Below are positions 1 to 64,000 of a DNA stretch of 64,000 bases, in pieces. The stretch is from the NCBI GenBank assembly GCA_009784025.1, contig WQVK01000006.1, forward strand, positions 1-64,000, read 5' to 3'. Under the pieces are notes generated by a model. The model saw only the letters and a list, made by a program, of their open reading frames with translations. It was not told the origin of the DNA and searched no databases. How positions within the stretch are numbered: the stretch's first letter is position 1; each line of letters begins with the position of its first letter. A program made the translations under genes and the position numbers. This DNA comes from Defluviitaleaceae bacterium. Its GTDB lineage: Bacteria > Bacillota > Clostridia > Lachnospirales > WQUN01.

Positions 1-155
1 ATTTTGAAAAAAACCTCCCGCGAAATGTGGCGGTTTATAATAATTACCATGCCATGATTGTGATGAACGGCAAGGATTTTTGCCGCAAAAGCAAACCGAA
101 ATGCGAAGAATGCCCGCTGCGGGCTTTGCGGTGGGGTAGAATAGTTTTCAACTAA
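1..155 (+). CDS. Endonuclease III family DNA glycosylase, C-terminal fragment
   Basis: Only about the last 50 codons lie inside the window; the gene enters from the left edge and ends at TAA 153-155. The visible tail contains a Tyr-His-Ala stretch followed by C-x6-C-x2-C (CRKSKPKCEECPL). This is the iron-sulfur loop of endonuclease III / HhH-GPD base-excision glycosylases. The family normally has a fourth cysteine about six residues later; here the protein runs into RALRWGRIVFN and stops without one. The last codons and the stop fall on a 25-bp palindrome (150-174), so the C-terminus may have been altered by that repeat. Which glycosylase subfamily this is cannot be told from the tail alone. 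Confidence 0.65.
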   Translation, partial: FEKNLPRNVAVYNNYHAMIVMNGKDFCRKSKPKCEECPLRALRWGRIVFN

Positions 156-174
156 TTACAGATTGTAATTAGTT
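150..174. repeat. Family F palindrome, copy 1
   Basis: Inverted repeat with arms AACTAATTAC and GTAATTAGTT around a 5-nt loop. The same 25 bases recur at 60940-60964. This copy contains the stop codon of the preceding gene. Confidence 0.8.
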
Positions 175-186
175 GGCTTGGCTTTC

Positions 187-260
187 AATAGACTTCTTTC
201 GAAATCATGCTTTTAATTTTGCAAAAGTTACATTTTCAATCTAGTGATTTCAAAAGAACC
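187..260. repeat. Family A structured repeat, degenerate copy
   Basis: Matches the family A layout: AGACTTCTTTCGAAAT start, the conserved linker GTTACATTTTCAATCT, then a second arm ending in AAAAGAACCC. It lies directly upstream of the next gene's ribosome binding site. It is more diverged than the copies at 9139, 35342 or 63593. Confidence 0.65.
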
Positions 261-298
261 CATATAAAGAAATTTCTATAACCCCCCAGGAGGCAACC

Positions 299-745
299 AT
301 GCAAATTCTAGTAGATGCAGACGCCTGCCCGGTAAAGCATATAATCGTGCGCCTGGCAAAGCAGCATAAAATCCCGGTGACCATGCTAATGGACACCGCC
401 CATGTACTAAACGACGGCTACAGCAGCGTGGTAACAGTGGACCAGCAAGCCGATAGCGTAGATTTTGCGCTAATAAGCCTGCTAACCCGTAGCGACATTG
501 TGGTAACCCAAGACTACGGCCTGGCAGCCATGGTAATAGGCAAGGGCGCAAAAGCCATGAACCAAAACGGCCTGGTTTTTACCAACGACAACATGGACAA
601 GCTGCTGATGGAGCGGCATATAGGCAAAGAAATCCGCAGGCGTGGCGGCCGCACAAAAGGCGCACCAAAACGCACCAAGGCCGACGATACCCGCTTTGAA
701 GCGGTTTTTGCAGAAATGCTGGCTAGTGCTTCAACCGATGTTTAA
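299..745 (+). CDS. yqxD: YaiI/YqxD family protein (UPF0178, DUF188)
   Basis: A 148-residue protein of normal length for the UPF0178 family. It opens with the family signature ILVDADACPV, where the two aspartates form a PIN-like acidic site. It also has the conserved segments VTQDYGLA and the basic RRRGGRTKGAPKR near residues 113-125. Members resemble PIN-domain nucleases, but no substrate is established and none is visible here. The start follows a clear AGGAGG (288-293) with 5-nt spacing. The gene appears to be a single transcription unit, since both neighbours are separated from it by repeats or a regulated promoter. Confidence 0.9.
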   Translation: MQILVDADACPVKHIIVRLAKQHKIPVTMLMDTAHVLNDGYSSVVTVDQQADSVDFALISLLTRSDIVVTQDYGLAAMVIGKGAKAMNQNGLVFTNDNMDKLLMERHIGKEIRRRGGRTKGAPKRTKADDTRFEAVFAEMLASASTDV

Positions 746-785
746 ATGCATATGTGAAAGCAGAATAACCCGACAAAAATCCCCC

Positions 786-816
786 TTGACTTTAACACCA
801 TGTTAATGTCTATCCT
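786..816 (+). promoter_or_regulatory. MerR-type promoter with operator inside a 19-bp spacer
   Basis: The -35 TTGACT (786-791) and -10 TATCCT (811-816) are separated by 19 bp instead of the usual 17. The spacer holds an inverted repeat TTAACA-CCA-TGTTAA (792-806). Overlong spacers carrying a dyad are the hallmark of promoters twisted open by MerR-family activators. It sits 42 bp upstream of a merR gene, so autoregulation is the natural reading. Confidence 0.8.
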
Positions 817-857
817 ATAAATGCAAACCGGCCGGAATGCAAGAATTGAGGTGAGTT

Positions 858-1673
858 ATGTTCAAAATTGGCGAATTTTCAAAGATGATGCGTGTTTCTG
901 CAAGGATGTTGCGCTATTACGACCAAAATGGTCTATTTTCCCCCGCAGAAACCGACCGCATCACAGGTTATCGTTCATACAACGCAAGGCAAATTCCACA
1001 GATTACCCGTATTATCCAGCTGCGAGACATGGGTTTTAGCGTGGAAGAAATAAAAGAAATCCTACCAAATTACAACAACGCTGCCTACATGCAACAAGCC
1101 CTGCAGCAAAAAACCCAAGAGATAACCCGCCAAATACACAGCGAACAGGCCAAACTCACCAATATCACCGCCATGCGCGGTAAGATAATGGAGGAGAAAA
1201 ACATGGTTCATAATGTAGAATTAAAATCACTACCTGCAGAAAAGGTCCTATCCCTGCGGGAAATCATCCCAGGCGGCGAACATGAGCCCGCAATGTGGGA
1301 AAAATTAGCAGCATTCGCAAAAGCCAACAATATCCCCTATGCCCAGCATGGCGGCTATTCTCTCTATCACGACGAAGAACACAAAGATAGCAACCTAGAC
1401 GTAGAAATAGCCATCCCCGTAACCCAACTAGGCCATAACAAAGACGGCTTCACATTTCGGGAACTACCCGCCATCCCCCAGGCCGCCACAATCCGCTTCT
1501 CGGGCCCCTACACAAACTACAACGCCGCAATAGAAAAACTAGCAAGCTGGTTAGAGCAAAATAACTACAGCTTCGCCGGAATGCTTCGAGGCCATTCAAT
1601 AAAAACCTATTCAAACGCAGAATCGGAAGAGGATTTCTTAACGGAATTGCAAGTGCCTGTTGTGGAGAGATAA
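858..1673 (+). CDS. MerR family transcriptional regulator with GyrI-like effector domain
   Basis: 271 residues in two domains. Residues 1-70 are a MerR winged helix (FKIGEFSKMMRVSARMLRYYDQNGL, then a GYRSY turn and the LRDMGFSVEEIKEIL helix), followed by a coiled-coil dimerisation helix to about residue 110. Residues 115-270 look like the GyrI/BltR-type small-molecule domain (AMWEKLAAFAKANNI; a conserved YTNYNAAIEKLASWLEQNNY helix), so the ligand is probably an amphipathic drug-like compound. It starts at ATG after GAGGTG. The 19-bp-spacer promoter just upstream is presumably its own operator. No transporter target is adjacent, so the regulated genes are unknown. Confidence 0.88.
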   Translation: MFKIGEFSKMMRVSARMLRYYDQNGLFSPAETDRITGYRSYNARQIPQITRIIQLRDMGFSVEEIKEILPNYNNAAYMQQALQQKTQEITRQIHSEQAKLTNITAMRGKIMEEKNMVHNVELKSLPAEKVLSLREIIPGGEHEPAMWEKLAAFAKANNIPYAQHGGYSLYHDEEHKDSNLDVEIAIPVTQLGHNKDGFTFRELPAIPQAATIRFSGPYTNYNAAIEKLASWLEQNNYSFAGMLRGHSIKTYSNAESEEDFLTELQVPVVER

Positions 1674-1787
1674 TATAGTGAAATAATTCGAAATCGGTCT
1701 CGCCTGTCGCGGCAAAAACACCGGCAACGCCTTGTCTCGGCGTTGCATGTGCCGCCCGGGCGGGACCGTTCCTCATTTATTTCACTG
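1674..1787. repeat. Family C element (terminal inverted repeats), copy 1
   Basis: About 112 bp beginning immediately after the merR stop codon. The outer arms AGTGAAATAA / TTATTTCACT and CGGTCTCGCC / GGGCGGGACCG pair, followed by GCGGCA / TGCCGC. An inner stem GCAACGCC / GGCGTTGC closes the element. Other copies are at 27584, 31989 (shortened), 46080 and 61068. Confidence 0.85.
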
Positions 1788-1829
1788 CGGTATAAACCAG
1801 TGATTGAAATCTATTCAATTGATTGATTA

Positions 1830-1858
1830 GTGACTTTCAAGCCTCTGCATTGTATGAT
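1830..1858 (+). promoter_or_regulatory. Probable sigma-A promoter of the XRE regulator gene
   Basis: A -35-like GTGACT (1830-1835) and a -10 TATGAT (1853-1858) have 17-bp spacing, 28 bp before the start codon. A small dyad TTGAA-N5-TTCAA (1804-1818) lies just upstream and could be an operator. This is motif-based only. Confidence 0.45.
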
Positions 1859-1885
1859 AATTCCACCAAAACAAGGAGGCGGCAT

Positions 1886-2968
1886 ATGAAAAATAAAATA
1901 GGCGAAAGAATAAAATCCCTACGCAAGAAAGCAAATATTACCCAGGAAAAACTAGCCGGCCACCTAGGTATCACATTCAAAGCTATATCCCGCTGGGAAA
2001 GCGGGCAATCCTACCCAGATATAGAGATTCTCCTGGCCATAGCCAATTATTTTAACATCACAACCGACCAGCTACTGGGGGTTGACCAAAACTGCAAGCA
2101 GAAAAAAATAGAAGACATCCGCAGCCAAGTACATGAGAACTTCAAGCATGGCCAAATATCCGAGAATATCGCCATCCTACGTACAGCAGTAAACGAATTC
2201 CCAAACGATTACGGCCTGCTAAGTGACCTGGCCTTCTATCTGCAAACAAATGGCGAAAACGGCGAGGCAATCTCGATATACCAGCGCATTTGGGCAGATT
2301 GCCCAGACAATAAAACCCGCTACAATTCCATACAATTTTTGGCCTATGCCTATGATGCCCAAGGCGAAAAAGAAAAAGCCCTAGCAATGGCCGAAGAACT
2401 GCCATATATCACAAGAAATCAGCTTCTTTGTGGCCTGCTTGAAGGTGACGAAAAAGCAAAACATCTCCAGCAGGAAATCTTACATGATTGCGAAACCATA
2501 ACGCGCAACATATCAGCCCTAGCCCGCACAAAACACCGCGACGGCGGCGAAGCGGCCGCACAAAAACAAATCGCATTAATAAATAAGGCGATTAGCCTAT
2601 ACGAAACCATTTTCGAAGCCGGGGATTACGGCTTTTATCACACACGGCTACAGGAATATCACCTAGATATAGCGCACCAGCATATGCATTTGCACCATCA
2701 CACAGAAGCCCTAAGCTGCATAGAAACAGCCGCAGCACATGCCATTCAGTACGACAGTTTGCCAAAAACATTCCCCCATACATCACTAATTCTTCAAGAT
2801 TATGTACACACAAGCGAAGGTATAGTAAAAAACCATAAATCCAACAGCAGTCACGAAATGTTGTACAGCCCCTATCAGCTAGCCAGTAAAACCTACAACC
2901 CCATCCGAAGAACCAAGCGCTTCCAAGCCGTAACAGCAAGGCTGGCGGTATATGCGAAAGAAGAGTAG
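1886..2968 (+). CDS. XRE family regulator with C-terminal TPR-like helical domain
   Basis: 360 residues. The first 65 residues are a lambda-repressor-like helix-turn-helix (IGERIKSLRKKANITQEKLAGHLGITFKAISRWESGQ-type helices, then DQLLGVD). The remaining ~290 residues are alpha-helical with several short TPR-like pairs (SENIAILRTAVNEFPNDYGLLSDLAF; GEAISIYQRIWADCPDN; ALAMAEELPY). This architecture is common in Clostridia, where the helical part often senses a peptide or partner protein. The ATG is chosen because it follows AAGGAGG at a good distance; an in-frame codon 21 residues upstream has no ribosome binding site. Its target genes are not evident from the neighbourhood. Confidence 0.85.
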   Translation: MKNKIGERIKSLRKKANITQEKLAGHLGITFKAISRWESGQSYPDIEILLAIANYFNITTDQLLGVDQNCKQKKIEDIRSQVHENFKHGQISENIAILRTAVNEFPNDYGLLSDLAFYLQTNGENGEAISIYQRIWADCPDNKTRYNSIQFLAYAYDAQGEKEKALAMAEELPYITRNQLLCGLLEGDEKAKHLQQEILHDCETITRNISALARTKHRDGGEAAAQKQIALINKAISLYETIFEAGDYGFYHTRLQEYHLDIAHQHMHLHHHTEALSCIETAAAHAIQYDSLPKTFPHTSLILQDYVHTSEGIVKNHKSNSSHEMLYSPYQLASKTYNPIRRTKRFQAVTARLAVYAKEE

Positions 2969-2976
2969 ACAAAAGC

Positions 2977-3014
2977 AAAACCGCCAGAGGTTGTCACATC
3001 CTCTGGCGGTTTTG
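2977..3014 (+). terminator. Rho-independent terminator after the XRE gene
   Basis: Perfect stem AAAACCGCCAGAG / CTCTGGCGGTTTT with a 12-nt loop, followed by TGTTATTT. It starts 9 nt after the stop codon. Confidence 0.85.
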
Positions 3015-3020
3015 TTATTT

Positions 3021-3182
3021 ATAGCCGCTCCACCTAAAAACCCTCACATAGAGCTTGTAAATTTCCCATAAGCCTTCGTCGCTAAAAACCTTGCGCACCG
3101 CTAGTGCGCGGCGGTTTTCAGCTCCTCGCCTTGCGAAAAATTTTCCGCGCTCTATGCGAATGTTTTTAGGTGGAGCGGCTAT
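3021..3182. repeat. 162-bp long inverted repeat (hairpin element)
   Basis: Ends in a perfect 21-bp inverted repeat (3021-3041 with 3162-3182; arms read ATAGCCGCTCCACCTAAAAA inward). Similarity continues inward for most of each ~80-bp arm, for example CATAGAGC near both outer ends and GCGCACCGCTAGTGCGC at the centre. Sequence resembling one end recurs near 29075-29095. It sits between convergent genes and encodes nothing plausible. Confidence 0.75.
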
Positions 3183-3201
3183 AAAATTCGCGCACTCTAT
3201 T

Positions 3202-4434
3202 TTACAGCCCAACCCCAGGGTTGCGGCCCACGAATTCTTCTAGGCTTAGTATGTTGTTTTCGTGCATGTACATAGCGATTTCTTTGCCTACGTAGGTGAT
3301 ATGCCAGGGTTCGTAAATGTAGCCTGTTATGTGGGTGGTTTCGGCACGGTAGCGTATGATAAAGCCGTGATAATGGGCGTTTTCTGCCACCCAGAGGCCG
3401 GTGGCGGATGGGCCTCTGGCGTCTAGTAGGCCACCTGGGCCCCACAGGTCTATCGCGCGGCCGGTTTGGTGCTCACTATGGTAGGGACGGGCTACTGCAC
3501 CATCGCGGAAGTTTTGCCTTGCCCATAGCTCTTGCTGGCGGGCGGCCGCGCGGAAGGCAGAAGTTGCGGATATTGGGAATCCAGCCGCATAACCAGCCGC
3601 CCGGAACTGACGGAACGCATACACCGTTTCTGGCGTGGCACGCAAGAAGCAATCAGCATTGTTTACCGGCACAAGCTCTGGCGGGTTAAAGCCATCAGGT
3701 AGCCTAAATTGCGGGCTTACCAGCAGCGGGTTTTCGTCATGGTTTACAGTTATATGTGAGTAGAATGGCAAATGCAGGTTAACATTCACCATCCACACGA
3801 TGGTTTCGTAGCTTAAATCTGGGCGCTGGTTGCTAAAATGCCTATATAGATGCACCTTTTCGGGTATGGAGAACGGAAACTCACTGAAGGAAACCGCAAG
3901 CGGCGGCATTGCTATCGCGATAGGTGTGGGCTGTGGCGCCGGAGATGGCGTAGGAAGCGGCGTTGACCGGGGCGAGAATGGTACAAGAAAGTCTATGGAA
4001 ATTGGCGTCGGGTTAATGGCTGGTGCTGGTGTGGGTGTTGGGCTGGGGGTGGGAGATGGAAGCGGCGTGGGTGTTGGGGGCAACGGGGCAATAGGCGATG
4101 GTAGCGGCGGAGGGGTGGGTGTTGGGGGTAGTGCGGGTGTTGGCGTTGGCAATGGCGTAGGCGTTAATGCAGGCGTAGGAGACGGCGCAGGTTGCACGAT
4201 AGTTGGCTCAACCTGCTCTGCAACCGTTGGCCGGGCTGCTTGGCCATGCCCAAACACGGGCGTGGTAATATTCGTAAGTAGGCCGTCGCCGGCCGTGACT
4301 CTATCTTCAACTATCAGCAAAACGGCCAAACTAGCGCTAACGGCCGCAATGGACACAAAAACCACTGTAACAACCAAAGTAAATATATTTTTTTTCTTGC
4401 GTTTAGCCTTTTTCAAAAATATCACCTTGTCCAT
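3202..4434 (-). CDS. Membrane-anchored VanY-type D-alanyl-D-alanine carboxypeptidase
   Basis: 410 residues. There is a short basic cytoplasmic tail, one transmembrane helix (about residues 18-42), then a proline/threonine-rich stalk (about residues 80-175, with many PTP and PSP repeats). A peptidase M15B domain fills the rest. The zinc and catalytic signature is complete: S-E-H-Q-T-G-R-A-I-D at 320-329 (His322, Asp329) and E-P-W-H at 375-378 (Glu375, His378). It should trim the terminal D-Ala of peptidoglycan stem peptides outside the membrane; the stalk would let it reach across the wall. The ATG follows GAAAGAAG, which is the end of a family A repeat, so the repeat supplies its ribosome binding site. 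No vancomycin-resistance genes are nearby, so a housekeeping or sporulation wall role is likelier. Confidence 0.85.
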   Translation of the reverse strand: MDKVIFLKKAKRKKKNIFTLVVTVVFVSIAAVSASLAVLLIVEDRVTAGDGLLTNITTPVFGHGQAARPTVAEQVEPTIVQPAPSPTPALTPTPLPTPTPALPPTPTPPPLPSPIAPLPPTPTPLPSPTPSPTPTPAPAINPTPISIDFLVPFSPRSTPLPTPSPAPQPTPIAIAMPPLAVSFSEFPFSIPEKVHLYRHFSNQRPDLSYETIVWMVNVNLHLPFYSHITVNHDENPLLVSPQFRLPDGFNPPELVPVNNADCFLRATPETVYAFRQFRAAGYAAGFPISATSAFRAAARQQELWARQNFRDGAVARPYHSEHQTGRAIDLWGPGGLLDARGPSATGLWVAENAHYHGFIIRYRAETTHITGYIYEPWHITYVGKEIAMYMHENNILSLEEFVGRNPGVGL

Positions 4435-4538
4435 TAGACTTCTTTCGCAATAGAGTTCTTCTGAAATTGCGAAAAGCGCAATTTTGGAAGAACTCTAATC
4501 ATATTTTCCGATTCCGAAAAAGTTGCTTTTTGTTATAA
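4434..4538. repeat. Family A structured repeat
   Basis: Copy abutting the start codon of the carboxypeptidase gene. It has TTCTTCTGAAATTGC / GCAATTTTGGAAGAA arms and the shared AGACTTCTTTCG end. On the minus strand its AAAGAAGTCT end lies at ribosome-binding-site distance from the ATG. Confidence 0.7.
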
Positions 4539-4611
4539 AACCAGATGAACTAAAACAGCCCATCAGAGAAGTTGTCATATAATATAACCAGCTGTCGCTC
4601 CAAAATATTAC

Positions 4612-4641
4612 AAAAAAGGGTTGCGGCAATAACCGCAACCC
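4612..4641 (-). terminator. Terminator of sigE
   Basis: On the minus strand GGGTTGCGG-TTATTG-CCGCAACCC is followed by TTTTTTG, 16 nt after the sigE stop codon. The structure is a classical rho-independent terminator. Confidence 0.9.
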
Positions 4642-4656
4642 AGTATATCACGTTTT

Positions 4657-5385
4657 TTAGCTAATAACCATTCTGTCCATCTCTTTTTTTAGGCGGCCGA
4701 TGATTTTTTTCTCTAGGCGTGATATATACGATTGGGAGATTCCCAGTAAATCTGCAACTTCTTTCTGTGTTTTTTCTTCGCCGCCCTGGTAAAGGCCAAA
4801 GCGCAGCTCTATTATTTGTTTTTCGCGGCTGTTTAGTGTGCCAAGCGCCGTGTTTAGCAGCTCTTTGTCCACTTCGTCTTCTAAATCCCGCGAGATTATG
4901 TTCACATCTGTACCCAAAATATCCGACAGCAGCAACTCGTTGCCTTCCCAGTCTACATTCAGCGGCTCGTCTATAGAAACTTCGCCTTTGGTACGCGTAT
5001 TACGCCGCAAGAACATAAGAATCTCATTCTCTATACAGCGGCTGGCATAAGTTGCTAGCTTTATCTTTTTGTCCGTTTTAAAAGTATTGATGGCCTTAAT
5101 CAGCCCGATTGTGCCAATGGAAATCAAATCCTCCACATTTATCCCAGTGTTCTCAAACTTGCGGGCAATATACACCACCAGCCGCAAATTTCTTTCAATA
5201 AGTGTAGCCTTGGCCTGGGCATCGTCATCTGTACCAAGCTTAGCCAAAAACCTAGCTTCTTCGTCTGTACCCAGCGGCGCAGGCAAAGCCTCGCTACCCC
5301 CAATATAATAAACGCTGTCCTCTTTAGTAAACGCCAAAGCCCCAAAAATCATGTCCCTGGCTTTTAAGTAGAGCTGGCCAATCAT
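4657..5385 (-). CDS. sigE: Sporulation sigma factor SigE (pro-sigma-E)
   Basis: 242 residues, matching mother-cell sigma-E over its whole length. The N-terminal pro-region (about residues 1-27) precedes the motif [11 protein letters not shown], the region where SpoIIGA cleaves. Region 2 ([48 protein letters not shown]) and region 4 ([12 protein letters not shown], the helix-turn-helix [20 protein letters not shown]) are all present. It starts at ATG after a strong AAAGGAGGTG. In Bacillus it is directly downstream of spoIIGA; here the order is kept, but a 341-bp gap with paired GGTACC palindromes separates the two. Confidence 0.96.
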
Positions 5386-5670
5386 GTTGCACCTCCTTTT
5401 ATTTTAAACCGTCAGGCTTCACTGGCCACATTTTTGTCGCTTTTCATGCCGTGCTACCCGATTTTTTTCGGTTATATTCGAAAAAACTTGCAAAGAACTC
5501 TAATATAGATTTTTGTGAAAAAAACCGCTTGTTTGGCGGGTTATCTCCGCTTTTTCCTTTAAGTAGAAAATTGACAAAAAAATTTAATTTTTTTCAAAAA
5601 CATAAAAGTCGCTTGTTTAGCGGGTTCTAGCGTTTTGGAACGGCAAAAAAGCCGTTTTTTGATGGAAAAG
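5386..5670. other. Non-coding gap between spoIIGA and sigE
   Basis: AT-rich and without plausible ORFs. It contains two near-identical segments CGCTTGTTTGGCGGGTT (about 5526) and CGCTTGTTTAGCGGGTT (about 5610), and a small GGC-AAAAAA-GCC hairpin near 5644. I could not identify a confident promoter for sigE alone. Confidence 0.5.
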
Positions 5671-5728
5671 TGGTACCATACGGTACCATTTTGGCAAGAT
5701 TATGGTACCGTATGGTACCATTTTTTTT
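5671..5728. repeat. Family D GGTACC palindromes, pair (32-bp spacing)
   Basis: Two 16-mers, GGTACCATACGGTACC (5672-5687) and its reverse complement GGTACCGTATGGTACC (5704-5719), start exactly 32 bp apart and are followed by eight T. As RNA they can pair with each other into a long hairpin. The hairpin lies directly after the spoIIGA stop codon, so it could act on the spoIIGA-sigE transcript. Confidence 0.85.
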
Positions 5729-6626
5729 AATTCACAAGCTCTGGGCTTAATAGAGCGTGGTATCTGCCATCTGTACACAATCTGTCGTTATATATCCCTA
5801 TCACAACATGCTCTGGCGGTGATGCCGCGCCTTCAACGGTAACTTTGTCTGGCCGGAAGCCTATTAGCATCCCATTGGGCTTGCCTAGGCTTGTAAAGGG
5901 AATCATCCGTATGCGGTGGTGGAAGCCGGGTTCTGTGCTGGTTAGAACGCCTGTTAGGTTTTGCTCGTTTTTTTCGTAAAAGAGGATTTTTAGGCTATCA
6001 GGCAGGAAAGTTTTGATATGTTCAAATTCGGCGATTATTACATGGGCTTTGGAGAGCGGCTCTTTTAAGCTATGCCCAGTATCTACCAAGGCTTCAAATG
6101 ATGCATCATTTTCCCCCAAAAAAACTTGCACATTGCATAAAAGCTGGCGCTTTAAAGTGTAGCGCTCGGCCATATGCAGGCCAAATTTTATTAAAATATA
6201 GCTGATGGCCACCCCCGCAAAAGCCAGTTGCCACGAAATTGCTTGGGTGAAGCTTCCTAAGTCGCGGGCAATATGATATGCTACAAACGGCAGGTCGGTT
6301 AAGAAAATAAGTGACATGCCAAGGCCGCCCAATGTGAACGAAGCGATATAGGCTACTATCATTATTTTGAAGAAAACACCAGGCCTAGCCGGGCGAAATG
6401 TAACCACCACCCCCACAGCCAATATAGCCACAGAAGCAACAGCCACATTAAGCAGCCGCAACGAATCTAGCGCAATAAGTAAGGTATAAAGCAACGCCAT
6501 GACAAGCGCCCCAAGGCCAATCCAACGAAACTTCACCCTATTGCGCGTAAGCTTAGCCACCACCCATAGCACAAAAAAATTCATCACCAAATTCACAATA
6601 AAAAGCACATCTGCATAAATGGTCAT
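5727..6626 (-). CDS. spoIIGA: SpoIIGA, pro-sigma-E processing aspartic protease
   Basis: 299 residues. The N-terminal half has five predicted membrane helices (starting TIYADVLFIVNLVMNFFVLWVVAKL), which place it in the forespore septum. The C-terminal half is a cytosolic aspartic-protease-like domain with the catalytic motif LVDTGHSL (Asp182), which acts as a homodimer on pro-SigE. ATG 6626 is preferred because GAGGTG is 7 nt upstream; a TTG two codons earlier is too close to that site. It lies upstream of sigE on the same strand, as in other spore formers, and has a promoter with the distinctive 22-bp spacer. Confidence 0.93.
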   Translation of the reverse strand: MTIYADVLFIVNLVMNFFVLWVVAKLTRNRVKFRWIGLGALVMALLYTLLIALDSLRLLNVAVASVAILAVGVVVTFRPARPGVFFKIMIVAYIASFTLGGLGMSLIFLTDLPFVAYHIARDLGSFTQAISWQLAFAGVAISYILIKFGLHMAERYTLKRQLLCNVQVFLGENDASFEALVDTGHSLKEPLSKAHVIIAEFEHIKTFLPDSLKILFYEKNEQNLTGVLTSTEPGFHHRIRMIPFTSLGKPNGMLIGFRPDKVTVEGAASPPEHVVIGIYNDRLCTDGRYHALLSPELVN

Positions 6627-6643
6627 AATCAATCACCTCTGCC

Positions 6644-6677
6644 AGTATAAACATAGACATATGGTAAAAATTGTCAC
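6644..6677 (-). promoter_or_regulatory. spoIIG promoter with 22-bp spacer
   Basis: On the minus strand the -35 GTGACA (6677-6672) and -10 TATACT (6649-6644) are separated by 22 bp, 17 bp upstream of the ATG. The Bacillus subtilis spoIIG promoter is known for this over-long 22-bp spacing, which makes sigma-A dependent on Spo0A. The -35 lies in TTGTGACAA, which resembles but does not match a Spo0A box. Confidence 0.65.
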
Positions 6678-6692
6678 AATAATGCAATATAA

Positions 6693-6766
6693 AAGTTAAA
6701 GTTTTTGCCCCGCTTTTTACAAAAAGCGGGTGGAGGTGTGGTTGGCGAAGCCTATTGCAGCCTTAT
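6693..6766. repeat. Family B structured repeat
   Basis: Reads AAAGTTTTTGCCCCGC, then CGCTTTTTAC-AAAAAGCG and GGTGTGGTTGGCGAAGCC. This is the reverse orientation of the consensus. It ends just before the AAAGGAGG of the next gene. Confidence 0.75.
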
Positions 6767-6783
6767 ATCCAAAGGAGGCAACA

Positions 6784-7608
6784 ATGCTATACAATTTTTT
6801 AAACAGTGATTATCTTATATGGGAGGCCGCGCGTGCCGCGGTTGTGCTACTTGTTACTATGGTCGTGGCTAAAGGCACAGTGCTGGTTTGGCGGGCTTTG
6901 GGGCGCAATACGGTGCATCATATATTTGTTAAAAATTTGCTGCGGGTTGCCATATGGACTATTGGGCTGCTTGTGGCGTTAACCAGGTTTTCCCAGTTTG
7001 ACGATGCGCTTATGGCGGTGGTGGCGGGTTCTGGTATTTTGGCTATCATGATTGGTCTTGCCGCGCAGGAATCGCTGGGTAATGCATTTAACGGGATTTT
7101 TCTTTCAATTTCCAAGCCATTCGAGGTGGGGGATAGGATTCATTTGGTGAACGCAGATATTACTGGGTTTATTGAAGATATTTCCATACGCCACACGGTT
7201 GTGCGTACTTTCACCAACAGCCGGATTATCGTACCAAATTCTGTGATAAATAAAGAGCTTATTGAGAATTCTAACTTCTGTAACCCCCAGGCGTCGTCGT
7301 TTATTGATGTGACAGTGACCTATGGCTCTGATTTAGAGCGCGCAATGGCTATCATGGCAGAAGTGATTGGCAACCACCCAGACTTTATAGACACCCGCGC
7401 CCCAGAAATAGCGAAAATCGCGCCAAAAGTCCCGGTTTTCGTGCGCAATTTAGGGCTGTTTGGGGTAGAGCTACGCGCCAGCATGTGGACAGCCACCGTG
7501 ACAAATAATTTTGCAGCATCTAGCAGCGTAAGAATGGCGATTTTCTATCAATTTAGCGAGGAAGGTATTAAATTTGCCTCCAGCAACACCATAGACCCCA
7601 GAGTATAA
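6784..7608 (+). CDS. Small-conductance mechanosensitive channel, MscS family
   Basis: 274 residues. There are three membrane helices (about 12-30, 48-66, 75-105). The third is the glycine/alanine-rich pore helix (VVAGSGILAIMIGLAAQESLGNAFNG), followed by the typical beta domain ISKPFEVGDRIHL and the RTVVRTFTNSRIIVPNSVI segment (with one substitution). It would release solutes on hypo-osmotic shock. The ATG follows AAAGGAGG with normal spacing. The gene is likely monocistronic, with a family B element upstream and a short gap with a B fragment downstream. Confidence 0.9.
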   Translation: MLYNFLNSDYLIWEAARAAVVLLVTMVVAKGTVLVWRALGRNTVHHIFVKNLLRVAIWTIGLLVALTRFSQFDDALMAVVAGSGILAIMIGLAAQESLGNAFNGIFLSISKPFEVGDRIHLVNADITGFIEDISIRHTVVRTFTNSRIIVPNSVINKELIENSNFCNPQASSFIDVTVTYGSDLERAMAIMAEVIGNHPDFIDTRAPEIAKIAPKVPVFVRNLGLFGVELRASMWTATVTNNFAASSSVRMAIFYQFSEEGIKFASSNTIDPRV

Positions 7609-7723
7609 CTTACACGAAACGTGGCGCGCGTCCGCACGTGGCCTCGTTATGAATAACAACTTGCGCTAATCCAGCAATTTAGACTACAATTTAACAATCA
7701 AATTCCCAAAAAATTAAATTTTT

Positions 7724-7785
7724 TTGCTTCTTTTTTTCAAAAAAGAAGCAAACATATCGGAGGCTAAGCCTCTGATGGTCTTATT
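7724..7785. repeat. Family B repeat, partial
   Basis: Contains the CTTCTTTTTTTC-AAAAAAGAAG hairpin and the CGGAGGC-TAA-GCCTCTG hairpin of the family. It lies directly upstream of the aminopeptidase ribosome binding site. Confidence 0.65.
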
Positions 7786-7807
7786 CCAGAAACAGGAGTG
7801 GGTAAAT

Positions 7808-9037
7808 TTGAATAATGAACGCTTACAAAAATATGCGAATTTATTAGTGCGCGCCGGTGGTAATGTTCAGAAGGGCAGCCCCGTGGTAATTTCTTCGGCT
7901 GTGGATGATGCTTATTTTGCGCGAATGGTGCAAGATGCCGCTTACGATGCAGGGGCATCTGATGTAACAATAGATTGGACAGACGACGCCAGTGTGCGGG
8001 CAAAGTTTTTGCGCGCCAGCAGTGAAGTTTTTGATGAATTCCCAGAATGGCGTGTGGCCAAGCTTAAATATCAAGACGACAAGGGTAGCGTGTACCTGCG
8101 GATAGAATCCTCAGACCCAGATAATCTAAAAGGCGTAGAATCCGACCGCCTGCAGCGCTTCACAAAAGTAGCCAGTCAAGCCACCAGGCCGCATGCAGAG
8201 CTAATGATGTCCAATGCCCTACGCTGGTCAATAATCGCGCTACCATCACCAGCCTGGGCGCGCAAAGTTTTCCCCACAATCACAGAAGCCGAGGCAATAG
8301 ACAAGCTATGGACATGCATTTTAAAAGCCGCCAGGGCAGACGGCGACGACCCAGTGGCAGAATGGCAAAAACATCGCGAAAACTTTACCAAACGGGTAGA
8401 ATACCTAAATGCCCAGCAATTTGACTCCCTTCATATAACAACCGGCCTTGGCACAGATTTTACCGTAGGCCTTGTGCAAAACCACAACTGGGAAGGCGGC
8501 GGTGATATAGACAAAACCGGCATACCTTTCTTCCCAAACATGCCAACAGAAGAAGTTTTTACCATGCCCCATCGAGACCGCGCCAACGGCCGTGTGGTGG
8601 CCTCCATGCCATTAACATACCAAGGCAACCTAATTGAAAACTTCGAAATGACATTCAAAAACGGCATAGTAATAGACTACAAAGCTGAAACAAACCAAGA
8701 CATCCTAAAAAACCTAATGGAAACAGACGAAGGCGCACGCCGCCTAGGGGAAGTGGCCCTGGTAGCAAACTCTTCACCAATAGGCCAAATGGGCGTACTC
8801 TTCTACAACACCCTGTTTGATGAAAACGCCTCTGCCCACCTGGCCCTGGGCAAAGCCTACCCAACCAACATGCAGGGCGCAGAAAGCCTAACCACAGAAC
8901 AGCGAACCGCCCGGGGCTGCAACGATTCTCTAATCCACGAAGACTTCATGTTTGGCACAGCCGACATGAACATAACAGGAATAAAGCCAGACGGCACGGA
9001 GGTAAACTTCTTCAAGAACGGTGAGTTTGATATATAG
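7808..9037 (+). CDS. M29 family metallo-aminopeptidase (AmpS/PepS type)
   Basis: 409 residues from a TTG start that follows AGGAG at 9 nt; this start gives the usual M29 length and N-terminus (NNERLQKYANLLVRAGGNVQKG). The C-terminal half carries the conserved metal-site segments of the family: PTEEVFTMPHRDRANGRV, the acidic EGARRLGEVALV, NASAHLALGKAYP and SLIHEDFMFGTADMNITG. M29 enzymes are cytosolic cobalt- or zinc-dependent aminopeptidases that remove N-terminal residues from peptides. The 5' half is noticeably G+T-rich and the 3' half A+C-rich, a pattern seen in several genes here. Confidence 0.92.
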   Translation: MNNERLQKYANLLVRAGGNVQKGSPVVISSAVDDAYFARMVQDAAYDAGASDVTIDWTDDASVRAKFLRASSEVFDEFPEWRVAKLKYQDDKGSVYLRIESSDPDNLKGVESDRLQRFTKVASQATRPHAELMMSNALRWSIIALPSPAWARKVFPTITEAEAIDKLWTCILKAARADGDDPVAEWQKHRENFTKRVEYLNAQQFDSLHITTGLGTDFTVGLVQNHNWEGGGDIDKTGIPFFPNMPTEEVFTMPHRDRANGRVVASMPLTYQGNLIENFEMTFKNGIVIDYKAETNQDILKNLMETDEGARRLGEVALVANSSPIGQMGVLFYNTLFDENASAHLALGKAYPTNMQGAESLTTEQRTARGCNDSLIHEDFMFGTADMNITGIKPDGTEVNFFKNGEFDI

Positions 9038-9038
9038 A

Positions 9039-9308
9039 ATGTTAAAACCGTCAGAGGCTTCGCCTCCGACACCTCCAAAAACTTTTTTGGAAAAAGTTTT
9101 ATCAAAAAACCTAACATTGGGATTATATAAATATCTCAATAGACTTCTTCCGAAATTCCCGCAGGGGATTTTGGAAAAGTTACATTTTCAATCTTTTGCT
9201 TCTTCTAAAATTGCGTTTTTTGCAATTTCAGAAGAACTCTAATGTTAAAGTTTTTGCCCTGCTTTTTTCAAAAAGCGGGTGGGTGTGGGCGAAGCCCACG
9301 GTTTTAAA
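9039..9308. repeat. Repeat cluster B-A-B upstream of alaS
   Basis: Three elements in a row: a B copy (9039-9116, hairpins GAGGC-TTC-GCCTC and AAAACTTTTTTGGAAAAAGTTTT), a full A copy (9139-9242) and an inverted B copy (9242-9308, GTGGGC-GAA-GCCCAC). No T-box leader features were found here, and nothing else fills the gap. Confidence 0.85.
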
Positions 9309-9326
9309 TAAATAATGAGGTGTGTT

Positions 9327-11975
9327 ATGAAATCACTTACGGTTAACCAGATTCGGGATAGGTATCTGGATCTTTTTGCGGCAAAGGGGCATCATTTGCT
9401 GCAAAGCTCTCCGCTGGTGCCACAGGGGGATAATTCGCTGCTGTTGATAAATTCAGGGGTGGCGACCATGAAGGCGTTTTTTACGGGGCAGGAAAAGCCG
9501 CCCGCGCCACGGGTTGCCTCTTGCCAAAAATGTATAAGAACTACGGACATAGACGATGTGGGCAAGGATGCACGGCATGGTTCTTTTTTCGAGATGCTGG
9601 GCAATTTTTCTTTTGGGGATTATTTTAAGAAGGAAGTTATCCCCTGGGCCTGGGAGTTTCTTACTGTAGAGATGGGTATCCCCGCAGATAAGCTTTCAGT
9701 AAGCGTGTACGAAGAAGATGACGAGGCTTATGATATCTGGCATGATGTGATTGGCCTTGCGCCAGAGAAGATTTTTAAGCTGGATAAGGCTGAGAATTTT
9801 TGGGAGCATGGTGTTGGCCCATGTGGGCCTTGTTCGGAGATTCATTTCGACAGGGGCGCAGAGGCTGGCTGCGGCAAGCCTGGCTGCCAGGTGGGTTGCG
9901 ATTGCGACCGTTTTATGGAAGTATGGAATCTGGTTTTTACGCAATTTAATAAGAACGAAGACGGCAGCTATTCTCCGCTGGAACTCACGGGCATAGACAC
10001 AGGTATGGGGCTAGAGCGTTTGGCCATCGTGTTGCAGGAAGCCCCATCCATTTTTGATATCGACAATATCCGCGGCATAAGGCAGGCAGTGCTTGAGCTG
10101 GCAGGGTTAGAGACGGCCACCGGCAGCAAGCTAGTTAGCGCCAATATTATTGCAGACCATGTGCGCAGTGTTGCTTTTATGGCGGCAGATGGCGTGCTGC
10201 CTTCCAATGAGGGTAGAGGATATATACTGCGGCGGCTGTTGCGCCGCGCGGTGCGCCACGGGCAATCCTTGGGGATAAATGGTGCGTTTGTGGTTGCAAT
10301 AGCCAAGGCGTCCATTGATGCCTACAGCCATGCATACGCCAACCTTACAGAGAAGGAAAGCTTCATATTACAAACCTTAGGCCAGGAAGAAAGCCGCTTC
10401 ATGGAAACCCTGGACACGGGAATGAATTTGCTGCAAAAGCAAATGGATAGCATAAAGGCCAACGGCAAAAGCACTATAAGCGGCGCGGATGCCTTCAAAT
10501 TATATGACACCTATGGCTTCCCGCCAGATTTAACACGGGAAATATTAGAAGATGCTGGGCTAAAATTTGACGAAGACGGTTTTAAACGCGAAATGGAAGC
10601 GCAAAAGCAACGCGCCCGCCAGGCCCGTGGCGTGTCCAACTACATGGGCGCAGACGAAACCGTATACCATAGGCTTGAGCCGAATATGCCCACATTATTC
10701 TGCGGGTACGAGGCGGATACATGCCAGGCAAAAATCCTAGCGATAGTAGCTGGCGATGGAATAGTAGATAGCGCAACCGCCGGGCAGGAAATATCATTGG
10801 TGCTGGATAACACACCATTTTACGCGGAAAGCGGCGGCCAAAAGGGCGACGGCGGCAAAATAACCGCAAATGACCTGGCCGTAGAAATATACGATTGCAT
10901 AAATGTAGCCGGCGGCAACACCGTCCATGTGGGCAAGGTGATATCCGGCACGGTAAAAAAAGGCGCAACCGTGACGGCAACTATAGATACCACACGCCGC
11001 CAAAGCACAACGGGCAACCATTCTGCCACGCATCTGCTGCAAAAAGCCCTGCGGGAAGTGCTGGGCGACCATGTAGAACAAAGCGGCAGCGAGGTAAGTC
11101 AAGACCGCTTGCGTTTCGACTTCACTCATAATGCGCCACTTTCTGCAGAGCAGCGCGACCAGATAGAAACCCTGGTGAACCAGCGCATCTGGCAGGCTAT
11201 CCCAGTAGATGTGATGCTAACCACACCAGAAGAGGCTCGCAAAAGCGGCGCGATGGCGTTATTCGGGGAAAAATATGGCGACACCGTGCGCATGGTAAAA
11301 ATGGGCGACCAAAGCATAGAGCTTTGCGGCGGCACACATGTGGCCAACACTCAGCAAATAGGCGTGTTTAAGCTGTTATCTGAAGGCGGCATAGCTAGCG
11401 GCGTGCGCCGTATAGAGGCCACCACAGGCCTGGGTGCGATAAATGTTTACCGTGAGGCTCACAAAACCCTGCAAGCAGCCGCAGAGTTGTGCAAAGTGCA
11501 AAAGCCACAAGATTTGCCAGCAAGGCTGGATGCAATCCTGGCAGAAAATAAAGAGTTGAAAAAAGAGCTAACCAAAATCCAATCCGAAGCCAGCGGCCAA
11601 GAGCAAGCAGAAGTTGTGGCAAGCCTTTGCAAAAACGCAGAAACCCATGGCGGCTTCACATTGTTGGCTGGCAAGCTGGAAAACTACGATATCGAAGCCA
11701 TGCGTAACGTAGCAGATATGCTAAGAAAAGATATAAAATCCGGTTGTGTGCTGCTTTGCGGTGTAAACGCAGGCGCGGCACAGTTCCTAGCCTTCGCCAC
11801 AGATGATGCAGTAAAAGCCGGAATCCACGCGGGGGAAATTGTAAAAGAAGCAGCCAAAATCTGCGGCGGCGGCGGGGGAGGCAAGCCTTCTCAGGCGCAG
11901 GCAGGCGGCAAGAATGCCGAGAATGCAGATGCGGCCTTAGCCAAAGCAATTGAACTAATGAAATCAATGCTGTAG
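9327..11975 (+). CDS. alaS: Alanyl-tRNA synthetase
   Basis: 882 residues, the normal full length. Domain order is the class II catalytic core (residues 1-240; SSPLVPQGDNSLLLINSGVATMK, WNLVFTQFN, GIDTGMGLERLA), the tRNA-binding helical region, the editing domain with HSATHLLQKALREVLGDHVEQ and the CGGTH zinc motif (about 565-680), and the C-Ala domain ending in a glycine run (GGGGGGKPSQAQAGGK). It charges tRNA-Ala and clears mischarged Ser/Gly. The start is the ATG after GAGGTG; an ATG 12 nt earlier overlaps that site and is rejected. The 3' half is richer in A+C than the 5' half. Confidence 0.97.
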   Translation: MKSLTVNQIRDRYLDLFAAKGHHLLQSSPLVPQGDNSLLLINSGVATMKAFFTGQEKPPAPRVASCQKCIRTTDIDDVGKDARHGSFFEMLGNFSFGDYFKKEVIPWAWEFLTVEMGIPADKLSVSVYEEDDEAYDIWHDVIGLAPEKIFKLDKAENFWEHGVGPCGPCSEIHFDRGAEAGCGKPGCQVGCDCDRFMEVWNLVFTQFNKNEDGSYSPLELTGIDTGMGLERLAIVLQEAPSIFDIDNIRGIRQAVLELAGLETATGSKLVSANIIADHVRSVAFMAADGVLPSNEGRGYILRRLLRRAVRHGQSLGINGAFVVAIAKASIDAYSHAYANLTEKESFILQTLGQEESRFMETLDTGMNLLQKQMDSIKANGKSTISGADAFKLYDTYGFPPDLTREILEDAGLKFDEDGFKREMEAQKQRARQARGVSNYMGADETVYHRLEPNMPTLFCGYEADTCQAKILAIVAGDGIVDSATAGQEISLVLDNTPFYAESGGQKGDGGKITANDLAVEIYDCINVAGGNTVHVGKVISGTVKKGATVTATIDTTRRQSTTGNHSATHLLQKALREVLGDHVEQSGSEVSQDRLRFDFTHNAPLSAEQRDQIETLVNQRIWQAIPVDVMLTTPEEARKSGAMALFGEKYGDTVRMVKMGDQSIELCGGTHVANTQQIGVFKLLSEGGIASGVRRIEATTGLGAINVYREAHKTLQAAAELCKVQKPQDLPARLDAILAENKELKKELTKIQSEASGQEQAEVVASLCKNAETHGGFTLLAGKLENYDIEAMRNVADMLRKDIKSGCVLLCGVNAGAAQFLAFATDDAVKAGIHAGEIVKEAAKICGGGGGGKPSQAQAGGKNAENADAALAKAIELMKSML

Positions 11976-12020
11976 TGCAATTTAACGGGCAACCTTGTCT
12001 TGTAAGAGGAGTGGGGAAAA

Positions 12021-12764
12021 ATGTATATTTTCTTATTGGTGTTGGCAATGGTTTACAAGCTGGTGTATCCGCTGGTTGCGGCAGCGCGGCAAAACAATGC
12101 GCCACCCGTCCAGGCAATAACCGAAGATGAGCGAATAAAAGGTTATAAAAAAATCAGTGCCGTGATAATAATAGAAGCGGTAGTGGTGCTGGCTATATGC
12201 CTGATAGTTGGCATAAGCTTTAATAGCCTTGGGCTAAGGCGGATAGATGTAAGCTACCATACATGGTTTACATCTGTGGCATTGTTTATATGCACCATGG
12301 TTTTAGCCACCAATTTCTACGGTATGATTGCGTATATCGTAAGCCCAAAATACCGGGAAGAAAGAAAGCGCGAGCTGGTAAAGGATAAAAACCGGGCAGT
12401 AATCGTATTGCTAACCCCAAGAAGCTGGCGCGAAAAAAGATACTATTTTTTCGTGTCGTTAATCTCTGGAATAGGCGAGGAAATTGTGTTTAGGGGATTC
12501 ATTTTCTTCTTAATACATGCAGTATTTACAGAGATGCCAATTCCCCTTGTATTTATACTTACATCGGTGGTATTTGGGGTTGCCCATGCCTACCAGGGTA
12601 TGCAAGGCATAATAAGAAAAACCATGACTGGTGCGCTATACGGCGGTATTTTCTTGGTAACGGGCAGCCTTATTCCGGCAATGGTTGTGCATTTTGTGCT
12701 TAACTTTAAGGATGCATTCTCTCTTTCAGACGAAGGAGAAGGCGAGGCAGAAACTGCAAATTGA
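12021..12764 (+). CDS. CPBP family intramembrane metalloprotease
   Basis: 247 residues with about six membrane helices. The abortive-infection/CPBP motifs are present: EEIVFRGFIFF (the EExxxR glutamate pair, about residues 153-163), the FGVAHAYQG segment with its histidine, and the late HFVLNF histidine. These form the metal site of Rce1-type proteases. Known members process prenylated or secreted peptides or act in bacteriocin immunity; the substrate here is unknown. The ribosome binding site is AAGAGGAG. It follows alaS by 45 nt on the same strand, so read-through is possible, but there is no functional link to alaS. Confidence 0.88.
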   Translation: MYIFLLVLAMVYKLVYPLVAAARQNNAPPVQAITEDERIKGYKKISAVIIIEAVVVLAICLIVGISFNSLGLRRIDVSYHTWFTSVALFICTMVLATNFYGMIAYIVSPKYREERKRELVKDKNRAVIVLLTPRSWREKRYYFFVSLISGIGEEIVFRGFIFFLIHAVFTEMPIPLVFILTSVVFGVAHAYQGMQGIIRKTMTGALYGGIFLVTGSLIPAMVVHFVLNFKDAFSLSDEGEGEAETAN

Positions 12765-13349
12765 TTCATTGTGACATATTTTCCGAAAAATTACATTTTT
12801 TCCGAAAATGGTACCGTATGGTACCACAATTTAGGCAAAATGATGCCGTTTTCAAGCTCGAAAACTATAAAAACCACGGAAACGCTGGATTTTTATCATG
12901 CCAGAATCAAAAAAGTTAACGGTTTCCCCAAATTTTTTAAATCATATGTCGTTTCGTAGTTGGCGTTAGCCCAATAAAACAAAGCAAATCTGACGTTTTT
13001 AAACTAGGTTTGTAGGGCTTCGTGTAGTGGCGCTTTATTGCAAATACCCTTTAACCATTCGTTTTTACTATGTATAGTATGGATTTGTGTGATTGAAACC
13101 AATTGCAAAATTTCCATTTTTGTGCAAACTAAACAAAACCATTATGCAACTTCCACAAATAGCGACTGTGGAGGTTGCGTTTTTTGTTTGCCGTATGTGT
13201 ACATATCTAAATTTACGTCAATTTAAACCTAAGAAATTGACCAAAACATACAAGAAACTGTTGCAAAACGATTACAGGTATGATAAAATCCAATGAAAAG
13301 TCGTATTATTAGTCAAAAGTGACAATAAAAATCCCTAGGGGGTACGAGA
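12765..13349. other. 585-bp non-coding region upstream of the glycan-uptake cluster
   Basis: AT-rich, with two ORFs of 62 codons that lack ribosome binding sites and are probably not genes. It holds one isolated family D palindrome GGTACCGTATGGTACC (12810-12825). The promoter at its right end is listed separately. The length would allow further regulatory sites, but I could identify none. Confidence 0.6.
13261..13289 (+). promoter_or_regulatory. Candidate promoter of the glycan-uptake operon
   Basis: TTGCAA (13261-13266), 17-bp spacer, TAAAAT (13284-13289), about 60 bp before the first start codon. There is no recognisable CcpA cre site next to it. Confidence 0.5.
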
Positions 13350-16220
13350 ATGAGAGAAATTTTAGCAAGCAGTAAGTTCCGGACAGTGGTGGCGGTTTTG
13401 ATAATTGCCGGGTTATTATTCCATCTGTTTACCAGGGACCCAGACCTAGTGTTGCGTAGCAGGCCTGATGGCGGCATTGTGGCCGCGCCTATTGTATTGC
13501 GCGAAGGTAGCCACGCAGCGTTTTTGTATGAGCATGCGCTCACCCCAAGGGGCACGCAGGCCATAGAGGTTGATATCTTCAACCCATCTGGTGGCGAGAA
13601 TTTTTCTGTATTAAGCAATTTTGAGGGCGCAGCCCAGGTGCTTCGTACAGAGGAAATCTCCTATGTAGAATTTACGGTGAATGTACCTGCCTCCGGAATG
13701 TATAATGTTAATATTGAATATTTCCCAGTGGCTTCTAGGGGTATTCCAATCGCGAGAGAATTTAGAATAAACGGCGATGTCCAGTTTATCGGCGCAGACC
13801 ATCTGGTGTTCTCTAGGGTATGGGGTTCTGCCGGGCAGCATCGTATTGATACCCGCGGTAATGAAATTAGGTCGTCTCAAGTAGAGCTTCCCCGCTGGGA
13901 AACAGCTTATTTTAGAGACAGGCTTGGTTTCTTCACAGCACCCTATCAGTTCTATTTACAAGCAGGCGCTAACACGTTAACTCTTACAGGAGTAAGCGAA
14001 CCCCTTGTGATAAGCCGTATGACAGTTGTGCCAGTTAGGGATTTACCAACTTTCGAGCAATTTATGGCAGAAACAAACTTGCCACCAGCCCCTGGTGATT
14101 TTTACCTGCGGTTGCAAGGCCAGGATTCTACTGTGCGTTCTTCGCCATCCCTTTTCCCGATTTTTGATACTTCATCTGGCATCACATACCCCCCAAGTGT
14201 AGCCACAATTAGACTAAATATGATGGGTGGCCATGCATGGCGTATACCAGGCCAGTGGATAGAATGGGAAGTAGGAGTGCCCGCAGACGGCCTTTATCGC
14301 CTGTCTATTTCTGCAAGGCAAAACTATAGCCGCGGTTTTGTATCCAGCCGTACTCTTATGGTAAACGGCGAAATTCCATTCCAGGAAGTTGAAATTGTAA
14401 AATTCCCATTCAACAATGGCTGGGAACTTACAACATTCCAAGATGACAACGGGGAGTATCTACTATTCCCGCTTAATGCCGGCGTAAACACCATACGTAT
14501 GGAAGTTGCCCTAGGCGAACTTGGTGAAATTTTGGATCGTATACATGCAAGTGTGCTAAGGCAAGACGATATTTACAGGCAAATCTTGGTTCTTACAGGC
14601 CCAAGCCCAGATCCACAACGTGACTACCGTATACAACATTTCCTGCCACATGTAATGGATTTAATTTATGAAGAAGTTGGAATCCTATACGGTATATTGC
14701 GCGACCTAGAAGAATTTACCGGCGGCCGTAACCAGCATTCCGGCATGCTTTCTACCACTGTGCGCCAGCTAGATACATTCTTCGTGCGCCCATATATGAT
14801 TCCAAGGCAGCTTAATAACTGGCGCCAAAACATTTCCGCCATGGGCGATACCGCCAGGTTGCTTACAGAAGCCCATTTGGATATCGACTTCTTTATAGTA
14901 AGTGGCGCAGATGTAGCCCTGCCAAGAGTAGGGGAAACATTCTTCACCCGCGCATCCCATGAGACCCGCGCATTCGTAGCAAGCTTCACTCACGATTTCG
15001 ACATCGTAGGTGACGAGCATGAAGACGGCATCACAGTTTGGGTACCCACAGGCCGCGACCAAGCAGCTATCATCAAAGCCATGATTGACGATACCTTTGT
15101 GCCAGAGTTTGGCATTGGCGTAAACATGCGCCACGTAATGCCGGGCGCTATCTTGCCTGCAGTAGTAGCGGGTATTGGCCCAGACGTGGCAATAAGCCTT
15201 GGCCACGCAGCGCCAATTGACTTTGCGTTGCGTAACGCAGTTGTGGATCTATCACAGTTTGAAGGTTTTGACGAAGTTTATACCCGCTTCCATGAAAGCG
15301 CTATGGTTCCATTCGAATTTATGGGCGCATACTTCGGCATACCTGAAAACCAAGGCTTTAGCGTAATGTTCTACCGCACAGATATTTTAGAGCAGCTTGA
15401 TATAGAACCACCAAACACTTGGGACGATGTAATGGCAATCATGCCAATACTCCAGCGTAACAATATGTCTATCGGTATCCCACCAATAGGTGACCCGATG
15501 GCGCCAGACCTTGGCGGCTTCCTTGTTCAGCTATACCAAAGGGGTGGCTTCCTATATAACGACGACCATTCACGAGCAATACTTGATAGCGAAGAATCCA
15601 TTGCGGCCTTCGATGCATTCACAAGATTCTTCACCCACTTTGGCTCGCTGCAATTCTTCAACTTCATGAACCGCTTCCGCAGCGGCGAAATGCCAATCGC
15701 ATTCGTAGACTTTGGCAACTTTAACGCGTTGTCAGTTTTCGCGCCAGAGATTGCCGGGTTGTGGAACTTCGGCCTTATGCCAGGTTATATAGAGCCAGAC
15801 GGCACAATAAATCGTACAATTAGCTCTTGGGGTTCTTCCTCTGTAATATTTGCCCAAAGCGAAATGCAAGAAGAAGCATGGCAGTTCCTAAAATGGTGGA
15901 CATCTGCTGAAACTCAAGTACGTTTCGGCCGCGAGCTTGAATCGCTAATGGGCGAGGCAGCCCGCCTCCCAACCGCAAATATTGAAGCATTCCAAAGCCT
16001 ACCATGGCGCCCAGCAGAGCTTGAGATATTAAACGAGCAAAGAAACTGGATTCTTGGTACGCCAGAAGTGCCAGGTGGTTACTATGTAGGCCGTCACTTG
16101 GTTAACGCAATACGCCGGGTGGTTAACACCAATGTAGACACCCGCGAAACTTTGCTGGACTTCAATATCGTTATAAACAACGAGCTAATAAACAAACGTA
16201 GAGAGTTTGGTCTCGAATAG
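13350..16220 (+). CDS. Membrane-anchored sugar-binding protein with N-terminal beta-sandwich modules
   Basis: 956 residues, about twice the usual size of a family 1 solute-binding protein. It begins with a basic stretch and one hydrophobic helix (about residues 10-28, VVAVLIIAGLLFHLF) without a lipobox, so it is probably anchored by an uncleaved helix. Two similar beta-rich segments follow (about 85-235 and 265-405), each with the pattern 'wiEw-V-VPasGmYn-si-' and 'agaNtl-l-', typical of CBM6/35-like carbohydrate-binding folds. A helical linker (about 410-540) leads to a periplasmic-binding-protein domain (about 540-930; GITVWVPTGRD, PFEFMGAYFGIPENQGFSVMFYRTDIL, the AWQFLKWWTS tail). It opens an operon with permeases immediately downstream, so it should capture extracellular oligosaccharides. 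The substrate is not readable. Confidence 0.82.
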   Translation: MREILASSKFRTVVAVLIIAGLLFHLFTRDPDLVLRSRPDGGIVAAPIVLREGSHAAFLYEHALTPRGTQAIEVDIFNPSGGENFSVLSNFEGAAQVLRTEEISYVEFTVNVPASGMYNVNIEYFPVASRGIPIAREFRINGDVQFIGADHLVFSRVWGSAGQHRIDTRGNEIRSSQVELPRWETAYFRDRLGFFTAPYQFYLQAGANTLTLTGVSEPLVISRMTVVPVRDLPTFEQFMAETNLPPAPGDFYLRLQGQDSTVRSSPSLFPIFDTSSGITYPPSVATIRLNMMGGHAWRIPGQWIEWEVGVPADGLYRLSISARQNYSRGFVSSRTLMVNGEIPFQEVEIVKFPFNNGWELTTFQDDNGEYLLFPLNAGVNTIRMEVALGELGEILDRIHASVLRQDDIYRQILVLTGPSPDPQRDYRIQHFLPHVMDLIYEEVGILYGILRDLEEFTGGRNQHSGMLSTTVRQLDTFFVRPYMIPRQLNNWRQNISAMGDTARLLTEAHLDIDFFIVSGADVALPRVGETFFTRASHETRAFVASFTHDFDIVGDEHEDGITVWVPTGRDQAAIIKAMIDDTFVPEFGIGVNMRHVMPGAILPAVVAGIGPDVAISLGHAAPIDFALRNAVVDLSQFEGFDEVYTRFHESAMVPFEFMGAYFGIPENQGFSVMFYRTDILEQLDIEPPNTWDDVMAIMPILQRNNMSIGIPPIGDPMAPDLGGFLVQLYQRGGFLYNDDHSRAILDSEESIAAFDAFTRFFTHFGSLQFFNFMNRFRSGEMPIAFVDFGNFNALSVFAPEIAGLWNFGLMPGYIEPDGTINRTISSWGSSSVIFAQSEMQEEAWQFLKWWTSAETQVRFGRELESLMGEAARLPTANIEAFQSLPWRPAELEILNEQRNWILGTPEVPGGYYVGRHLVNAIRRVVNTNVDTRETLLDFNIVINNELINKRREFGLE

Positions 16221-16229
16221 GAGGATATC

Positions 16230-17204
16230 ATGGCTGCATTTCCCAAAGCAGGTAAAAACGTGGGTGGCAATACCCCGTTTCAGCGGTACAAGGCAAAAAA
16301 AGCCAACCAATGGGCTCATACATGGCTTTCAATAAAACAGCATAAATGGCTGTATCTCTTTCTTGCACCCTTTGCAATTATCTTTGCCACTTTCGTTGTA
16401 GCTCCGGTAGTTATATCAATATTTTTTAGCTTCACATACTTTAACGTGTTAGAAGCCCCGAGGTTTATTGGCTTCCAAAATTATTTGAACCTTTTCCTTG
16501 CAGACGATGTATTCCTTATCGCACTGCGGAACACAATACTATTGGCGGTAGTAACTGGTCCTATTGGTTATATCATGGCATTTCTTTTTGCATGGTTTAT
16601 CAATGAGCTGCCACGCTACCTGCGGGCGTTTATGACATTGGTTTTCTACGCCCCAACTATTGCCGGTGTTGCGTTTATGATATGGGCGCTAATCTTCTCT
16701 GGCGACCCTAACGGCTGGCTTAACGCCTACCTGGTTCGCTTCGGCATAATTGAAACCCCAATCCTATGGTTGTCTAACCCCGCTTATATGATGCCTGTTA
16801 TCATTATAGTATCCCTTTGGATGAGCTTGGGCGCTGGCTTCCTGGCCTTTATAGCCGGGTTGTCTACCATAGATGAATCACTTTATGAAGCAGGCCTTGT
16901 AGACGGCGTTAGAAACCGCTGGCAAGAGCTTTGGTTCATTACATTGCCAAACATGCAAGGTATGCTTATGTTCGGTGCGGTTATGGCAATCACCGCCAGC
17001 TTTTCTGTTGGTGGTGTTACACAGGGCCTGGCAGGCTTCCCCTCTACGGATTACGCGGTGCATACAGTAGTTAACCACCTGGTAGACTATGGCGCAATCC
17101 GCTTCGAGATGGGATATGCCTCTGCAATAGCAACTATTTTGTTCCTGGCCATGATTTACAGTAAAATAGCCGTCGGCAAATTCCTAAGCCGAATCGGAAC
17201 CTGA
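16230..17204 (+). CDS. Sugar ABC transporter permease (MalF/UgpA type)
   Basis: 324 residues with six predicted membrane helices after a basic N-terminus. The cytoplasmic EAA loop EAGLVDGVRNRWQELWFITLP marks the ATPase contact. It follows the large binding protein after 9 nt, with AGGAGG before the ATG. It pairs with the next gene to form the membrane channel of a CUT1-family importer. No ATP-binding subunit is encoded in the cluster, so a shared MsmX/UgpC-like ATPase elsewhere must power it. Confidence 0.92.
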   Translation: MAAFPKAGKNVGGNTPFQRYKAKKANQWAHTWLSIKQHKWLYLFLAPFAIIFATFVVAPVVISIFFSFTYFNVLEAPRFIGFQNYLNLFLADDVFLIALRNTILLAVVTGPIGYIMAFLFAWFINELPRYLRAFMTLVFYAPTIAGVAFMIWALIFSGDPNGWLNAYLVRFGIIETPILWLSNPAYMMPVIIIVSLWMSLGAGFLAFIAGLSTIDESLYEAGLVDGVRNRWQELWFITLPNMQGMLMFGAVMAITASFSVGGVTQGLAGFPSTDYAVHTVVNHLVDYGAIRFEMGYASAIATILFLAMIYSKIAVGKFLSRIGT

Positions 17205-17220
17205 TAAGGAGGGATGCAAA

Positions 17221-18126
17221 ATGGTTAAAGCGATAAAACAAGGCAATAAAACTGCCAGAAAAGTAAATAAAGCAGCAAAAAATGTGCGTAGGCCTAACCG
17301 TTCTAGGGGCGGCGATATTTTCATCGGATTTATCCTGGCTATATTTGGTATCTTCTTCGTATTCCCCATGGTTTTTGTTATCGGTAATGCGTTTAAGCCG
17401 CTGAACGAGCTATTCCTCTTCCCGCCGTTGTTGTTGCCAGTTAACCCGACGCTAACTAACTTCCAAGATTTAATGATGTTGCTAACCCAATCTCATGTTA
17501 CCTTCACAAGATATCTGTTTAACTCTGTGTTTATCACATTTGTTGGTACGGTTGGGCATTTATTCCTTGCATCGCTTGGTGCGTATGCAATAAGTAAGTA
17601 TGTTTTCCCAGGAGGCCGCTGGTTCTTTAACCTGGTTATTACCACTTTGATGTTCACAGGTTTTGTAACCGCGATACCTAACTTTCTGATACTTGCAAGG
17701 CTTGGCTGGGTTGACACTTATTTTGCAGTAATCATCCCTGCGTTTGCCATGCCACTGGGCTTTTTCCTAATGAAGCAGTTCATGGACACAGTGCCAATGT
17801 CGCTGATTGAATCAGCCAAAATAGACGGCGCAAAAGAAGGGCATATCTACGCAAGAATAGTAATGCCTCTGGTTAAACCTGCGCTGCTTACTGGTATGAT
17901 TTTCTCCGTGCAAGCATTGTGGAACAACCCACAAGACACTCTAATCCACACAGAGCAGTTAAAGCCGTTGCCATTTGCCCTTGGGCAAATCTTGGCAGGC
18001 GGTGTGGCCCGTGCCGGTGCGGCCGCGGCCTCTACCTTGGTTATGATTTCTGTGCCAATCATCTTGTTTATGATTGCACAAAGTAATATCTTGAACACAA
18101 TGGCTAATTCCGGCATTAAGGAATAG
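17221..18126 (+). CDS. Sugar ABC transporter permease (MalG/UgpE type)
   Basis: 301 residues, with a basic lysine-rich N-terminus and then six membrane helices (first at GDIFIGFILAIFGIFFVFPMVFVIGNAF). The EAA motif is ESAKIDGAKEGHIYARIVMPLVKPAL. The start follows AAGGAGGG and lies 16 nt after the previous permease, with which it forms a heterodimer. The spacing and shared strand make it part of the same transcript as the 956-residue binding protein. Confidence 0.92.
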   Translation: MVKAIKQGNKTARKVNKAAKNVRRPNRSRGGDIFIGFILAIFGIFFVFPMVFVIGNAFKPLNELFLFPPLLLPVNPTLTNFQDLMMLLTQSHVTFTRYLFNSVFITFVGTVGHLFLASLGAYAISKYVFPGGRWFFNLVITTLMFTGFVTAIPNFLILARLGWVDTYFAVIIPAFAMPLGFFLMKQFMDTVPMSLIESAKIDGAKEGHIYARIVMPLVKPALLTGMIFSVQALWNNPQDTLIHTEQLKPLPFALGQILAGGVARAGAAAASTLVMISVPIILFMIAQSNILNTMANSGIKE

Positions 18127-18138
18127 GAGGGTACGTCG

Positions 18139-19590
18139 ATGAAAAGGTTTTTATGTATTGTACTAGCCTGTGCGATGTTGATGGGCGTACCAGTAAGCGT
18201 GACAGCCAGCCAAACCGGCAGCTTCACTTATATCTACAACTACTGGGGCATAGCAACACCATCGCCAGATGCCTATACCGTAACAGCGTTTCTGCTAGGC
18301 GATCAGTTTGGCATTGGGCATTTTGTACGGCCACAGCATTTGTTTGCAATAGAAGACCGCCTATATGTTGTAGACACAGGCAATAGCCGAGTTGTTACCC
18401 TAAGGGCAAACCCGGATGGCACTCATGATTTATTAGAAGTGCGCTACTATGCAACTATGGATGGCGCAGCAACTAGATTTAACGGCCCAATGGGACTTTT
18501 CGTGTCAGACTGGGGCGATGTGTGGATTGCAGACACCTACAACCACCGCATACTCCATATGGACGAAAACTGGAATGTTATAAGAGAAATCTTGCAACCG
18601 GAAGGCAGCCTGCTAGAAGAGCAGCATGACTTCTTGCCAGAGAACGTGGCTGTGGACTTTACACGACGCCTGTTTGTACAGACACGCCATGTAAACCGCG
18701 GGCTGATGGAATTTGACAGATATGGCGAATTTGCAGTTTACACAGGCGCCGCCCCAGTTTTTGTAGGCTGGTGGGATCGCTTGTGGCGTAGGCTGCAAAC
18801 CCAAGCCCAGCGCGATGTTCAAGCTCCTTTCATTCCAACAGAATACAACAACGTACGTGTAGACCACGAGGGTTTCCTATTTGTAACCAACACCAACAGT
18901 AACGTGGATTCTGTACGGCGGCTAAACACAATGGGTAGCGATGTATTGATAAGAAACGGCCAGTTTGATATCGAGGGTGATGTATCCTGGGGTAATATCC
19001 ATGGTATAACTGGGCCATCTCAGTTTATTGATATCGCTTCACTAGAGAATGATACCTTCATAGCATTTGATAGAGTTCGTGGGCGTTTATTCTCATACGA
19101 TTTCCAAGGTAATTTGCTGTATGTGTTTGGCGGCGTGGGCAATAGAGAAGGCCATTTCGTAGAGCCATCTTCCCTGGTTAGCATGGGAACAACCCTATTT
19201 GCACTTGACGCCCATACTGGTGGAATAACTCGCTTCGACTTTACCGATTACGGCCTAGCAATAAACAATGCATTGGACCTGTATCGTCGCGGCCTATACG
19301 AAGAATCTGCCGAATACTGGCAGGATGTGCTTCGTATGAATGGTAACTTCAGGCTTGCATACCTAGGCATAGCTCGTTCGCTATTGCGCCAAGGTTATTA
19401 CCGCGAGGCCATGCGCTACTTCCGTCTAGAGAACGACGCTCAGGGTTATGGCCGGGCATTTCGCTTTTACCGCCGCCAATGGATGGAGCAATATTTCTGG
19501 ATGTTTGCAGTTGCCCTTGGCGTAGTAATGATAGTACCACCAGTGATAAAAAGAATAAATAAAGTCCGAAGGGAGATTAAAGAGGCATGA
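18139..19590 (+). CDS. Secreted NHL-repeat beta-propeller with TPR segment and C-terminal anchor
   Basis: 483 residues: a signal peptide (about 1-25), then NHL-type blades to about residue 375 (RLYVVDTGNSRVVTL; DVWIADTYNHRILHMD; GFLFVTNTNSNVDSVRRL). A TPR-like pair follows (ALDLYRRGLYEESAEYWQDVL; AYLGIARSLLRQGYYREAMRYF), and a C-terminal membrane helix (QYFWMFAVALGVVMIVPPVI) ends in a basic tail. The topology suggests an extracellular propeller tethered at its C-terminus. It lies 12 nt after a permease gene and overlaps the following Yip1 gene by 4 nt, so it is an accessory part of the importer, possibly a scaffold or a polysaccharide-binding subunit. No catalytic residues are evident. Confidence 0.75.
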   Translation: MKRFLCIVLACAMLMGVPVSVTASQTGSFTYIYNYWGIATPSPDAYTVTAFLLGDQFGIGHFVRPQHLFAIEDRLYVVDTGNSRVVTLRANPDGTHDLLEVRYYATMDGAATRFNGPMGLFVSDWGDVWIADTYNHRILHMDENWNVIREILQPEGSLLEEQHDFLPENVAVDFTRRLFVQTRHVNRGLMEFDRYGEFAVYTGAAPVFVGWWDRLWRRLQTQAQRDVQAPFIPTEYNNVRVDHEGFLFVTNTNSNVDSVRRLNTMGSDVLIRNGQFDIEGDVSWGNIHGITGPSQFIDIASLENDTFIAFDRVRGRLFSYDFQGNLLYVFGGVGNREGHFVEPSSLVSMGTTLFALDAHTGGITRFDFTDYGLAINNALDLYRRGLYEESAEYWQDVLRMNGNFRLAYLGIARSLLRQGYYREAMRYFRLENDAQGYGRAFRFYRRQWMEQYFWMFAVALGVVMIVPPVIKRINKVRREIKEA

Positions 19591-20243
19591 CAATGGCTAG
19601 TTTAAGAAGCTTCGACTTTAGAGAATATTTAAAGAGCTTGCTGTATGTGTTTTATATTTTCCGCAAGCCCTTGGCTGGGTTCTGGGATTTAATTCACGAA
19701 GGCAAGGGTTCTATGGCGGCGGCTCACACATTTGTACTTCTTATGATAGTGGTACAGGTTCTTCGCCAGACGGTTTCAAACTTTCAATTTGTAAATATCA
19801 ACATGGAATCCTTCAATATAGTAATGGTATTTATGCAAATTATAATCCCGATGTTTTTATGGTGTGTGGCTAACTGGAGCTTAACCACGCTGCTGGATGG
19901 TAAGGGAAAGCTCTCCCATATTTACATGGGTGCGGCTTATGCCCTTGCACCTATGATAATAATTGACGCGGCGCTTATACCAGTAAGCCATGTGCTTACC
20001 TACGACGAAGCCATGTTGTACGACATGTTTACTCAAATTGGCATAGGCTGGTTTGTTCTGCTTCTGCTTTGTGCCATGAAAGAGATACATGACTACAGCT
20101 TTGCCAAGGCAATTGGTTCATCTTTGCTTACAGTGCTTGCAATCGGTATCATACTTTTCATTTTTATCATGTTCTTCGCGGTAATAAGTGATGGCATAGC
20201 ATATGTAATTTCATTGATACAAGAAATCTCGATGCGATTATAA
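19587..20243 (+). CDS. Yip1 family membrane protein
   Basis: 218 residues with about five membrane helices; the conserved WSLTTLLDGKGKLSHIYMGAAYALAP block is characteristic of bacterial Yip1-domain proteins. Its ATG overlaps the stop of the NHL gene (ATGA), which implies translational coupling. Yip1 proteins of this type are often encoded beside sugar permeases and large secreted proteins in Bacillota, but I know of no experimental function. A role in assembling or anchoring the complex is inference from position. Confidence 0.78.
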   Translation: MTMASLRSFDFREYLKSLLYVFYIFRKPLAGFWDLIHEGKGSMAAAHTFVLLMIVVQVLRQTVSNFQFVNINMESFNIVMVFMQIIIPMFLWCVANWSLTTLLDGKGKLSHIYMGAAYALAPMIIIDAALIPVSHVLTYDEAMLYDMFTQIGIGWFVLLLLCAMKEIHDYSFAKAIGSSLLTVLAIGIILFIFIMFFAVISDGIAYVISLIQEISMRL

Positions 20244-20261
20244 CGAACTGGAGGTGATTTT

Positions 20262-22814
20262 GTGAGAAAGATTAAACTAGCGGCAAGTGCAATAATTGGA
20301 TTATTCATATTTGCCGCATGTGCCCAGTCCCCAAGGGATGGCGGCTATATAGCCATGTTTGGGTACGAATACGGTGTGGATATTCCACCCGTAGTATACG
20401 TGCAAAACCAGCAACTTCGCTTAGAATTTTTAACCGAAACTGCGGAAATCATCGTCACAGAACGCGCAACGGGTAATCAATGGAGATCCACGCCTGAAGG
20501 CGCGGAAAATCTTACAATTGACCAAGCTGCAGCTATCGCTCAATTTCATATGCAAAGCATGTTCCTGCTGGAATATGAAAACGAACATGGCCACGACGTA
20601 ACCCTAGATGGTTACCGTTTTGCAAGAAGAACCGGGCGTTTCGAGCATGAAATATTAAGCGACACAAAAATGGAGCTGCGTTTTACAGTTGGTGATATCC
20701 CAGAAACATTTATGATACCACTGGCCGTTTATGAAGAGAGGATACAATACTTCCTAGACCAGCTAGACGATGCTCAGTCTCGTTTTATAGCCCAGGCATA
20801 TCGTCCATTGCGCCTAGACCGTTTGCGTCCGCAAGATGACAGGGCGGCACTAATTGCCCAGTTCCCATCCTTAGAGGATGGCAGGCATATTTGGGAGCTG
20901 CGTGATACGATAAGGCCACATATGCAGCGCACAATCGAGGAGTATCTGCGCAGCGTAGGTTACACCGCTGAAGAATGGGCAGCAGATATGGCAGAGTTTG
21001 GCGTTACTGTAGAGCTAGAGCGCCCAGCCTTTAACGTTGTAATGCAATTCGAACTTATAGGCAACGAAATGGTTGTAACTGTACCATTTGACTATTTGAC
21101 ATATTCGACAAGTTATCTGCCCACGAGAATCACCATCATGCCATTCTTTGGCGCGGGTAGATACGACGATGAAGGTTATCTCTTCCTGCCAGATGGTGCG
21201 GGCTCGCTGATGCATTTTAACAGCGGCCGCCATACTCAGGAAATCTTCTTCAGCAATGTGTTTGGTTGGGATCAGGCCATCCTTAGGGATGCGCTGATAC
21301 ATGACAATGTATCTGTATATCCAGTTTTTGGTATATATAAAAATGGCTCCACATTTGCGGCCATAATTGAGGAAGGCTCGGCCTACGCCAGCGTGCGCGC
21401 AGAGCTTAGCGGATGGCGTTCACCATATTCTGCGGTGCATCCATCATTCCGCCTTATGGTTGGTTCACCAATGGACGTGGTTGGCCGAAGCGATAGGCCA
21501 TTCCATATTCACGAAAACCAAGTCGCAAGAGGCGAATCTATTGTAATAAGATATGTTTTCACAGAAAACCCGGGTTATGTTGGTATGGCAGTTGCTTATA
21601 GAGAATTCTTACAAGCGCGCTACCCATGGCTAAACAATAGATTAGAAGCTCCGGTGCATGCAATGGTAGAAATACTAGGCAGCGCAGAAACTCGCCAGCA
21701 TGTTCTTGGTTTCCCGGTGGATAGGCCGTTCCCGCTAACCACATTTGAGCAGGCTACAGAAATGATTGACCAGTTCCACGACCTTGGCTGGCGCAACCTA
21801 CATGTAAAAATGCGTGGCGCCCATAATGATTCAATAGACCATTCTGTGCCAAGAAATGCTAATCTGGTTTCTCAGCTGGGTAACCGCCGTGCATTTAATA
21901 CTTTAGTGGATACTGCAACCGCCCATGGTTTCGAGTTTTATTTGGAAGGCGATTTCGTACACATGCGCCATAACTCGGCATTTAACGGGTTTAGTAACAG
22001 TGATGCTGCCCGCCAGGTAAACCGCCAGCGTGTACAGCATAATGGCTTTAGCCCAACTTATTTTGCTCAGCTTGGTTCTGCTAGTGTACTGGCGGACCCA
22101 TGGGTGTTGGCTCGCCCGCAATATACCGTGGATTTGATAAATAATTTCGTGGATAGCGCATCAAGGATAGGTGTAAACAATATCGCATTCCGTAGCATGG
22201 CTAACTCATTGGCAGGCGACTTTAACGAAACCCGCCATGTAACCCGCGAAGCATCCATGCATATGCGTGCAGAGCTGCTGCAAGAACTTAGCGACCAGGG
22301 TACAGGTATTTGGCTAAACAACGGATTTTCCTACGCGATGCCATTTGCAGATATAATTACAAACCTGCCTGTAACAGACCAAGGCTTTGGCGTAACAGAC
22401 ACGGTTGTACCCTTTTACCAAATTGCATTGCATGGCCTAGTTCATTTTGCAGCTGCACCACTAAACTTGGCAGAAGACCATTCATATCATCTGTTAAGAA
22501 GCGTTGAATCTGGCTCGGCATTATTCTTCAGCTTTATGAATGTGCCAACATCAGACTTAGAGGTTACTCGTTACAGAAGATATTTTGCCAACGAGTTTTA
22601 CCGTTGGATAGATATAGCTAACGAGCTGTACCAAAACCATGCAAGGAATTTTGGCCATCTATACAATCAGCTGATTGTAGACCATCAGACATTATCACAA
22701 GGTGTAAGCGTTACTGTTTATGAAGATGGCACAAGAGTTTATGTAAACACAACTTTGGTAGATTTTAACGAGCATGTCCATGTACCTGCCAGACGGTACA
22801 CGGTTGTACGATAA
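20262..22814 (+). CDS. Large lipoprotein resembling DUF5696 proteins, possible glycan-active enzyme
   Basis: 850 residues from a GTG start after GGAGGTG. A lipoprotein signal (IIGLFIFAACAQS, lipobox Cys at about residue 20) anchors it outside the membrane. The N-terminal ~300 residues are beta-rich (NQQLRLEFLTETAEIIVTERATGNQW resembles the start of glycoside hydrolase sandwich domains). The middle and C-terminal part has a TIM-barrel-like rhythm (GWRNLHVKMRGAHND, GFEFYLEGDFVHM, GTGIWLNNGFSYAMPFADIITNLPVTDQGF). Asp and Glu residues are plentiful, but I cannot assign a catalytic pair. The assignment to DUF5696 is from remembered gene context and motif style, not a search. A hydrolase feeding the two importers is a reasonable hypothesis. 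Confidence 0.65.
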   Translation: MRKIKLAASAIIGLFIFAACAQSPRDGGYIAMFGYEYGVDIPPVVYVQNQQLRLEFLTETAEIIVTERATGNQWRSTPEGAENLTIDQAAAIAQFHMQSMFLLEYENEHGHDVTLDGYRFARRTGRFEHEILSDTKMELRFTVGDIPETFMIPLAVYEERIQYFLDQLDDAQSRFIAQAYRPLRLDRLRPQDDRAALIAQFPSLEDGRHIWELRDTIRPHMQRTIEEYLRSVGYTAEEWAADMAEFGVTVELERPAFNVVMQFELIGNEMVVTVPFDYLTYSTSYLPTRITIMPFFGAGRYDDEGYLFLPDGAGSLMHFNSGRHTQEIFFSNVFGWDQAILRDALIHDNVSVYPVFGIYKNGSTFAAIIEEGSAYASVRAELSGWRSPYSAVHPSFRLMVGSPMDVVGRSDRPFHIHENQVARGESIVIRYVFTENPGYVGMAVAYREFLQARYPWLNNRLEAPVHAMVEILGSAETRQHVLGFPVDRPFPLTTFEQATEMIDQFHDLGWRNLHVKMRGAHNDSIDHSVPRNANLVSQLGNRRAFNTLVDTATAHGFEFYLEGDFVHMRHNSAFNGFSNSDAARQVNRQRVQHNGFSPTYFAQLGSASVLADPWVLARPQYTVDLINNFVDSASRIGVNNIAFRSMANSLAGDFNETRHVTREASMHMRAELLQELSDQGTGIWLNNGFSYAMPFADIITNLPVTDQGFGVTDTVVPFYQIALHGLVHFAAAPLNLAEDHSYHLLRSVESGSALFFSFMNVPTSDLEVTRYRRYFANEFYRWIDIANELYQNHARNFGHLYNQLIVDHQTLSQGVSVTVYEDGTRVYVNTTLVDFNEHVHVPARRYTVVR

Positions 22815-22826
22815 GGAGGATAGGAC

Positions 22827-23768
22827 ATGGTAAAAACTAAAGGCAAGAGAGGCCGGAAAGGCCTGTCTATGCAGGGTAGAAACGCCATAAGCGGTTATTT
22901 GTTTATCCTACCTTGGATAATCGGCTTTGTGGCTTTCATGGGGTATCCAATTTTTCAGTCTATTCGCATGGTGTTCTCTCATGTAGAAATGAACGCAGAA
23001 TACCACAGATTCGATACCGAATGGATTGGCCTGGAAAACCTGCGCCGCGCATTCTTTGTTGACCCAGATTTCACCAGGTTTATGACAGAAGAAATAATGC
23101 GTATGGTGGGCTTGGTTATTCCAATCGTAATATTTAGCTTCTTTATTGCGGTGCTGCTTAACCAAAAATTTGCCGGGCGTGGTTTCGTGCGGGCGATATT
23201 CTTCCTGCCGGTAATCCTGGCCAGTGGTGTTTTGGTTAACCTAGAGACCAACAACTCGCTGTTGGATTTGGTTTCTGCCCAAATTCAAGAACAAAACGCA
23301 ATGCGCGCCAATGTTACCGGTGTGCTGGAAAGCATAATGGTATCTGCCACAGGTGCTGGCGGCGTGATGGACACATTTATGGAAACAGTGCTAAACATCA
23401 TCAACCAGCTATATAATATAGCAATGGCAAGTGGTATCCAGATATTGATTTTCCTTGCTGGCCTGCAGGCAATAAGCCCAAGTATCTTTGAAGCTTCCAG
23501 TATTGAAGGCGCAACCGCCTGGGAAAACTTCTGGAAAATTACATTCCCAATGCTTTCTCCAATGATTCTGGTTGTAGTTGTGTACTCGGTAGTTGACTTC
23601 CTTGTTCGTACGGACAGTTCTGTAATGGAGCATATTGAAATCCGTATATTGCGAATGCTGGATTATGGTTTTGGTTCTGCAATGGCGTGGGCGTATTTCT
23701 TGATAATAGCCGCCATACTTGGCGTTGCAACGCTAATTATTTCAAGGATGGTGTATTATTATGACTAG
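22827..23768 (+). CDS. Sugar ABC transporter permease (second system, MalF-like)
   Basis: 313 residues. The first helix begins at ISGYLFILPWIIGFVAFMGYPIF, and the EAA loop is EASSIEGATAWENFWKITFPML. It has an insert of about 60 residues between helices (NLETNNSLLDLVSAQIQEQNAM onwards) that is presumably extracellular. It follows the large lipoprotein by 12 nt, with AAGGAGG before the ATG, and its 3' end overlaps the next permease gene by 8 nt, so the two are translationally coupled. The partner is one or both of the downstream permeases. Confidence 0.9.
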   Translation: MVKTKGKRGRKGLSMQGRNAISGYLFILPWIIGFVAFMGYPIFQSIRMVFSHVEMNAEYHRFDTEWIGLENLRRAFFVDPDFTRFMTEEIMRMVGLVIPIVIFSFFIAVLLNQKFAGRGFVRAIFFLPVILASGVLVNLETNNSLLDLVSAQIQEQNAMRANVTGVLESIMVSATGAGGVMDTFMETVLNIINQLYNIAMASGIQILIFLAGLQAISPSIFEASSIEGATAWENFWKITFPMLSPMILVVVVYSVVDFLVRTDSSVMEHIEIRILRMLDYGFGSAMAWAYFLIIAAILGVATLIISRMVYYYD

Positions 23769-24801
23769 AGTGGGTACAGCTAGGCCAAAAGCAGAGAAAA
23801 AACAAGGACGCGTTGCAAGGTATTTTGAAAGAAACCGCGTAAGTGACGGATATTTGCTTCGCCGGGATTTTGCTAGGGTGGTATCTAGCATTTGTAGAGT
23901 TGTATTGTTGTTTGGGCTTTGCTTCTTGATAATGCAACCATTGCTTATCCAGTTTGCCAACAGCATAATGTCTACACCGGATTTGCTAGACCCTACAGTA
24001 ATTTCTATCCCACGCAACCCTACTATGGGTATGTACCGCATGGCAGTTTATCTTATGAACTATTGGGAATCATTAGCTAGGACATTGGCAATAACATTTA
24101 CTGCATCATTTTTGCAGATTGCTGCATGTGCGCTGGCTGCCTATGGTTTTGCCAGGTTTGACTTCCCGCTGAAGCGGTTCTGGTTTGTTTGCGTTATGCT
24201 TACAATCCTTGTTCCTCCACATGTTATCATGGGGCCTTTGTTCATGAACTTCCGTTTCTTCACATTCTTTGGCCTTACTAATGTTCTTCCTATAAACCCG
24301 CCGAACCTGCTTAATGTGGGCGGATATTTCCTTATGGTAGCTACAGGCATGGGGCTGCGCAGTGGGCTGTACATTTTTATGCTGCGCCAATACATGCGTA
24401 ACATGCCTAAGGAACTTGAAGAAGCCGCCTATGTAGACGGCTGCGGCAAGCTTAGAACATTTATGCAAATTATTTTGCCAGATGCGGTACCAATGCTTGT
24501 ATCTTGCTTCTTGTTTGCGTTTGTATGGCAGTGGACAGACGGCTTCTATAGCTCTATGTTCTTAACTGGCCAAGGCGTAATGTCTATGCAAATGTCTGGC
24601 GTAAGTGAAGCTTATAGAAACTGGTTTATCTCTGCTGTAATTGACGCTCAAGGCGGCCACGGCTTTGCGCCACCTTTGGCAGAAACACAGCAAATTATCT
24701 CCATCGGCCTTATGATTGGTATTGCACCAATTATAGCCATTTATATTTTCGCACAAAGGATGTTTGTGGAAAGTATCGGGCAATCTGGTTTGAAAATGTA
24801 G
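23761..24801 (+). CDS. Carbohydrate ABC transporter permease (MalG-like), first tandem paralog
   Basis: 346 residues. It has a basic N-terminus ending in YLLRRDFARVV, then six helices (SLARTLAITFTASFLQIAACALAAYGFARF, FWFVCVMLTILVPPHVIMGPLFM). The EAA loop is EEAAYVDGCGKLRTFMQIILPDAVPML, and the C-terminus is QSGLKM. It overlaps the previous gene by 8 nt. Nearly the same protein is encoded again 9 nt downstream; the two agree over most of their length and both end in IGQSGLKM. Confidence 0.92.
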   Translation: MTRVGTARPKAEKKQGRVARYFERNRVSDGYLLRRDFARVVSSICRVVLLFGLCFLIMQPLLIQFANSIMSTPDLLDPTVISIPRNPTMGMYRMAVYLMNYWESLARTLAITFTASFLQIAACALAAYGFARFDFPLKRFWFVCVMLTILVPPHVIMGPLFMNFRFFTFFGLTNVLPINPPNLLNVGGYFLMVATGMGLRSGLYIFMLRQYMRNMPKELEEAAYVDGCGKLRTFMQIILPDAVPMLVSCFLFAFVWQWTDGFYSSMFLTGQGVMSMQMSGVSEAYRNWFISAVIDAQGGHGFAPPLAETQQIISIGLMIGIAPIIAIYIFAQRMFVESIGQSGLKM

Positions 24802-24810
24802 TGTTTTGCT

Positions 24811-25812
24811 ATGACTAGGGTGAGCGCGGCGAGGAAAAAACAACGGTGGGTTTTGCGGTATATCGTCAGAAACCGTAATAGTAATGGTTATCTTTTACGG
24901 CGTGATTTTTGCCGGATGGCTATTTATGTTGCTAGAGGGGTTTTGCTGTTTGGGCTTTGCCTTTTGATATTGCGGCCGTTGGTTGCTCAGTTGTCGATTA
25001 GCTTTATGTCCACATCTGATTTGTTTAACCCGGCAGTGAATCTTATCCCCCGCAGGCCTACCATGGGCATGTATCGTATGGCGATATACCTTATGAATTA
25101 TTGGGAATCGCTGGTTAGAACTTTAGCCATCACGTTTAGTGCGTCTTTTTTGCAAATTGCGGCATGTGCTTTGGCCGCATATGGCTTTGCTAGGTTCAAT
25201 TTTCCGCTGAAGAGGTTCTGGTTCATTTGCGTGATGCTTACTATACTGGTGCCTCCACAAGTTATTATGGCACCCATGTTCATGAATTTTCGATTTTTTA
25301 CATTTTTTGGCCTTACCAATCTTGTTGGTGTAGAGTCAATGAACAAGCTTAATATTTATGGATATTTAATAATGGTTGCTACAGGAATGGGCTTGCGCAG
25401 CGGATTATTCATTTTCGTGATGCGTCAGTATATGCGAAGTATGCCAATGGAACTTGAGGAAGCGGCCTATGTAGATGGTTGCGGCAAGTTAAGGACTTTT
25501 TTCCAGATTGCTTTGCGGGATACGATACCGATGCTGGTGACTTGTTTCTTGCTTGCGTTTGTGTGGCAGTGGACGGATGGCTTTTACAGCAATATGTTCC
25601 TTTGGGAGCAGGGTGTCATGTCATTACAGATGTCTGGGTTAGCGGAGGTTTATAGGAATTGGTTTATCAGTACTGGCTGGATCCCCGTGAATGAATTACG
25701 GCAGCTTATTGCCATAGGTGTTCTAATAGGCACCGTACCAGTCATCGCAATCTATGTTTTGGCTCAGCGGATGTTAGAAAAATGTATAGGACAATCTGGT
25801 CTAAAAATGTAG
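24811..25812 (+). CDS. Carbohydrate ABC transporter permease (MalG-like), second tandem paralog
   Basis: 333 residues, a close duplicate of the preceding permease: shared MTRV start, NGYLLRRDF, PTMGMYRMAIYLMNYWESLVRTL, the EEAAYVDGCGKLRTFFQIALRD EAA loop and the terminal IGQSGLKM. It lacks about a dozen residues of the other copy in the last periplasmic loop. The ATG has no recognisable Shine-Dalgarno sequence, so translation probably depends on coupling to the gene ending 9 nt upstream. It uses more T-ending and TTG/CTT codons than its twin, so the duplication is not fresh. It may allow alternative channels for one binding protein. Confidence 0.9.
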   Translation: MTRVSAARKKQRWVLRYIVRNRNSNGYLLRRDFCRMAIYVARGVLLFGLCLLILRPLVAQLSISFMSTSDLFNPAVNLIPRRPTMGMYRMAIYLMNYWESLVRTLAITFSASFLQIAACALAAYGFARFNFPLKRFWFICVMLTILVPPQVIMAPMFMNFRFFTFFGLTNLVGVESMNKLNIYGYLIMVATGMGLRSGLFIFVMRQYMRSMPMELEEAAYVDGCGKLRTFFQIALRDTIPMLVTCFLLAFVWQWTDGFYSNMFLWEQGVMSLQMSGLAEVYRNWFISTGWIPVNELRQLIAIGVLIGTVPVIAIYVLAQRMLEKCIGQSGLKM

Positions 25813-25814
25813 TA

Positions 25815-25843
25815 TTGACTGTGACATATTCTAATGTTACAAT
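25815..25843 (+). promoter_or_regulatory. Internal sigma-A promoter for the second binding protein
   Basis: TTGACT (25815-25820), 17-bp spacer, TACAAT (25838-25843). A small CAGGGC-AAG-GCCCTG hairpin (25911-25925) lies in the leader. This promoter would allow the abundant binding protein to be made in excess of the permeases. Confidence 0.65.
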
Positions 25844-25961
25844 CATGTTACGCAAGTGGTTATAATTCGGCAGGCAAGTTTGTGAGGAGGCTGGCCGGTT
25901 TATAATAGGGCAGGGCAAGGCCCTGTTACATCAAAACGAATTCTCGAAAGGAGAAAACAGA

Positions 25962-27413
25962 ATGAAACGCAATTTTGTAAAAGTTGCAGCAGTAGCAACA
26001 TTGCTTGTGGGTGCGCTCGCATTTACAGCATGTGGTGGCGGCGCAGCCGATGACACTACTCCAGACACTCCACCACCAGCAGTAACAGGTAATGAAACAG
26101 CAGCACCAACACCAGATGCAGGCAACGACGTTGAAGTCGTTGAAGCAGATGCTCGTGACCTAGGTGGCCAACACTTTGTTATTGGTAACTGGTGGGGCTA
26201 CTGGCATGTAGACACATTTGAACCACAAACAGAAGAAGCTGAAGAGCGTCTGTTTGACCGTATCGACATCATGGAACGCTATAACTTCACCATGGAAGAA
26301 CGCCGTATGGGCGGTTGGGGCGAAGTTCGCGACATGATTCCTCTACAAATCATGGCTGGCTCACGCGACGTACACATCTGGCACATGGAAGGTGCTTGGT
26401 TTGGTACAATGCAACAGCAAAACCTTTTCGCACCTCTTCGCGAAGAATATTTTGACCCTGTAACAGGAATCAACTGGCACAGAGGCACAATTGACGCTTC
26501 CCGCAGAGGCGGTACTCCTCACGCATTTGCAACTGGCGTAGTTCCTGGCGGCGGCGTGTACTTTAACATGCGTTTGCTTGAAGAAGCAGGCCTAGACCCA
26601 GAACTTCCATTTGACCTGCAACTTGCTGGCGACTGGACATGGGATACTTTCATGGACATAGCCCGTGCTGCAACACGTGACCTTGATGGTGACGGTGTGC
26701 CAGATACATGGGGTATTGCAACATTTGGCCAAGACTTCCTACAACGTGCATTGCGTTCTAACGATGCTAGATATGTAGACATGGATGCAGACGGCCGTTT
26801 CATCAACTCTACAAACACACCAGAATTCCTTGAAGCACTTACATGGGCCAACAACCTTGGCGACGAAGGCGTAACAATGCCAGAGCCAGAAGGCATGGGT
26901 TGGGACTTCTTCGTAGCAGCATTCAACAACGGTATGGCAGCAATGCGTGCCGCTGGCGACTATGTTGCAGGCGCACATGTTAACCCTAACTTGGCAGACC
27001 CATGGGGCTTTGTAGCATTCCCACGTGGGCCACGCGCGGACACCCATCTAATGGACGGTAACATGAACTTCCAAGCTGTACCAGCTAACTTTAGTGAAGA
27101 AGAAGTAGACGATATCTTCTTTGTACTACACAGATGGATTCGCCCACTTCCAGGCTTTGATGATCCACTAGGATGGCAAGCAGGCGCTTTCGCAAGCCAT
27201 TATCATCCACGTTCAGTTACAGAAACTATGACAATGTTCACACGTAACCCAGCTCTTATGTCTCCTGCTTTCGTACACCTTGTACCAGGTGGAATGCCTC
27301 ACGGCCCAGAGTTTGGTTGGCGTATATGGCATGGTAACGACCCAGCTGTTATCTTGGAAGAAGCTCAACCAAGATGGAACGAATACCTTGCACGCGCTAA
27401 TGGCGATATCTAA
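25962..27413 (+). CDS. Sugar-binding lipoprotein of an ABC importer (family 1)
   Basis: 483 residues with a lipoprotein signal (VAAVATLLVGALAFTAC, Cys at about 25) and an acidic/proline linker to residue ~65. A solute-binding domain follows, with typical segments (MIPLQIMAGSRDVHIW, GVPDTWGIATFG, FFVAAFNNGMAAMRAAGDY, DPWGFVAFPRGPR). The many tryptophans (NWWGYWHV, GDWTWDTF, RIWHGND) suit stacking against sugar rings. Codon use (CAA, ACA, CGT, GAA) differs from the preceding permeases and looks optimised for high expression. It has its own promoter and a good ribosome binding site (AAAGGAG). It serves the three permeases directly upstream. Confidence 0.9.
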   Translation: MKRNFVKVAAVATLLVGALAFTACGGGAADDTTPDTPPPAVTGNETAAPTPDAGNDVEVVEADARDLGGQHFVIGNWWGYWHVDTFEPQTEEAEERLFDRIDIMERYNFTMEERRMGGWGEVRDMIPLQIMAGSRDVHIWHMEGAWFGTMQQQNLFAPLREEYFDPVTGINWHRGTIDASRRGGTPHAFATGVVPGGGVYFNMRLLEEAGLDPELPFDLQLAGDWTWDTFMDIARAATRDLDGDGVPDTWGIATFGQDFLQRALRSNDARYVDMDADGRFINSTNTPEFLEALTWANNLGDEGVTMPEPEGMGWDFFVAAFNNGMAAMRAAGDYVAGAHVNPNLADPWGFVAFPRGPRADTHLMDGNMNFQAVPANFSEEEVDDIFFVLHRWIRPLPGFDDPLGWQAGAFASHYHPRSVTETMTMFTRNPALMSPAFVHLVPGGMPHGPEFGWRIWHGNDPAVILEEAQPRWNEYLARANGDI

Positions 27414-27427
27414 GATTTAAGCTTAAC

Positions 27428-27556
27428 GGGCTGTAGCGATTGATTAAGACAAGACCTTGGGGCTTTGCCCCAAACCCCCTTCTTTTTTGAAAAAAAGAAG
27501 CAAAAAACTTTAATGTTTGGGGATGATTGCTTAATCATCGCTACAGCTCTTTTTTA
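27428..27556 (+). terminator. Terminator of the uptake operon, split by a family B repeat
   Basis: Left arm GGCTGTAGCGATTGATTAAG (27429-27448) pairs with right arm CTTAATCATCGCTACAGCTC (27530-27549) apart from one bulge, and six T follow. The 81-nt loop consists almost entirely of a family B copy (27451-27519) with hairpins TTGGGGC-TTT-GCCCCAA and CTTCTTTTTTGAAAAAAAGAAG. The B element appears to have been inserted into the loop of an older terminator. Confidence 0.75.
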
Positions 27557-27583
27557 TTGCTTGGTATGTATCTATAGCATAGT

Positions 27584-27699
27584 TATAGTGAAATAAATGA
27601 GAAACGGTCTCGCCAGAGCGGCACCTGAAATGCCGAGATAAGGCGTTTCAGGCGTTTTTGCCGCGACAGGCGATACCGATTTCGAATTAGTTTACTATA
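27584..27699. repeat. Family C element, inverted copy
   Basis: TATAGTGAAATAA at the left and TTAGTTTACTATA at the right. The inner stem is CCTGAAATGCC / GGCGTTTCAGG with a GAGATAA loop. It ends just upstream of the xylanase ribosome binding site, so any promoter for that gene lies in or against this element. Confidence 0.8.
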
Positions 27700-27730
27700 T
27701 TATTAGATTAGAAAATTAGGAGGTTTCTAA

Positions 27731-28831
27731 ATGTTTGATTTTAAGTTTAATTGGGATTTGACGCTACCTTCGTTGTATAAGGCCTTTGAGGGCAAATTCC
27801 TGATGGGTAACATTATGTCACCCTATGATTTAAAAAACCCGGAAATGCTTGCAATGTACAAGCATCATTATAATGCAATGACTTCTGAGAACGCCATGAA
27901 GCCCCTTTATATAGCACCAAACCCAGGCGAATGGCATTTTGACGAAGCGGACGCCCTTGTGGATTTCGCCACACAGAACAATATTGCCATGATTGGCCAT
28001 ACCCTTGCATGGCATGGGCAATCCCCAAAATGGCTTAACCAAAACCCAGACGGCAGCCCAGTAACCCGGGCAGAGGCCAAGCGAAATATGGAAACATTTG
28101 TTAAAACATATGCTGGGCGTTATAGCGGCCGGATACATTCTTGGGATGTTATCAACGAAGTTTTCCGCGACGAAGGCGGCGACTTTAAGGGTACATGGCG
28201 CGAATTATTGCGCCGCGAAACCGACAACCCACGGGCAGTTGGCCATTGGTACCTGGCCTATGCCAACGGCGCAGACGCCAGCCTTGGCGAATGCGGCGGC
28301 GACTTCATCTTCGATGTATTCTACTTTGCCCGCAAATATGACCCACATGCAACCCTATACTGCAACGAATACAACGAAGAATACGACGCAAAACGTAACG
28401 CAATGGCAGAAATGGTCGAAGATATCAACGAAGAATGGAAAAAACATCCGGACTACGACAATCGCCTGCTGATAGAAGGCATAGGCATGCAGGCCCATTG
28501 CAACCACGGCACAAACTACGACAATGTACGCAAAAGCATAGAGCGCTTTGTAAAAACCGGCGCAAAAATATCTGTAACAGAACTAGACATCACCTTTGGC
28601 GCACATAACGAGCCTGCTAATCCACTCACGCCAGAACAATCTAAAACCCAAACCGAAATGTATCTGCGCCTATTCAACATGTACCTCGAATTCGCAGACC
28701 ATATAGAGCGCGTTACAATTTGGGGCAAAAACGATAAAATGTCATGGCGTGGCTGGGGCGCACCAACCCTATTTGGCAACGAAGGCGAAGCCAAGGAAGC
28801 GTATCATGCTTTGGTGAATTTGAATAAATAA
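27731..28831 (+). CDS. Intracellular GH10 endo-1,4-beta-xylanase
   Basis: 366 residues, a single GH10 catalytic domain. Signatures: MTSENAMKP near residue 50, HTLAWHGQ (90-97), WDVINEV with acid/base Glu143, the late VTELDI with nucleophile Glu284, and a C-terminal WRGWGAPTLF. There is no signal peptide or binding module, so the enzyme is cytosolic and should act on imported xylo-oligosaccharides rather than polymeric xylan. The start follows AGGAGG. It lies just after the sugar-importer operon, beyond a terminator, and is separately controlled. Together with the GH31 enzyme at 57-59 kb it points to use of xylan-derived sugars. Confidence 0.95.
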   Translation: MFDFKFNWDLTLPSLYKAFEGKFLMGNIMSPYDLKNPEMLAMYKHHYNAMTSENAMKPLYIAPNPGEWHFDEADALVDFATQNNIAMIGHTLAWHGQSPKWLNQNPDGSPVTRAEAKRNMETFVKTYAGRYSGRIHSWDVINEVFRDEGGDFKGTWRELLRRETDNPRAVGHWYLAYANGADASLGECGGDFIFDVFYFARKYDPHATLYCNEYNEEYDAKRNAMAEMVEDINEEWKKHPDYDNRLLIEGIGMQAHCNHGTNYDNVRKSIERFVKTGAKISVTELDITFGAHNEPANPLTPEQSKTQTEMYLRLFNMYLEFADHIERVTIWGKNDKMSWRGWGAPTLFGNEGEAKEAYHALVNLNK

Positions 28832-28933
28832 AATCGCCAGAGGTTTCGTTGGCCGTACATTAGGTTCGCTTCGCGTCGCCTGGTTTCTTTCGGATTGTAT
28901 TTGAAAAAGGCGAGGCAAAAACTTTAACATTTT
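28830..28933. repeat. Family B repeat with internal insert
   Basis: Starts with AAAATCGCCAGAGG and ends with GGCAAAAACTTTAAC. It carries the extra module AGGTTCGCTTCGCG...TTTCTTTCGGATTG seen in about seven B copies, placed in the loop of the second hairpin. Confidence 0.7.
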
Positions 28934-28934
28934 C

Positions 28935-28986
28935 CCAACAAAATAAAAGCCATGCGTGGTGTAACGCATGGCTTTTATTTTGTTGG
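28935..28986. terminator. Long perfect hairpin terminator after the xylanase
   Basis: Arms of 22 bp (CCAACAAAATAAAAGCCATGCG and its complement, broken only by an 8-nt loop), A-rich on the left and T-rich on the right, so it can stop transcription in both directions. A similar hairpin precedes the family E palindrome at 63901. Confidence 0.8.
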
Positions 28987-29003
28987 TGGGTTGGTGAAAA
29001 ATT

Positions 29004-29030
29004 CAGTTGGTCGGAAAATCCGACCAACTG
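29004..29030. repeat. Family E 27-bp palindrome, intergenic copy
   Basis: Arms CAGTTGGTCGGA and TCCGACCAACTG around AAA. With flanking AAAAATT / AATTTTT the dyad extends to 41 bp (28997-29037). Confidence 0.9.
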
Positions 29031-29079
29031 AATTTTTTATAAAATACTATATTCGCTCCATTAGAATGTTTTTATGTAA

Positions 29080-29200
29080 AGCGGCTATAAAATTTTTGCT
29101 ACGCTTTTTTCAAACGCAACCCGAAAGAAACCGAGCGGCACGAAGCGAACCTGATGAAAAGCGGGCAGATGTACCGGGCGAAGCCTTCTGTGGTTTTTAT
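29080..29200. repeat. Family B repeat, inverted and degenerate
   Basis: Contains TTTTTGCTACGCTTTTTTC, CCCGAAAGAAACCGAGCGGCACG and GAAAAGCGGGCAG in reverse order, ending in CGAAGCCTTCTGTGGTTTTT. Its left edge carries AGCGGCTATAAAATT, shared with the hairpin element at 3021-3182. Confidence 0.65.
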
Positions 29201-29210
29201 GCCAAAATCG

Positions 29211-29239
29211 TTGACATTGTCATGATAATACAATAAAAT
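29211..29239 (+). promoter_or_regulatory. Sigma-A promoter of the MFS transporter gene
   Basis: Consensus TTGACA (29211-29216), 17-bp spacer, TAAAAT (29234-29239), about 58 bp before the start codon. Confidence 0.75.
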
Positions 29240-29296
29240 CACTAGGTTGCTAATTTCACAGTGCAACAACTATATCTATTTGAGGGTAGGATTTTA

Positions 29297-30625
29297 ATGG
29301 CAGATACAAATACGCAATTTAAAAAGCGCGACAAGTGGGTAAAAGGCTTTTGGCCAATGATTTTTATGAGCTTTTCCACGGGTATGGTATACTGCTGGAC
29401 CTTGTTCCGGGAAGATATTGAGGAATGGGGTACTGTGCTAAGGTATGCAGGCGATGGAGTGTATGAATATCATTCTTATTTTACGCCATTTATACTTACG
29501 CTATGTTTTATGCTGGCGCTGTTTTGCCTGGGTATGACGGCGGCGTTTGGCGGTAAAATTGTAGAGCGGTCTGTTAAACGGGCGTCTCTTTACACTTTTA
29601 TATTTTTTACATTGGGCTGGCTGCTTACTGGTATCGGAATATATATTAGAAGCCCGTTTTTGACAGTGTTTGGCTTTGGACCAGTACAGGGAATAGGCTT
29701 GGGCTTGGGTTATTTAACGCCAATTAAAACGCTTATGATGTGGTTTGATGATAGGAAGGGTTTTGCTGCAGGTGTTGCAATTGCCGCGTTTGGCCTTGCC
29801 GGGCTTATAGGAAACCCGCTTCTTGGGATTTTATTGAGTATAGACTGGCTTTCTGTATATCAGGCGTTCTTTGTTTTAACAGGGCTGTTTGGTGTGTTAT
29901 GCTTTGTTGCCTATCTGCTGATAGACAGGCCGCCGCTTAAAGCTGTTGATGCGGCTGCCAGGACATTTTCTGCCGTGGAAGTTATTTTTAGCAAGAAATT
30001 TGTATTTTTGTGGGTAGTATTGTTTTTGAATATCGCCGCTGGCCTTGCCCTTATGAGCCACGAGCAGCAAATATATCTTATGACTGGCCTAAACATTGAA
30101 TACCATAGGGCATTGATAGTAGCGTTCTGTACCTTTACCGCAGGTGGCGGCAACTTGGTTGGGCGGCTAATAATGGCTTCTTCCCAAGACAAAACGGATA
30201 AAAAACATTTGCCATATTATGTGATGGCCATTGCATCCATTGCCATGTGCGTGATTGCATTTGCAATCTTGCCGCTTCATTTTGCTGCTATGTTTATAAC
30301 AATATTTGTGGTTCAATTCTTCTTCGGTTGCGGTTTTGCTTGCCTGCCTGGTATTTTGGACCAACAATATGGCATGAAGCAACTTGCAACAATCCAGGGA
30401 TATATGTTAACTGCATGGGCGTTTGCGGCACTTGTAGGGCCACAAATTGCTTCATCTATATTAACGCTGGCAGACCCTGTAACAGGGGCACCAGCAGATT
30501 ATGGTACTTTGAATACGCTGTACATGGTCTTGGCGGGAATGTTTGTGGTGCAGCTGGTGTTCTTGCTGCTATTCGCCAGAGAAACGAAAAACAACAAGCC
30601 GCAGCTTAAAGCGGCAGCGCAATAA
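29297..30625 (+). CDS. MFS transporter, OFA (oxalate/formate antiporter-like) family
   Basis: 442 residues with 12 predicted membrane helices. The N-terminal segment (KGFWPMIFMSFSTGMVYCWTLFREDI) and the glycine-rich helix FGPVQGIGLGLGYLTPIKTLMMWFDDRKGFAAGVAIAAFG match the OFA subfamily, whose members move small carboxylates. The second half has LIGNPLLGILLS and the conserved GGGNLVGRL in helix 8. The ATG (after GTAGG) is preferred over an in-frame codon 12 residues upstream that has no ribosome binding site. The substrate cannot be deduced. It is followed by its own terminator. Confidence 0.87.
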   Translation: MADTNTQFKKRDKWVKGFWPMIFMSFSTGMVYCWTLFREDIEEWGTVLRYAGDGVYEYHSYFTPFILTLCFMLALFCLGMTAAFGGKIVERSVKRASLYTFIFFTLGWLLTGIGIYIRSPFLTVFGFGPVQGIGLGLGYLTPIKTLMMWFDDRKGFAAGVAIAAFGLAGLIGNPLLGILLSIDWLSVYQAFFVLTGLFGVLCFVAYLLIDRPPLKAVDAAARTFSAVEVIFSKKFVFLWVVLFLNIAAGLALMSHEQQIYLMTGLNIEYHRALIVAFCTFTAGGGNLVGRLIMASSQDKTDKKHLPYYVMAIASIAMCVIAFAILPLHFAAMFITIFVVQFFFGCGFACLPGILDQQYGMKQLATIQGYMLTAWAFAALVGPQIASSILTLADPVTGAPADYGTLNTLYMVLAGMFVVQLVFLLLFARETKNNKPQLKAAAQ

Positions 30626-30640
30626 ATAGCAGTAGTCCGA

Positions 30641-30688
30641 CCCCCCACGCAGAACTTGCAAATTTTCTGCATCCTGCGTGGGGGTTTT
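30641..30688 (+). terminator. Terminator after the MFS gene
   Basis: Stem CCCCCACGCAG / CTGCGTGGGGG with a 21-nt loop, followed by TTTTAG. It begins 16 nt after the stop codon. Confidence 0.85.
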
Positions 30689-30729
30689 AGCGCAAAATAG
30701 TTATACATATCTTCAAGTGGAGGGTTCCT

Positions 30730-31998
30730 GTGCAAAAGTTAAAATTGTGGCTGAGAAATCCTTATATCGTGCTGTATATCATCTTTGTATACTTTATATT
30801 GTTCGCGCTTATAATCGATAGCCCCTATGATATTTTCCGGGGGCTTATTGATATTGCCCTGGCCTACGATATTTTGATAACAGACTATGTAGCTGTGGGC
30901 GGGGTAGGGGCTACGCTGGTAAATGCCGCTATAGTTAACCTCATAACCCTGGTGTATGTATCACGCAAGATGCCAAAAGCCAATGGGCCAATTATCATGG
31001 CATTTGTGCTTTTTGCGGGTTTTGCGTTTTTTGGCAAAAATATTGTAAATGTATGGCCCATATTTTTTGGTGGCTGGTTGTATGCAAAATTCCGCAAAGA
31101 ACCTGTGGAGAAATATTTTGTGGTTACAATACTGGCCACGGCTTTGGGGCCTAGTATTACGCAGCTTGCCATGCTAGAGCATATTCAAATAGTGCCGCGT
31201 TTTATATTGGCTGGCGGGTTTGGTGTTATGATAGGTTTTATCATGCCTGCTATCTCCCAAAATATATTTAATGTGCATCATGGCTACAACTTGTACAATG
31301 TCGGGTTTACCGCCGGTATTTTGGCGATACTTACCCGTATTTTTATCGTGACAATTGGCGGGGCAGAGATTGTGCCTGTATTTATATGGAGCGTAGAGTA
31401 TAAGCTGGTGCTTACCATTTTTATGGGCATACTTTTTACATTTATGGTGGCTGTTGGCCTGCTTTGCGGCGAGAACAACAGGGAAAATTTCCGGAAGTTG
31501 TTAAAATGTCCAGGGCAAGCTCCTTGCGATTATTATACAGATTATGGCGAAACTACCTATATAAACATGGGGCTGCTTGGCCTTTCTACCACGGTGGTAA
31601 TGCTGGTGATACAAAGCGACATGAACGGCGCGGTAATGGGCAGTATCTTTACTGTGGTGGCCTTTGGTGCAATAGGTAAGCATATGCGAAATATCTGGCC
31701 AGTTATGATTGGATGCTTGCTTGCGGGCGGGTTTTTGCATATATGGACAGGTAGCCACCCGTCGTCTGCAATTGCGGTGCTTCTTGTAACTTGCCTCGCG
31801 CCCATTGCCGGCAAATATGGCTGGAAATGGGGAGTTGTGGCTGGTATTATACATCTTAATATTGCCATGCATGTTGTTACATTTTCTGGCGGATTTAACT
31901 TGTACAACAATGGCTTGGCCGGCGGGTTTGTGGTGATGTTCCTTGTGCCAATAATACGCGCGATACGGGAGCGAAATAGAACTGTTAAAGTGAAGTAA
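30730..31998 (+). CDS. DUF1576 family integral membrane protein
   Basis: 422 residues, about ten to twelve membrane helices, GTG start after GGAGGG. Two internally similar halves each contain a glycine/asparagine signature: HHGYNLYNVGFTAGILA in the first and FSGGFNLYNNGLAGGFV in the second, with paired IWP/VWP motifs (NVWPIFFGGWL; NIWPVMIGCLL). These NLYN-G motifs are typical of DUF1576, a family with no known function that looks like a pore or transporter with inverted or tandem repeats. The stop codon TAA is contributed by the left end of a shortened family C element. Confidence 0.82.
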   Translation: MQKLKLWLRNPYIVLYIIFVYFILFALIIDSPYDIFRGLIDIALAYDILITDYVAVGGVGATLVNAAIVNLITLVYVSRKMPKANGPIIMAFVLFAGFAFFGKNIVNVWPIFFGGWLYAKFRKEPVEKYFVVTILATALGPSITQLAMLEHIQIVPRFILAGGFGVMIGFIMPAISQNIFNVHHGYNLYNVGFTAGILAILTRIFIVTIGGAEIVPVFIWSVEYKLVLTIFMGILFTFMVAVGLLCGENNRENFRKLLKCPGQAPCDYYTDYGETTYINMGLLGLSTTVVMLVIQSDMNGAVMGSIFTVVAFGAIGKHMRNIWPVMIGCLLAGGFLHIWTGSHPSSAIAVLLVTCLAPIAGKYGWKWGVVAGIIHLNIAMHVVTFSGGFNLYNNGLAGGFVVMFLVPIIRAIRERNRTVKVK

Positions 31999-32049
31999 TT
32001 CGAAATCGGCCTCGCCTGCCGTTTGGGTGAGACCGTTTTTCATTCACGT
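31989..32049. repeat. Family C element, internally shortened
   Basis: Keeps the ends AGTGAAGTAATTCGAAATCGG and GGTGAGACCGTTTTTCATTCAC but lacks the inner ~50 bp. Its first bases encode the last codons and stop of the DUF1576 gene. Confidence 0.75.
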
Positions 32050-32058
32050 CAATAAGGG

Positions 32059-33873
32059 TTATGGGTTTTGTATAAAAATCCTGTGGCGGCCGCCTATGCT
32101 GCGTATGCCGTCTTTTGTGTGGCCGATGTATAGGCCATGTACATAGTTGTTTACGGCGGTTAGTGAAATGCGCCAGTTTGTGGGGAAAGCGGGAATGTAG
32201 TAGTGGAAAAGCTGTTGCCATTCTTGGTAATGGTTAACTAGCCAGTTTATATCCCAGGCGTCTTCGGAGTTGAATAATGCTAAATGGCTTTCTAACCTGG
32301 GGTTCATGTAGCGGGAGCGGTTGGCGGCGGTATGCCCCCATAGCAGGTTTGGGTTGGGGTTTGCCCCGGTGCTCCAGCCTGCTATGTGCACATCCCATGG
32401 CCAGTTATCGGCATTGTACATATTTGCGATTATATCTGTAAAATCTGCGCTGCGGATGGCTACATTTATGCCAATATCGCGCCATGCCTGGGCATAATGC
32501 TGGGCGATTATTGGCCAATCTTCACCGCTGCGGGTTACAAAATCTAGCACAAATTCTGCCCCGCATGGGAAGGTTCGCCATCCGTCTTCGCCCGGCAGCC
32601 AGCCGGCGTGGTCTAAAAGTTGCTTGGCCAATGTTGGGTTATAGGGGAAGCCATCCATTTCTTGGCATATAAACTGGATATGCCCCGGCGGGATGATAGA
32701 TGTGGCCGGGAAGCGCAGCCCGTAGAAAAACCCCTGGGTTAGCAGGTATTCGTCTACAGCGTAGGCTAGGGCGCGCCGCAAATACCGGCAGCCCATGCGT
32801 GGGTTTTGGTGAGGGCGTACTTTCCCGGCGCTTTTGTCCCACCAGCCCAGGTTAAAGGCCACCACATTATACACATTGGTGACATCGCCAATATAATGGA
32901 AATTCTGTGGCGTGGTGAAATCTGCGAAATCCTGTAGCCGGAAGTCTGCCATATGGAAGAAGCCTTCTTCCATAAGGGTTGCCACCATGGCGGTGGGTAC
33001 TATTTGCACCGTAACTTCATCCAAAAACGGCCGCTCTGCCCAAAAATTTTCATTCCGCACAAGATGCATACTCTCCCCCGGCGCAACAGAGTTAACAATA
33101 AACGGCCCCCATCCAATAGGCCGCACCCGGGTATGGTAATGTGTGCTGTGCAAATGAATGGGCACGCCCTCGAATATGTGCCGCGGGTAAGGCGTGGCCC
33201 AAAATCCAAAATGCAACAGGCTGGGGTTAAAATCCACAAAATGATATGTAAGCTGCCGCCCGCATGGCGAAAGCACCAGCCCGGCGATATAATCCGCCTC
33301 CCCCCGGTGGAATTCCCACACCCCCTGGATATTTTGCACCATATATGTAAAGCGAATCCCCCCTGCGGCGGCATATCCCGGCGTGGCGATGGTTTCTATG
33401 GCAAAAACTACATCGCAAAGGGTTAATGGTGTGCCATCATGCCAGTATACATATTCCTGCATGGTTAGGGTGATTGTTTTGGCGGCTTTATCCATCTCCC
33501 AGCTGGCTACCCCATGCTGGCCGATGGTATTCTCCGGGGTGTAGCTAAGAAGGTTGCCCCCTGTAAACCAGCTAGAAAAAGCCCCATCTACAGAGCTGTT
33601 TTGGAACACCGGGTTAAAAATCCCCTGTGGCGGCGTATCTGCCCCCACCGCATGGCGAAAATGCCCACCAAAAACCGGCGCAGGGGTAGGGTAGGGCGAG
33701 CTGGACGGGAATCGCTGGCGAGTTTGGGCCAGCGCAGCCAGCGGGTGCATGTACTCGTGGGCGGGCTGCATGGCGGGGGCGGCGCAGCCCGCCAGCAGCA
33801 ACAGCAGCGCGAGAAAAAATCCAGTTGGTCGGAATTTCCGACCAACTGAAAATTTTTTATGTTGGCATGGCAT
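32059..33873 (-). CDS. Peptide-binding lipoprotein of an oligopeptide ABC importer (OppA/DppA type)
   Basis: 604 residues, family 5 solute-binding protein. It has a lipoprotein signal with lipobox LLAGC (Cys30). Its long basic n-region (residues 9-18, SVGRKFRPTG) is encoded by a family E palindrome. The mature domain shows the usual landmarks: YVYWHDGTPLTLCDVVFAIE, RPIGWGPFIVNSVAPGESMHLVRNENFW, ALAYAVDEYLLTQGFFYG, HAGWLPGEDGWR. The ATG is chosen for its 9-nt distance to GGAGG; an ATG two codons upstream touches that site. The permease and ATPase genes lie just beyond a small opposite-strand gene, on the same strand. Confidence 0.88.
   Translation of the reverse strand: MPCQHKKFSVGRKFRPTGFFLALLLLLAGCAAPAMQPAHEYMHPLAALAQTRQRFPSSSPYPTPAPVFGGHFRHAVGADTPPQGIFNPVFQNSSVDGAFSSWFTGGNLLSYTPENTIGQHGVASWEMDKAAKTITLTMQEYVYWHDGTPLTLCDVVFAIETIATPGYAAAGGIRFTYMVQNIQGVWEFHRGEADYIAGLVLSPCGRQLTYHFVDFNPSLLHFGFWATPYPRHIFEGVPIHLHSTHYHTRVRPIGWGPFIVNSVAPGESMHLVRNENFWAERPFLDEVTVQIVPTAMVATLMEEGFFHMADFRLQDFADFTTPQNFHYIGDVTNVYNVVAFNLGWWDKSAGKVRPHQNPRMGCRYLRRALAYAVDEYLLTQGFFYGLRFPATSIIPPGHIQFICQEMDGFPYNPTLAKQLLDHAGWLPGEDGWRTFPCGAEFVLDFVTRSGEDWPIIAQHYAQAWRDIGINVAIRSADFTDIIANMYNADNWPWDVHIAGWSTGANPNPNLLWGHTAANRSRYMNPRLESHLALFNSEDAWDINWLVNHYQEWQQLFHYYIPAFPTNWRISLTAVNNYVHGLYIGHTKDGIRSIGGRHRIFIQNP
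33822..33848. repeat. Family E 27-bp palindrome inside the binding-protein signal peptide
   Basis: Same arms as the intergenic copies. It is 27 bp long, so it keeps the frame, and it has no stop codon in any of the six frames. It encodes residues 9-18, directly before the hydrophobic core FFLALLLLLAG. Confidence 0.92.
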
Positions 33874-33924
33874 GGTTATCATCCTCCAGGTTAGATTTTT
33901 TGGGTTTATATGGTACAATAGCTT

Positions 33925-34050
33925 TGTGATTTCGAAAGAACTCTAATAGACTTCTTTCGAAATTGTGCTTTTCAATTTCGAAAAAGTTTCATTTTTAATC
34001 TTGTACTTCTTCTGAAATCACGTTTTTTGTGATTTCAGAAGAACTCCAAT
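33925..34050. repeat. Family A structured repeat with extra half
   Basis: Full copy from about 33944. Stems are TCGAAATT / AATTTCGA and TTCTGAAATCAC / GTGATTTCAGAA, preceded by a stray right-end fragment (GTGATTTCGAAAGAACTCTA). The second stem differs from other copies at both sides (CAC/GTG instead of TGC/GCA). Confidence 0.85.
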
Positions 34051-34066
34051 AAAAAAGAGGAAAACT

Positions 34067-34321
34067 ATGAGCGATTTAAAATCAATGCGCAACATCGGCC
34101 GCGAGCTAGAGAAAAAACTAAACCAAGCAGGCATATCAACCCCAGATGAACTAAGGCAAATAGGCAGCGAGGATGCGTTTTTGCGTGTGAAAGTCTACTA
34201 CCCAAATATATGCTTAGTGCATTTAATGGCGCTGGAAGGTGCGGTGTGTGATATCGAGTATAACCAGCTGCCAGAGGAAGTGCAGGCACGATTGAAGGCT
34301 TTTTGTGATGGGCTGGGGTAG
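34067..34321 (+). CDS. TfoX C-terminal domain protein (helix-hairpin-helix)
   Basis: 84 residues, a stand-alone TfoX_C domain: LKSMRNIGRELEKKLNQAGISTPDELRQIGSEDAFLRVK, then LVHLMALEGAVCDIEYNQLPEEVQARLKAF. The helix-hairpin-helix resembles the DNA-binding tail of the competence regulator TfoX/Sxy, but the N-terminal TfoX domain is absent, as in many Gram-positive homologues. The function is unknown. It starts at ATG after AAGAGG. It is the only plus-strand gene within the peptide-importer cluster and separates the binding-protein gene from the permeases. Confidence 0.88.
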   Translation: MSDLKSMRNIGRELEKKLNQAGISTPDELRQIGSEDAFLRVKVYYPNICLVHLMALEGAVCDIEYNQLPEEVQARLKAFCDGLG

Positions 34322-34342
34322 GGTGCATAAACCCGCGGCATT

Positions 34343-35197
34343 CTAACGCCGCCGCCGCTTCACATCCACGGCTCTGTTCAGGGCCTGGCCTACATAATTT
34401 ATGCACATTGTCACCACCAAAATAAGCAGCGCCGCCGGCAGCCATTGCCAGGGGCGGTTTTGCAGCGCTGCCGGGTTTGCCGCTTGGGCTATTAGCGTGC
34501 CCAGGCTGGGTGTGGTAAAGGGCATCCCAAAGCCCAAAAAAGTCAAACCCGTCTCTATGCCAATAGTATTGGCAATGGTTAGCGTAAGGCTTACCACCAT
34601 AAAGGAAACAATATTAGGCAGCACTTCCCTAAAAATTATCACAATGTTTGGCGTGCCAAGGGTCTTGGACGCCCGCACATAATCCAACGCGCTTTGGCGC
34701 AGCGCCACCATGCGTATTCCCCGGGCCATACCAAGCCAGCCAAACAGCGTTAACACCGCACCCAGCATCACAGGGGTGCTGGGCAGCATGGTGATAAGCA
34801 CAATCGTGACCATAAAAGTTGGCAGCATAATAAAAAAATCTATCACCCGCATAAGAATATTATCCAGCCGCCCCCCATAAACCCCAGCCAGTAGCCCCAC
34901 AAAAATCCCAATGCCAGCTGTGGCAAACGACACTACAAACGCAATAGTAAAAGAATTCCGCGCGCCCACCACAAGCTGCACCACCATATCCCGCCCCACC
35001 ATATCTGTACCCAGCCAAAACTCCCGGCAAGGCGGCTGGTTGCGCCGCAAAAGATACATACGCTCCACATCATCCACAGAAAAACTAAGCGACCACGCAT
35101 ACGCTACAAACACAATAGCAAAAAAAACAACTAAGCTAACAAAAGCCAGCTTGTCGCCGTAAACTTCCCGCCACATAATCTGCCAAGGGTTTTTCAT
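34343..35197 (-). CDS. oppC: Oligopeptide ABC transporter permease (OppC/DppC type)
   Basis: 284 residues. The OppC N-terminal region (KLAFVSLVVFFAIVFVAYAWSLSF, then the extracytoplasmic segment ending WLGTDMVGRDMVVQLVVGARNSF) and the core with EAA-type loop DYVRASKTLGTPNIVIIFREVLPNI are typical. It has five to six membrane helices. The start is the ATG after CAGGTGATT. A 257-bp gap filled by family B and A repeats separates it from the preceding permease gene on the same strand. It is the last gene before the convergent TfoX_C gene. Confidence 0.92.
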   Translation of the reverse strand: MKNPWQIMWREVYGDKLAFVSLVVFFAIVFVAYAWSLSFSVDDVERMYLLRRNQPPCREFWLGTDMVGRDMVVQLVVGARNSFTIAFVVSFATAGIGIFVGLLAGVYGGRLDNILMRVIDFFIMLPTFMVTIVLITMLPSTPVMLGAVLTLFGWLGMARGIRMVALRQSALDYVRASKTLGTPNIVIIFREVLPNIVSFMVVSLTLTIANTIGIETGLTFLGFGMPFTTPSLGTLIAQAANPAALQNRPWQWLPAALLILVVTMCINYVGQALNRAVDVKRRRR

Positions 35198-35219
35198 GAA
35201 TCACCTGCTTTTTTGTGAT

Positions 35220-35446
35220 AGAACAAGACCGCCAGAGGCTCTGCCCAAGCACCTCCACTTTTTCATAATGTTCGCGTCGCGAACCAGGCATCTTCCAGGT
35301 TCAATTTAGAAAAAGCGAGATAAAAACTCTGAAATTTGGGGAATAGACTTCTTCCGAAATTACGTTTATTAATTTCGGAAGAGTTACATTTTCAATCTTT
35401 TGCTTCTTTTGAAATTGCGTCTTTTGCAATTTCAGAAGAACTCTAA
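35220..35446. repeat. Family B and A repeats between the two permease genes
   Basis: A B copy with insert (about 35220-35336; GACCGCCAGAGG start, TCGCGTCGCGAACC insert) is followed by a complete A copy (35342-35446) with stems CCGAAATTA / TAATTTCGG and TTTGAAATTGC / GCAATTTCAGA. They occupy the whole intergenic space inside an apparent operon. Confidence 0.85.
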
Positions 35447-35454
35447 CGAAGGAA

Positions 35455-36414
35455 TTACCGTATACGAATCCGCGGGTCTGCAATCGTGATAAAAATATCT
35501 GACAATAGCACCCCGGCCACCCCTATAAACCCATAAATCATAATAAGTGCGTTGGCTGTGGGGAAATCCCGGGCGGTTATTGATGTTACAAACAAATTCC
35601 CCATGCCTGGGTAGCCAAAAACCCGCTCTATTATCACCGAGCCGCTTAGCAGCCCGGCAATGCTAGCCCCCAGGCCAGACGCCAAGGGTAGCGTCGCATT
35701 GCGGAAAATATGCCGCGAATACACTTTGCCTTCTGGCAGGCCTTTGGCGCGGGCGGTGGTTACATATTCTGCGGATTCGTTCTCGATAATCTCGCTGCGC
35801 AAGATATTGATTATGCCCACGGTGTTTAAGATTGCTGCGGTAAAAGCTGGCAAAATTAAATGATGCAGCCGCGACAGCCAAAAAGCTGCACTGCCAGGCG
35901 CAAGCCGCACATCTACGCTGCCCATGATAGGAAACCAGCCCAGCCTAAAGCCGAACACGAAAATATTCAGTAGCGCAAAAACCAAAGTTGGCATGGCGAT
36001 GGCCACAAAGGTGTAGGCCACAATCAGCCTGTCTGCAAGGGTTTCCCTGTACCGCCCCGCCACAAAACCCAACGGAATAGCCAGCAAATATGTAAAAGCC
36101 GCGCCAACTAGCGATAGCCTTACAGTATTAGGCAACCGCTCGCCAATCACTTCCGTTACGGGCCGGGCATAATGCCAGCTGCGCCCAAAATCCCCACGGA
36201 AAATCCCACGCATCCATTCCATATACTGCACCGCCCAACCCCGGTTTAACCCAAGCTCTACCCGCAGCCGGTCAATATCCTCTGGCGAAACATCGGGGTC
36301 AATTAGCCCCGTAAGGGCATCACCAGGCATGGCCTGCGCCAGCAAAAACACCGCAACACTAAGCAACCAAAGCTGCGGCAAAACAACCAAAAACCGCCTC
36401 AAAATAATCTTCAT
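35455..36414 (-). CDS. oppB: Oligopeptide ABC transporter permease (OppB/DppB type)
   Basis: 319 residues. The N-terminal helix LPQLWLLSVAVFLLAQAMPGDAL is the usual OppB start. The EAA loop ESAEYVTTARAKGLPEGKVYSRHIFRNATLPL and the segment IIERVFGYPGMGNLFVTSITARDFP are diagnostic. It has six membrane helices. It follows the ATPase gene by 18 nt, with a weak GGGATG site before the ATG. It forms the import channel with the OppC-like subunit. Confidence 0.93.
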   Translation of the reverse strand: MKIILRRFLVVLPQLWLLSVAVFLLAQAMPGDALTGLIDPDVSPEDIDRLRVELGLNRGWAVQYMEWMRGIFRGDFGRSWHYARPVTEVIGERLPNTVRLSLVGAAFTYLLAIPLGFVAGRYRETLADRLIVAYTFVAIAMPTLVFALLNIFVFGFRLGWFPIMGSVDVRLAPGSAAFWLSRLHHLILPAFTAAILNTVGIINILRSEIIENESAEYVTTARAKGLPEGKVYSRHIFRNATLPLASGLGASIAGLLSGSVIIERVFGYPGMGNLFVTSITARDFPTANALIMIYGFIGVAGVLLSDIFITIADPRIRIR

Positions 36415-36428
36415 AAAACATCCCTTGG

Positions 36429-36495
36429 TTACTTAAAGTTTTTTGTCAAACTTTTTTCCAAAAAAGTTTGTGGGTGTGAGCAAAGCCCACGGTCC
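36429..36495. repeat. Family B repeat overlapping the end of the oppF-like gene
   Basis: Hairpins GTGGGC-TTT-GCTCAC and AAACTTTTTTGGAAAAAAGTTT on the minus strand, ending in AAAAAACTTTAA. The gene reads through it and stops at its final TAA, so roughly the last 20 residues are repeat-encoded. Confidence 0.85.
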
Positions 36496-37389
36496 TGTCT
36501 CGCAACCAACAGCCGCGAGATGCCCAGCTCCAACCCGCCGCAAGTCTAGCACTCGGCCGTTTGTGTCGTAGCAGCTAGGGATTTCTTGCCTGTACGCGGC
36601 CTCGATGGTTGCGCGCCTTTGTAGCGCCTGGCCGCGTTTGGTGGGGTCTGTTTCTGGAATTGCTGTGATTAGCCGCTGGGTGTAAATATGCCGGGGGTTC
36701 TCGAAAATATCCGCGCGGCTACCCACTTCCACAAACCTGCCACGGTGCATAATCGCCAGCCGCGGGCACATATGCCGCACCACGCTCATGTCATGGCTTA
36801 TAAACAATATGCTAACCCCAAGCTGGCGCTGCACATTTTTAAGGCAGTTAAGCACCTGGGCCTGAACCGAAACATCCAAGGCGGACACTGGCTCGTCGGC
36901 CACAATAAGCCGCGGCCCAAGCGCAATTGCCCGTGCCACCCCAACCCGCTGCCGCTGCCCGCCAGAAAACTCAAACGGATACTTAGCCGCCGCATCTGCC
37001 CGCAGCCCCACCATATCCAACAACTCTGCCACCCGCCGCACCTCCTCTGCCCTAGACAACCTGCAAAAATTTCGCAACGGCTCGGCAACAATATCTCGCA
37101 CTCTTTTCCGTGGGTTAAGCGCCGCAAAAACATCCTGAAAAATCATCTGCACATTGCGCCTATACCAAGACCTGTTCCGCCCCAGCCCGCCCGTAACATT
37201 AACATCCCCAAAAAAAATCTTACCCCCTCGCACTCCCTCCAACCCCAAAACCGCCCGCCCAAGCGTACTTTTGCCGCTGCCAGACTCCCCCACAACCCCA
37301 AAAGTCTCACCAGCCCCTACACAAAAGCTAACCCCATCCACAGCCTTTATGCCGCCGTAATAAACCTGCAAATCCCGCACCGTTAGCAT
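36433..37389 (-). CDS. oppF: Oligopeptide ABC transporter ATP-binding protein (OppF/DppF type)
   Basis: 318 residues. Walker A is GESGSGKSTLGRA (about 34-46), the signature is FSGGQRQRVGVARAIA, Walker B is RLIVADEPVSALDVSVQAQ, and the H-loop is LFISHDMSVVRHM. The C-terminal OppF extension (AIPETDP...) continues to a conserved cysteine (IPSCYD) as in family members. The final residues GPWALLTPTNFFGKKFDKKL come from a family B repeat and have no counterpart in the family. Peptide importers normally need an OppD partner; none is encoded in this cluster, so it must act as a homodimer or with a distant OppD. The start is ATG after GAGGTG. Confidence 0.92.
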   Translation of the reverse strand: MLTVRDLQVYYGGIKAVDGVSFCVGAGETFGVVGESGSGKSTLGRAVLGLEGVRGGKIFFGDVNVTGGLGRNRSWYRRNVQMIFQDVFAALNPRKRVRDIVAEPLRNFCRLSRAEEVRRVAELLDMVGLRADAAAKYPFEFSGGQRQRVGVARAIALGPRLIVADEPVSALDVSVQAQVLNCLKNVQRQLGVSILFISHDMSVVRHMCPRLAIMHRGRFVEVGSRADIFENPRHIYTQRLITAIPETDPTKRGQALQRRATIEAAYRQEIPSCYDTNGRVLDLRRVGAGHLAAVGCETGPWALLTPTNFFGKKFDKKL

Positions 37390-37432
37390 CGCGTCACCTC
37401 ATTTGTAGAATGTATGCTGTTTATATAAAGAA

Positions 37433-37772
37433 TAAAACCGTGGGCTTTGCCCACACCCACCCTCTTTTTGAAAAAAGAGGGGCAAAAACTTTAACTTTTA
37501 TTTGCAATGCCTTTAGGCAAAAGCTGCTGCCGTAAGAAAGTAAACCGCTTTCTTATGGCAGCAGCTTTTGCCTAAGCTTCGCTTAATGGAAAAATTCAGA
37601 TGTTAAAATTTTTTGCCAAGTTTTTTTAAAAAAAGCGGTGGGTATGGGCAAAGCCCATAGTTTTATTCTTTAGAGTTCTTCTGAAATTGCAAAAAACGCA
37701 ATTTCAAAAGAAGCAAAAGATTGAAAATGTAACTTTTCCGAAATTAAAAAACGTAATTTCGGAAGAAGTCTT
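37433..37772. repeat. Composite repeat block: B, long hairpin, inverted B, inverted A
   Basis: A B copy (37433-37495) and an inverted B copy (37599-37665) flank a 63-nt hairpin (37513-37575). The hairpin has 28-bp arms beginning TTAGGCAAAAGCTGCTGCCG and a 7-nt loop. An inverted A copy follows (37671-37772). The block fills the space before the 52-residue gene and contains no ORF of interest. Confidence 0.85.
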
Positions 37773-37837
37773 TTGTACATGCAACAAATAAACCCTGCCG
37801 AATATTATGGATTAACACCAACCAAAGGAGGCAATTT

Positions 37838-37996
37838 ATGAATCATTCTGGCGTGGGCTATGTAAACGACGGGTCCAACGACATGTTAATGCTGGTACTG
37901 TTGCTTATGTTAATGAACCCAAATGAGCAAGGCGCAGGTGACAACACCATGCTAATGCTTCTGCTGATAATGCTAATGTCTGGCGGTAAGCTGTAA
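37838..37996 (+). CDS. 52-residue Met/Leu-rich small protein
   Basis: A complete small gene: ATG at 9 nt from AAAGGAGG, 53 codons, TAA, then a strong terminator. The protein is MNHSGVGYVNDGSN, then a hydrophobic segment MLMLVLLLMLM, a polar turn NPNEQGAGDN, a second segment TMLMLLLIMLM, and the tail SGGKL. The two halves look like an internal duplication (N-D/N-x-M-L-M-L-x-L-L-M/I-x-L-M). The methionine content is striking (11 of 52). Each segment is 11-12 residues, too short to cross a membrane alone, so a hairpin in the membrane or a helical bundle is possible. I do not recognise a named family. It sits between the peptide-importer genes and the spoIIA operon but on the opposite strand. Confidence 0.72.
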   Translation: MNHSGVGYVNDGSNDMLMLVLLLMLMNPNEQGAGDNTMLMLLLIMLMSGGKL

Positions 37997-38060
37997 CAAA
38001 ACCGCAGCCCGAAACATCTCCCAACACCCACGAAAAAAGCATACATAAGCCCAACGCACA

Positions 38061-38094
38061 AAAAAAGGAGCGGATACTTGCCGCTCCTTTTTGG
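38061..38094 (+). terminator. Terminator after the 52-residue gene
   Basis: AAAAAAAGGAGCGG-ATACTTG-CCGCTCCTTTTT, a perfect stem followed by T residues. It also has an A-rich left side and may work in both directions. Confidence 0.88.
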
Positions 38095-38123
38095 TGTTTT
38101 GGCATCATTTAATTCAAAAAAAT

Positions 38124-38203
38124 GGTACCATACGGTACCATTTTTCCATGATTATGGTACCGTATGGTACCATTTTTCCATGATTATGGTACCGTATGGT
38201 ACC
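38124..38203. repeat. Family D GGTACC palindromes, three units at 32-bp spacing
   Basis: Units at 38124 (GGTACCATACGGTACC), 38156 and 38188 (both GGTACCGTATGGTACC) are each exactly 32 bp apart, with the conserved 16-bp spacer ATTTTTCCATGATTAT between them. Six T follow the last unit. The array lies downstream of sigF. Confidence 0.92.
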
Positions 38204-38278
38204 ATTTTTTAGGCAAAAAACATTGTTTTGGCTATCCTTCAACACAGAAAATTCGCCAAACAAGCCACTTTTTCAAAA

Positions 38279-38355
38279 AATATTAAGTTTTTTGTAAAAC
38301 TTTTTTTCAAAAAAGTTTTTGGAGGTGTCGGAGGCGAAGCCTCTGACGGTTTTAA
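38279..38355. repeat. Family B repeat at the sigF stop codon
   Basis: AAACTTTTTTTCAAAAAAGTTT and GGAGGC-GAA-GCCTCTGAC hairpins. On the minus strand the sigF stop codon TAA lies within its terminal GGTTTTAAT. Confidence 0.85.
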
Positions 38356-39077
38356 TCCCCCTCACTAAGCGCAATTTTTAGCGCTTGCAGCACTTTTTTT
38401 TCTATCCGAGATACTTGTACTTGTGACACGCCTATAATCTTGGCTACATCTACCTGGGTCTTATCTTGGAAGTAGCGTAATATAATTACCTGTCGCTCCT
38501 TGGGTTTTAGGGAGTTTATTAGTTGTTTTAGGGCTAGTATATTTACTGTGCGTTCGCTGTCGTCGGTGTTTTGGGCTAGCTTGTCTATTAAAAAGATTGG
38601 ACTACCATCGCCTTGGTATATGGTGGCATGCAGGGATTCTACGTCCATACCGGCTTCTAGAGCCATTACTAGGTCTTCGGTTTCTGCGCCTAGTTCTTTG
38701 GCTAGTTCGTTTAGGGTGGGTTGGCGGCCAAGCTGGTTGGTTAGTTTTTCTGTTGCGTAGCGGGATTTTGTTGCCAGTTCTTTTACTGGGCGCGATACTT
38801 TTATCATGCCATCATCCCGCAGGAAACGTTTTATTTCGCCAATAATCATGGGGATTGCGTAGGTGGAGAATTTTACGTCGAAAGATGTATCAAATTTTCT
38901 TATGCATTTTAATAGACCTATGGCACCAATCTGGTAAAGGTCATCAAGTTCGTACCCCCGTTTAGAGAATTTTTTCACCACGGACCATATTAGCCCGCTG
39001 TTTTCTTTGATAAGCCGCTCTGCCGCATGTTCATCCCCCGCCTGGGCTAAGGCTATCAGGTCTAGGGTTTCATTCAT
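38352..39077 (-). CDS. sigF: Forespore sigma factor SigF
   Basis: 241 residues, sigma-70 group 3. Region 2 is NSGLIWSVVKKFSKRGYELDDLYQIGAIGLLKCIRKFD and KFSTYAIPMIIGEIKRFLRDDG, region 3 is ISRPVKELA-like (IKVSRPVKELATKSRYATEKL), and region 4 ends in the helix-turn-helix QVDVAKIIGVSQVQVSRIEKKVL. SigF and SigG are similar; the gene is called sigF because it is third in a spoIIAA-spoIIAB-sigF operon, overlapping spoIIAB by 8 nt. It drives the first forespore-specific transcription after asymmetric division and is held inactive by SpoIIAB. Confidence 0.96.
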   Translation of the reverse strand: MNETLDLIALAQAGDEHAAERLIKENSGLIWSVVKKFSKRGYELDDLYQIGAIGLLKCIRKFDTSFDVKFSTYAIPMIIGEIKRFLRDDGMIKVSRPVKELATKSRYATEKLTNQLGRQPTLNELAKELGAETEDLVMALEAGMDVESLHATIYQGDGSPIFLIDKLAQNTDDSERTVNILALKQLINSLKPKERQVIILRYFQDKTQVDVAKIIGVSQVQVSRIEKKVLQALKIALSEGD

Positions 39078-39504
39078 TTTTGCTGTGTTCTCCCAGTTTT
39101 TTATGCATGGTAACCCGCGTGCCGCCCCCAGGTGTGGAAATCACATGCACGCTATCCATAAAAGATTCCATTACGGTAAAACCAAGGCCGCTGCGCTCCA
39201 TGTCTGGCTTTGTGGTGAAAAGGGGCTCGCGAGCGCTGGCTATATCTTCTATGCCAACCCCTTCGTCGCTTATTACTATGGTGATTTCCCGGCCGTTGTT
39301 GAATAAATCTAGGGCCACGGTGCCAGTGTTGCCGCCATAGCCGTGGATTATGGCATTGGTTACGGCTTCGCTTACGGCGGTTTTTATGTCTGATATTTCG
39401 CCTACAGAAGGGTCTAGCGGTGCGATAAATGCCGTGGCTACTACCCTGGCTAGGGATACATTTTCGGCCAGGGCGGCCATTTCTATTTTCAGTTGATTGT
39501 TCAT
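39070..39504 (-). CDS. spoIIAB: SpoIIAB, anti-sigma-F factor and SpoIIAA kinase
   Basis: 144 residues, GHKL ATPase fold. The N box is EAVTNAIIHGYGG, the G1 box is VISDEGVGIEDIAS and the G2 box is RSGLGFTVMESFMD. SpoIIAB binds SigF as a dimer and phosphorylates SpoIIAA; release of SigF follows when unphosphorylated SpoIIAA displaces it. The start overlaps the end of spoIIAA by 4 nt and its end overlaps sigF, so the three proteins are made in coupled amounts. Confidence 0.96.
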   Translation of the reverse strand: MNNQLKIEMAALAENVSLARVVATAFIAPLDPSVGEISDIKTAVSEAVTNAIIHGYGGNTGTVALDLFNNGREITIVISDEGVGIEDIASAREPLFTTKPDMERSGLGFTVMESFMDSVHVISTPGGGTRVTMHKKLGEHSKNE

Positions 39505-39848
39505 TTGCCGCCCTCCATTTTTGCTATTGCATCGCTTACTGTGGCAGTGCTGTGCACGATTTTTTGCAGGCCAGAAAATTCGAATAATTTTGCCAGGCTG
39601 CTATTCATGCAGGCCAGGGTAAGCTGGCCGCCGCGTTTTTCTGCATTCTTGTAGCGGCCAATAATCATGCCAATCCCCGAAGAATCCATGAAGCTAACCT
39701 CGCCCATGTCCAGCACTAGATGCTTGCATGGCGAGTTCTCGAAGGCGGTGTCAAGCTGCGGACGCAGCCTTTCTGCCTGGTGGTGGTCAAGTTCGCCTTC
39801 CAGTGTGGCAACCATTACACGACCCTGTATGTCAAGTTGTATTCCCAT
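39501..39848 (-). CDS. spoIIAA: SpoIIAA, anti-anti-sigma-F factor
   Basis: 115 residues, STAS domain. The phosphorylation site is in FMDSSGIGMIIGRYK (the serine pair at 55-56). The N-terminus MGIQLDIQGRVMVATLEGELDHHQAERLR is typical. ATG 39848 follows AAGGGA; longer in-frame extensions upstream overlap the promoter and lack a ribosome binding site. It is the first gene of the spoIIA operon. Confidence 0.95.
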   Translation of the reverse strand: MGIQLDIQGRVMVATLEGELDHHQAERLRPQLDTAFENSPCKHLVLDMGEVSFMDSSGIGMIIGRYKNAEKRGGQLTLACMNSSLAKLFEFSGLQKIVHSTATVSDAIAKMEGGK

Positions 39849-39884
39849 ATACTGTCCCTTCTTCCAAAAAATGTAATTTGTCCT

Positions 39885-39913
39885 ATCATAATGAAAAAAT
39901 CTAAGTTTTGCAA
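39885..39913 (-). promoter_or_regulatory. Candidate promoter of the spoIIA operon
   Basis: On the minus strand TTGCAA (39913-39908), 17-bp spacer, TATGAT (39890-39885), 36 bp before the spoIIAA ATG. In Bacillus this operon uses sigma-H; I found no convincing sigma-H match, so this sigma-A-like signal is provisional. A TATAAT at 39935-39940 faces the other way, toward the bactofilin gene. Confidence 0.5.
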
Positions 39914-39977
39914 GCATTTTTCTTAAAAGCATGTTATAATGCAGTTGATTCACGTTAATGAAGGGATGGCCAGCCGA

Positions 39978-40406
39978 ATGTTCTTCAAAAAGCAAAACGT
40001 CGTGCAAGATTTGGATTCCCCCAGCACGGTAATAGGCAAGGGGATTTATCTAGAGGCCGTAAGGATGACAGGCCAAGAAACAGTGCGCATAGACGGCATA
40101 TACAAAGGTTCGATAGACATAGACGGCAGCCTTGTGCTGGGCGATAGCGGCAGCATAACCGGCAATATAAATGCAAAGTATTTTCTTGTAGCGGGCGAGG
40201 TTGACGGCAATATAACCTGCGAAACTCAGCTGCATTTTGCATCCACCGCCAGGGTAGTAGGCGATATTAAAGCCCCATCCATTATTGTAGACGAAGGCAG
40301 TCAAGTTTTCGGCAAGTATTCTGTGGGTGAAGAAAGGCTTGTGGGGCTGGCAAACAAAGGCCAGCACCTTACCGCCAAAGATGAATACAACGAGGGCGCA
40401 TACTAA
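39978..40406 (+). CDS. Bactofilin family cytoskeletal protein
   Basis: About 142 residues. The core (residues ~20-115) is a right-handed beta-helix with the bactofilin pattern: STVIGKGIYLEAVRMTGQETVRIDGIYKGSIDIDGSLVLGDSGSITGNI, then VDGNITCETQLHFASTARVVGDIKAPSIIVDEGSQVFG. Bactofilins polymerise without nucleotide and scaffold wall enzymes or sporulation morphology. The start is uncertain: ATG 39978 (FFKKQ) is 12 nt from GAAGGG, while ATG 39966 touches it. It is the first gene of a plus-strand operon divergent from spoIIA and shares a base with the next start. Confidence 0.85.
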   Translation: MFFKKQNVVQDLDSPSTVIGKGIYLEAVRMTGQETVRIDGIYKGSIDIDGSLVLGDSGSITGNINAKYFLVAGEVDGNITCETQLHFASTARVVGDIKAPSIIVDEGSQVFGKYSVGEERLVGLANKGQHLTAKDEYNEGAY

Positions 40407-41338
40407 TGGAAAGTAAGCTCGATGCCCAGTTTTTCTACGGCGGCCAAGCGGTTATGGAGGGTATACTCATGCGTGGCAAAAAAGCTTTTGCCATGGCCGT
40501 GCGCACCCCCAAAGGTGATATCAAAGTAATAGACAGGCCTCTGCCTACTCTTACTAGGCGCTTTCCGTTTTTGCGGCTGCCACTTTTGCGCGGCTCTGTA
40601 GAGTTGGTACTTTCCATGAAGCTGGCCTACAGTGCCCTTAGCCAATCAGCAGAAATAGCAATGGACGGCCTAGAAGAAGAAGGCGAACCCGGCAGAATAG
40701 AAAGATTTTTAGTAAATAAATTTGGCGATAGGCTTAATAAAATTATCTTGGGCGTGTTTATGGTGCTGTCATTGGTGCTTGCCCTTGGGCTTCTTATGTT
40801 GTTGCCTACATTTTTTGCATCATTGGTTGGCGCCCCAGGCGCGCTTACAGGTGTGCTAGAGGGCGTCATTCGTATGCTCATTTTCATAAGCTACCTGGCC
40901 ATTGTATCCCGCACTAAGGATATCCAGCGGGTGTTCATGTATCACGGCGCAGAGCATAAGGCTATAAATTGCCACGAGCAAAACCTACCCCTAACCTCAG
41001 AAAACGTAGCCGCTAGCAACCGGCTGCATAAGCGATGCGGCACAAGCTTTATGCTGGTGGTAATGGTTGTGGCCATGGTTATGTTCATGGTCATACGCAT
41101 CGAATATATATGGCTGCGCTTTGCCTCCAGAATCATACTGCTGCCAGTGATAGCTGGCATTGCCTACGAAATAAGCGTAAAATGGGCAGGCAAACGCGAT
41201 AACAGGCTGGTACGCGCCATAATAACCCCAGGTATGCTAATGCAACGCCTAACCACCAAAGAGCCAGACGAAGGCCAGATAGAAATAGCCATCACAGCCC
41301 TAAACACTGTGCTAGCGCAAGAGCAGGCAACCCCATGA
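40406..41338 (+). CDS. yqhQ: DUF1385 family membrane protein (YqhQ-like)
   Basis: 310 residues. The N-terminal signature FFYGGQAVMEGILMRGKKAFAMAVRTPKGDI and the central HGAEHKAINCHEQNLPLTSENVAASNRLHKRCGTSFMLVV are the two hallmark blocks of DUF1385. There are about five membrane helices. Its metal-binding-looking histidines and cysteines are conserved in the family, but the function is unknown. It is commonly encoded just before prmC-prfA in Clostridia, as here. It overlaps the preceding stop by one base and the next start by four. Confidence 0.93.
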   Translation: MESKLDAQFFYGGQAVMEGILMRGKKAFAMAVRTPKGDIKVIDRPLPTLTRRFPFLRLPLLRGSVELVLSMKLAYSALSQSAEIAMDGLEEEGEPGRIERFLVNKFGDRLNKIILGVFMVLSLVLALGLLMLLPTFFASLVGAPGALTGVLEGVIRMLIFISYLAIVSRTKDIQRVFMYHGAEHKAINCHEQNLPLTSENVAASNRLHKRCGTSFMLVVMVVAMVMFMVIRIEYIWLRFASRIILLPVIAGIAYEISVKWAGKRDNRLVRAIITPGMLMQRLTTKEPDEGQIEIAITALNTVLAQEQATP

Positions 41339-42144
41339 CCGTAGGCCAAGCAATAAAACTTGGGCAGGATAAAATAGGCCGCCGCGATGCAATGCTACTG
41401 CTATCAAACGCCACAGGCCTGGCTAGCAGCCATATGATGCTAAACCTTGATAGCCCTTTAAGCAGCGGCCAATCAGAAATATACAATGGCTTCCTGCAAA
41501 GGCGGCAATGTGGCGAACCAACCCAGCATATACTGGGTAAATGGGATTTTATGGGGCATGAATTCATTACAGACAGCCGCGCCCTTATCCCTCGGCCAGA
41601 AACAGAGCTGCTGGTGCAGCAGGTGCTGGAGTTTATAGGCGGCAAGAGCTGCCAAGTGCTGGACCTTTGCACGGGCAGCGGTTGCATTGGCATATCAATT
41701 GCCCTGGCATCAGCGGCAGATGTTACCGCCGCAGACATTAGCCCGGCCGCAATTAGCTTGGCAATGGAAAACGCCGCCAAGCTTAACGCGAATATAAATA
41801 TAATCCAATCGGATTTATTCAGCCAGGTTAGCGGCCGCTACCATGCGATAGTATCCAACCCGCCATATATCACCCGCCACGAAATGAAAGAGCTGGACCA
41901 TGCTGTGCTAGGTTACGAGCCACACCTGGCATTGGACGGCGGCGAAGACGGCCTGGATTTTTACAAAAAAATAATCCCCCAAAGTAAGCATCATTTGCAC
42001 CCTGGGGGTATGTTGTTTCTAGAAATTGGTACGGTAACAGATGTAGCAGAGTTAATGGAGGCAGAAGGTTTTGGTGGCGTGAAGCTGCTTTACGACTACG
42101 CCGGGCTTCCTAGGATAGTATATGGAGTGAATAAAAATGTTTGA
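41335..42144 (+). CDS. prmC: Release factor glutamine methyltransferase PrmC
   Basis: 269 residues. The S-adenosylmethionine fold is shown by [18 protein letters not shown] and the catalytic loop by [11 protein letters not shown] (NPPY). The N-terminal helical domain recognises the release factor ([32 protein letters not shown]). It methylates the GGQ glutamine of RF1/RF2, and its substrate PrfA is encoded next, overlapping by 8 nt. Upstream it overlaps yqhQ by 4 nt. Confidence 0.95.
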
Positions 42145-43201
42145 TAAGCTGCAAGAACTAGAGTTGAAATTTGAAGCCCTATCCACAGAAATTAGCGACC
42201 CAGATGTGATAGCAGACAACAACCGCTGGCGCGTTCTAATGAAGGAACATAGCGACCTAACTCCAGTGATAGACAGCTATCGCGAGTACAAGCGCCTAAG
42301 CGCATCTGTGGAAGAAGCTAAGGAGCTGCTAAACGAAAGCACAGACGAAGAGCTGCGCCAGCTGGCAAAGGACGAGCTTAAAGAAGGCCAGCGCGAGCTT
42401 GATACCACAATAGAAGAGTTAAAAATACTGCTGCTGCCAAAAGACCCCAACGACGATAAAAACGTGATTGTAGAAATACGTGCAGGGGCAGGTGGCGATG
42501 AGGCTGCACTTTTCGCCAATACTTTGTATCGTATGTACGGCCATTATGCAGATAGCCGCCGTTGGAAAACAGAGGTAATGAACTCTAACGAAAACGGCAT
42601 AGGCGGGTTTAAGGAAATCGTGTTCATGATACAGGGTAAGGGTGCGTATTCGCGGCTTAAATATGAAAGCGGCGTGCATAGGGTGCAGCGGATTCCTGTA
42701 ACGGAATCTGGCGGTAGGATTCATACTTCCACCACCACGGTGGCGGTGTTGCCAGAGGCCGAAGATTTGGACTTCCAGCTAGACATGGCAGATGTGCGGG
42801 TGGATGTGTACCGCTCGTCTGGCAATGGTGGGCAAAGCGTTAACACCACAGACTCTGCCGTGCGGGTTACGCATGTGCCCACTGGTGTAGTGGTGGCTTG
42901 CCAAGACGAAAAATCTCAGCTAAAAAACAAGGACAAGGCCCTAAAAATCCTACGGGCAAAACTGTACGATTTAGAGCAAGAAAGGCTAAATGCCCAGCTT
43001 TCGCAAGAAAGGCGCAGCCAAATAGGCACTGGCGACCGCAGCGAACGCATTCGCACTTACAACTACCCCCAGGGCAGGGTAACAGACCATCGCATAGCCC
43101 TTACACTGCACAGGCTAGAGCAGGTGCTAGACGGCGACCTTGACGAAATTTTAGACAATTGCATAGCCCAAGACCAAGCAAAAAAACTTCAGGGGGAGTA
43201 A
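42137..43201 (+). CDS. prfA: Peptide chain release factor 1
   Basis: 354 residues. The GGQ loop is [25 protein letters not shown], and the codon-recognition region and flanks ([59 protein letters not shown]) are all present. It terminates translation at UAA and UAG; its glutamine is the target of PrmC encoded just upstream. It ends 2 nt before the start of the next gene, whose ribosome binding site lies within its last codons. Confidence 0.97.
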
Positions 43202-43203
43202 AA

Positions 43204-43884
43204 TTGGAGAATACTTTCAAAAGGCATGAGCTAAAATACATGCTTAACCGCGAACAATACAAGGCCGTGAGGGCAGCCGTTGACGCAAACATGGATAAAG
43301 ACCCAAATGGCGAGTACCTAGTGCAAAACCTCTACTACGACACAGATAACTGGGATATAATTCGCCATTCTATAGAAAAACCTGTGTTTAAAGAAAAGCT
43401 GCGCCTACGCTGCTACGGTGTGCCACAAAATGGTTCAGATTTGTTCCTGGAAATAAAAAAGAAGCATGAGGGCATCGTGTACAAGCGCAGAATCAAGTTT
43501 CCCGTAGAAGCCTTTGCCAACATGGAGCTGCACGATATAGTTAAGGAAAACCATTCTCAGATAGGCCGGGAGATGAATTTCTATTTAAACGCACATTCTG
43601 TGCGGGCCAGGGTGTTTGTTTCATACCACAGGGCAGCCTTTGTTGGCCAAAGCGGGCTGCGCATCACCTTCGACACAGACTCACATTTCCGGGAAGATGA
43701 ACTGTCTCTTGGCTGCCCAAACCAAGGCGAGGAAATTTTCCCCCAAGACATGGTACTTATGGAGCTAAAAACAAACAAAAGCATCCCAATGTGGATGGTA
43801 AATATTCTAAGCGAAAAAAAAATCCGCCCCATATCTTTCTCAAAATACGGGACGGGTTATAAAAAATACATCCTGGGGGCGTAA
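43204..43884 (+). CDS. VTC-domain polyphosphate polymerase
   Basis: 226 residues from a TTG that follows GGGGGAG at 5 nt. This start gives the usual beginning ENTFKRHELKYMLNREQY. The VTC/CYTH tunnel fold is indicated by RHELKY, LYYDTDNWDIIRHS, EKLRLRCYG (basic pair), FLEIKKKHEGIVYKRRI and the late MELKTNKSIP, with alternating charged residues lining the tunnel. Yeast Vtc4 makes polyphosphate from ATP; bacterial homologues are annotated the same way. It lies 2 nt before a DUF4956 membrane protein, a very frequent pairing that probably couples synthesis to export or anchoring. Confidence 0.9.
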   Translation: MENTFKRHELKYMLNREQYKAVRAAVDANMDKDPNGEYLVQNLYYDTDNWDIIRHSIEKPVFKEKLRLRCYGVPQNGSDLFLEIKKKHEGIVYKRRIKFPVEAFANMELHDIVKENHSQIGREMNFYLNAHSVRARVFVSYHRAAFVGQSGLRITFDTDSHFREDELSLGCPNQGEEIFPQDMVLMELKTNKSIPMWMVNILSEKKIRPISFSKYGTGYKKYILGA

Positions 43885-43886
43885 AA

Positions 43887-44555
43887 ATGGATTTTAGTAC
43901 ACTTTTCACAGGCATGTACGGCGAAGGCCTTACCATGCAAATACTTTTAATGAACACATTTTCCGCAATTTTTTTCGGCGTGGTGGTATCCTGCGTTTAC
44001 ATGTTCCGCAACAACCATAGCCGAACCATGGCGCTCACCCTTGTTGTGCTGCCTGCCCTGGTGCAAATGATTATCGTGCTGGTTAGCGGCAATATTGGCG
44101 CAGGGGTTGCGGTTGCCGGGGCTTTTAGCCTTGTACGCTTCCGTTCTGCTACAGGCAGCGCCCGTGACATAGGTTTTCTATTCTTTGCCATGGTGCTAGG
44201 TTTTGTAACCGGCATGGGTTATCTTCTATACGCATTCGTTCTGCTGCTTATCATAGGCGTAGTCTTCTTAATCCTGGCAATAATCCCACACCGCAACCGC
44301 CAGTTCTTAAAAATAGTAATCCCAGAAAACCTAGACTTCCACGGCCTTTTTGACGAAGTTTTCGCCAAATACACCACCGAACAAACCCTAGAAAAAGTAA
44401 AAACCACAAACATGGGCAGCCTCTACGAGCTATCCTTTACTATCCGCCTAAAAGCCAACGCCAAGGAAAGGGAATTTATAGACGAAATACGGATACTTAA
44501 CGGCAACCTTAATATATACTTGAGCCGTGAGGTTATGGATGGCGGAGATTTGTAG
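43887..44555 (+). CDS. DUF4956 membrane protein, partner of the VTC protein
   Basis: 222 residues: four membrane helices in the first ~130 residues (ILLMNTFSAIFFGVVVSCVYMF; LTLVVLPALVQMIIVLVSGNIGAGVAVAGAFSLVRFRSATGSARDIGFLFFAMVLGFVTG), then a soluble alpha/beta domain (LKIVIPENLDFHGLFDEVFAKYT; SLYELSFTIRLK). The FSLVRFRSATGSARDIGF motif is diagnostic for DUF4956. No function is established; the adjacent polyphosphate polymerase gene suggests a role with that polymer. It is the last gene of the bactofilin operon. Confidence 0.88.
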   Translation: MDFSTLFTGMYGEGLTMQILLMNTFSAIFFGVVVSCVYMFRNNHSRTMALTLVVLPALVQMIIVLVSGNIGAGVAVAGAFSLVRFRSATGSARDIGFLFFAMVLGFVTGMGYLLYAFVLLLIIGVVFLILAIIPHRNRQFLKIVIPENLDFHGLFDEVFAKYTTEQTLEKVKTTNMGSLYELSFTIRLKANAKEREFIDEIRILNGNLNIYLSREVMDGGDL

Positions 44556-44558
44556 GGT

Positions 44559-44662
44559 AAAACCGTGGGCTTTGCCCGCACCCACCCGCTTTTCATAAGG
44601 TTCGCGCTGCCCGATTTCTTTCGGGTTACATTTGAAAAAAAGCGGGGCAAAAAACTTTAATA
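44559..44662. repeat. Family B repeat with internal insert
   Basis: GTGGGC-TTT-GCCCGC first hairpin; CCCGCTTTTC...GAAAAAAAGCGGGG second stem, split by the module AAGGTTCGCGCTGCCCG...CGGGTTACATTTG; ends GGCAAAAAACTTTAAT. It directly follows the DUF4956 gene. Confidence 0.8.
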
Positions 44663-44687
44663 TCATTTACAGATTTGCAATGCCATA

Positions 44688-44745
44688 AGAAAAAAACAAA
44701 GGCCGTAAGGAAGAAAGCCGCTTTCTTACGGCCCTTGTTTTTTTC
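44688..44745. terminator. Long hairpin terminator after the DUF4956 gene
   Basis: 22-nt arms (AGAAAAAAACAAAGGCCGTAAG and its near complement ending CCTTGTTTTTTTCT) with a nested GAAAG-CCG-CTTTC hairpin in the loop. A-rich left and T-rich right sides suggest bidirectional use. Confidence 0.8.
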
Positions 44746-44805
44746 TGAGCTTTGTTATACATGTCTTACATCCCATATAAGGCCTCCGGCAATTTTTATA
44801 GCTAT

Positions 44806-44853
44806 GGTACCATACGGTACCATTTTTTCATGATTATGGTACCGTATGGTACC
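44806..44853. repeat. Family D GGTACC palindromes, pair (32-bp spacing)
   Basis: GGTACCATACGGTACC at 44806 and GGTACCGTATGGTACC at 44838, with spacer ATTTTTTCATGATTAT nearly identical to the one downstream of sigF. Confidence 0.9.
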
Positions 44854-44895
44854 ACATTTTCGCAAAAAAGAGCCCGAAATCATAATGTGAAAAAC

Positions 44896-44924
44896 AAAAA
44901 AGCCCTAAAAATCGGGCTTTTTTG
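44896..44924 (-). terminator. Terminator downstream of the lipid kinase gene
   Basis: AAAAAAGCCC-N8-GGGCTTTTTT stem, symmetric and usable in both directions. It lies about 170 bp past the kinase stop. The gap in between (44925-45093) contains a CATAAAACGCC / GGCATTTTATG stem reminiscent of the family C core and no gene. Confidence 0.7.
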
Positions 44925-45093
44925 AAAAATTAATCCATGGAAATTAAATATTTTCATTCCAATCTCAATTAAATCGCTTCATTGCTCGCGCCGAGACCGC
45001 CATAAAACGCCTTGTTTTGGCATTTTATGATGCCGTTTTGGTTTGTTGTTTTGTCTTGTTCCAGGGCGACACAAAAACGATGATGCTTCGGCC

Positions 45094-46032
45094 TTAAACA
45101 AACACGTCCAACACTGAAGGCAGCAGCCTAAATTCTATCTCTCCGCTAGCCGGGTATAGGTTGCCGTCTAGGCATAGAGTTTCCTGGCCTGGGGGGAGTT
45201 TTATGGTTATTTTTTTACAATTGGTGTAGGTTACGGCTTTTAGGCTGGTGTGTTTTTCTAGCATTAGGGTTGGGAAGATTATCATGGTTTTTGGGCGGCT
45301 TAGGGCGTTTACGGTGCATAGGGTTATTTGGCCGTCGTCTATTTGGGCTGTGGGGGCTATGCGCATGCCGCCGCCATAGTATTGGCCGTTGCATATTGCC
45401 ACTAGGGTGTAGGCGTTTTGGGTGGACTGGCCGTCGATTGTTATTTCTAGGGGCATGTTTTTGTGCTGGGTTATGCTTTTGTACACGGCCGCAAAGTAGG
45501 CATAGCGGCCAAATTTTTGCTTTAGGTTTGCGGCGTTTTGTACTATGCGCGCGTCTAGGCCTAGGTTGGCTATGTTAAGGTAGGCCATGCTATTGGCGGT
45601 TATTATGTCTACGCTGCGGGTTTGGCCCTGCAATATTTTTGCGAAAAAGTCTTTGGCTGCATCGTCAAAATGTTTTTTGCGGGCGTTAAGGGCTGCGGCC
45701 TTGGATTCTGCCAGGGAAATAGCAAAGTCGTTACCGCTACCAGCCGCAAAAACCCCCAGGGGCGTGGGGATTTTTTCCCCATGGGCGAAGGCATCTACCA
45801 TCCCGGCCGCAATTTCCTGGAAAGTACCATCGCCGCCTATGCCAATTATCCCGCAAGAACCCTCCCGGCAAAACTGCTTGGCCATATTGTAGGCATCCAT
45901 CGTTTTTTCAGTTTTATGGAAGCTATATTCCAGCCCCGCCGCTATAAAAAGCTCGTTAAAATGCGGTAGGTACTCCATAGTGCGCCCCCGGCCAGCAATA
46001 GGATTAACAATAATGTGGAACAGCTTGTCCAC
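45094..46032 (-). CDS. Diacylglycerol kinase family lipid kinase (DagK/YegS type)
   Basis: About 312 residues. The lipid-kinase core begins FHIIVNPIAGRGRTMEYLPHF, with the nucleotide motif GGDGTFQEIAAGMV at about 75 and PLGVFAAGSGNDFAISL after it. The C-terminal beta domain has NGQYYGGGMRIAPTAQIDDGQITLC and CLDGNLYP. It would phosphorylate diacylglycerol to recycle lipid released by wall and teichoic-acid synthesis. The start is ambiguous: the GTG at 46032 overlaps GGAGG, whereas a CTG three codons later (46023) has ideal spacing. It is transcribed in the same direction as ylbJ, 160 bp away across a family C element. Confidence 0.9.
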   Translation of the reverse strand: MDKLFHIIVNPIAGRGRTMEYLPHFNELFIAAGLEYSFHKTEKTMDAYNMAKQFCREGSCGIIGIGGDGTFQEIAAGMVDAFAHGEKIPTPLGVFAAGSGNDFAISLAESKAAALNARKKHFDDAAKDFFAKILQGQTRSVDIITANSMAYLNIANLGLDARIVQNAANLKQKFGRYAYFAAVYKSITQHKNMPLEITIDGQSTQNAYTLVAICNGQYYGGGMRIAPTAQIDDGQITLCTVNALSRPKTMIIFPTLMLEKHTSLKAVTYTNCKKITIKLPPGQETLCLDGNLYPASGEIEFRLLPSVLDVFV

Positions 46033-46079
46033 CTCCAGTTTTTATGTAACGAAGTACAACATTTATACGTGCTTTTGTA

Positions 46080-46191
46080 TAAACAATTCGAAATCGGTCT
46101 CGTCTGTCGCGGCAAAAACGCCTGAAACGCCTTGTCACGGCGTTTTAAGTGCCGCTTGGGCGAAATCGTTTCCCCATTTATTTCACTATAC
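46080..46191. repeat. Family C element downstream of ylbJ
   Basis: Inner stem CTGAAACGCC / GGCGTTTTAAG with G-U pairs, loop TTGTCAC, and the right end TTATTTCACTATA two bases from the ylbJ stop codon. Confidence 0.82.
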
Positions 46192-46192
46192 A

Positions 46193-47125
46193 TTAAAACC
46201 AGCCGGTGTACAAATAAATTATGATAGTAAGCCCAGCTGCCAATATCCCATGCACAAGTTTTGCCGCCAAATACGGCAGAACCCTCACTCCCATACCGGC
46301 GGTGAAATGAAATGTTTGGGCATGTATGGCAAAGCCACCAAACCCAATAAAAAACGAAGCAGCAGCAAGATGCCAGCCCCCACCGCCAGCAGCAGAAACC
46401 TGCCGCAACCCTCCAGTAACTTCTGCCAGCCCGGCAATGGCCAGGCCAGCCATACCGCTAAGTTCTGTCGCCTCTGCAATAACAGCCACAAAAACGCTAA
46501 AGAAAATAATAAAGCCGCCAATAAACACCATGGATTCCATGGCGTTTTTTATTGCCTCGCCCAGCACAGTACCAAAATTTTGTGAGGCAGGGGGTGGGGA
46601 AGGGTTTGGCTGCGCCGTTACGTTTTTTTTTCGCACAATATTACCAGCCAGCCCCAAAACTAAAGCCGCAGCAACATGTACCCCCCAAAGCAAATACCCA
46701 ACCCTGCTGCTGCCAAAAAGCCCAACCCCAACCACCCCAACAATAAAAAGTGGCCCAGCATTATTACAAAAAGCCAGCAAACGCTGGCCATCACTTACAG
46801 AAACCTCACCACGTCTATGCAAATCTGCCACAACCTTAGCCCCAACAGGATATCCAGAGCTAAACCCAGCTACCACCGCAAACCCAGCCGCCCCAGGCAG
46901 CCCAAACACCCGCCCCATAACCGGCGCAATAATCCTGCCAACTCGCCCCGGAAACCCAAGCGCAACCAAAATATTGTTGGTAGCAATAAATGGCAAAAGC
47001 GCTGGCAACACATTGTTAAACCACAAAAGCAGCCCCTCCCTAGAGGCCGCCAAAACAATTCTTGGAAATGCCAGCAAAAAAACATTGAAGATTAGCACCA
47101 AAATGGATATAATCAACCGAAACAT
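46193..47125 (-). CDS. ylbJ: Sporulation integral membrane protein YlbJ
   Basis: About 310 residues with eight or so membrane helices and two Gate/nucleoside-recognition motifs: REGLLLWFNNVLPALLPFIATNNIL near the start and the late GGFIIFFSVFVAVIAE with GFGGFAIHAQTF. VVAGFSSGYPVGAKVVADLHRRGEVSVSDGQRLLAFCNNAGPLFIVGVVG is strongly characteristic of YlbJ. YlbJ is a mother-cell, SigE-controlled protein needed for proper cortex or coat formation. The start may be ATG 47125 (touching AAAGG) or TTG 47116 (8 nt from AAAGGA); a longer reading into the upstream repeat is unlikely. It is divergent from the HlyD-like gene. Confidence 0.88.
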   Translation of the reverse strand: MFRLIISILVLIFNVFLLAFPRIVLAASREGLLLWFNNVLPALLPFIATNNILVALGFPGRVGRIIAPVMGRVFGLPGAAGFAVVAGFSSGYPVGAKVVADLHRRGEVSVSDGQRLLAFCNNAGPLFIVGVVGVGLFGSSRVGYLLWGVHVAAALVLGLAGNIVRKKNVTAQPNPSPPPASQNFGTVLGEAIKNAMESMVFIGGFIIFFSVFVAVIAEATELSGMAGLAIAGLAEVTGGLRQVSAAGGGGWHLAAASFFIGFGGFAIHAQTFHFTAGMGVRVLPYLAAKLVHGILAAGLTIIIYLYTGWF

Positions 47126-47141
47126 CCTTTCAAACAAAAAA

Positions 47142-47190
47142 TCAAAGTTTTTTTGCTTCTTTTTTTGATGCACCCCGAAAGAAATCGGGC
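47142..47190. repeat. Family B repeat fragment
   Basis: CAAAGTTTTTTTGCTTCTTTTTTTG followed by CCCGAAAGAAATCGGGCGGCAGG, pieces of an inverted B copy with the insert module. It lies in the divergent gap between ylbJ and the next gene. Confidence 0.6.
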
Positions 47191-47228
47191 GGCAGGTCAT
47201 GCTAAAATCCACAGCAAGGAGGGTCGAT

Positions 47229-48839
47229 ATGCCAAGGAAGCCGACAAGGCCAATAGATATTCGCAGGCGCAAGATGGAAGAAGCCAAACTTGCCAGGCGC
47301 AGAAAGAATCAAGAAAAAATGAAAGCCGATGCCGCAAGAAGAGCCGCGGCAGAGACCATCCGTGGAACAAAGGCTTCTGGCAAGGGGCGTACATTTTCGT
47401 TTGTGCTTGTGGTTGCAGTTTTGCTTATTTATGCTGGCGGATATATGTTTATCCACGCGCGGGATTTGTTTACACCAAACACATTAACAGAGACCCTTCG
47501 CTTAAGCTCGGTAGAACAGCAGCTTAGCATTGGCGGAATTATAATAAGAGACGAACAAGTTTTTTATGCAGACCGTGACGGCCGTGTTGTTTTTAATGTG
47601 GGCGATTTCGAGCGTGTGCGGGCCAATATGCTGGTGGCCAGCGTGCAAGATAGCGATGCAATGGCGGGAATACAGCAAGAATCCGCAGATGTAGAAGCTA
47701 TGATACGCAGGGTGCAAGATATGCGCCATTCTACAATTACTGCCCCTCAGGTAGAGATGGCAGACGCCAACCTGCGTAATATGATTACAGGCAATATGCA
47801 TCATTTCACCACCGGCAATATTTCTGGCATAAATGATTTGTTCAATAATTTGTACGATGTTTCCAGCAGGCGCAACCAGCTTATTCTCAGCGAAAATAGA
47901 GATGCTAGGGTAGAGCTTGGGCGGATGTATGATAATTTGCAGCTTCAACGGCGTTTAAACTCCAGTGAAATTTATGCCACCAGAAGCGGCATTATGTCAC
48001 CAATTATCGACGGCGCAGAGAATATCTTCAACCTAGACAATATGCGAACCCTAACTCGCGAGCAGGTGCGCTTCACCATAGACCCCAACACGATTGTGCC
48101 AAGCCGTTATGTGCAAGCCGGGGATCCAGTTTTCAAGATTGTAGGCAATGTATGGTACATTGCCACCTACATCCCCAATGAAATGATTCACGGCTGGGCA
48201 GCAGGGGACCAACGCATAGTATATGTAAACAACAGCGGCATCTATGAAGCCATGATGATGCGTGTAGAGCAAGTAACCTACGGCGCAAGGGGCGACAGCT
48301 TTGTGTTGCTAAGAAGCACCCGCGGCGGCATAGACTTCCTGCACCAGCGTAATGTCAGCCTTAGGGTTGTAGACAATGTAACCCGTGGGTTCACGATTTC
48401 AAGCTCGGCTGTAGCTACCAGAAGTTACTTCCGCCTTCCAATTAGCCATATCCACGGTAGCCTAGACCCATATGTGTTACTGCGCACAGATTATGGCCTG
48501 CGAAGCGTACCCATAACAATACGCGAAATGACAGACACCCACGCCAACATTGATGCAGAAACTAGCGGCCTTATGCCAGGGGATACCATAGCCCCAGTAG
48601 AAATATTTGGCCCCGACCTTACAATAACCCATGCAGATATCCTACAAGTGCATGGCGTATACCGCTCCACCCTAGGAGTGGCAGAATTCCGCCGAATTAA
48701 CGTAGATGAGGGCCAATTAGACGCAGGGGCAACAATTCTGCTAGACCCGGCCAGAAACCGAGAAATAAGGGAATTTGACACCATAATAACCGACGCCTCT
48801 ACCATAAGAGAAGGCGAAGTAGTACGCAGAGAAAGATAA
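47229..48839 (+). CDS. HlyD-family-like membrane protein of the cell-division cluster
   Basis: 536 residues from ATG after AAGGAGGG. The N-terminal ~50 residues are a very basic helix (RRRKMEEAKLARRRKNQEKMKADAARRAAAE), then one membrane helix (FVLVVAVLLIYAGGYMFI). The long extracytoplasmic part has the half-barrel and lipoyl-like segments of adaptor proteins (QQLSIGGIIIRDEQVFYADRDGRVVF; EIYATRSGIMSPIIDGAENIF; PVFKIVGNVWYIATYIP). A gene of this type often precedes yggS-sepF-yggT in Clostridia, but its role there is unknown; it is not beside an export ATPase. It is 46 nt upstream of yggS. Confidence 0.75.
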   Translation: MPRKPTRPIDIRRRKMEEAKLARRRKNQEKMKADAARRAAAETIRGTKASGKGRTFSFVLVVAVLLIYAGGYMFIHARDLFTPNTLTETLRLSSVEQQLSIGGIIIRDEQVFYADRDGRVVFNVGDFERVRANMLVASVQDSDAMAGIQQESADVEAMIRRVQDMRHSTITAPQVEMADANLRNMITGNMHHFTTGNISGINDLFNNLYDVSSRRNQLILSENRDARVELGRMYDNLQLQRRLNSSEIYATRSGIMSPIIDGAENIFNLDNMRTLTREQVRFTIDPNTIVPSRYVQAGDPVFKIVGNVWYIATYIPNEMIHGWAAGDQRIVYVNNSGIYEAMMMRVEQVTYGARGDSFVLLRSTRGGIDFLHQRNVSLRVVDNVTRGFTISSSAVATRSYFRLPISHIHGSLDPYVLLRTDYGLRSVPITIREMTDTHANIDAETSGLMPGDTIAPVEIFGPDLTITHADILQVHGVYRSTLGVAEFRRINVDEGQLDAGATILLDPARNREIREFDTIITDASTIREGEVVRRER

Positions 48840-48885
48840 ACCGTCATGGCCTCGCCCGGGCGGTTTTTATTTAAAGGAGACAGCC

Positions 48886-49581
48886 ATGCATATAAAGGAA
48901 AACGCAGATAAAATTTTAGCCGGGATTGCCGCCGCTGCAAAAAGCGCAGGCAGGCGGCCAGAAGATGTTACGCTTGTTGGGGTAACCAAAACTTTTGGGG
49001 TGGAGCATATTAAAGAGGCCTTTGAAGCCGGTGTTGTTAATTTTGGAGAAAATAGGGTGCAAGAATTTTTGCCAAAGTATGAAGCGCTGAAAGAGTTTCC
49101 CATTAAATGGCATTTTATTGGTCATCTGCAACGTAATAAAGTTAAGTATATAATCGACAAAGTTGATATGATTCACTCGGTTGATAGCCTTGATTTGGCA
49201 AAAGAGATAAATAAGCAAGCCGAAAAAGCAAAAAAAATTATGCAAATTTTGGTAGAAATAAATATTGCGGGAGAAAATTCCAAGTTCGGTGTAAGCCCTG
49301 ATAATGCGGAAGAGTTGATGAAAAACCTAGTAAACATGCGGTTTTTGAATGTCGCTGGTTTGATGTGCGTTCCTCCCTTCGTAGAAAAAGCGGCAGAAAA
49401 TCGACATTTTTTTCAAAAAATGTTTAATTTACTGGTTGACATACAAAGAAACATGATTTATCATGGCTCTAATCACATGAAGGTCTTGTCAATGGGAATG
49501 TCTGGAGACTACTTGGTGGCCGTTGAAGAGGGAGCTACCATTGTCCGGATAGGGACAAGCTTGTTTGACAAAAGAAATTAA
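48886..49581 (+). CDS. yggS: YggS family pyridoxal phosphate homeostasis protein
   Basis: 231 residues, alanine-racemase-like TIM barrel. The PLP lysine lies in LVGVTKTFG (about Lys36). Further motifs are NFGENRVQEFLPKYEAL, IKWHFIGHLQRNKVKYI, HSVDSLDLAKEI and LSMGMSGDYLVAVEEGATIVRIGTSLF. It binds PLP and keeps vitamin B6 and amino acid pools balanced. It is also called ylmE in Bacillus, where it lies with sepF (ylmF) and yggT (ylmG) as here. From about 49050 the codons are clearly more AT-rich than in neighbours on both sides. The ribosome binding site is AAAGGAG. Confidence 0.95.
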   Translation: MHIKENADKILAGIAAAAKSAGRRPEDVTLVGVTKTFGVEHIKEAFEAGVVNFGENRVQEFLPKYEALKEFPIKWHFIGHLQRNKVKYIIDKVDMIHSVDSLDLAKEINKQAEKAKKIMQILVEINIAGENSKFGVSPDNAEELMKNLVNMRFLNVAGLMCVPPFVEKAAENRHFFQKMFNLLVDIQRNMIYHGSNHMKVLSMGMSGDYLVAVEEGATIVRIGTSLFDKRN

Positions 49582-49602
49582 AAAGTTTGTGGAGGGTTTT
49601 TT

Positions 49603-50160
49603 ATGGGAGGATTTTTTGGTAACTTGAAAGACAAGGTTGGTAATGCACTTTTAAGCATGGGTGCAAAAGAACAGGCTTACGAAGATTACTACGACGACGA
49701 AGATTACGATGACGATTACGAAGAAGAGCAAGAGCCTGCATCTAAAGTAGAAAGCATTAGAGCGTCTCGTCGTCCGTCGCAGGAAATTAACCGCCGAAAC
49801 AGCCGCGAGGCTTACAATAGGAAAGTTGTGGACTTTTCTAGCCGTGCTAATGTTGACAACGCCAATATTGAAACAATTATAAAGCATCCAAACGAAGTTG
49901 CAGATGCGATGGAAATTTGCGCCCATGTAAAAAGCGGCAGAATGGTTATTGTAGACCTCTCTGGCGTGGATGCGGGCGTGGCACAACGTATTGCAGACTA
50001 CCTTGGAGGCATGGCCTATGGTGTAGACGGCGAAACAAGCCGTGTAAACGACTATATCTTCACCGTTTCACCAAGGAACCATCGCGTATCTAGCGATTAT
50101 GATTTGTATAAAACTGAAAGAGGCAGCTATACTGAAGAACTTAAAGCTGTAGGCAGATAG
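49603..50160 (+). CDS. sepF: Cell division protein SepF
   Basis: 185 residues. The N-terminal amphipathic membrane-targeting helix is MGGFFGNLKDKVGNALLSM. A very acidic, low-complexity linker follows (EDYYDDEDYDDDYEEEQE, about 28-46), then a basic stretch and the SepF domain (about 75-170; EVADAMEICAHVKSGRMVIVDLSGVDAGVAQRIADYLGGMAYGVDGETSRVNDYIFTVSP). SepF polymerises into rings that tether FtsZ to the membrane. It lies 21 nt after yggS with a good ribosome binding site (GGAGG), inside the conserved ylm cluster. Confidence 0.96.
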   Translation: MGGFFGNLKDKVGNALLSMGAKEQAYEDYYDDEDYDDDYEEEQEPASKVESIRASRRPSQEINRRNSREAYNRKVVDFSSRANVDNANIETIIKHPNEVADAMEICAHVKSGRMVIVDLSGVDAGVAQRIADYLGGMAYGVDGETSRVNDYIFTVSPRNHRVSSDYDLYKTERGSYTEELKAVGR

Positions 50161-50166
50161 TCTTAA

Positions 50167-50448
50167 ATGTTACCTTTGCTTATTGACGCTATCACATGGT
50201 TTTTCCGTATAATGTGGGGCATGTTGTTTGCTAGGGTTATTTTATCCTGGTTTCCCATGGCTAGGGGCAATATGCTTATGGGGCTTCTGTATGCCTTTAC
50301 AGAGCCGCTTTTGTTGCCTATACGCAAGCTTATACAAAGGTCACCCCTTGGTGGCCCTGGCATGATGATTGACTTCTCTATTCTAATCGCATTTGTTTTG
50401 CTGCGGATAGTAGAGGGTGTGCTAATAAGTTTTTTACTAACATTATAA
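50167..50448 (+). CDS. yggT: YggT family membrane protein (YlmG)
   Basis: 93 residues with two membrane helices. The first is ITWFFRIMWGMLFARVILSWFP, and the motif MGLLYAFTEPLLLPIRKLIQRSPLGGPGMMIDFSILIAFVLLRIVE is typical of YggT. It has a proposed role in division-site or K+ homeostasis, not settled. It starts 6 nt after sepF, without a strong ribosome binding site, so translation is probably coupled. It closes the operon; a terminator follows. Confidence 0.93.
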   Translation: MLPLLIDAITWFFRIMWGMLFARVILSWFPMARGNMLMGLLYAFTEPLLLPIRKLIQRSPLGGPGMMIDFSILIAFVLLRIVEGVLISFLLTL

Positions 50449-50455
50449 AACAACT

Positions 50456-50502
50456 AAACCCGGAAGCTTTTGCATAACATAGCAAAGGCTTCCGGGTTTT
50501 TG
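50456..50502 (+). terminator. Terminator of the yggS-sepF-yggT operon
   Basis: AAACCCGGAAGC...TTTGC / GCAAA...GGCTTCCGGGTTT with an 8-nt loop and a T tract, 7 nt after the yggT stop. Confidence 0.9.
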
Positions 50503-50565
50503 TTGTTGTTATGTAAGGCCGCAGGGTTTTGCCCGCACTGGCTACGATGATGCGAAGCCTCGAAT

Positions 50566-50670
50566 GCTAAAGTTTTTGCCCCGCTTTTTTACAAATATAA
50601 CCCTAAAGAAATCGGGCGGCACGAACCTTATGAAAAGCGGGTGGGTGTGGGCGAAGCCCACGGTTTTTAC
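50566..50670. repeat. Family B repeat with insert, inverted
   Basis: Starts GCTAAAGTTTTTGCCCCGC, carries the CCTAAAGAAATCGGGCGGCACG module, and ends GTGGGC-GAA-GCCCACGGTTTTT just before the malQ ribosome binding site. Confidence 0.85.
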
Positions 50671-50685
50671 ATCAAGGAGGATATT

Positions 50686-52173
50686 ATGTTTAATCAGCGA
50701 GCCTGTGGTGTTTTGGTGCATCCTACTTCTTTTCCTGGTGATTTTGGTATGGGGGATTTTGGGGCTGGGGCGTTTCAGTTTGTAGACTTTTTAAGGGATG
50801 CCGGGCAGAAGCTTTGGCAGGTTTTGCCGCTTGGGCCTACCGGGTTTGGAGATTCGCCTTATCAGAGTTTTTCTACTTTTGCGGGTAATCATTTTCTTAT
50901 TAGCCCGGATGGGTTGCGTGAGCAGGGTTTTTTGGGGTATGAGGATTTGGCTGGCGCGCCTTTTTTTGATGGGCGGCGTGTGGATTTTGATGGAGCCAAG
51001 GAGTATAAGCTTGGGCTTTTTAGGAAGGCTTTTGTGACCTTTTGTAAGGCGGCTACTGCGGCGCAGAATGCCGATTTTGCGGCCTTTTGCAAAGCCGAGG
51101 CCGCTTGGTTGGATGATTATGCATTGTTTGTGGCTTTGAAGGATTTTTATGTGGACGCTTGGTATGATTGGCCAGTGGAGGTTGCCAGGCGCGAGGCTGT
51201 GGCCTTGGCCGCGGCGCAGAAAAAACATGCAGAGCAAATTAAGTTTAATATGTTTTTGCAATGGGAGTTTTTCCGCCAATGGGGCCAGGTTAAGGCCTAT
51301 GCAAATGCCGCAGGTGTGCGGATTATCGGGGATATTCCTATTTTTGTGGCTCATGATTCTGTGGATGTTTGGGCTAATCCAGAGCTGTATCAGCTGGACG
51401 AGGCTGGCCAGCCCACGGCTGTGGCTGGCGTTCCGCCGGATTATTTTAGCGAAACTGGGCAGCTTTGGGGCAATCCGCTTTATGATTGGGCGGCCCATAA
51501 AAAGACCAATTACGCTTGGTGGTGCAAGCGCGTGGCGACTACGCTGGCCATGGTGGATATCGTGCGGATTGACCATTTTCGCGGGTTTGAGGCCTATTGG
51601 AGTGTACCCCGTGGCGAAACTACGGCTGTGGGTGGAAAATGGATAAAAGGGCCAGGCCGGGGCTTTTTCGTCCAATTAAAAAAGACTCTGGGCGAGCTGC
51701 CAATAATAGCCGAAGATTTGGGCGAAATCACAGAAGAAGTAGATAATCTACGCACAGATGCTGGCCTGCCAGGCATGAAGGTGCTGCATTTTGCATTCAC
51801 GCCGGGTGCTAATTCTAGCTACTTGCCGCATAATTACAGCGATTCCCTTACGGTGGTTTACAGCGGCACCCACGACAACAATACCTCTCAGGGCTGGTAC
51901 AGCGAGGCCAGCGAGGCAGAGCGAGACTACATGCGCCGGTATGTAAATGTAAGCGGCAGCGATGTAGCCTGGGATTTAATCCGGCTGGCGATTTCCAGCA
52001 GCGCAGTGTTCGCAATCGTGCCGCTGCAAGATGTGATGAACCTAGGGGCAGGGGATAGAATGAATAAACCCGGTGAAGCCAGCGGCTGGTGGCGGTTTAG
52101 GTACACAGCGGATATGCTGCGGGCAGAAGATGCAGAGAGGCTGCGGTATTTGGTGGAGTTGTTTAATAGGTGA
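50686..52173 (+). CDS. malQ: 4-alpha-glucanotransferase (GH77, amylomaltase)
   Basis: 495 residues. GH77 landmarks: CGVLVHPTSFPGDFGMGDFG, WQVLPLGPTGFGDSPYQSFS, IIGDIPIFVAHDSVDVWANP, VDIVRIDHFRGFEAYWSVP (nucleophile Asp in RIDHFRG), PIIAEDLGEI (acid/base Glu) and YSGTHDNNTSQGWY. It disproportionates maltodextrins for glycogen or starch metabolism in the cytosol. It starts after AAGGAGG. The first ~900 nt are extremely G+T-rich on the coding strand while the last ~500 nt are balanced, an abrupt internal change. It is apparently monocistronic. Confidence 0.96.
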   Translation: MFNQRACGVLVHPTSFPGDFGMGDFGAGAFQFVDFLRDAGQKLWQVLPLGPTGFGDSPYQSFSTFAGNHFLISPDGLREQGFLGYEDLAGAPFFDGRRVDFDGAKEYKLGLFRKAFVTFCKAATAAQNADFAAFCKAEAAWLDDYALFVALKDFYVDAWYDWPVEVARREAVALAAAQKKHAEQIKFNMFLQWEFFRQWGQVKAYANAAGVRIIGDIPIFVAHDSVDVWANPELYQLDEAGQPTAVAGVPPDYFSETGQLWGNPLYDWAAHKKTNYAWWCKRVATTLAMVDIVRIDHFRGFEAYWSVPRGETTAVGGKWIKGPGRGFFVQLKKTLGELPIIAEDLGEITEEVDNLRTDAGLPGMKVLHFAFTPGANSSYLPHNYSDSLTVVYSGTHDNNTSQGWYSEASEAERDYMRRYVNVSGSDVAWDLIRLAISSSAVFAIVPLQDVMNLGAGDRMNKPGEASGWWRFRYTADMLRAEDAERLRYLVELFNR

Positions 52174-52178
52174 TATAG

Positions 52179-52333
52179 TAGACTTCTTCCGAAATTACAT
52201 TTTTTAATTTCGGAAAAGTTACATTTTCAATCTTTTGCTTCTTTTCATAAGGTTCGCTTCGCGAACTCGGCATTTCATGCCGCCCGATTTTTTTCGGGTT
52301 GCTTTTGGAAAAAAAGAAACAAAAAACTTTAAT
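52179..52333. repeat. Chimeric A/B repeat after malQ
   Basis: The left half of a family A copy (CCGAAATTA / TAATTTCGG stem plus linker, to about 52245) runs directly into the insert-bearing half of a family B copy (AAGGTTCGCTTCGCGAAC onward, ending AAAAAACTTTAAT). Confidence 0.8.
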
Positions 52334-52730
52334 TTTTAATTTAGGAAACACAGGAAAAATTGCATAGTCGTATGCGTTTTTTCTGTGTTTTTTTATTTTA
52401 TGTAAATATGTTTTGGAACAATGGCTTGTTTGGCGGATTTGTTTGTGGTTGGTGCATTAAAACATTCGTTTTTTGCTATAATTATGGTACCGTACGGTAC
52501 CATAATTATGAAAAAGTGGTACCGTATGATACCATTTTTTTGTGTAAAACATCTACAAACTATTTGCCTGCCCGGAAAAAAGCGCACATTGGATGAAAAT
52601 AATCCGAAACGCTAAAAACTACCCTAGATTATTTTTATGATGCTGGGTCATATTTTACCCTGGCATGTCACCACGTAAACTTGTGCACAGGCAGGCATTT
52701 TCCCGCCTTCAACAAAAATAAATTTTCCAG
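52334..52730. other. Non-coding region before tRNA-Glu
   Basis: About 400 bp, AT-rich, with short ORFs that lack ribosome binding sites. It contains the family D pair (listed separately) and nothing else I can assign. Confidence 0.5.
52486..52533. repeat. Family D GGTACC palindromes, pair (32-bp spacing)
   Basis: GGTACCGTACGGTACC (52486, fully self-complementary) and the slightly decayed GGTACCGTATGATACC (52518). The spacer is the family spacer in reverse orientation (ATAATTATGAAAAAGT). Confidence 0.85.
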
Positions 52731-52759
52731 TTGACAATGCCAAGCATATATTGTATTAT
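52731..52759 (+). promoter_or_regulatory. Promoter of the tRNA-Glu gene
   Basis: Consensus TTGACA (52731-52736), 17-bp spacer, TATTAT (52754-52759), 24 bp before the tRNA. Confidence 0.85.
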
Positions 52760-52783
52760 TGCTGTCGCTGGTGATTTACACAT

Positions 52784-52855
52784 GGCCCGTTGGTCAAGCG
52801 GTTAAGACACGGCCCTTTCACGGCTGAAACAGGGGTTCGATTCCCCTACGGGTCA
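52784..52855 (+). tRNA. tRNA-Glu (UUC anticodon)
   Basis: Cloverleaf by eye: acceptor GGCCCGT / ACGGGTC, D arm with GGTCAAGCGGTTAAGACA, anticodon arm CGGCC-CTTTCAC-GGCTG (anticodon TTC), T arm CAGGGGTTCGATTCCCCT, discriminator A. It is 72 nt; the 3' CCA is not encoded and must be added. It is a single gene with its own promoter and terminator. Confidence 0.95.
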
Positions 52856-52862
52856 CTAGATC

Positions 52863-52892
52863 AAAGGAACGCGGTTGCGTTCCTTTTTTTGT
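52863..52892 (+). terminator. Terminator of tRNA-Glu
   Basis: AAAGGAACGC-GGTT-GCGTTCCTTT followed by TTTT, starting 8 nt after the tRNA. Confidence 0.9.
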
Positions 52893-52926
52893 GCCAAGAA
52901 ATCAATAACAAGATTAGCAAAACACT

Positions 52927-53364
52927 TTACTGTGCCCCAGCTATCGCTTCCCTGGCAAGTTGGTCACATCGTTCGTTTTCTGGGTGGCCGGCGTGGCCTT
53001 TTACCCAGTGGAAAGTTACCTTATGCTTCTCTAGCAGCCCTAGCATTCGCTCCCAAAGGTCGGTGTTTAGGGCTGCTTCTTTTTTGTTGCGCATCCAGCC
53101 GTTTTGCCGCCAGCGTATTGCCCAACCTTTTTCTATCGCATCCACTACATACCTAGAATCTGAATAAAGCTCTACTGCACAAGGTTCTTTAAGCGCCTCT
53201 AGCGCAACCAGCACGGCGCTTATCTCCATGCGATTATTAGTAGTTTCTGCTTCGTAGCCAGAGAATTCCTTGCGATGGCTACCATAAATTAACACAGCAC
53301 CATAACCGCCCGGCCCGGGGTTGCCAGAACAAGCGCCATCTGTGTAGATTGTGATTTTCTTCAT
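52927..53364 (-). CDS. rnhA: Ribonuclease HI
   Basis: 145 residues. The four catalytic acids are in place: [21 protein letters not shown] (Asp8), [17 protein letters not shown] (Glu), [12 protein letters not shown] (Asp) and [15 protein letters not shown] (late Asp). The handle region [13 protein letters not shown] is present, so it is the classic RNase HI that removes RNA from RNA-DNA hybrids. The start is ATG after AAAGGAG; it is separated from ispD by a family B fragment but lies on the same strand. Confidence 0.95.
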
Positions 53365-53378
53365 TGGGTACTCCTTTA

Positions 53379-53454
53379 TGTTAAAACCGTCAGGGACTTT
53401 GCCCGCCAACGCCTCATTGCAAGCTTCGCCGGGGTGTGCTTCCAAAACTTTAAT
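53379..53454. repeat. Family B repeat at the ispD stop codon
   Basis: Reads AATGTTAAAACCGTCAGGGACTTTGCCCGCC to AAAACTTTAAT. Its last TTAA supplies the TAA of ispD on the minus strand. Confidence 0.65.
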
Positions 53455-54115
53455 TTGTGGGATGGAGGATATCTGCTGCGGTGGTTATTTTTCGGTTGGT
53501 TGCGGGGGAGGGGATTAGTTGCACTTTTACGCCTAGGCGCTCTACCAGGGCGCTGTCGTCTGTGGCTAGGTGTAGGATGCCGTCTGCCTGGGCTGTAGCG
53601 TAGGCGGTTTTCAGCAGGCCGTAAGTGAAGCCTTGCGGGGTTTGGGCATGCCATAATTCTGCACGGTTTAGGGTTTTGGTTATTTTGCCGGTTTCGTCGG
53701 CCTGTTTTATTGTGTCTGTAGCAGGGGCGGCGGCTATGGCGGCTTGGTACTTTGCGGCGGCTTCTGCCACTGCCCGGATGGTTTCTGGTGTGACAAATGG
53801 GCGCACGCCATCGTGGATTAGCACGATTTGGCTGTCGCTTAAGCTTAGCTGGGTTAGGGTCTTATGTACGCTTTCGGCGCGGCTGCTGCCCCCTTCTATT
53901 ATATGGCGCAGCTTGGCAAAGCCGTAGCCTTCCACCTGGGCCGCCCAGCCCGGGGGGATTGCCACAGCTATCTCGCCTATATATTCTAGCTGATGGAAAA
54001 TTTCTATGGTGCGCTTCAAAATAGGCTCGCCGCCTAGCAGTTGAAACTGTTTTGGAATGCTGCCCCCAAAACGCGTGCCTGCGCCAGATGCGGCTATTAT
54101 CACTGTGGCTTGCAA
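53450..54115 (-). CDS. ispD: 2-C-methyl-D-erythritol 4-phosphate cytidylyltransferase
   Basis: 221 residues from TTG, 7 nt after AGGAG. The nucleotide motif is [28 protein letters not shown], then [16 protein letters not shown], and [35 protein letters not shown] near the C-terminal third. It makes CDP-methylerythritol in the MEP isoprenoid pathway. It lies 13 nt downstream of a secreted protein gene on the same strand, and rnhA follows. The usual partner ispF is not adjacent. Confidence 0.95.
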
Positions 54116-54128
54116 AATATCGCTCCTA

Positions 54129-54725
54129 TCACAATACCCGCACAAGCTTGTCTGGGTAGACATTGGCCGGGCTGCTGGCTGTTATCATATCCACCCACAC
54201 GAAAAACTCTTGCCCTGCGCGGATATCTGCCGGGGTTAGCCTGCCTTGATGCGGGCATGATATATAGGTTTCATCGGTGGCGGTTATGCGGTATTTGCCG
54301 TCTTTGGACAAAAAGACCGTATGGCCGGGGTAATGCTGCACATTCCCGCTAACTTCTGCTGTGAAAACAGCAGCATGGGGGCTATCCCAGTTTAGCCATA
54401 ACACGACGGCGGCAAGGGGGTCTAAATGGGAGGCCATTGGGTTTGTTTCGTAGGCCGCACGGATGCTCATGCCCTGCTGCATATTATGAATGGAAACCTG
54501 CCCCCCTGTCAACAAATCGTACACAGGGGCTGCAGAAATGTCAATAAAAACCTCTTCCCTGCCACGGGCGGTTATAGCCTCGCCAGAAATATACAGCAAC
54601 TCCCCGTCTATGGCGTCGATATAACCAATAGTCTCTTCGATAGCAGGCTGAAAAACCCCGCCGTAGGCCTGGGCGGGCAGGGCCGTGGCTATAATCATAC
54701 AAAACGCAATCAAGCATGTTCTCAT
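54129..54725 (-). CDS. Secreted protein of unknown function
   Basis: 198 residues with a signal peptide (MRTCLIAFCMIIATALPAQAYG, cleavage after AQA). The mature part is beta-rich: GYIDAIDGELLYISGEAITARGREEVFIDISAAPVYDLLTGGQVSIHNMQQGMSIRAAYETNPMASHLDPLAAVVLWL. The pattern 'x-Yd--TG---s---lq-Gm-i-a-y--p-----pp-a-av' is one I associate with small exported proteins common in Clostridia, some linked to copper amine oxidase N-terminal-like domains, but no activity is known. It has a GAGGATTT ribosome binding site and shares a transcript with ispD. Confidence 0.7.
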   Translation of the reverse strand: MRTCLIAFCMIIATALPAQAYGGVFQPAIEETIGYIDAIDGELLYISGEAITARGREEVFIDISAAPVYDLLTGGQVSIHNMQQGMSIRAAYETNPMASHLDPLAAVVLWLNWDSPHAAVFTAEVSGNVQHYPGHTVFLSKDGKYRITATDETYISCPHQGRLTPADIRAGQEFFVWVDMITASSPANVYPDKLVRVL

Positions 54726-54748
54726 GGGAAATCCTCTTTTCTGGGGTT

Positions 54749-55052
54749 TAAAACCGTTAGAGGTGTCGGAGGCAAAGCCATTGACGGTCTTTATGCTAAT
54801 TTAAATAGACTTCTTCCGAAATTGTGGTTTTTGTAATTTCAGAAGAACTCTAAGTAAAATCGCCTGTTTCGGCGTTTTATGGTGCCGTTCTAATATAATC
54901 CCCAGCCACTGGAAAAGTATGCATAAATCCCAGGCCTTGGCATAAAATTTATTAGAGTTCTTCTGAAATTACAAAAAACGCAATTTCAGAGGAAGCAAAA
55001 GATTGAAAATGTAACTTTTCCGAAACCCCACGGGAATTTCGGAAGAAGTCTA
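54749..55052. repeat. Repeat cluster before the spoIVFA-like gene
   Basis: A partial B copy (54749-54795), a shortened A copy with the middle deleted (54804-54853), a small stem resembling the family C core (TCGCC-TGTTTC-GGCGTTTTA, about 54859-54880), and a complete inverted A copy (54953-55052). The segment 54881-54950 contains GCATAAAT, which could be a sigma-E -10, but no clear -35. Confidence 0.75.
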
Positions 55053-55081
55053 TTAAATTACGAAGATTGGGGTGTTTTTAT

Positions 55082-55516
55082 ATGGATAGAGTGCCTTATA
55101 GGCGGGTTACTGTGGCCGGCGAGTTTGGGCGGGGGCGTAAGGTTGAAGAGGCTGCTGGGGTTTCTGGTGGCGAGACTGTTATCGTGCAATGTATTTTTAG
55201 TGCGGTTTTGTTGGTTTTTGTGTTGCTGGTTGGGCTGGTGGACTTGCCCCCTGCCGCCGCGCTTAGAAATGGGATAAATGAGGTTTTGGTGGGGGCTAAC
55301 ACCCCTGGCGAGCTTGCCAGCGAGCTGCGGCGGCTTACGGGGCAGCTTCCGGGCGGGCAGCCCCAGCCGCTTTTGCAACCAGATGCGGATATTTTTGTGC
55401 CGCCAACCCAAGCACCGGTTTTTCAGTTTGAAATCGCACCAGCCGTGACGGCATATGAGGAAGCCTCAAATCCACAGATTCCGGGGCCGTCACCAGTTCC
55501 GGAACTGTGGGATTAG
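55082..55516 (+). CDS. SpoIVFA-like protein, N-terminal membrane part
   Basis: 144 residues from ATG after GGGGTG. A basic cytoplasmic N-terminus (YRRVTVAGEFGRGRKVEEA) is followed by one membrane helix (VIVQCIFSAVLLVFVLLVGLVDL) and a proline/alanine-rich extracytoplasmic linker ending PGPSPVPELWD. This is the topology of the first half of SpoIVFA, the regulator that holds SpoIVFB inactive; the second half (M23/LytM domain) is encoded in the next, overlapping frame. Either the gene is split into two coupled cistrons or a -1 frameshift joins them. SpoIVFA identity rests on order and topology, not residue identity. Confidence 0.6.
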   Translation: MDRVPYRRVTVAGEFGRGRKVEEAAGVSGGETVIVQCIFSAVLLVFVLLVGLVDLPPAAALRNGINEVLVGANTPGELASELRRLTGQLPGGQPQPLLQPDADIFVPPTQAPVFQFEIAPAVTAYEEASNPQIPGPSPVPELWD

Positions 55517-56004
55517 CCGAAGAAGCGGCTTATTACGATTATGAATACCTGGCCGGAGGCGGCCTTCGCATTATTCAAGAAAATCAGTTGGTCGGAATTT
55601 CCGACCAACTGATTTATCCGCTGTGGATAAACCCGTTGTATGGCAGGGTTTCTTCGCCGGCGGGGCTGCGGCAAAGCCCGATTTCAGGCCGCAACGAGTT
55701 TCATGATGGCATTGATATTGCTGTGCCAGTGGGCACGGCGGTGGTTGCACCTAGGGCAGGGCAGGTTGTGGCTGTGGGTAATTCGCCTTCCTTCGGGCGG
55801 TTTGTACGTATCGCCCATGGAGATTATTATATGTCGTTTTATGCTCATTTAAGCGGGGTTGTTGTGGCGGTGGGGGATTATGTGGTTCAGGGGCAGCATT
55901 TCGCTTATTCTGGCAATACGGGCTGGTCTACAGGGCCGCATTTGCATTATGGGCTGTTCCGTGGCGGGCAGTTTGTTAACCCGATAGGATATGTAAATTT
56001 ATGA
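55507..56004 (+). CDS. spoIVFA: M23 (LytM) domain protein, SpoIVFA-like C-terminal part
   Basis: About 165 residues from a GTG inside the end of the previous frame (10-nt overlap); the frame remains open for some distance upstream of it. The M23 domain keeps the zinc ligands: FHDGIDIAVPVGTAVVAPRAGQV (His and Asp) and GPHLHYGLFRGG (HxH), with YAHLSGVVVAVGDYVVQGQ between. Residues 27-35 (QLVGISDQL) are encoded by a family E palindrome. It ends with ATGA shared with the M50 protease gene. With complete ligands it might be an active endopeptidase, unlike Bacillus SpoIVFA. Confidence 0.65.
   Translation: MGLAEEAAYYDYEYLAGGGLRIIQENQLVGISDQLIYPLWINPLYGRVSSPAGLRQSPISGRNEFHDGIDIAVPVGTAVVAPRAGQVVAVGNSPSFGRFVRIAHGDYYMSFYAHLSGVVVAVGDYVVQGQHFAYSGNTGWSTGPHLHYGLFRGGQFVNPIGYVNL
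55585..55611. repeat. Family E 27-bp palindrome inside the M23 gene
   Basis: Identical 27-mer to the copy at 33822-33848. Here it is read exactly in codon phase as nine residues, between a repeat-free N-terminus and the M23 domain. It introduces no stop. Confidence 0.92.
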
Positions 56005-56810
56005 TACCGGCGGTTGTTACGGCTATCATGCTGCTGGCTGCGCTTTCCCTGCACGAAGGCGCGCATTTACTGGTGGGCAGCTACCTTGGCGGGCGATTCG
56101 AAAAAATCCGCCCGTTTCCCCTAGGGCTGGCCGCAAAGATAAAAAACCCAGACGAACTTGACCCATGGGAAAGATACGTAACCTACGGCGCAGGCGCATT
56201 AGCCAACGGAACAATGGCCTTTTGGGGCTTTGCAGTATCCCATATATCATATGTTGGGGTAACCTGGCTAGAGCGCTTCGCCTTTTACAACCTAGCGCTG
56301 GCAGTCTTCAACCTGCTGCCCATGCTACCCCTAGATGGCGGGCGAATGCTACAGCAGTTCCTGGCCAACCGCCTAGGCATGTTACGCGCAGACAGGCTGC
56401 TGCGCTGGCTAGGGCTAGCCCTCAGCCTATTTCTAATCCTACTAGGGCTGCTACAAATCATACTATTCTACTACAATTTCACCATTTTCCTGGCAGGCGT
56501 GTACATATGGCGCTGGAACAAAAAAAACCGCCCCGCACAAAAGGTAGAATTCTTCCGCTGGATGGCCACCAAACAAACCAAACTGCGCCGCATGCCAATA
56601 AAACGCCCCAAAATAGAACCAACCACAACCCTATCAAAAGCCCTAGAAAAACTACGCCTAGACTACTACACAGCATTCCGAGTAAACGGCGCAACCATAA
56701 GCGAAACAGAACTACTAAAGCATGTGTTGGAGAATGGCCTTGCTGGCGAGGTAGGCGATTTGCTAAAACCGTCAGAGGCTTTGCCTCCGACACCTCCACC
56801 CGCTTTTTGA
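56001..56810 (+). CDS. spoIVFB: SpoIVFB-like M50 site-2 protease
   Basis: 269 residues. The zinc motif HEGAH (HExxH) is in the first helix (ALSLHEGAHLLVGSYL), and the third ligand is in NLLPMLPLDGGRML; there are about five membrane helices. The C-terminal ~95 residues hold a cytosolic extension (VEFFRWMATKQTKLRRMPIKRPKI, then SKALEKLRLDYYTAFRVNGATISETELLKHVLENG), which resembles a CBS-like regulatory region as in SpoIVFB. Its relative in Bacillus cleaves pro-sigma-K in the mother cell. It overlaps the M23 gene by 4 nt. The last 14 residues (KPSEALPPTPPPAF) are encoded by a family B repeat. Confidence 0.8.
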   Translation: MIPAVVTAIMLLAALSLHEGAHLLVGSYLGGRFEKIRPFPLGLAAKIKNPDELDPWERYVTYGAGALANGTMAFWGFAVSHISYVGVTWLERFAFYNLALAVFNLLPMLPLDGGRMLQQFLANRLGMLRADRLLRWLGLALSLFLILLGLLQIILFYYNFTIFLAGVYIWRWNKKNRPAQKVEFFRWMATKQTKLRRMPIKRPKIEPTTTLSKALEKLRLDYYTAFRVNGATISETELLKHVLENGLAGEVGDLLKPSEALPPTPPPAF

Positions 56811-57014
56811 AAAAAGCGGGGCAAAAACTTTAACTTTTGGGGCTTTACAGATTAGTATGCCGTTAGGCAAAAGCGAAGGAGGGTCGAAATGCGTGACCCT
56901 CCTTCGCTTTTGCCTAAGCTTCGCTTAATAATAAAATCCCAATGTTAAAGTTTTTGTCAGACTTTTTTAAAAAAGTTTGCGGAGATGTGGTCGGCGAAGC
57001 CTCTGACGGTTTTA
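56766..57014. repeat. Composite block: B, long hairpin, inverted B
   Basis: B copy (56766-56835) and inverted B copy (56942-57014) around a hairpin with 23-bp arms (56863-56916). The hairpin begins TTAGGCAAAAGCGAAGGAGG and is followed by AGCTTCGCTTAAT. The same outer 12 bases and the same right flank occur in the block at 37433, with a different inner stem. Confidence 0.85.
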
Positions 57015-57092
57015 TATTCGCACCACACTAGCCCCAAACGGCATTAGCGCCAGCTTGGCCAGCTTAAACGCCTGCAAGCCAATGGGTATGGT
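57012..57092 (-). pseudogene. Remnant of a yccF-like gene 3' end
   Basis: On the minus strand, directly after the GH31 stop codon, the sequence reads PIGLQAFKLAKLALMPFGASVVRI then TAA, which is the C-terminus of the YccF-domain protein at 60011-60376. The 50 bases 57019-57068 are identical to 60018-60067 and in the same orientation. There is no start codon; it is a fragment. Confidence 0.85.
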
Positions 57093-57093
57093 T

Positions 57094-59067
57094 TTAACTG
57101 AAGCACTCCAACACGCTGGCCCCTTCCCTCACGAAAGCTATAAATTCGTGCAACGCTGCTGTGCATTTTATGTGCTGGCTTCCTTCTTGTGTTTGTCTGG
57201 TGGAGGTGCGTATCCATTTGCCTTCTGGTAGGTATACGTTTCGGGTTGTTTGGCCTTCGTTTAGTATGGGTGCGAATAGGATGTCTTTGCCGAACATATA
57301 TTGGTCGCTTAGTTTGTAGCATTCTGGGTCTTGGTGGTAATCGAAGAACATTGGGCGCATTACGGGTTCGCCGGTTTGGGATGTGTTGTTCATACATTCC
57401 AAGATATAAGGCTTTAAACGCTCGCGTAATTTTATTAGTTGTTTTATGTGATGATAGTTTGCTTCGCCAAAGCTCCATATTTCGTTGTCGCCGCGGCTAG
57501 GCTCGATTATGCCGGGGTGTTTGTGGATGTGGTTTTTGGCAGGCCGCCGCGAGCCATGAAGGCGCATAACTGGGCTAAAAAGGCCAAATTGGAACCAGCG
57601 TGCAATTAGTTCCCTAAAATAATCACTTTCGATATCGCCATCCCAGAAGCCGCCGATATCGCTGTTCCACCAGGGTATGCCGCATATGGCCATAGACAAC
57701 CCAGACACCACGCTTTGCCGCAGTGCAGAAAAACTTGAGCCTATATCGCCATTCCACACGATAGCGCCATATTTTTGTATGCCAGTGTAACCCGCTCGGG
57801 TAAGCAGGACGATTTCGTCCTCTCCTTCGTCTTTTAAGGCCTCATAGAAGGCCTTGGAGTAGTAGTAGGGGTAAAGCAGCGCGGTTTGTGCGCCATTACC
57901 CAGGTGAAATTTTAAATTGCTAAACTGCTGCGGGTGTACTTCAGGCTCGGCCTCGTCTAGCCAGAAAGTCTTTATCCCGTGGGCGAAATAATTTTCTTTA
58001 ACTTTTTGCCAAACAAATTCCCTAGTTTTTGGGTTTGTGGGGTCTATGAAGGTCTGCTGGCCGTAGAAGTCGAAAATACCGTATTGGCCGTTTTCTGTGC
58101 GCACTAGCATGTTTTCGTCGTCCATTGTTTTGTAGTTTTTGCTTTTGGGGTTTATGGTGGGCCAGATAGATACCACGGGGCGAATGCCCATCTGTTTTAG
58201 CTCGTTGCACATGGCTGTGGGATTTGGCCAGTAATGCGGGTCAAATTCCCAGTTGCCTTGCTCTGTCCAGTGGAAATAATCTATTACAATAGCGTCTATT
58301 GGGATATCCCTTGCCTTGTATTCTTTGGCGGCCGTAAACAAATTTTCCTGGCTTTCGTAGCGTAGCTTGCAATGCCAATAACCTGCCGCCCATTCTGGGA
58401 ATTTTGGCGCATAGCCTGTGATATTACAATAGCTGCGCATAATATCTGCGGGCGCATCCCCGGCTATCACTAGATAATCTGCTTGGTAGGCGCTTTCTGC
58501 AAGCCAGAGGCTATGGTTGTTTGTAAGCTCGCATCTGCCTGGTGCGGGATTGTTCCATAGGAAGCCGTAGCCAAGGGAAGAATACACAAACGGGATAGAA
58601 GATTTTGTGTTGTAATGCAGCAGCTCTGCGGTACAGCCTTTGCGGTCGAAAAAATCTTGCTGCTCTTGTCCTAGGCCGTAAAAATGCTCGCCAGCCCTAG
58701 CCTCAAAAATCGCCTTAATGCGATAGTTGTCGCCTTCTACATGTACAAATTTATTTACATAATCCCCTTCCTCCCTGCTGCGCAAAATTTCTTCGCCATC
58801 CTTGAAAAATACAATGAAATAGCCCTTAAAATAACCAGGGATGATTTTTGCGGTTAGCTTGCCGGTTGTAAGAGATGCGCCCGTTTCGTCTTTTGTAACC
58901 ACGCATTCTTGGGATGTTGGCGGCAGTAGCGTCCATTTTTCGTCTGATATTATGCTGTTTCTTGTGATGCGCACCCTGGCGCAGCTTTCACCGTATGCCT
59001 CTATTAGCACGGTTTCGTCGCGCATTGTGAAGCCTATGCTTTTTTCGCCTATGATAATTTTTCCCAT
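57094..59067 (-). CDS. GH31 family alpha-glycosidase (alpha-glucosidase or alpha-xylosidase)
   Basis: 657 residues. The N-terminal beta-sandwich (with HFYGLGQEQQDFFDRKG at about 128-144) is followed by the TIM barrel. The catalytic nucleophile is Asp371 in TFWLDEAEPE and the acid/base is Asp441 in VWNGDIGSSF; IDYFHWTEQGNWEFDPHYWPNP and RWFQFGLFSPVMRLHG are family blocks. There is no signal peptide, so it is cytosolic. WLDEAEPE is the variant found in many bacterial GH31 enzymes; specificity between alpha-glucosides and alpha-xylosides cannot be set by eye. It is divergently transcribed from an AraC regulator, which probably controls it. The start is ATG after GGAGGTG. Confidence 0.93.
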   Translation of the reverse strand: MGKIIIGEKSIGFTMRDETVLIEAYGESCARVRITRNSIISDEKWTLLPPTSQECVVTKDETGASLTTGKLTAKIIPGYFKGYFIVFFKDGEEILRSREEGDYVNKFVHVEGDNYRIKAIFEARAGEHFYGLGQEQQDFFDRKGCTAELLHYNTKSSIPFVYSSLGYGFLWNNPAPGRCELTNNHSLWLAESAYQADYLVIAGDAPADIMRSYCNITGYAPKFPEWAAGYWHCKLRYESQENLFTAAKEYKARDIPIDAIVIDYFHWTEQGNWEFDPHYWPNPTAMCNELKQMGIRPVVSIWPTINPKSKNYKTMDDENMLVRTENGQYGIFDFYGQQTFIDPTNPKTREFVWQKVKENYFAHGIKTFWLDEAEPEVHPQQFSNLKFHLGNGAQTALLYPYYYSKAFYEALKDEGEDEIVLLTRAGYTGIQKYGAIVWNGDIGSSFSALRQSVVSGLSMAICGIPWWNSDIGGFWDGDIESDYFRELIARWFQFGLFSPVMRLHGSRRPAKNHIHKHPGIIEPSRGDNEIWSFGEANYHHIKQLIKLRERLKPYILECMNNTSQTGEPVMRPMFFDYHQDPECYKLSDQYMFGKDILFAPILNEGQTTRNVYLPEGKWIRTSTRQTQEGSQHIKCTAALHEFIAFVREGASVLECFS

Positions 59068-59091
59068 TGTACACCTCCATAAATTTATAGC

Positions 59092-59158
59092 ATTATAGCA
59101 TTTGAAATATGATATAATCTTGCATTATGGCAACAAAAAATAACATTATTGCAAGGAG
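59092..59158. promoter_or_regulatory. Divergent GH31/AraC control region with paired operator
   Basis: Two direct repeats CATTATNGCAA (59123-59133 and 59144-59154) lie 21 bp apart, two helical turns, as expected for an AraC-type dimer site. A TATAAT for GH31 lies at 59097-59092 (minus) and a TATAAT for araC at 59113-59118 (plus). Inference: the sites sit at about -38 to -69 of the GH31 start, suited to activation. They also overlap the araC start region and ribosome binding site, suited to autorepression. Confidence 0.6.
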
Positions 59159-59167
59159 AATATTGAC

Positions 59168-60046
59168 GTGAATATGCTAACTCTTAAAGAAAAGCGGCAG
59201 CATGGGAGAGTGGATTTTCCTGTAGAAGTGTACAATTCTAAATGGTTTGTGCCGTATCAATGGCATAATGAAGAAGAAATTATTTTCATGATAGATGGCA
59301 GCGCGTATTTTAATATTAACGGCAAGACGATTTTGCTAAACAGCGGCGATTGCGCTTATTGCCGCGGTAAAGAGCTGCATTCTATGATGCTAGAGCCGGG
59401 GCAGGCGGTTAATTTTTACGCGTTGCTTTTTGATTTGTCTTATGTATTTGGGGCAGGGGATGCTTGTGGAAAATATTTGAGCGGCGTTAGAATTAAGGAT
59501 TTTTTTAGTCCGGGCGTGGTAAAGGAAAGGGAAGCCATTGAGATTGTAAAAAATATTTGCTCACTCATGTTGCAGCGTGGCGAAGGCCATGAGATACATG
59601 TGAAGGCGCAACTTATGCAGTTGTTTTCCACATTTTTGAAGAACGATATGTACAGCGAAAATGAGATTAAAGCGCCGCGGTATGATAAAAATATTACCGC
59701 CATAATAAACCATATACATGCAAATTTTTCTCAAAAGCTAACAGTGGCGCAACTGGCGGGTATGGCTGGCTATAGCAAGTCTTATTTTGAGTATTTGTTT
59801 AAGCTGTACACGGGCAAAACCACGGTGGAATATATTATTTTATTCCGCCTACAAATGGCAGAAAATGCATTAACGGAAACGGATAAGAGCGTGCTGGATA
59901 TTTCTATTGCATGCGGTTTCCCCAATGTTAGCTATTTTATCAGGACATTTAAGAGGTATTATTTTGACACGCCTAACAGGTACAGGCAGGCGAGGTCTTA
60001 TAACCATGCATCAGCTACGCACCACACTAGCCCCAAACGGCATTAG
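59168..60046 (+). CDS. AraC family transcriptional regulator
   Basis: 292 residues from a GTG 9 nt after AAGGAG. Residues 1-150 form a cupin sensor (QWHNEEEIIFMIDGSAYFNINGKTILLNSGDCAYCRGKELHSMML). Residues 175-280 carry the double helix-turn-helix (FSQKLTVAQLAGMAGYSKSYFEYLFKLYTGKTTVEYIILFRLQMAENALTETDKSVLDISIACGFPNVSYFIRTFKRYYFDTPNRYR). It probably senses an oligosaccharide and activates the divergent GH31 gene. The last ten residues (ATHHTSPKRH) are encoded antisense to the 3' end of the YccF gene, a 36-nt convergent overlap consistent with insertion of this cassette next to yccF. Confidence 0.9.
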   Translation: MNMLTLKEKRQHGRVDFPVEVYNSKWFVPYQWHNEEEIIFMIDGSAYFNINGKTILLNSGDCAYCRGKELHSMMLEPGQAVNFYALLFDLSYVFGAGDACGKYLSGVRIKDFFSPGVVKEREAIEIVKNICSLMLQRGEGHEIHVKAQLMQLFSTFLKNDMYSENEIKAPRYDKNITAIINHIHANFSQKLTVAQLAGMAGYSKSYFEYLFKLYTGKTTVEYIILFRLQMAENALTETDKSVLDISIACGFPNVSYFIRTFKRYYFDTPNRYRQARSYNHASATHHTSPKRH

Positions 60047-60376
60047 CGCCAGCTTGGCCAGCTTAAAATGCTGTAAGCCAAAGGGAATCCCGACAATGGT
60101 AATGCAGAACAAAAGCCCGCAGGATATATGGGATAGGGACAAAATAAGCCCGCCAAGAATAATCCAGATAATGTTCAAAATAAAGCGCCCGCTACCGCCG
60201 CCGTACACAACTTCCCGGCCAAAAGGCCAAAGTGCAAGCCCCGCCAGCTTAAACGCTCGTAAGCCAATGGGTATGCCAATGATGGTAATACAGCAAATAA
60301 TCCCCGCCAGCAGCCAGCCAAGCGCAAGTATAACCCCGCCAAATATAAACCAGATTAGGTTGCCCAGCAGCCTCAT
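60011..60376 (-). CDS. YccF domain membrane protein
   Basis: 121 residues made of two YccF (DUF307) repeats: NLIWFIFGGVILALGWLLAGIICCITIIGIPIGLRAFKLAGLALWPFGREVV and NIIWIILGGLILSLSHISCGLLFCITIVGIPFGLQHFKLAKLALMPFGASVV. Each has two membrane helices and the signature GIPxGLxxFKLAxLALxPFG. The function is unknown. The start is ATG after GGAGGC, overlapping the upstream gene by 4 nt. Its 3' 50 bp are duplicated at 57019-57068, on the far side of the GH31-AraC pair. Confidence 0.92.
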   Translation of the reverse strand: MRLLGNLIWFIFGGVILALGWLLAGIICCITIIGIPIGLRAFKLAGLALWPFGREVVYGGGSGRFILNIIWIILGGLILSLSHISCGLLFCITIVGIPFGLQHFKLAKLALMPFGASVVRS

Positions 60377-60795
60377 GTTTTGCCTCCAAGCCTACGCTTC
60401 TTCGCGGCCGTGCGGGTAAGAAACCCAGCCACAACAGCCCCGATAGCTATAAAAATAAAATGAACATAATAATTGACCACAGCGACCACGCCAAACCCAG
60501 GTGAAACCAGGCCAGCCTCAAAGCCGTACCGCCTTTGCTGAAAAAACAAATGCAACCCAGATAGTAAAATGCCAACTTCTGTAACCGCTAACGCAGCTAT
60601 TATAATGAGAAGAGACAGGGCAAAACCCTTCCAGCTATCCGATTTCATAAACAACACGACAAGTACAGTGCACAAAAAAGATGTAAGAAGCATAAAATCC
60701 TGGCCAAAATAAGTAGCAATAACCAGCGAAAAATTCATCAGCAGGCTCATGGCGATACCGCAAAATATACATGTTAAAAGCTCTTTAGCCTTCAT
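60373..60795 (-). CDS. Small membrane protein of unknown function, upstream partner of YccF
   Basis: 140 residues from ATG after AAAGGAGGC. There are four predicted membrane helices (ELLTCIFCGIAMSLLMNFSLVIATYF; MLLTSFLCTVLVVLFM; FALSLLIIIAALAVTEVGILLSGLHLFF; VVNYYVHFIFIAIGAVVAGFL) and a basic C-terminal tail KKRRLGGKT. No family is recognised. It overlaps the YccF gene by 4 nt, so the two are probably co-translated. Confidence 0.75.
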   Translation of the reverse strand: MKAKELLTCIFCGIAMSLLMNFSLVIATYFGQDFMLLTSFLCTVLVVLFMKSDSWKGFALSLLIIIAALAVTEVGILLSGLHLFFQQRRYGFEAGLVSPGFGVVAVVNYYVHFIFIAIGAVVAGFLTRTAAKKRRLGGKT

Positions 60796-60933
60796 GGGAG
60801 GCCTCCTTTGCCTGGCTTTGTTTGGGTAATAATAACATAACAGCCGCTGGTTTTCCATAATACGTAATTAAAACCATTGGCTGCTGTGATGGTTTTTGTA
60901 TGGGCGCCAGAAGGTGACGATGCCGTATGCTAG

Positions 60934-60970
60934 CAAATGAACTAATTACAGATTGTAATTAGTTCATTTG
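60934..60970. repeat. Family F palindrome, copy 2
   Basis: The 25-bp core of the copy at 150-174, here extended to 16-bp arms (CAAATGAACTAATTAC and complement). Confidence 0.85.
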
Positions 60971-61000
60971 AGCCAAAATCCTATTCTCTGCAGCAGCATC

Positions 61001-61034
61001 GGCGCGAAGCGCAACCGACCGCCCGCCAAGGGCA
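61001..61034. repeat. 34-bp direct repeat, left copy
   Basis: GGCGCGAAGCGCAA then CCGCCCGCC and AGGGCA; repeated with five mismatches at 61190-61223. The two copies bracket a terminator and a family C element. Confidence 0.7.
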
Positions 61035-61064
61035 AAAACGAGCCTCCCGTAGGAAGCTCGTTTT
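61035..61064 (-). terminator. Hairpin downstream of the pyrophosphatase gene
   Basis: AAAACGAGC / GCTCGTTTT stem with a 12-nt loop, A- and T-flanked, usable in either direction. It lies beyond a family C element from the hppA stop. Confidence 0.65.
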
Positions 61065-61067
61065 CTA

Positions 61068-61182
61068 TATAGTGAAATAATTCGAAAACGGTCTCGTCTG
61101 TCGCGGCAAAAACGCCTTAAGCGCCTCGTCTCGGCGTTTAAGGTGCCGCTCGGACGAGACCGTTTCTCATTTATTTCATATA
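61068..61182. repeat. Family C element, best preserved copy
   Basis: Arms CGGTCTCGTC / GACGAGACCG and GTGAAATAA / TTATTTCA are perfect, and the inner stem is CCTTAAGCGCC / GGCGTTTAAGG (one G-U). The outer end is TATA on both sides. Confidence 0.88.
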
Positions 61183-61227
61183 GCACACCGGCGCGAAGCG
61201 CAATTGGCCGCCCGCCGAGGGCAGGGT

Positions 61228-63447
61228 CTAGAGTACGTTGAATAAGGAATATGCTGCTACTATGCTTACTATTGTGATGGAAACTGTGGAAACAAGCTTA
61301 AACATTGTATTTAATGAAGGGCCGCTGGTGTCTTTGAAAGGGTCACCTACGGTGTCGCCTATTACTGCGGCTTTGTGGTTGTCTGAACCTTTGCCGCCCA
61401 GTTCGCCGCCTTCAATGTATTTTTTTGCGTTATCCCATGCGCCGCCGGCATTGTTCATGAATACAGCTACTAGGAAACCAACCACTGTTGCACCGCCTAT
61501 AAAGCCTACTACGCCTTCCACACCAAAAATCATACCGGTGATAACGGGCAGCACCACTGCCAGCAGGGTGGGGGCTATCATTTCGCGCAGGGCGCTTTTT
61601 GTACATAGGTCTACACAGCGGGCGTAGTCTGGGTTGGCCTTTTCTTCCATAATGCCAGCTATTTCGCGGAACTGGCGTCGTACTTCGTCAACTATGGCCT
61701 GGGCGGCGCGTTGTACCGCACCCATGGTCATGGCTGCAAAGGCGAATACTAGCATTGCGCCTAGGAAAACGCCAATTAGCACAGATGGGTTGTTAAGGTT
61801 CAAGTTAAGTGCGAAATCTGGCGGGGCTACGTATCTTGTGCCGCCGCCTGGCAGTTGTTCAATATGCGCAATGCCACTATGCTGCGCCACGTACCTGGTG
61901 GCGATGTTGATATACGAAACCAGCAATGCCAAAGACGTAAGCGCCGCAGAACCCACCGCAAAACCTTTGCCTGTGGCCGCTGTGGTGTTGCCCAAAGCGT
62001 CTAGAGCGTCTGTGCGTTCGCGCACTTCTGGTGGCATATGGCTCATTTCGGCTATGCCGCCGGCATTGTCTGCTACAGGGCCGTAGGCGTCTGTGGCTAG
62101 GGTAATGCCTAGTGTGGACAGCATTCCCACCGCAGCTAGACCAATGCCGTATAGGCCAAAGGAGAACGCGCTTGCGTAATTGTCTGCGCTGGTGTCCATT
62201 GTTCCGCCAGAGGCCACAAAGCTTACCACAATTGCCGCTACAATAATGATGATAGGCGCGATTGTGGATTTCATTCCCAGGGAAATACCTGCAATAACAA
62301 GAGTGGCCGCCCCGGTTTTTGTGGATTCAGCCAAGTCTTTTGTCGGCTTGTAATGAGTGGAGGTGTAATATTCTGTAAAGTATGCGATAAGCACCCCGGC
62401 CAGCACCCCGGTTACTATGGAAATATACAGGCCCCACCAGTTGTTTGCGGCACCCATATCCCTCATTATGAACCAAGTTACGGGCGCAAAACCCGCAACC
62501 GCAACCGCAGAGGCGGTATAAGTGCCTTTGCGAAGGGTGGTCAATAGTTCAGATTGGGTGGCCTTCTCTTTGGTGCGGATAAGGAAAGTGCCAAACAAAG
62601 AAGCCAGCATTCCCACCACGGCAAGAGCTACAGGCAAGAACATAGCCGCCCAAACCAAGTTCATATTACCACTGCCAATAAACGCAGCATAACCCAAGGC
62701 AATGCCCGCGTGCATGGACTTTATATAACTCTCGTATAGGTCTGCGCCCATGCCGGCTACGTCGCCCACATTGTCGCCCACATTGTCTGCTATGGTAGCA
62801 GGGTTGCGTGGGTCATCTTCTGGGATGCCGGCCTCAACCTTACCCACAAGGTCTGCCCCAACGTCTGCGGCCTTGGTGAAAATACCACCGCCAACACGGG
62901 CAAACAGCGCAAACACAGCCACACCAACGCCGAACATAACCATGTTCTCTGCAATGGCGTAGGGGTGCAGGTTAAACACAAAGCGCAGAATCAAAAACCA
63001 GATGGAAACGTCTAAAATAGACAGCCCCACCACGGTAAAGCTAAGTACAGTACCAGATGCAAATGCTACCCGTAAGCCCTGGTTAAGGCTTTCGCCCGCA
63101 GCATTGGCGGTGCGCACATTAGCCCGGGTGGCAATTCGCATGCCAATATAGGCAGAAAGCTGCGAAAAAATACCGCCGGACAAAAACGCAAAAGGAATAA
63201 AGCGTGAAACATGGCCAAACACAGCCAGCACAGCAAGAATGGTAATGATAACCATATAAACAATACCAACCACCCTAAACTGCCGCTTTAAATAAGCAGA
63301 TGCTCCTGCTTGAATAGAGGCAGCGAGTTTCTTCATCTTGTCTGTACCCTCGCTAAACCCCATGACCTTGCGGCCTTGTAACAATGCGAAACCAAGGGCA
63401 ATTATCGCCCCAACTACGCCTATTACAAACGCATAGCTAAAATCCAT
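61228..63447 (-). CDS. hppA: Membrane-bound ion-pumping pyrophosphatase
   Basis: 739 residues, about 16 membrane helices. Substrate-binding acidic motifs: ADVGADLVGKVEAGIPEDDPRNPATIADNVGDNVGDVAGMGADLYESY, and the late GSDNHKAAVIGDTVGDPFKDTSGPSLN. DALGNTTAATGKG contains the alanine that marks K+-dependent enzymes (K+-independent ones have lysine there). It couples pyrophosphate hydrolysis to H+ or Na+ export; which ion cannot be fixed by eye, although K+-dependent clostridial members are often Na+ pumps. The start is the ATG before DFSYAFVIG. It is monocistronic. Confidence 0.95.
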   Translation of the reverse strand: MDFSYAFVIGVVGAIIALGFALLQGRKVMGFSEGTDKMKKLAASIQAGASAYLKRQFRVVGIVYMVIITILAVLAVFGHVSRFIPFAFLSGGIFSQLSAYIGMRIATRANVRTANAAGESLNQGLRVAFASGTVLSFTVVGLSILDVSIWFLILRFVFNLHPYAIAENMVMFGVGVAVFALFARVGGGIFTKAADVGADLVGKVEAGIPEDDPRNPATIADNVGDNVGDVAGMGADLYESYIKSMHAGIALGYAAFIGSGNMNLVWAAMFLPVALAVVGMLASLFGTFLIRTKEKATQSELLTTLRKGTYTASAVAVAGFAPVTWFIMRDMGAANNWWGLYISIVTGVLAGVLIAYFTEYYTSTHYKPTKDLAESTKTGAATLVIAGISLGMKSTIAPIIIIVAAIVVSFVASGGTMDTSADNYASAFSFGLYGIGLAAVGMLSTLGITLATDAYGPVADNAGGIAEMSHMPPEVRERTDALDALGNTTAATGKGFAVGSAALTSLALLVSYINIATRYVAQHSGIAHIEQLPGGGTRYVAPPDFALNLNLNNPSVLIGVFLGAMLVFAFAAMTMGAVQRAAQAIVDEVRRQFREIAGIMEEKANPDYARCVDLCTKSALREMIAPTLLAVVLPVITGMIFGVEGVVGFIGGATVVGFLVAVFMNNAGGAWDNAKKYIEGGELGGKGSDNHKAAVIGDTVGDPFKDTSGPSLNTMFKLVSTVSITIVSIVAAYSLFNVL

Positions 63448-63592
63448 TTCCCATCAACCTTCTCTCATTTTTTTTTGCAATTGCCTATAAACAATTGCTT
63501 GAAACTGATAGGGAATTCTGGCGGAAAAGCCGTAAAAAACAACTCCTCCCCCATCTTAATCATTCTACGACATAGACTTGGGATTTGTCAAC

Positions 63593-63695
63593 TAGACTTC
63601 TTGCGAAATTCTCGTAGGGGGTTTCGCAAGAAGTTACATTTTCAATCTTTTGCTTCTTCTGAAATTGCGTTTTTTGCAATTTCAGAAGAACCCTA
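63593..63695. repeat. Family A structured repeat, complete
   Basis: First stem TTCTTGCGAAA / TTTCGCAAGAA, with G-C replacing the C-G of other copies at that pair. Conserved linker, second stem TTCTGAAATTGC / GCAATTTCAGAA. Confidence 0.88.
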
Positions 63696-63700
63696 CTATA

Positions 63701-63827
63701 TAAAACCGCCAAAGGCTTTGCCCAGGATGTATGGCCAGCAGGCCGCGCAGTGTTCGTCCTGCCTTGACACCTCTGCCGCTTTTTATAAGGGTTGCCTTTG
63801 AAAAAAGCTTGGCAAAAAACTTTAGCA
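63701..63827. repeat. Family B repeat with a longer insert
   Basis: AAAACCGCC-AAAGGCTTTGCCC start and GGCAAAAAACTTTAGC end, with about 60 bp of unrelated sequence between the hairpins. Confidence 0.65.
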
Positions 63828-63835
63828 TTTTATGG

Positions 63836-63882
63836 GAAAAAAAGAGGCCATGTGTGGTATCGCGCATGGCCTCTTTCTTTTT
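63836..63882. terminator. Hairpin terminator near the right edge
   Basis: AAAAAGAGGCCATG / CATGGCCTCTTTCTTTT with a short loop. Its layout next to a family E palindrome mirrors 28935-29030. Confidence 0.75.
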
Positions 63883-63900
63883 GGGGGTTAGTAAAAAATT

Positions 63901-63927
63901 CAGTTGGTCGGAAAATCCGACCAACTG
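63901..63927. repeat. Family E 27-bp palindrome, intergenic copy
   Basis: Identical to the copy at 29004-29030, with AAAAAATT before and AATTTT after it. Confidence 0.9.
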
Positions 63928-64000
63928 AATTTTAGTTGTGTATTATTTCGGCCCATCCTGCTGGGCCGTTTTCTTTGTTGTCGCTGCATGTGAACTATAG
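63928..64000. other. Unassigned right edge
   Basis: Seventy-three bases. On the minus strand one frame reads SSHAATTKKTAQQDGPK then TAA and could be the tail of a gene beyond the window. Too little is visible to decide. Confidence 0.3.

Follow-up and report, generated by a model that had tools for sequence, protein, structure and literature searches.

The repeat family studied here, family A, is very probably a gene-less MITE that is moved in trans by an IS5-family (ISL2-type) DDE transposase. It has terminal inverted repeats at fixed ends, a target duplication, a length of 100 nt without a gene and a dispersed distribution over the host genome, and its ends are common with the autonomous-type elements L144, L158, L160 and L161. 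What appeared to be an RNA family with covarying stems is thereby reread as a mobile element, and we regard family A as a MITE family that is new but of a known kind, and its build from two hairpins as unusual.

The window, the whole stretch of 64,000 nucleotides analyzed here, holds the named copy at 35342-35446, where it was confirmed. The full two-hairpin copy occupies 35345-35444 (+), with the target duplication AAT before it and a decayed AAC after it. Folding and pair counts place hairpin 1, in which a loop separates the left terminal repeat AGACTTCTTCCGAAATT from its inverted copy, at 35345-35385 (+), and hairpin 2, in which a loop separates the inner copy from the right terminal repeat, at 35404-35440 (+). 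The mobile unit of the family is the 100 nt from AGAC to CTCT, and the letters outside it are duplicated target. Each hairpin is a terminal repeat joined to its own inverted copy, and the element as a whole reads repeat and inverted repeat, linker, repeat and inverted repeat. The left and right terminal repeats match each other imperfectly (AGACTTCTTYCGAAAT and AGAGTTCTTCTGAAAT). The two hairpins fold strongly (z of -8.9 against dinucleotide shuffles), and the 20-nt linker occurs seven times in the window at three or fewer mismatches, where 0.01 occurrences are expected.

The initial annotation had counted ten two-hairpin copies in the window. The repeat does stand at all ten places, but only six hold a full copy: besides the named one these are 9141-9240 (+, AAT/AAT), 33948-34047 (+, AAT/AAT, with a remnant of another right end at 33929-33945), 37672-37771 (-, AAA/AAA), 54954-55051 (-, AAT/AAT) and 63594-63694 (+, ACT/ACT, with GCGAAA in hairpin 1 as in the IS5-family relatives). 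The copy at 52180-52244 (+) is cut off, with hairpin 1 and the linker present, another hairpin-rich repeat inside hairpin 2 and no right end found. The copy at 190-262 (+) is without most of hairpin 2, and the places at 4452-4496 (+, own AAT/AAT duplication) and 54807-54851 (+, AAT/AAG) are solo 45-nt hairpins. Since the first of these solos adjoins a short end remnant (4436-4451) and has its own AAT duplication, the descriptions of a copy fused to a B element and of an internal deletion do not fit what stands at 4434. The suggestion that the halves can recombine is not supported, as the single-hairpin and composite forms are accounted for by target-duplicating transposition and by repeats inserting into one another. 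Other palindromic sequences also occur in the window. Hairpin-rich repeats of the form AAAGTTTTTGCCCCGCTTTTT...GCGGG...GGCGAAGCCTCTGACGGTTTTA adjoin many genes (6692, 9241, 37452, 38303, 56791, 56941 and others), and paired-palindrome repeats TATGGTACCRTAYGGTACCAT lie at 5669, 38121, 38153, 44803 and 52483. A 27-nt perfect palindrome, CAGTTGGTCGGAWWWTCCGACCAACTG, occurs in four copies (29004, 33822, 55585 and 63901) with a chance expectation of none and is perhaps the solo hairpin of another element.

The dispersed family with a constant two-hairpin layout that had been described from the window is borne out across the host assembly (2,140,985 bases in 67 contigs, 82% complete). The covariance model search proposed at that stage, with a model built from 14 copies and a match threshold of E <= 0.01, gave at least 135 matches across the host's 2.14 Mb, a lower bound as 150 of 2079 candidates were scored. 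The linker at two or fewer mismatches occurs 111 times in the host genome and its reversed control not at all. Among 96 related genomes, the host's own included, the same model matches three, namely the host, the related Defluviitaleaceae MAG G025 (26 matches) and G026 (two matches), in a scan that scored 42 candidates per genome and can miss low-copy relatives. The hairpin-2 pattern was found in 15 stretches of GTDB contigs, all from two Defluviitaleaceae MAGs, Lab288P1bin39 and Emb289P1bin119, which correspond to G025 and G026, and had no match in IMG/VR. The isolate names, together with a MAG study of termite guts (PMC7024585), hint at termite gut as a possible source. The linker pattern was found in none of 84,980 GTDB genomes and not in IMG/VR, collections from which records of the own genome may be absent. 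A distant blastn search against plasmids and phages gave no match to family A, and the portions of the open-access literature that our search returned held no recognized description of the element.

The target duplication points to transposition. In 117 of 161 extracted places both ends lie within three mismatches of 16, and the 44 places without two recognizable ends were left out of the duplication count. An exact 3-bp duplication flanks 73 of 93 host copies, with 35 the largest value in 10,000 shuffles, and 22 of 24 copies in G025 (largest of 10,000 shuffles, 19); the other 20 host copies have no exact duplication. The ANT form makes up 69 of the 73 exact duplications in the host and all 22 in G025, where AxT before the element is followed by an identical AxT after it. 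An interpretation of the duplication as TA or as 1 bp was abandoned once ANT became apparent beside the G025 copies. The two genes that flank one G025 copy have orthologs in G011 that stand closer together, with no element between them, in a gap too diverged for base precision.

Empty and filled sites can be compared in repeat B, a palindromic sequence of ~117 nt with ends TATAGTGAAATA...TATTTCACTATA that itself resembles a MITE and into which family A has inserted repeatedly. Repeat B lies in the window at 1674-1784, 27584-27703, 46073-46190 and 61068-61178; its end is intact at four window places and interrupted by family A elsewhere. Empty sites read TTTC-ACT-ATA and filled sites TTTC-ACT-[A]-ACT-ATA, with the element in either orientation, such that the two differ by the element and a second ACT. 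The filled-site pattern occurs at 18 host places and one place in G025. B sequence is recognized beyond the site at 13 of the 18 (nine and four by orientation), and the remaining five matches may be chance or decayed B.

IS5-family insertion sequences in other bacteria have AGACCTCTTGCGAAA-like ends and an ANT duplication in common with family A, and these common features make an ISL2-type transposase the best candidate for its mover. PF01609 loci were sought in seven genomes carrying the end motif. The insertion sequence L144, in genome G260, is 883 bp long, has AGACCTCTTGCGAAAT at either end and is flanked by a duplicated ATT. It codes for an IS5-family transposase split by a stop into a helix-turn-helix part and a DDE part; both match the IS5 family transposase model NF033581, and neither reaches the whole-protein cut-off. 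The L144 ends do not fold into hairpins; thus the presumed parent does not explain the hairpin build, and the transposase family seems not to need hairpins. Six plasmid relatives were examined. Such ends with a 3-bp ANT duplication were found in those from L. helveticus (857 bp), Pseudanabaena (946 bp) and Acinetobacter (870 bp), and the end scan found no ends in the other three, the two most similar to L144 among them. By locus, L144, L158, L160 and L161 have the ends and the ANT duplication in common with family A, and L156, L157 and L159 gave no such ends in the end scan. Reading by eye added nine loci from six other genomes (G098, G028, G029, G248, G271 and G260) that have these ends and ANT duplications around different interiors, and showed no clear partner end at nine further non-host loci. 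The ISL2 group has an ANT target and a length of 858 bp, which the target and length of these relatives presumably fit. PMC3196728 tabulates ISL2-group elements of 914-991 bp.

An NF033581 search of the incomplete assemblies of the host, G025 and G026 gave no match, so the mover of family A is one that we infer. An autonomous partner was found in none of the three genomes, and a MITE does not need one in its own genome. An end-pattern search of G025 and G026 showed no full-length insertion sequence with matching ends; the end pairs in G025 were of the ~102-nt kind, together with two fragments of left ends (C1:293753-294223) and, on C5, a pair that faces outward. A scan of other transposase loci, which required ends starting with AGA, found no AGA-type ends with an ANT duplication except at L144 and the overlapping L268. 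PF01609 was found in the host only with other ends (L096 and L097). Two host contigs have a transposase fragment at their very start (L097 at G000:C36:2-118 and L034 at G000:C48:2-64), which suggests that repeated insertion sequence copies broke the assembly. The missing transposase could sit in such gaps.

The stem covariation is real. In an alignment of 101 distinct copies drawn from three genomes, both sides are changed in 12 of the 32 stem pairs, in 204 cells, compared with a shuffle mean of 62; none of 500 shuffles reaches 204, and slid controls give at most 35 cells. The covarying stems claimed from the window thus hold in the larger alignment, where the differences stay paired. For the most part the both-sided changes tell subfamilies apart, namely three in the host plus G025, in a grouping of the host copies that is our own and that leaves out one host row (L177) and two G026 rows. 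Relative to the subfamily consensus, one-sided changes comprise 47 G-U, 53 A-C and 23 other changes (G-U against A-C, p = 0.62). A further 25 both-sided changes stay paired, and 12 of these fall at two pairs on the loop side in a single group, so that this group seems to be mixed itself. Stems mutate at 2.9% and the linker at 3.8% (p = 0.08). Within subfamilies the changes are near the expectation for unconstrained copies on either strand and are compatible with weak constraint. Gene context, from simple open frames, places 17 of 134 host copies inside a longer predicted reading frame. The neighbors of the 119 copies with both called are divergent in 31 cases, tandem in 77 and convergent in 11, which agrees with the earlier statement that copies lie mostly upstream of genes (108 of 119 are upstream of at least one neighbor), as a copy in any non-convergent gap does. 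Beside tandem genes, 45 copies have the same orientation and 32 the opposite (p = 0.17).

A structured RNA family, in which each copy either is a small RNA or acts in mRNA as a leader, terminator or processing site and the stems are under selection, would account for the strong folds, for compensatory changes across subfamilies and genera, for the upstream positions and for the slightly lower change in stems than in the linker. Pairing kept up on one strand in single copies would show as more G-U than A-C among the one-sided changes, and no such excess is seen; drift within subfamilies without strand bias argues against an RNA role for each copy, and so does the lack of a significant orientation preference. 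The RNA role implied by the initial annotation is therefore not supported, the target duplications show that each copy arrived by transposition, and an Rfam search of the window matched only a tRNA. We consider this reading very unlikely. Stem covariation is instead a property of transposing lineages, and it could come from selection on DNA hairpin ends, from a second transposase site or from palindrome correction; it does not have the look of a host RNA function exerted by every copy. Covariation alone is no proof of RNA function, since a palindromic MITE can pass its tests through subfamily history, and weighing G-U against A-C changes in dispersed copies separates RNA from mobile-element readings at little cost.

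Two further readings accept mobility and name another mover. A MITE moved by a different transposase is conceivable in that both an IS630 and another IS5-family element are present in the host. The ends of neither match family A, being TCAACTTATTACAG for IS630 and CCATCCTCAAAAA for the other IS5-family element (L096 and L097), and both candidates were rejected as movers. IS630/Tc1-mariner MITEs have a TA duplication and IS630 ends, whereas the family A duplication is 3 bp and mostly ANT, and four insertion sequences have both the ends and the duplication in common with family A; such a mover is at best a slim prospect. Least probable of all, and barely credible to us, is a REP/REPIN-like element with a Y1 (REP-associated) transposase as its mover. 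High copy number, hairpins and the coexistence of single and double forms would suit it, but no PF01797 match over the cut-off was found in the host, the one genome searched, and family A has a target duplication, which REPs are not known to have. The lone weak PF01797 match in the host (E of 0.5) falls in an open frame read as an acetyltransferase and was set aside.

The forms of different size bear on how an ISL2-moved MITE could have acquired its double-hairpin build. Nine host places have a solo 45-nt hairpin (one of 44) that belongs to no full copy, and at five of these the 3-bp duplication is exact; the solo scan gave 21 matches, and the other twelve were read as parts of full or composite copies. 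A 41-nt solo hairpin flanked by AAT/AAT is present in G271. An enlarged variant of ~159 nt with an insert in hairpin 2 was found at 27 candidate places, with the right end in 25 and an exact duplication in 16. The insert, hairpin-rich and ~57 nt long (CCCGGAAGAAACCGGGCGGCAC...GGTTCGCC), lies inside hairpin 2 of about 25 family A copies (for example G000 C5:23893-24052, G000 C9:131-290 and window 52244 onward), and the enlarged element is flanked by duplications of its own. The same is thus true of all three forms, single, double and enlarged. The solo hairpin would be the minimal mobile unit and the double form two fused solos. The window also has a palindrome, TCAACTAATTACAGATTGTAATTAGTTG, at 148-176, which resembles the left end of the host IS630 copy (TCAACTTATTACAGATTGTA, L032), with a second similar site at 60938; it is perhaps a solo hairpin of the IS630 end, parallel to the family A solos.

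Judging from the sequences compared here, we infer that an ISL2-type transposase, now absent or unassembled in the host, mobilized family A. It would have bound the outer repeats and then inserted the element at ANT sites; two neighboring solo hairpins may have been mobilized together by their outer ends, giving the two-hairpin form that was then amplified. A stronger version, which we hold to be doubtful, makes the hairpins part of the transposition mechanism: the solo 45-nt palindrome, which consists of two end repeats only, would be the smallest working DDE substrate, and the 100-nt element would be two such palindromes fused, with arms that stay complementary because self-paired ends are favored in transposition or replication. 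Nested sites and solo hairpins provide a readable record of the spread of very small palindromic elements.

In comparison with known systems, family A resembles ISL2-type IS5-family insertion sequences (NF033581) in its AGA(C/G)..TCTTGCGAAA-like ends and 3-bp ANT duplication. These insertion sequences are about 0.86-0.95 kb long with a transposase gene, whereas family A has 100 nt and no gene, and its ends fold into hairpins, unlike those of L144. REPs are not known to have a target duplication, and family A differs from REP/REPIN elements in having one and in a host without a Y1 transposase over the cut-off, although high-copy hairpins in single and double forms are common to both. According to PMC2817692, REPs reach over 100 copies and also form alternating composites. 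Family A is also like the Correia elements in being a short palindromic MITE that adjoins genes. Correia elements have a TA target, compared with a family A target of 3 bp, mostly ANT. The review PMC10969869 describes the Correia elements of Neisseria as short palindromic MITEs beside genes whose transcripts RNase III can cut. Prokaryotic MITEs, as characterized in the same review, have terminal inverted repeats, direct repeats, AT-rich intergenic sites, stem-loops and no gene (PMC10969869), and family A is like them in all of these traits. It is unlike prokaryotic MITEs in general in that each end repeat occurs twice, as a self-complementary hairpin, and in that solo hairpins exist as separate units.

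Follow-up and report, generated by a model that had tools for sequence, protein, structure and literature searches.

A palindrome in the M23 half of a split SpoIVFA-like protein

The window (the whole 64-kb stretch of DNA that was analysed) carries a 27-mer, CAGTTGGTCGGAATTTCCGACCAACTG, at exactly 55585-55611, and an identical copy at 33822-33848. Protein family searches covered the M23, membrane and M50 ORFs, and placed the M23 domain (PF01551) at residues 65-159 of ORF 55507-56004. The genes and palindromes concerned are:

55082-55516, plus strand: membrane half of a SpoIVFA-like protein, in a frame different from that of the M23 half; putative ATG start
55507-56004, plus strand: ORF with an M23 (LytM) peptidase domain, carrying the palindrome; its GTG start overlaps the stop of the upstream ORF
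56001-56810, plus strand: ORF for an M50-family (SpoIVFB-like) protease
32059-33873, minus strand: ORF for a putative lipoprotein, with the 33822 copy near its N-terminus
55585-55611, no strand assigned: palindrome (stem 12 bp, loop 3 nt) that the M23 ORF reads as QLVGISDQL (phase 0)
33822-33848, no strand assigned: palindrome identical to the 55585 copy, read SVGRKFRPTG on the minus strand (phase 1), in the putative n-region of the lipoprotein signal peptide
29004-29030, no strand assigned: intergenic palindrome with loop AAA, its stem prolonged on either side by a long, perfect AT extension
63901-63927, no strand assigned: palindrome with loop AAA, within the final 100 bases of the window and with no gene called beyond it

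A sequence-only reading of this DNA had assigned the palindrome to a single SpoIVFA/M23 gene. It does lie in the M23 ORF, but there are two overlapping ORFs in different frames, the membrane half running to 55516 and the M23 half from 55507. The SpoIVFA-like protein is therefore split across 55082-56004 into a membrane ORF and an M23 ORF (-1 frame) joined by a start/stop overlap, and the overlap motif [AG]TGGGAxTA[AG] is found in this genome and in four relatives. The split is present in five relatives; in G018, which belongs to the same genus as the split G001, both halves are in one frame. The junction may represent translational coupling or recoding. Within the M23 half itself no obvious membrane anchor is seen, and non-orthologous LytM proteins at this place are described for Clostridia in the available text of PMC3533761. 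Scanning genome contigs with the M23 protein returned a single locus, which was unrelated.

The 27-mer encodes residues 27-35 of the M23 ORF, upstream of the peptidase domain and in a tolerant linker of variable length. The earlier reading had called an insertion here structurally harmless. The difference in reading that had been reported between the M23 and lipoprotein copies was also confirmed, the same letters being translated one phase off in the latter. Two copies per window had been claimed: the two 27-mers are indeed identical and in different frames, but the window total is four when the two copies with another loop are counted (none expected from dinucleotide shuffles). The M23 copy is in frame, whereas the in-frame status of the lipoprotein copy is conditional on a start at ATG 33873, which is suggested by a Shine-Dalgarno-like GGAGG and a lipobox (LLAGC); the automatic caller began this gene at 33648.

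A lineage-specific family of near-invariant hairpins

With up to two mismatches allowed, the palindrome occurs in 145-149 copies in the 2.14-Mb genome, and its reversed control in none. It was found in none of 40 relatives, among which the same genus is not represented, and a search for the exact 23-base core in 390 other genomes of the class gave no match. The assembly is fragmented (67 contigs), 82% complete and 2.9% contaminated, features that could favour an assembly artefact or contamination as the source of the family. We regard such an origin as hardly credible, given that copies, with differing flanks, are spread over at least 34 contigs, occur inside intact conserved genes and mostly lie away from contig ends.

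We read approximately 895 kb of the genome, window included, which holds 108 copies. The core is a near-invariant 12-bp stem with a 3-nt loop: the outer stem shows 5 substitutions in 2160 bases, and the eleventh pair has switched from G-C to C-G on both sides in 13 of the 108 copies, with two further copies half-changed. One-sided core variants are rare in this set, and 156 of 161 half-sites in 755 kb are paired, leaving five single. The loop shows no replication-strand bias (p = 0.6) and only a marginal association between its sense and the direction of tandem genes (p = 0.04).

Other dispersed palindromic repeat families (GAAATTGC/GAAATTA, GGTACC, TAATTACA and AACGCC types) fill intergenic regions, for instance at 33945-35446, 37663-37774, 52147-52281 and 54798-55055 of the window, and elsewhere. 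Perfect hairpins in general reach 31 per 100 kb in this genome, compared with 1.2-6.2 in four sampled relatives.

Copies inside genes keep the reading frame

We place ten of the 108 copies inside genes, all of them in frame. This share of about 10% compares with 82% coding sequence, as estimated from our own gene calls on a 755-kb sample with 83 copies. The tally combines eight copies identified by scan with the two window copies added by hand (the M23 copy had been automatically called intergenic, and the automatic start of the lipoprotein gene is downstream of its copy), and leaves out a low-score gene call of 48 aa (L076:5193). Eight copies are read as S-V-G-R-x-x-R-P-T-[DEG] or a close variant (one is PIGRKMRPTG), two as QLVGxSDQL and none in the third phase. 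That phase usually contains a stop, being open in 31 of 196 intergenic readings as against 170 and 148 for the other two.

The earlier suggestion that the palindrome had been selected or filtered for coding neutrality can be divided accordingly. Filtering fits the strong depletion of copies from genes. Positive selection for coding finds no support, as the 8-to-2 excess of phase 1 over phase 0 does not reach significance (one-sided p = 0.08) and a stop codon closes most phase 2 readings regardless.

None of 84 copies of the other palindromic families falls in a called gene, compared with 8 of 83 for the 27-mer family, a comparison in which the hand-added copies favour the latter. With automatic calls alone the figures are 5/78 and 0/84 (p of about 0.02, calculated by hand). 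At one genic locus, a copy of another dispersed repeat (L094:2747-2816, ~65 nt) lies at most 250 nt upstream of the in-frame palindrome.

Orthologues lack the interrupting stretch

Five interrupted genes, labelled from the alignments as MnmE-like, RNase R-like, MTTase, YgiQ-like and DUF512-like, were each aligned with nine orthologues belonging to other genera of the family. In the YgiQ-like protein, about 38 additional residues surround the palindrome at a site where all nine aligned orthologues have a shorter loop; judged by these alignments, this is the clearest case of an insert absent from orthologues. Roughly 10-25 residues are added in the DUF512-like and RNase R-like proteins, at places that are variable among relatives too; the MnmE-like and MTTase proteins have more, at sites that also vary among relatives. 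In the M23 protein, SGTVG and LWINP are separated by 36 residues (counted by eye), compared with 8, 13 and 20 in three relatives; a further relative has a repetitive linker that is longer.

For most of the genes examined, the additional sequence exceeds 27 bp. The insert is therefore missing from the other genera aligned and occupies a tolerant place, but no clean 27-bp difference emerges from the alignments. The MnmE loop that holds the palindrome is also expanded in relative G018 (L109), and G021 (L112) is expanded slightly downstream; this loop may be a recurrent place for extra sequence.

Copy-specific inverted flanks and the length of the unit

Sequence conservation is lost within about 8 nt on either side of the core. 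Direct 5-nt flank repeats were found in 0 of 108 copies, so that there is no target-site duplication of the kind used to recognise MITEs. The left 5 nt are instead the exact reverse complement of the right 5 nt in 50 of 108 copies (mean of 16 and maximum of 29 in 2000 shuffles). These inverted, copy-specific flanks represent either an outer stem whose letters vary per copy or a unit that entered short dyads at their centre.

In at least seven copies the shared sequence extends further into the flanks, reaching up to about 100 nt, and the palindrome sits at a constant position within it. Given this longer composite repeat, the true length of the unit is uncertain, and part of the family may have descended from a longer element. 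A search for empty paralogous sites inside other repeats found filled ones only.

The copies are poorly placed to act as terminators

The 55585-55611 hairpin folds as RNA with a free energy of -25.3 kcal/mol (z = -8.5). This stability, together with the T-runs that adjoin many copies, would suit an amplified family of intrinsic transcription terminators. We consider that explanation quite improbable on account of where the copies lie. In tandem contexts the T-run is in the sense orientation in 14 of 50 copies and antisense in 35 of 50, and the median distance to the upstream stop is 107 nt; the terminator arrangement of a hairpin and sense T-run just past a stop codon is thus not what is found. 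Divergent gaps are not significantly depleted (9 of 71 vs about 15 expected; p = 0.06 for the whole table), the gap types holding copies approximately according to their share of intergenic DNA. Copies inside genes, moreover, would cut their own genes. The predominance of antisense T-runs is as expected if polar insertions have been purged.

Copies exclude each other within 2-3 kb

Among the 86 exact copies listed for contigs C1-C35 (C36 was left out), none of the 56 spacings is below 3.2 kb. Uniform placement predicts 10.4 spacings below 3 kb, and not one of 5000 simulations was free of them. When all variants are included, no two copies in the stretches read are closer than about 2.2 kb. A model allowing one copy per intergenic gap predicts 12.9 of 43 spacings below 3 kb, against one observed, for stretches that had been picked to contain listed copies; in the less selected half of them, 4.9 of 20 were predicted and one was observed (P = 0.02). 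Using only whole contigs C1, C2 and C4 and the window, the exclusion remains significant (P = 0.003, or P = 0.04 with one copy per gap). All other palindromes of the genome taken together show no exclusion (30 of 66 spacings below 3 kb, 33.7 expected). Mutual exclusion within 2-3 kb is the most unusual property of the family. Our guess is that it reflects target immunity of the machinery that moves the palindrome; an alternative cause is the loss of close pairs by recombination.

The exclusion, which the other palindromes lack, also bears on a different explanation, namely that selection maintains the palindrome as a functional genome-wide site, where a host protein would bind the hairpin or dyad (for chromosome organisation, DNA uptake or similar), at a minimum spacing. 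A near-invariant core between variable flanks would fit such a site as well. We nevertheless judge this rather unlikely, since the system would have to be new in the lineage (the palindrome being absent from all relatives searched), one-sided variants are rare, and genic copies sit within longer lineage-specific inserts. DNA uptake sequences in particular (DUS/USS) occur in hundreds to thousands of copies per genome, many of them single, whereas this family has approximately 150 copies and its half-sites, with the five exceptions given above, stand in pairs; we therefore rejected this assignment. The likeness lies in a short repeated motif with inverted pairs and intragenic copies (in part after PMC2346458).

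Comparison with known coding palindromes

The closest parallel is with Rickettsia palindromic elements (RPEs) and the protein-coding palindromic repeats of Wolbachia, which, in the available text of PMC10969869 and PMC2229807, are lineage-specific palindromes found both between genes and in frame in unrelated conserved genes. The present family is likewise a dispersed, lineage-specific palindrome with in-frame copies that are absent from orthologues (five genes). RPEs, however, are 105-146 bp long and nearly half of them are inside ORFs, according to the same passages (PMC10969869, PMC2229807), whereas here the core is 27 bp, about a tenth of the copies are in genes, and the bacterium has SpoIVFB-like genes. 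The parallel drawn here is one of description.

The REP super-families with GTAG/CGTC motifs share with our family a hairpin of 20-40 bp, a high copy number, species specificity in some cases and intragenic units (PMC3733652, available text). None of the 108 copies has GTAG/CGTC within 6 nt of its core and no Y1/RAYT gene was found, and we rejected a REP/RAYT identity, the missing gene being a weak argument in an assembly that is 82% complete. REP-type repeats, moreover, often cluster (PMC3733652, same text), whereas these copies exclude each other. Mitochondrial coding palindromes of Nematomorpha are also perfect inverted repeats in translated genes; their arms encode conserved protein regions, as described in the accessible part of PMC6649704, whereas here the palindrome is in added, non-conserved stretches.

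A putative mobile palindrome

We consider it probable (roughly 0.6) that the 27-mer is a copy of a non-autonomous mobile palindrome that is specific to this lineage and behaves like the Rickettsia palindromic elements. The sequence-only reading had proposed a mobile palindrome from two copies; that proposal is strengthened, short of proof, by a dispersed family of ~150 near-identical hairpins, ~90% of them intergenic and ~10% in frame in genes, with none in the related genomes searched (40 relatives, 390 genomes of the class) and with genic copies that occur in conserved genes of unrelated kinds and are missing from the orthologues. The near-invariance of the core beside freely varying flanks, the nearly complete pairing of half-sites, the mostly antisense T-runs and the exclusion of close copies also speak for mobility. 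Counted against mobility are the absence of target-site duplication, genic inserts longer than 27 bp, paralogous sites that are all filled and a composite repeat of up to ~100 nt. To these we add that a Y1 transposase search gave no match in the incomplete assembly and that no transposase or integrase was tied to the palindrome.

For such a mobile palindrome, a putative machinery would copy or move a unit of roughly 27-40 bp to new places. Insertion would prefer short AT-rich dyads, or build a matching outer stem, without duplicating the target. Among insertions into genes, the survivors would be those that preserved the frame, landed in a loop, linker or terminus and let transcription continue, the rest being purged. 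On this view the copy in the M23 ORF would be tolerated in a variable-length linker and probably have no function.

A more specific formulation, which we hold only tentatively and think doubtful, is that of a self-spacing 27-bp mobile hairpin, dyad-inserting or dyad-building, with no target duplication and a target immunity of about 2-3 kb, that tiles the chromosome, or else of a newly evolved address site that serves the whole chromosome, has a minimum spacing built in and is tolerated even inside conserved housekeeping proteins.

The familiar examples of coding palindromes come from the intracellular Rickettsia and Wolbachia, together with some REPs. Their occurrence in a bacterium that has SpoIVFB-like sporulation genes shows that in-frame palindrome insertion is not tied to intracellular life. 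A literature search turned up no description of an element of this kind in sporulating bacteria, a term that we apply here on the basis of the window's SpoIVFA/SpoIVFB-like genes. How short palindromes without a transposase move is a long-open question, on which both the exclusion zone and the copy-specific inverted flanks place measurable constraints.

Searches of other collections gave few matches. A plasmid sequence search had no match, and the Rfam search returned one tRNA and nothing else. In IMG/VR, the GC-type core was found in no viral contig, and a half-specified core pattern in 27, which are probably chance hairpins. The GG-type core had one exact match, on contig L047 with phage-like ORFs, where the palindrome (L047:614-640) lies 8 nt past the end of an ORF; the adjoining protein has no match in this genome. 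The L047 copy may belong to a phage of this host, or may be a coincidence.
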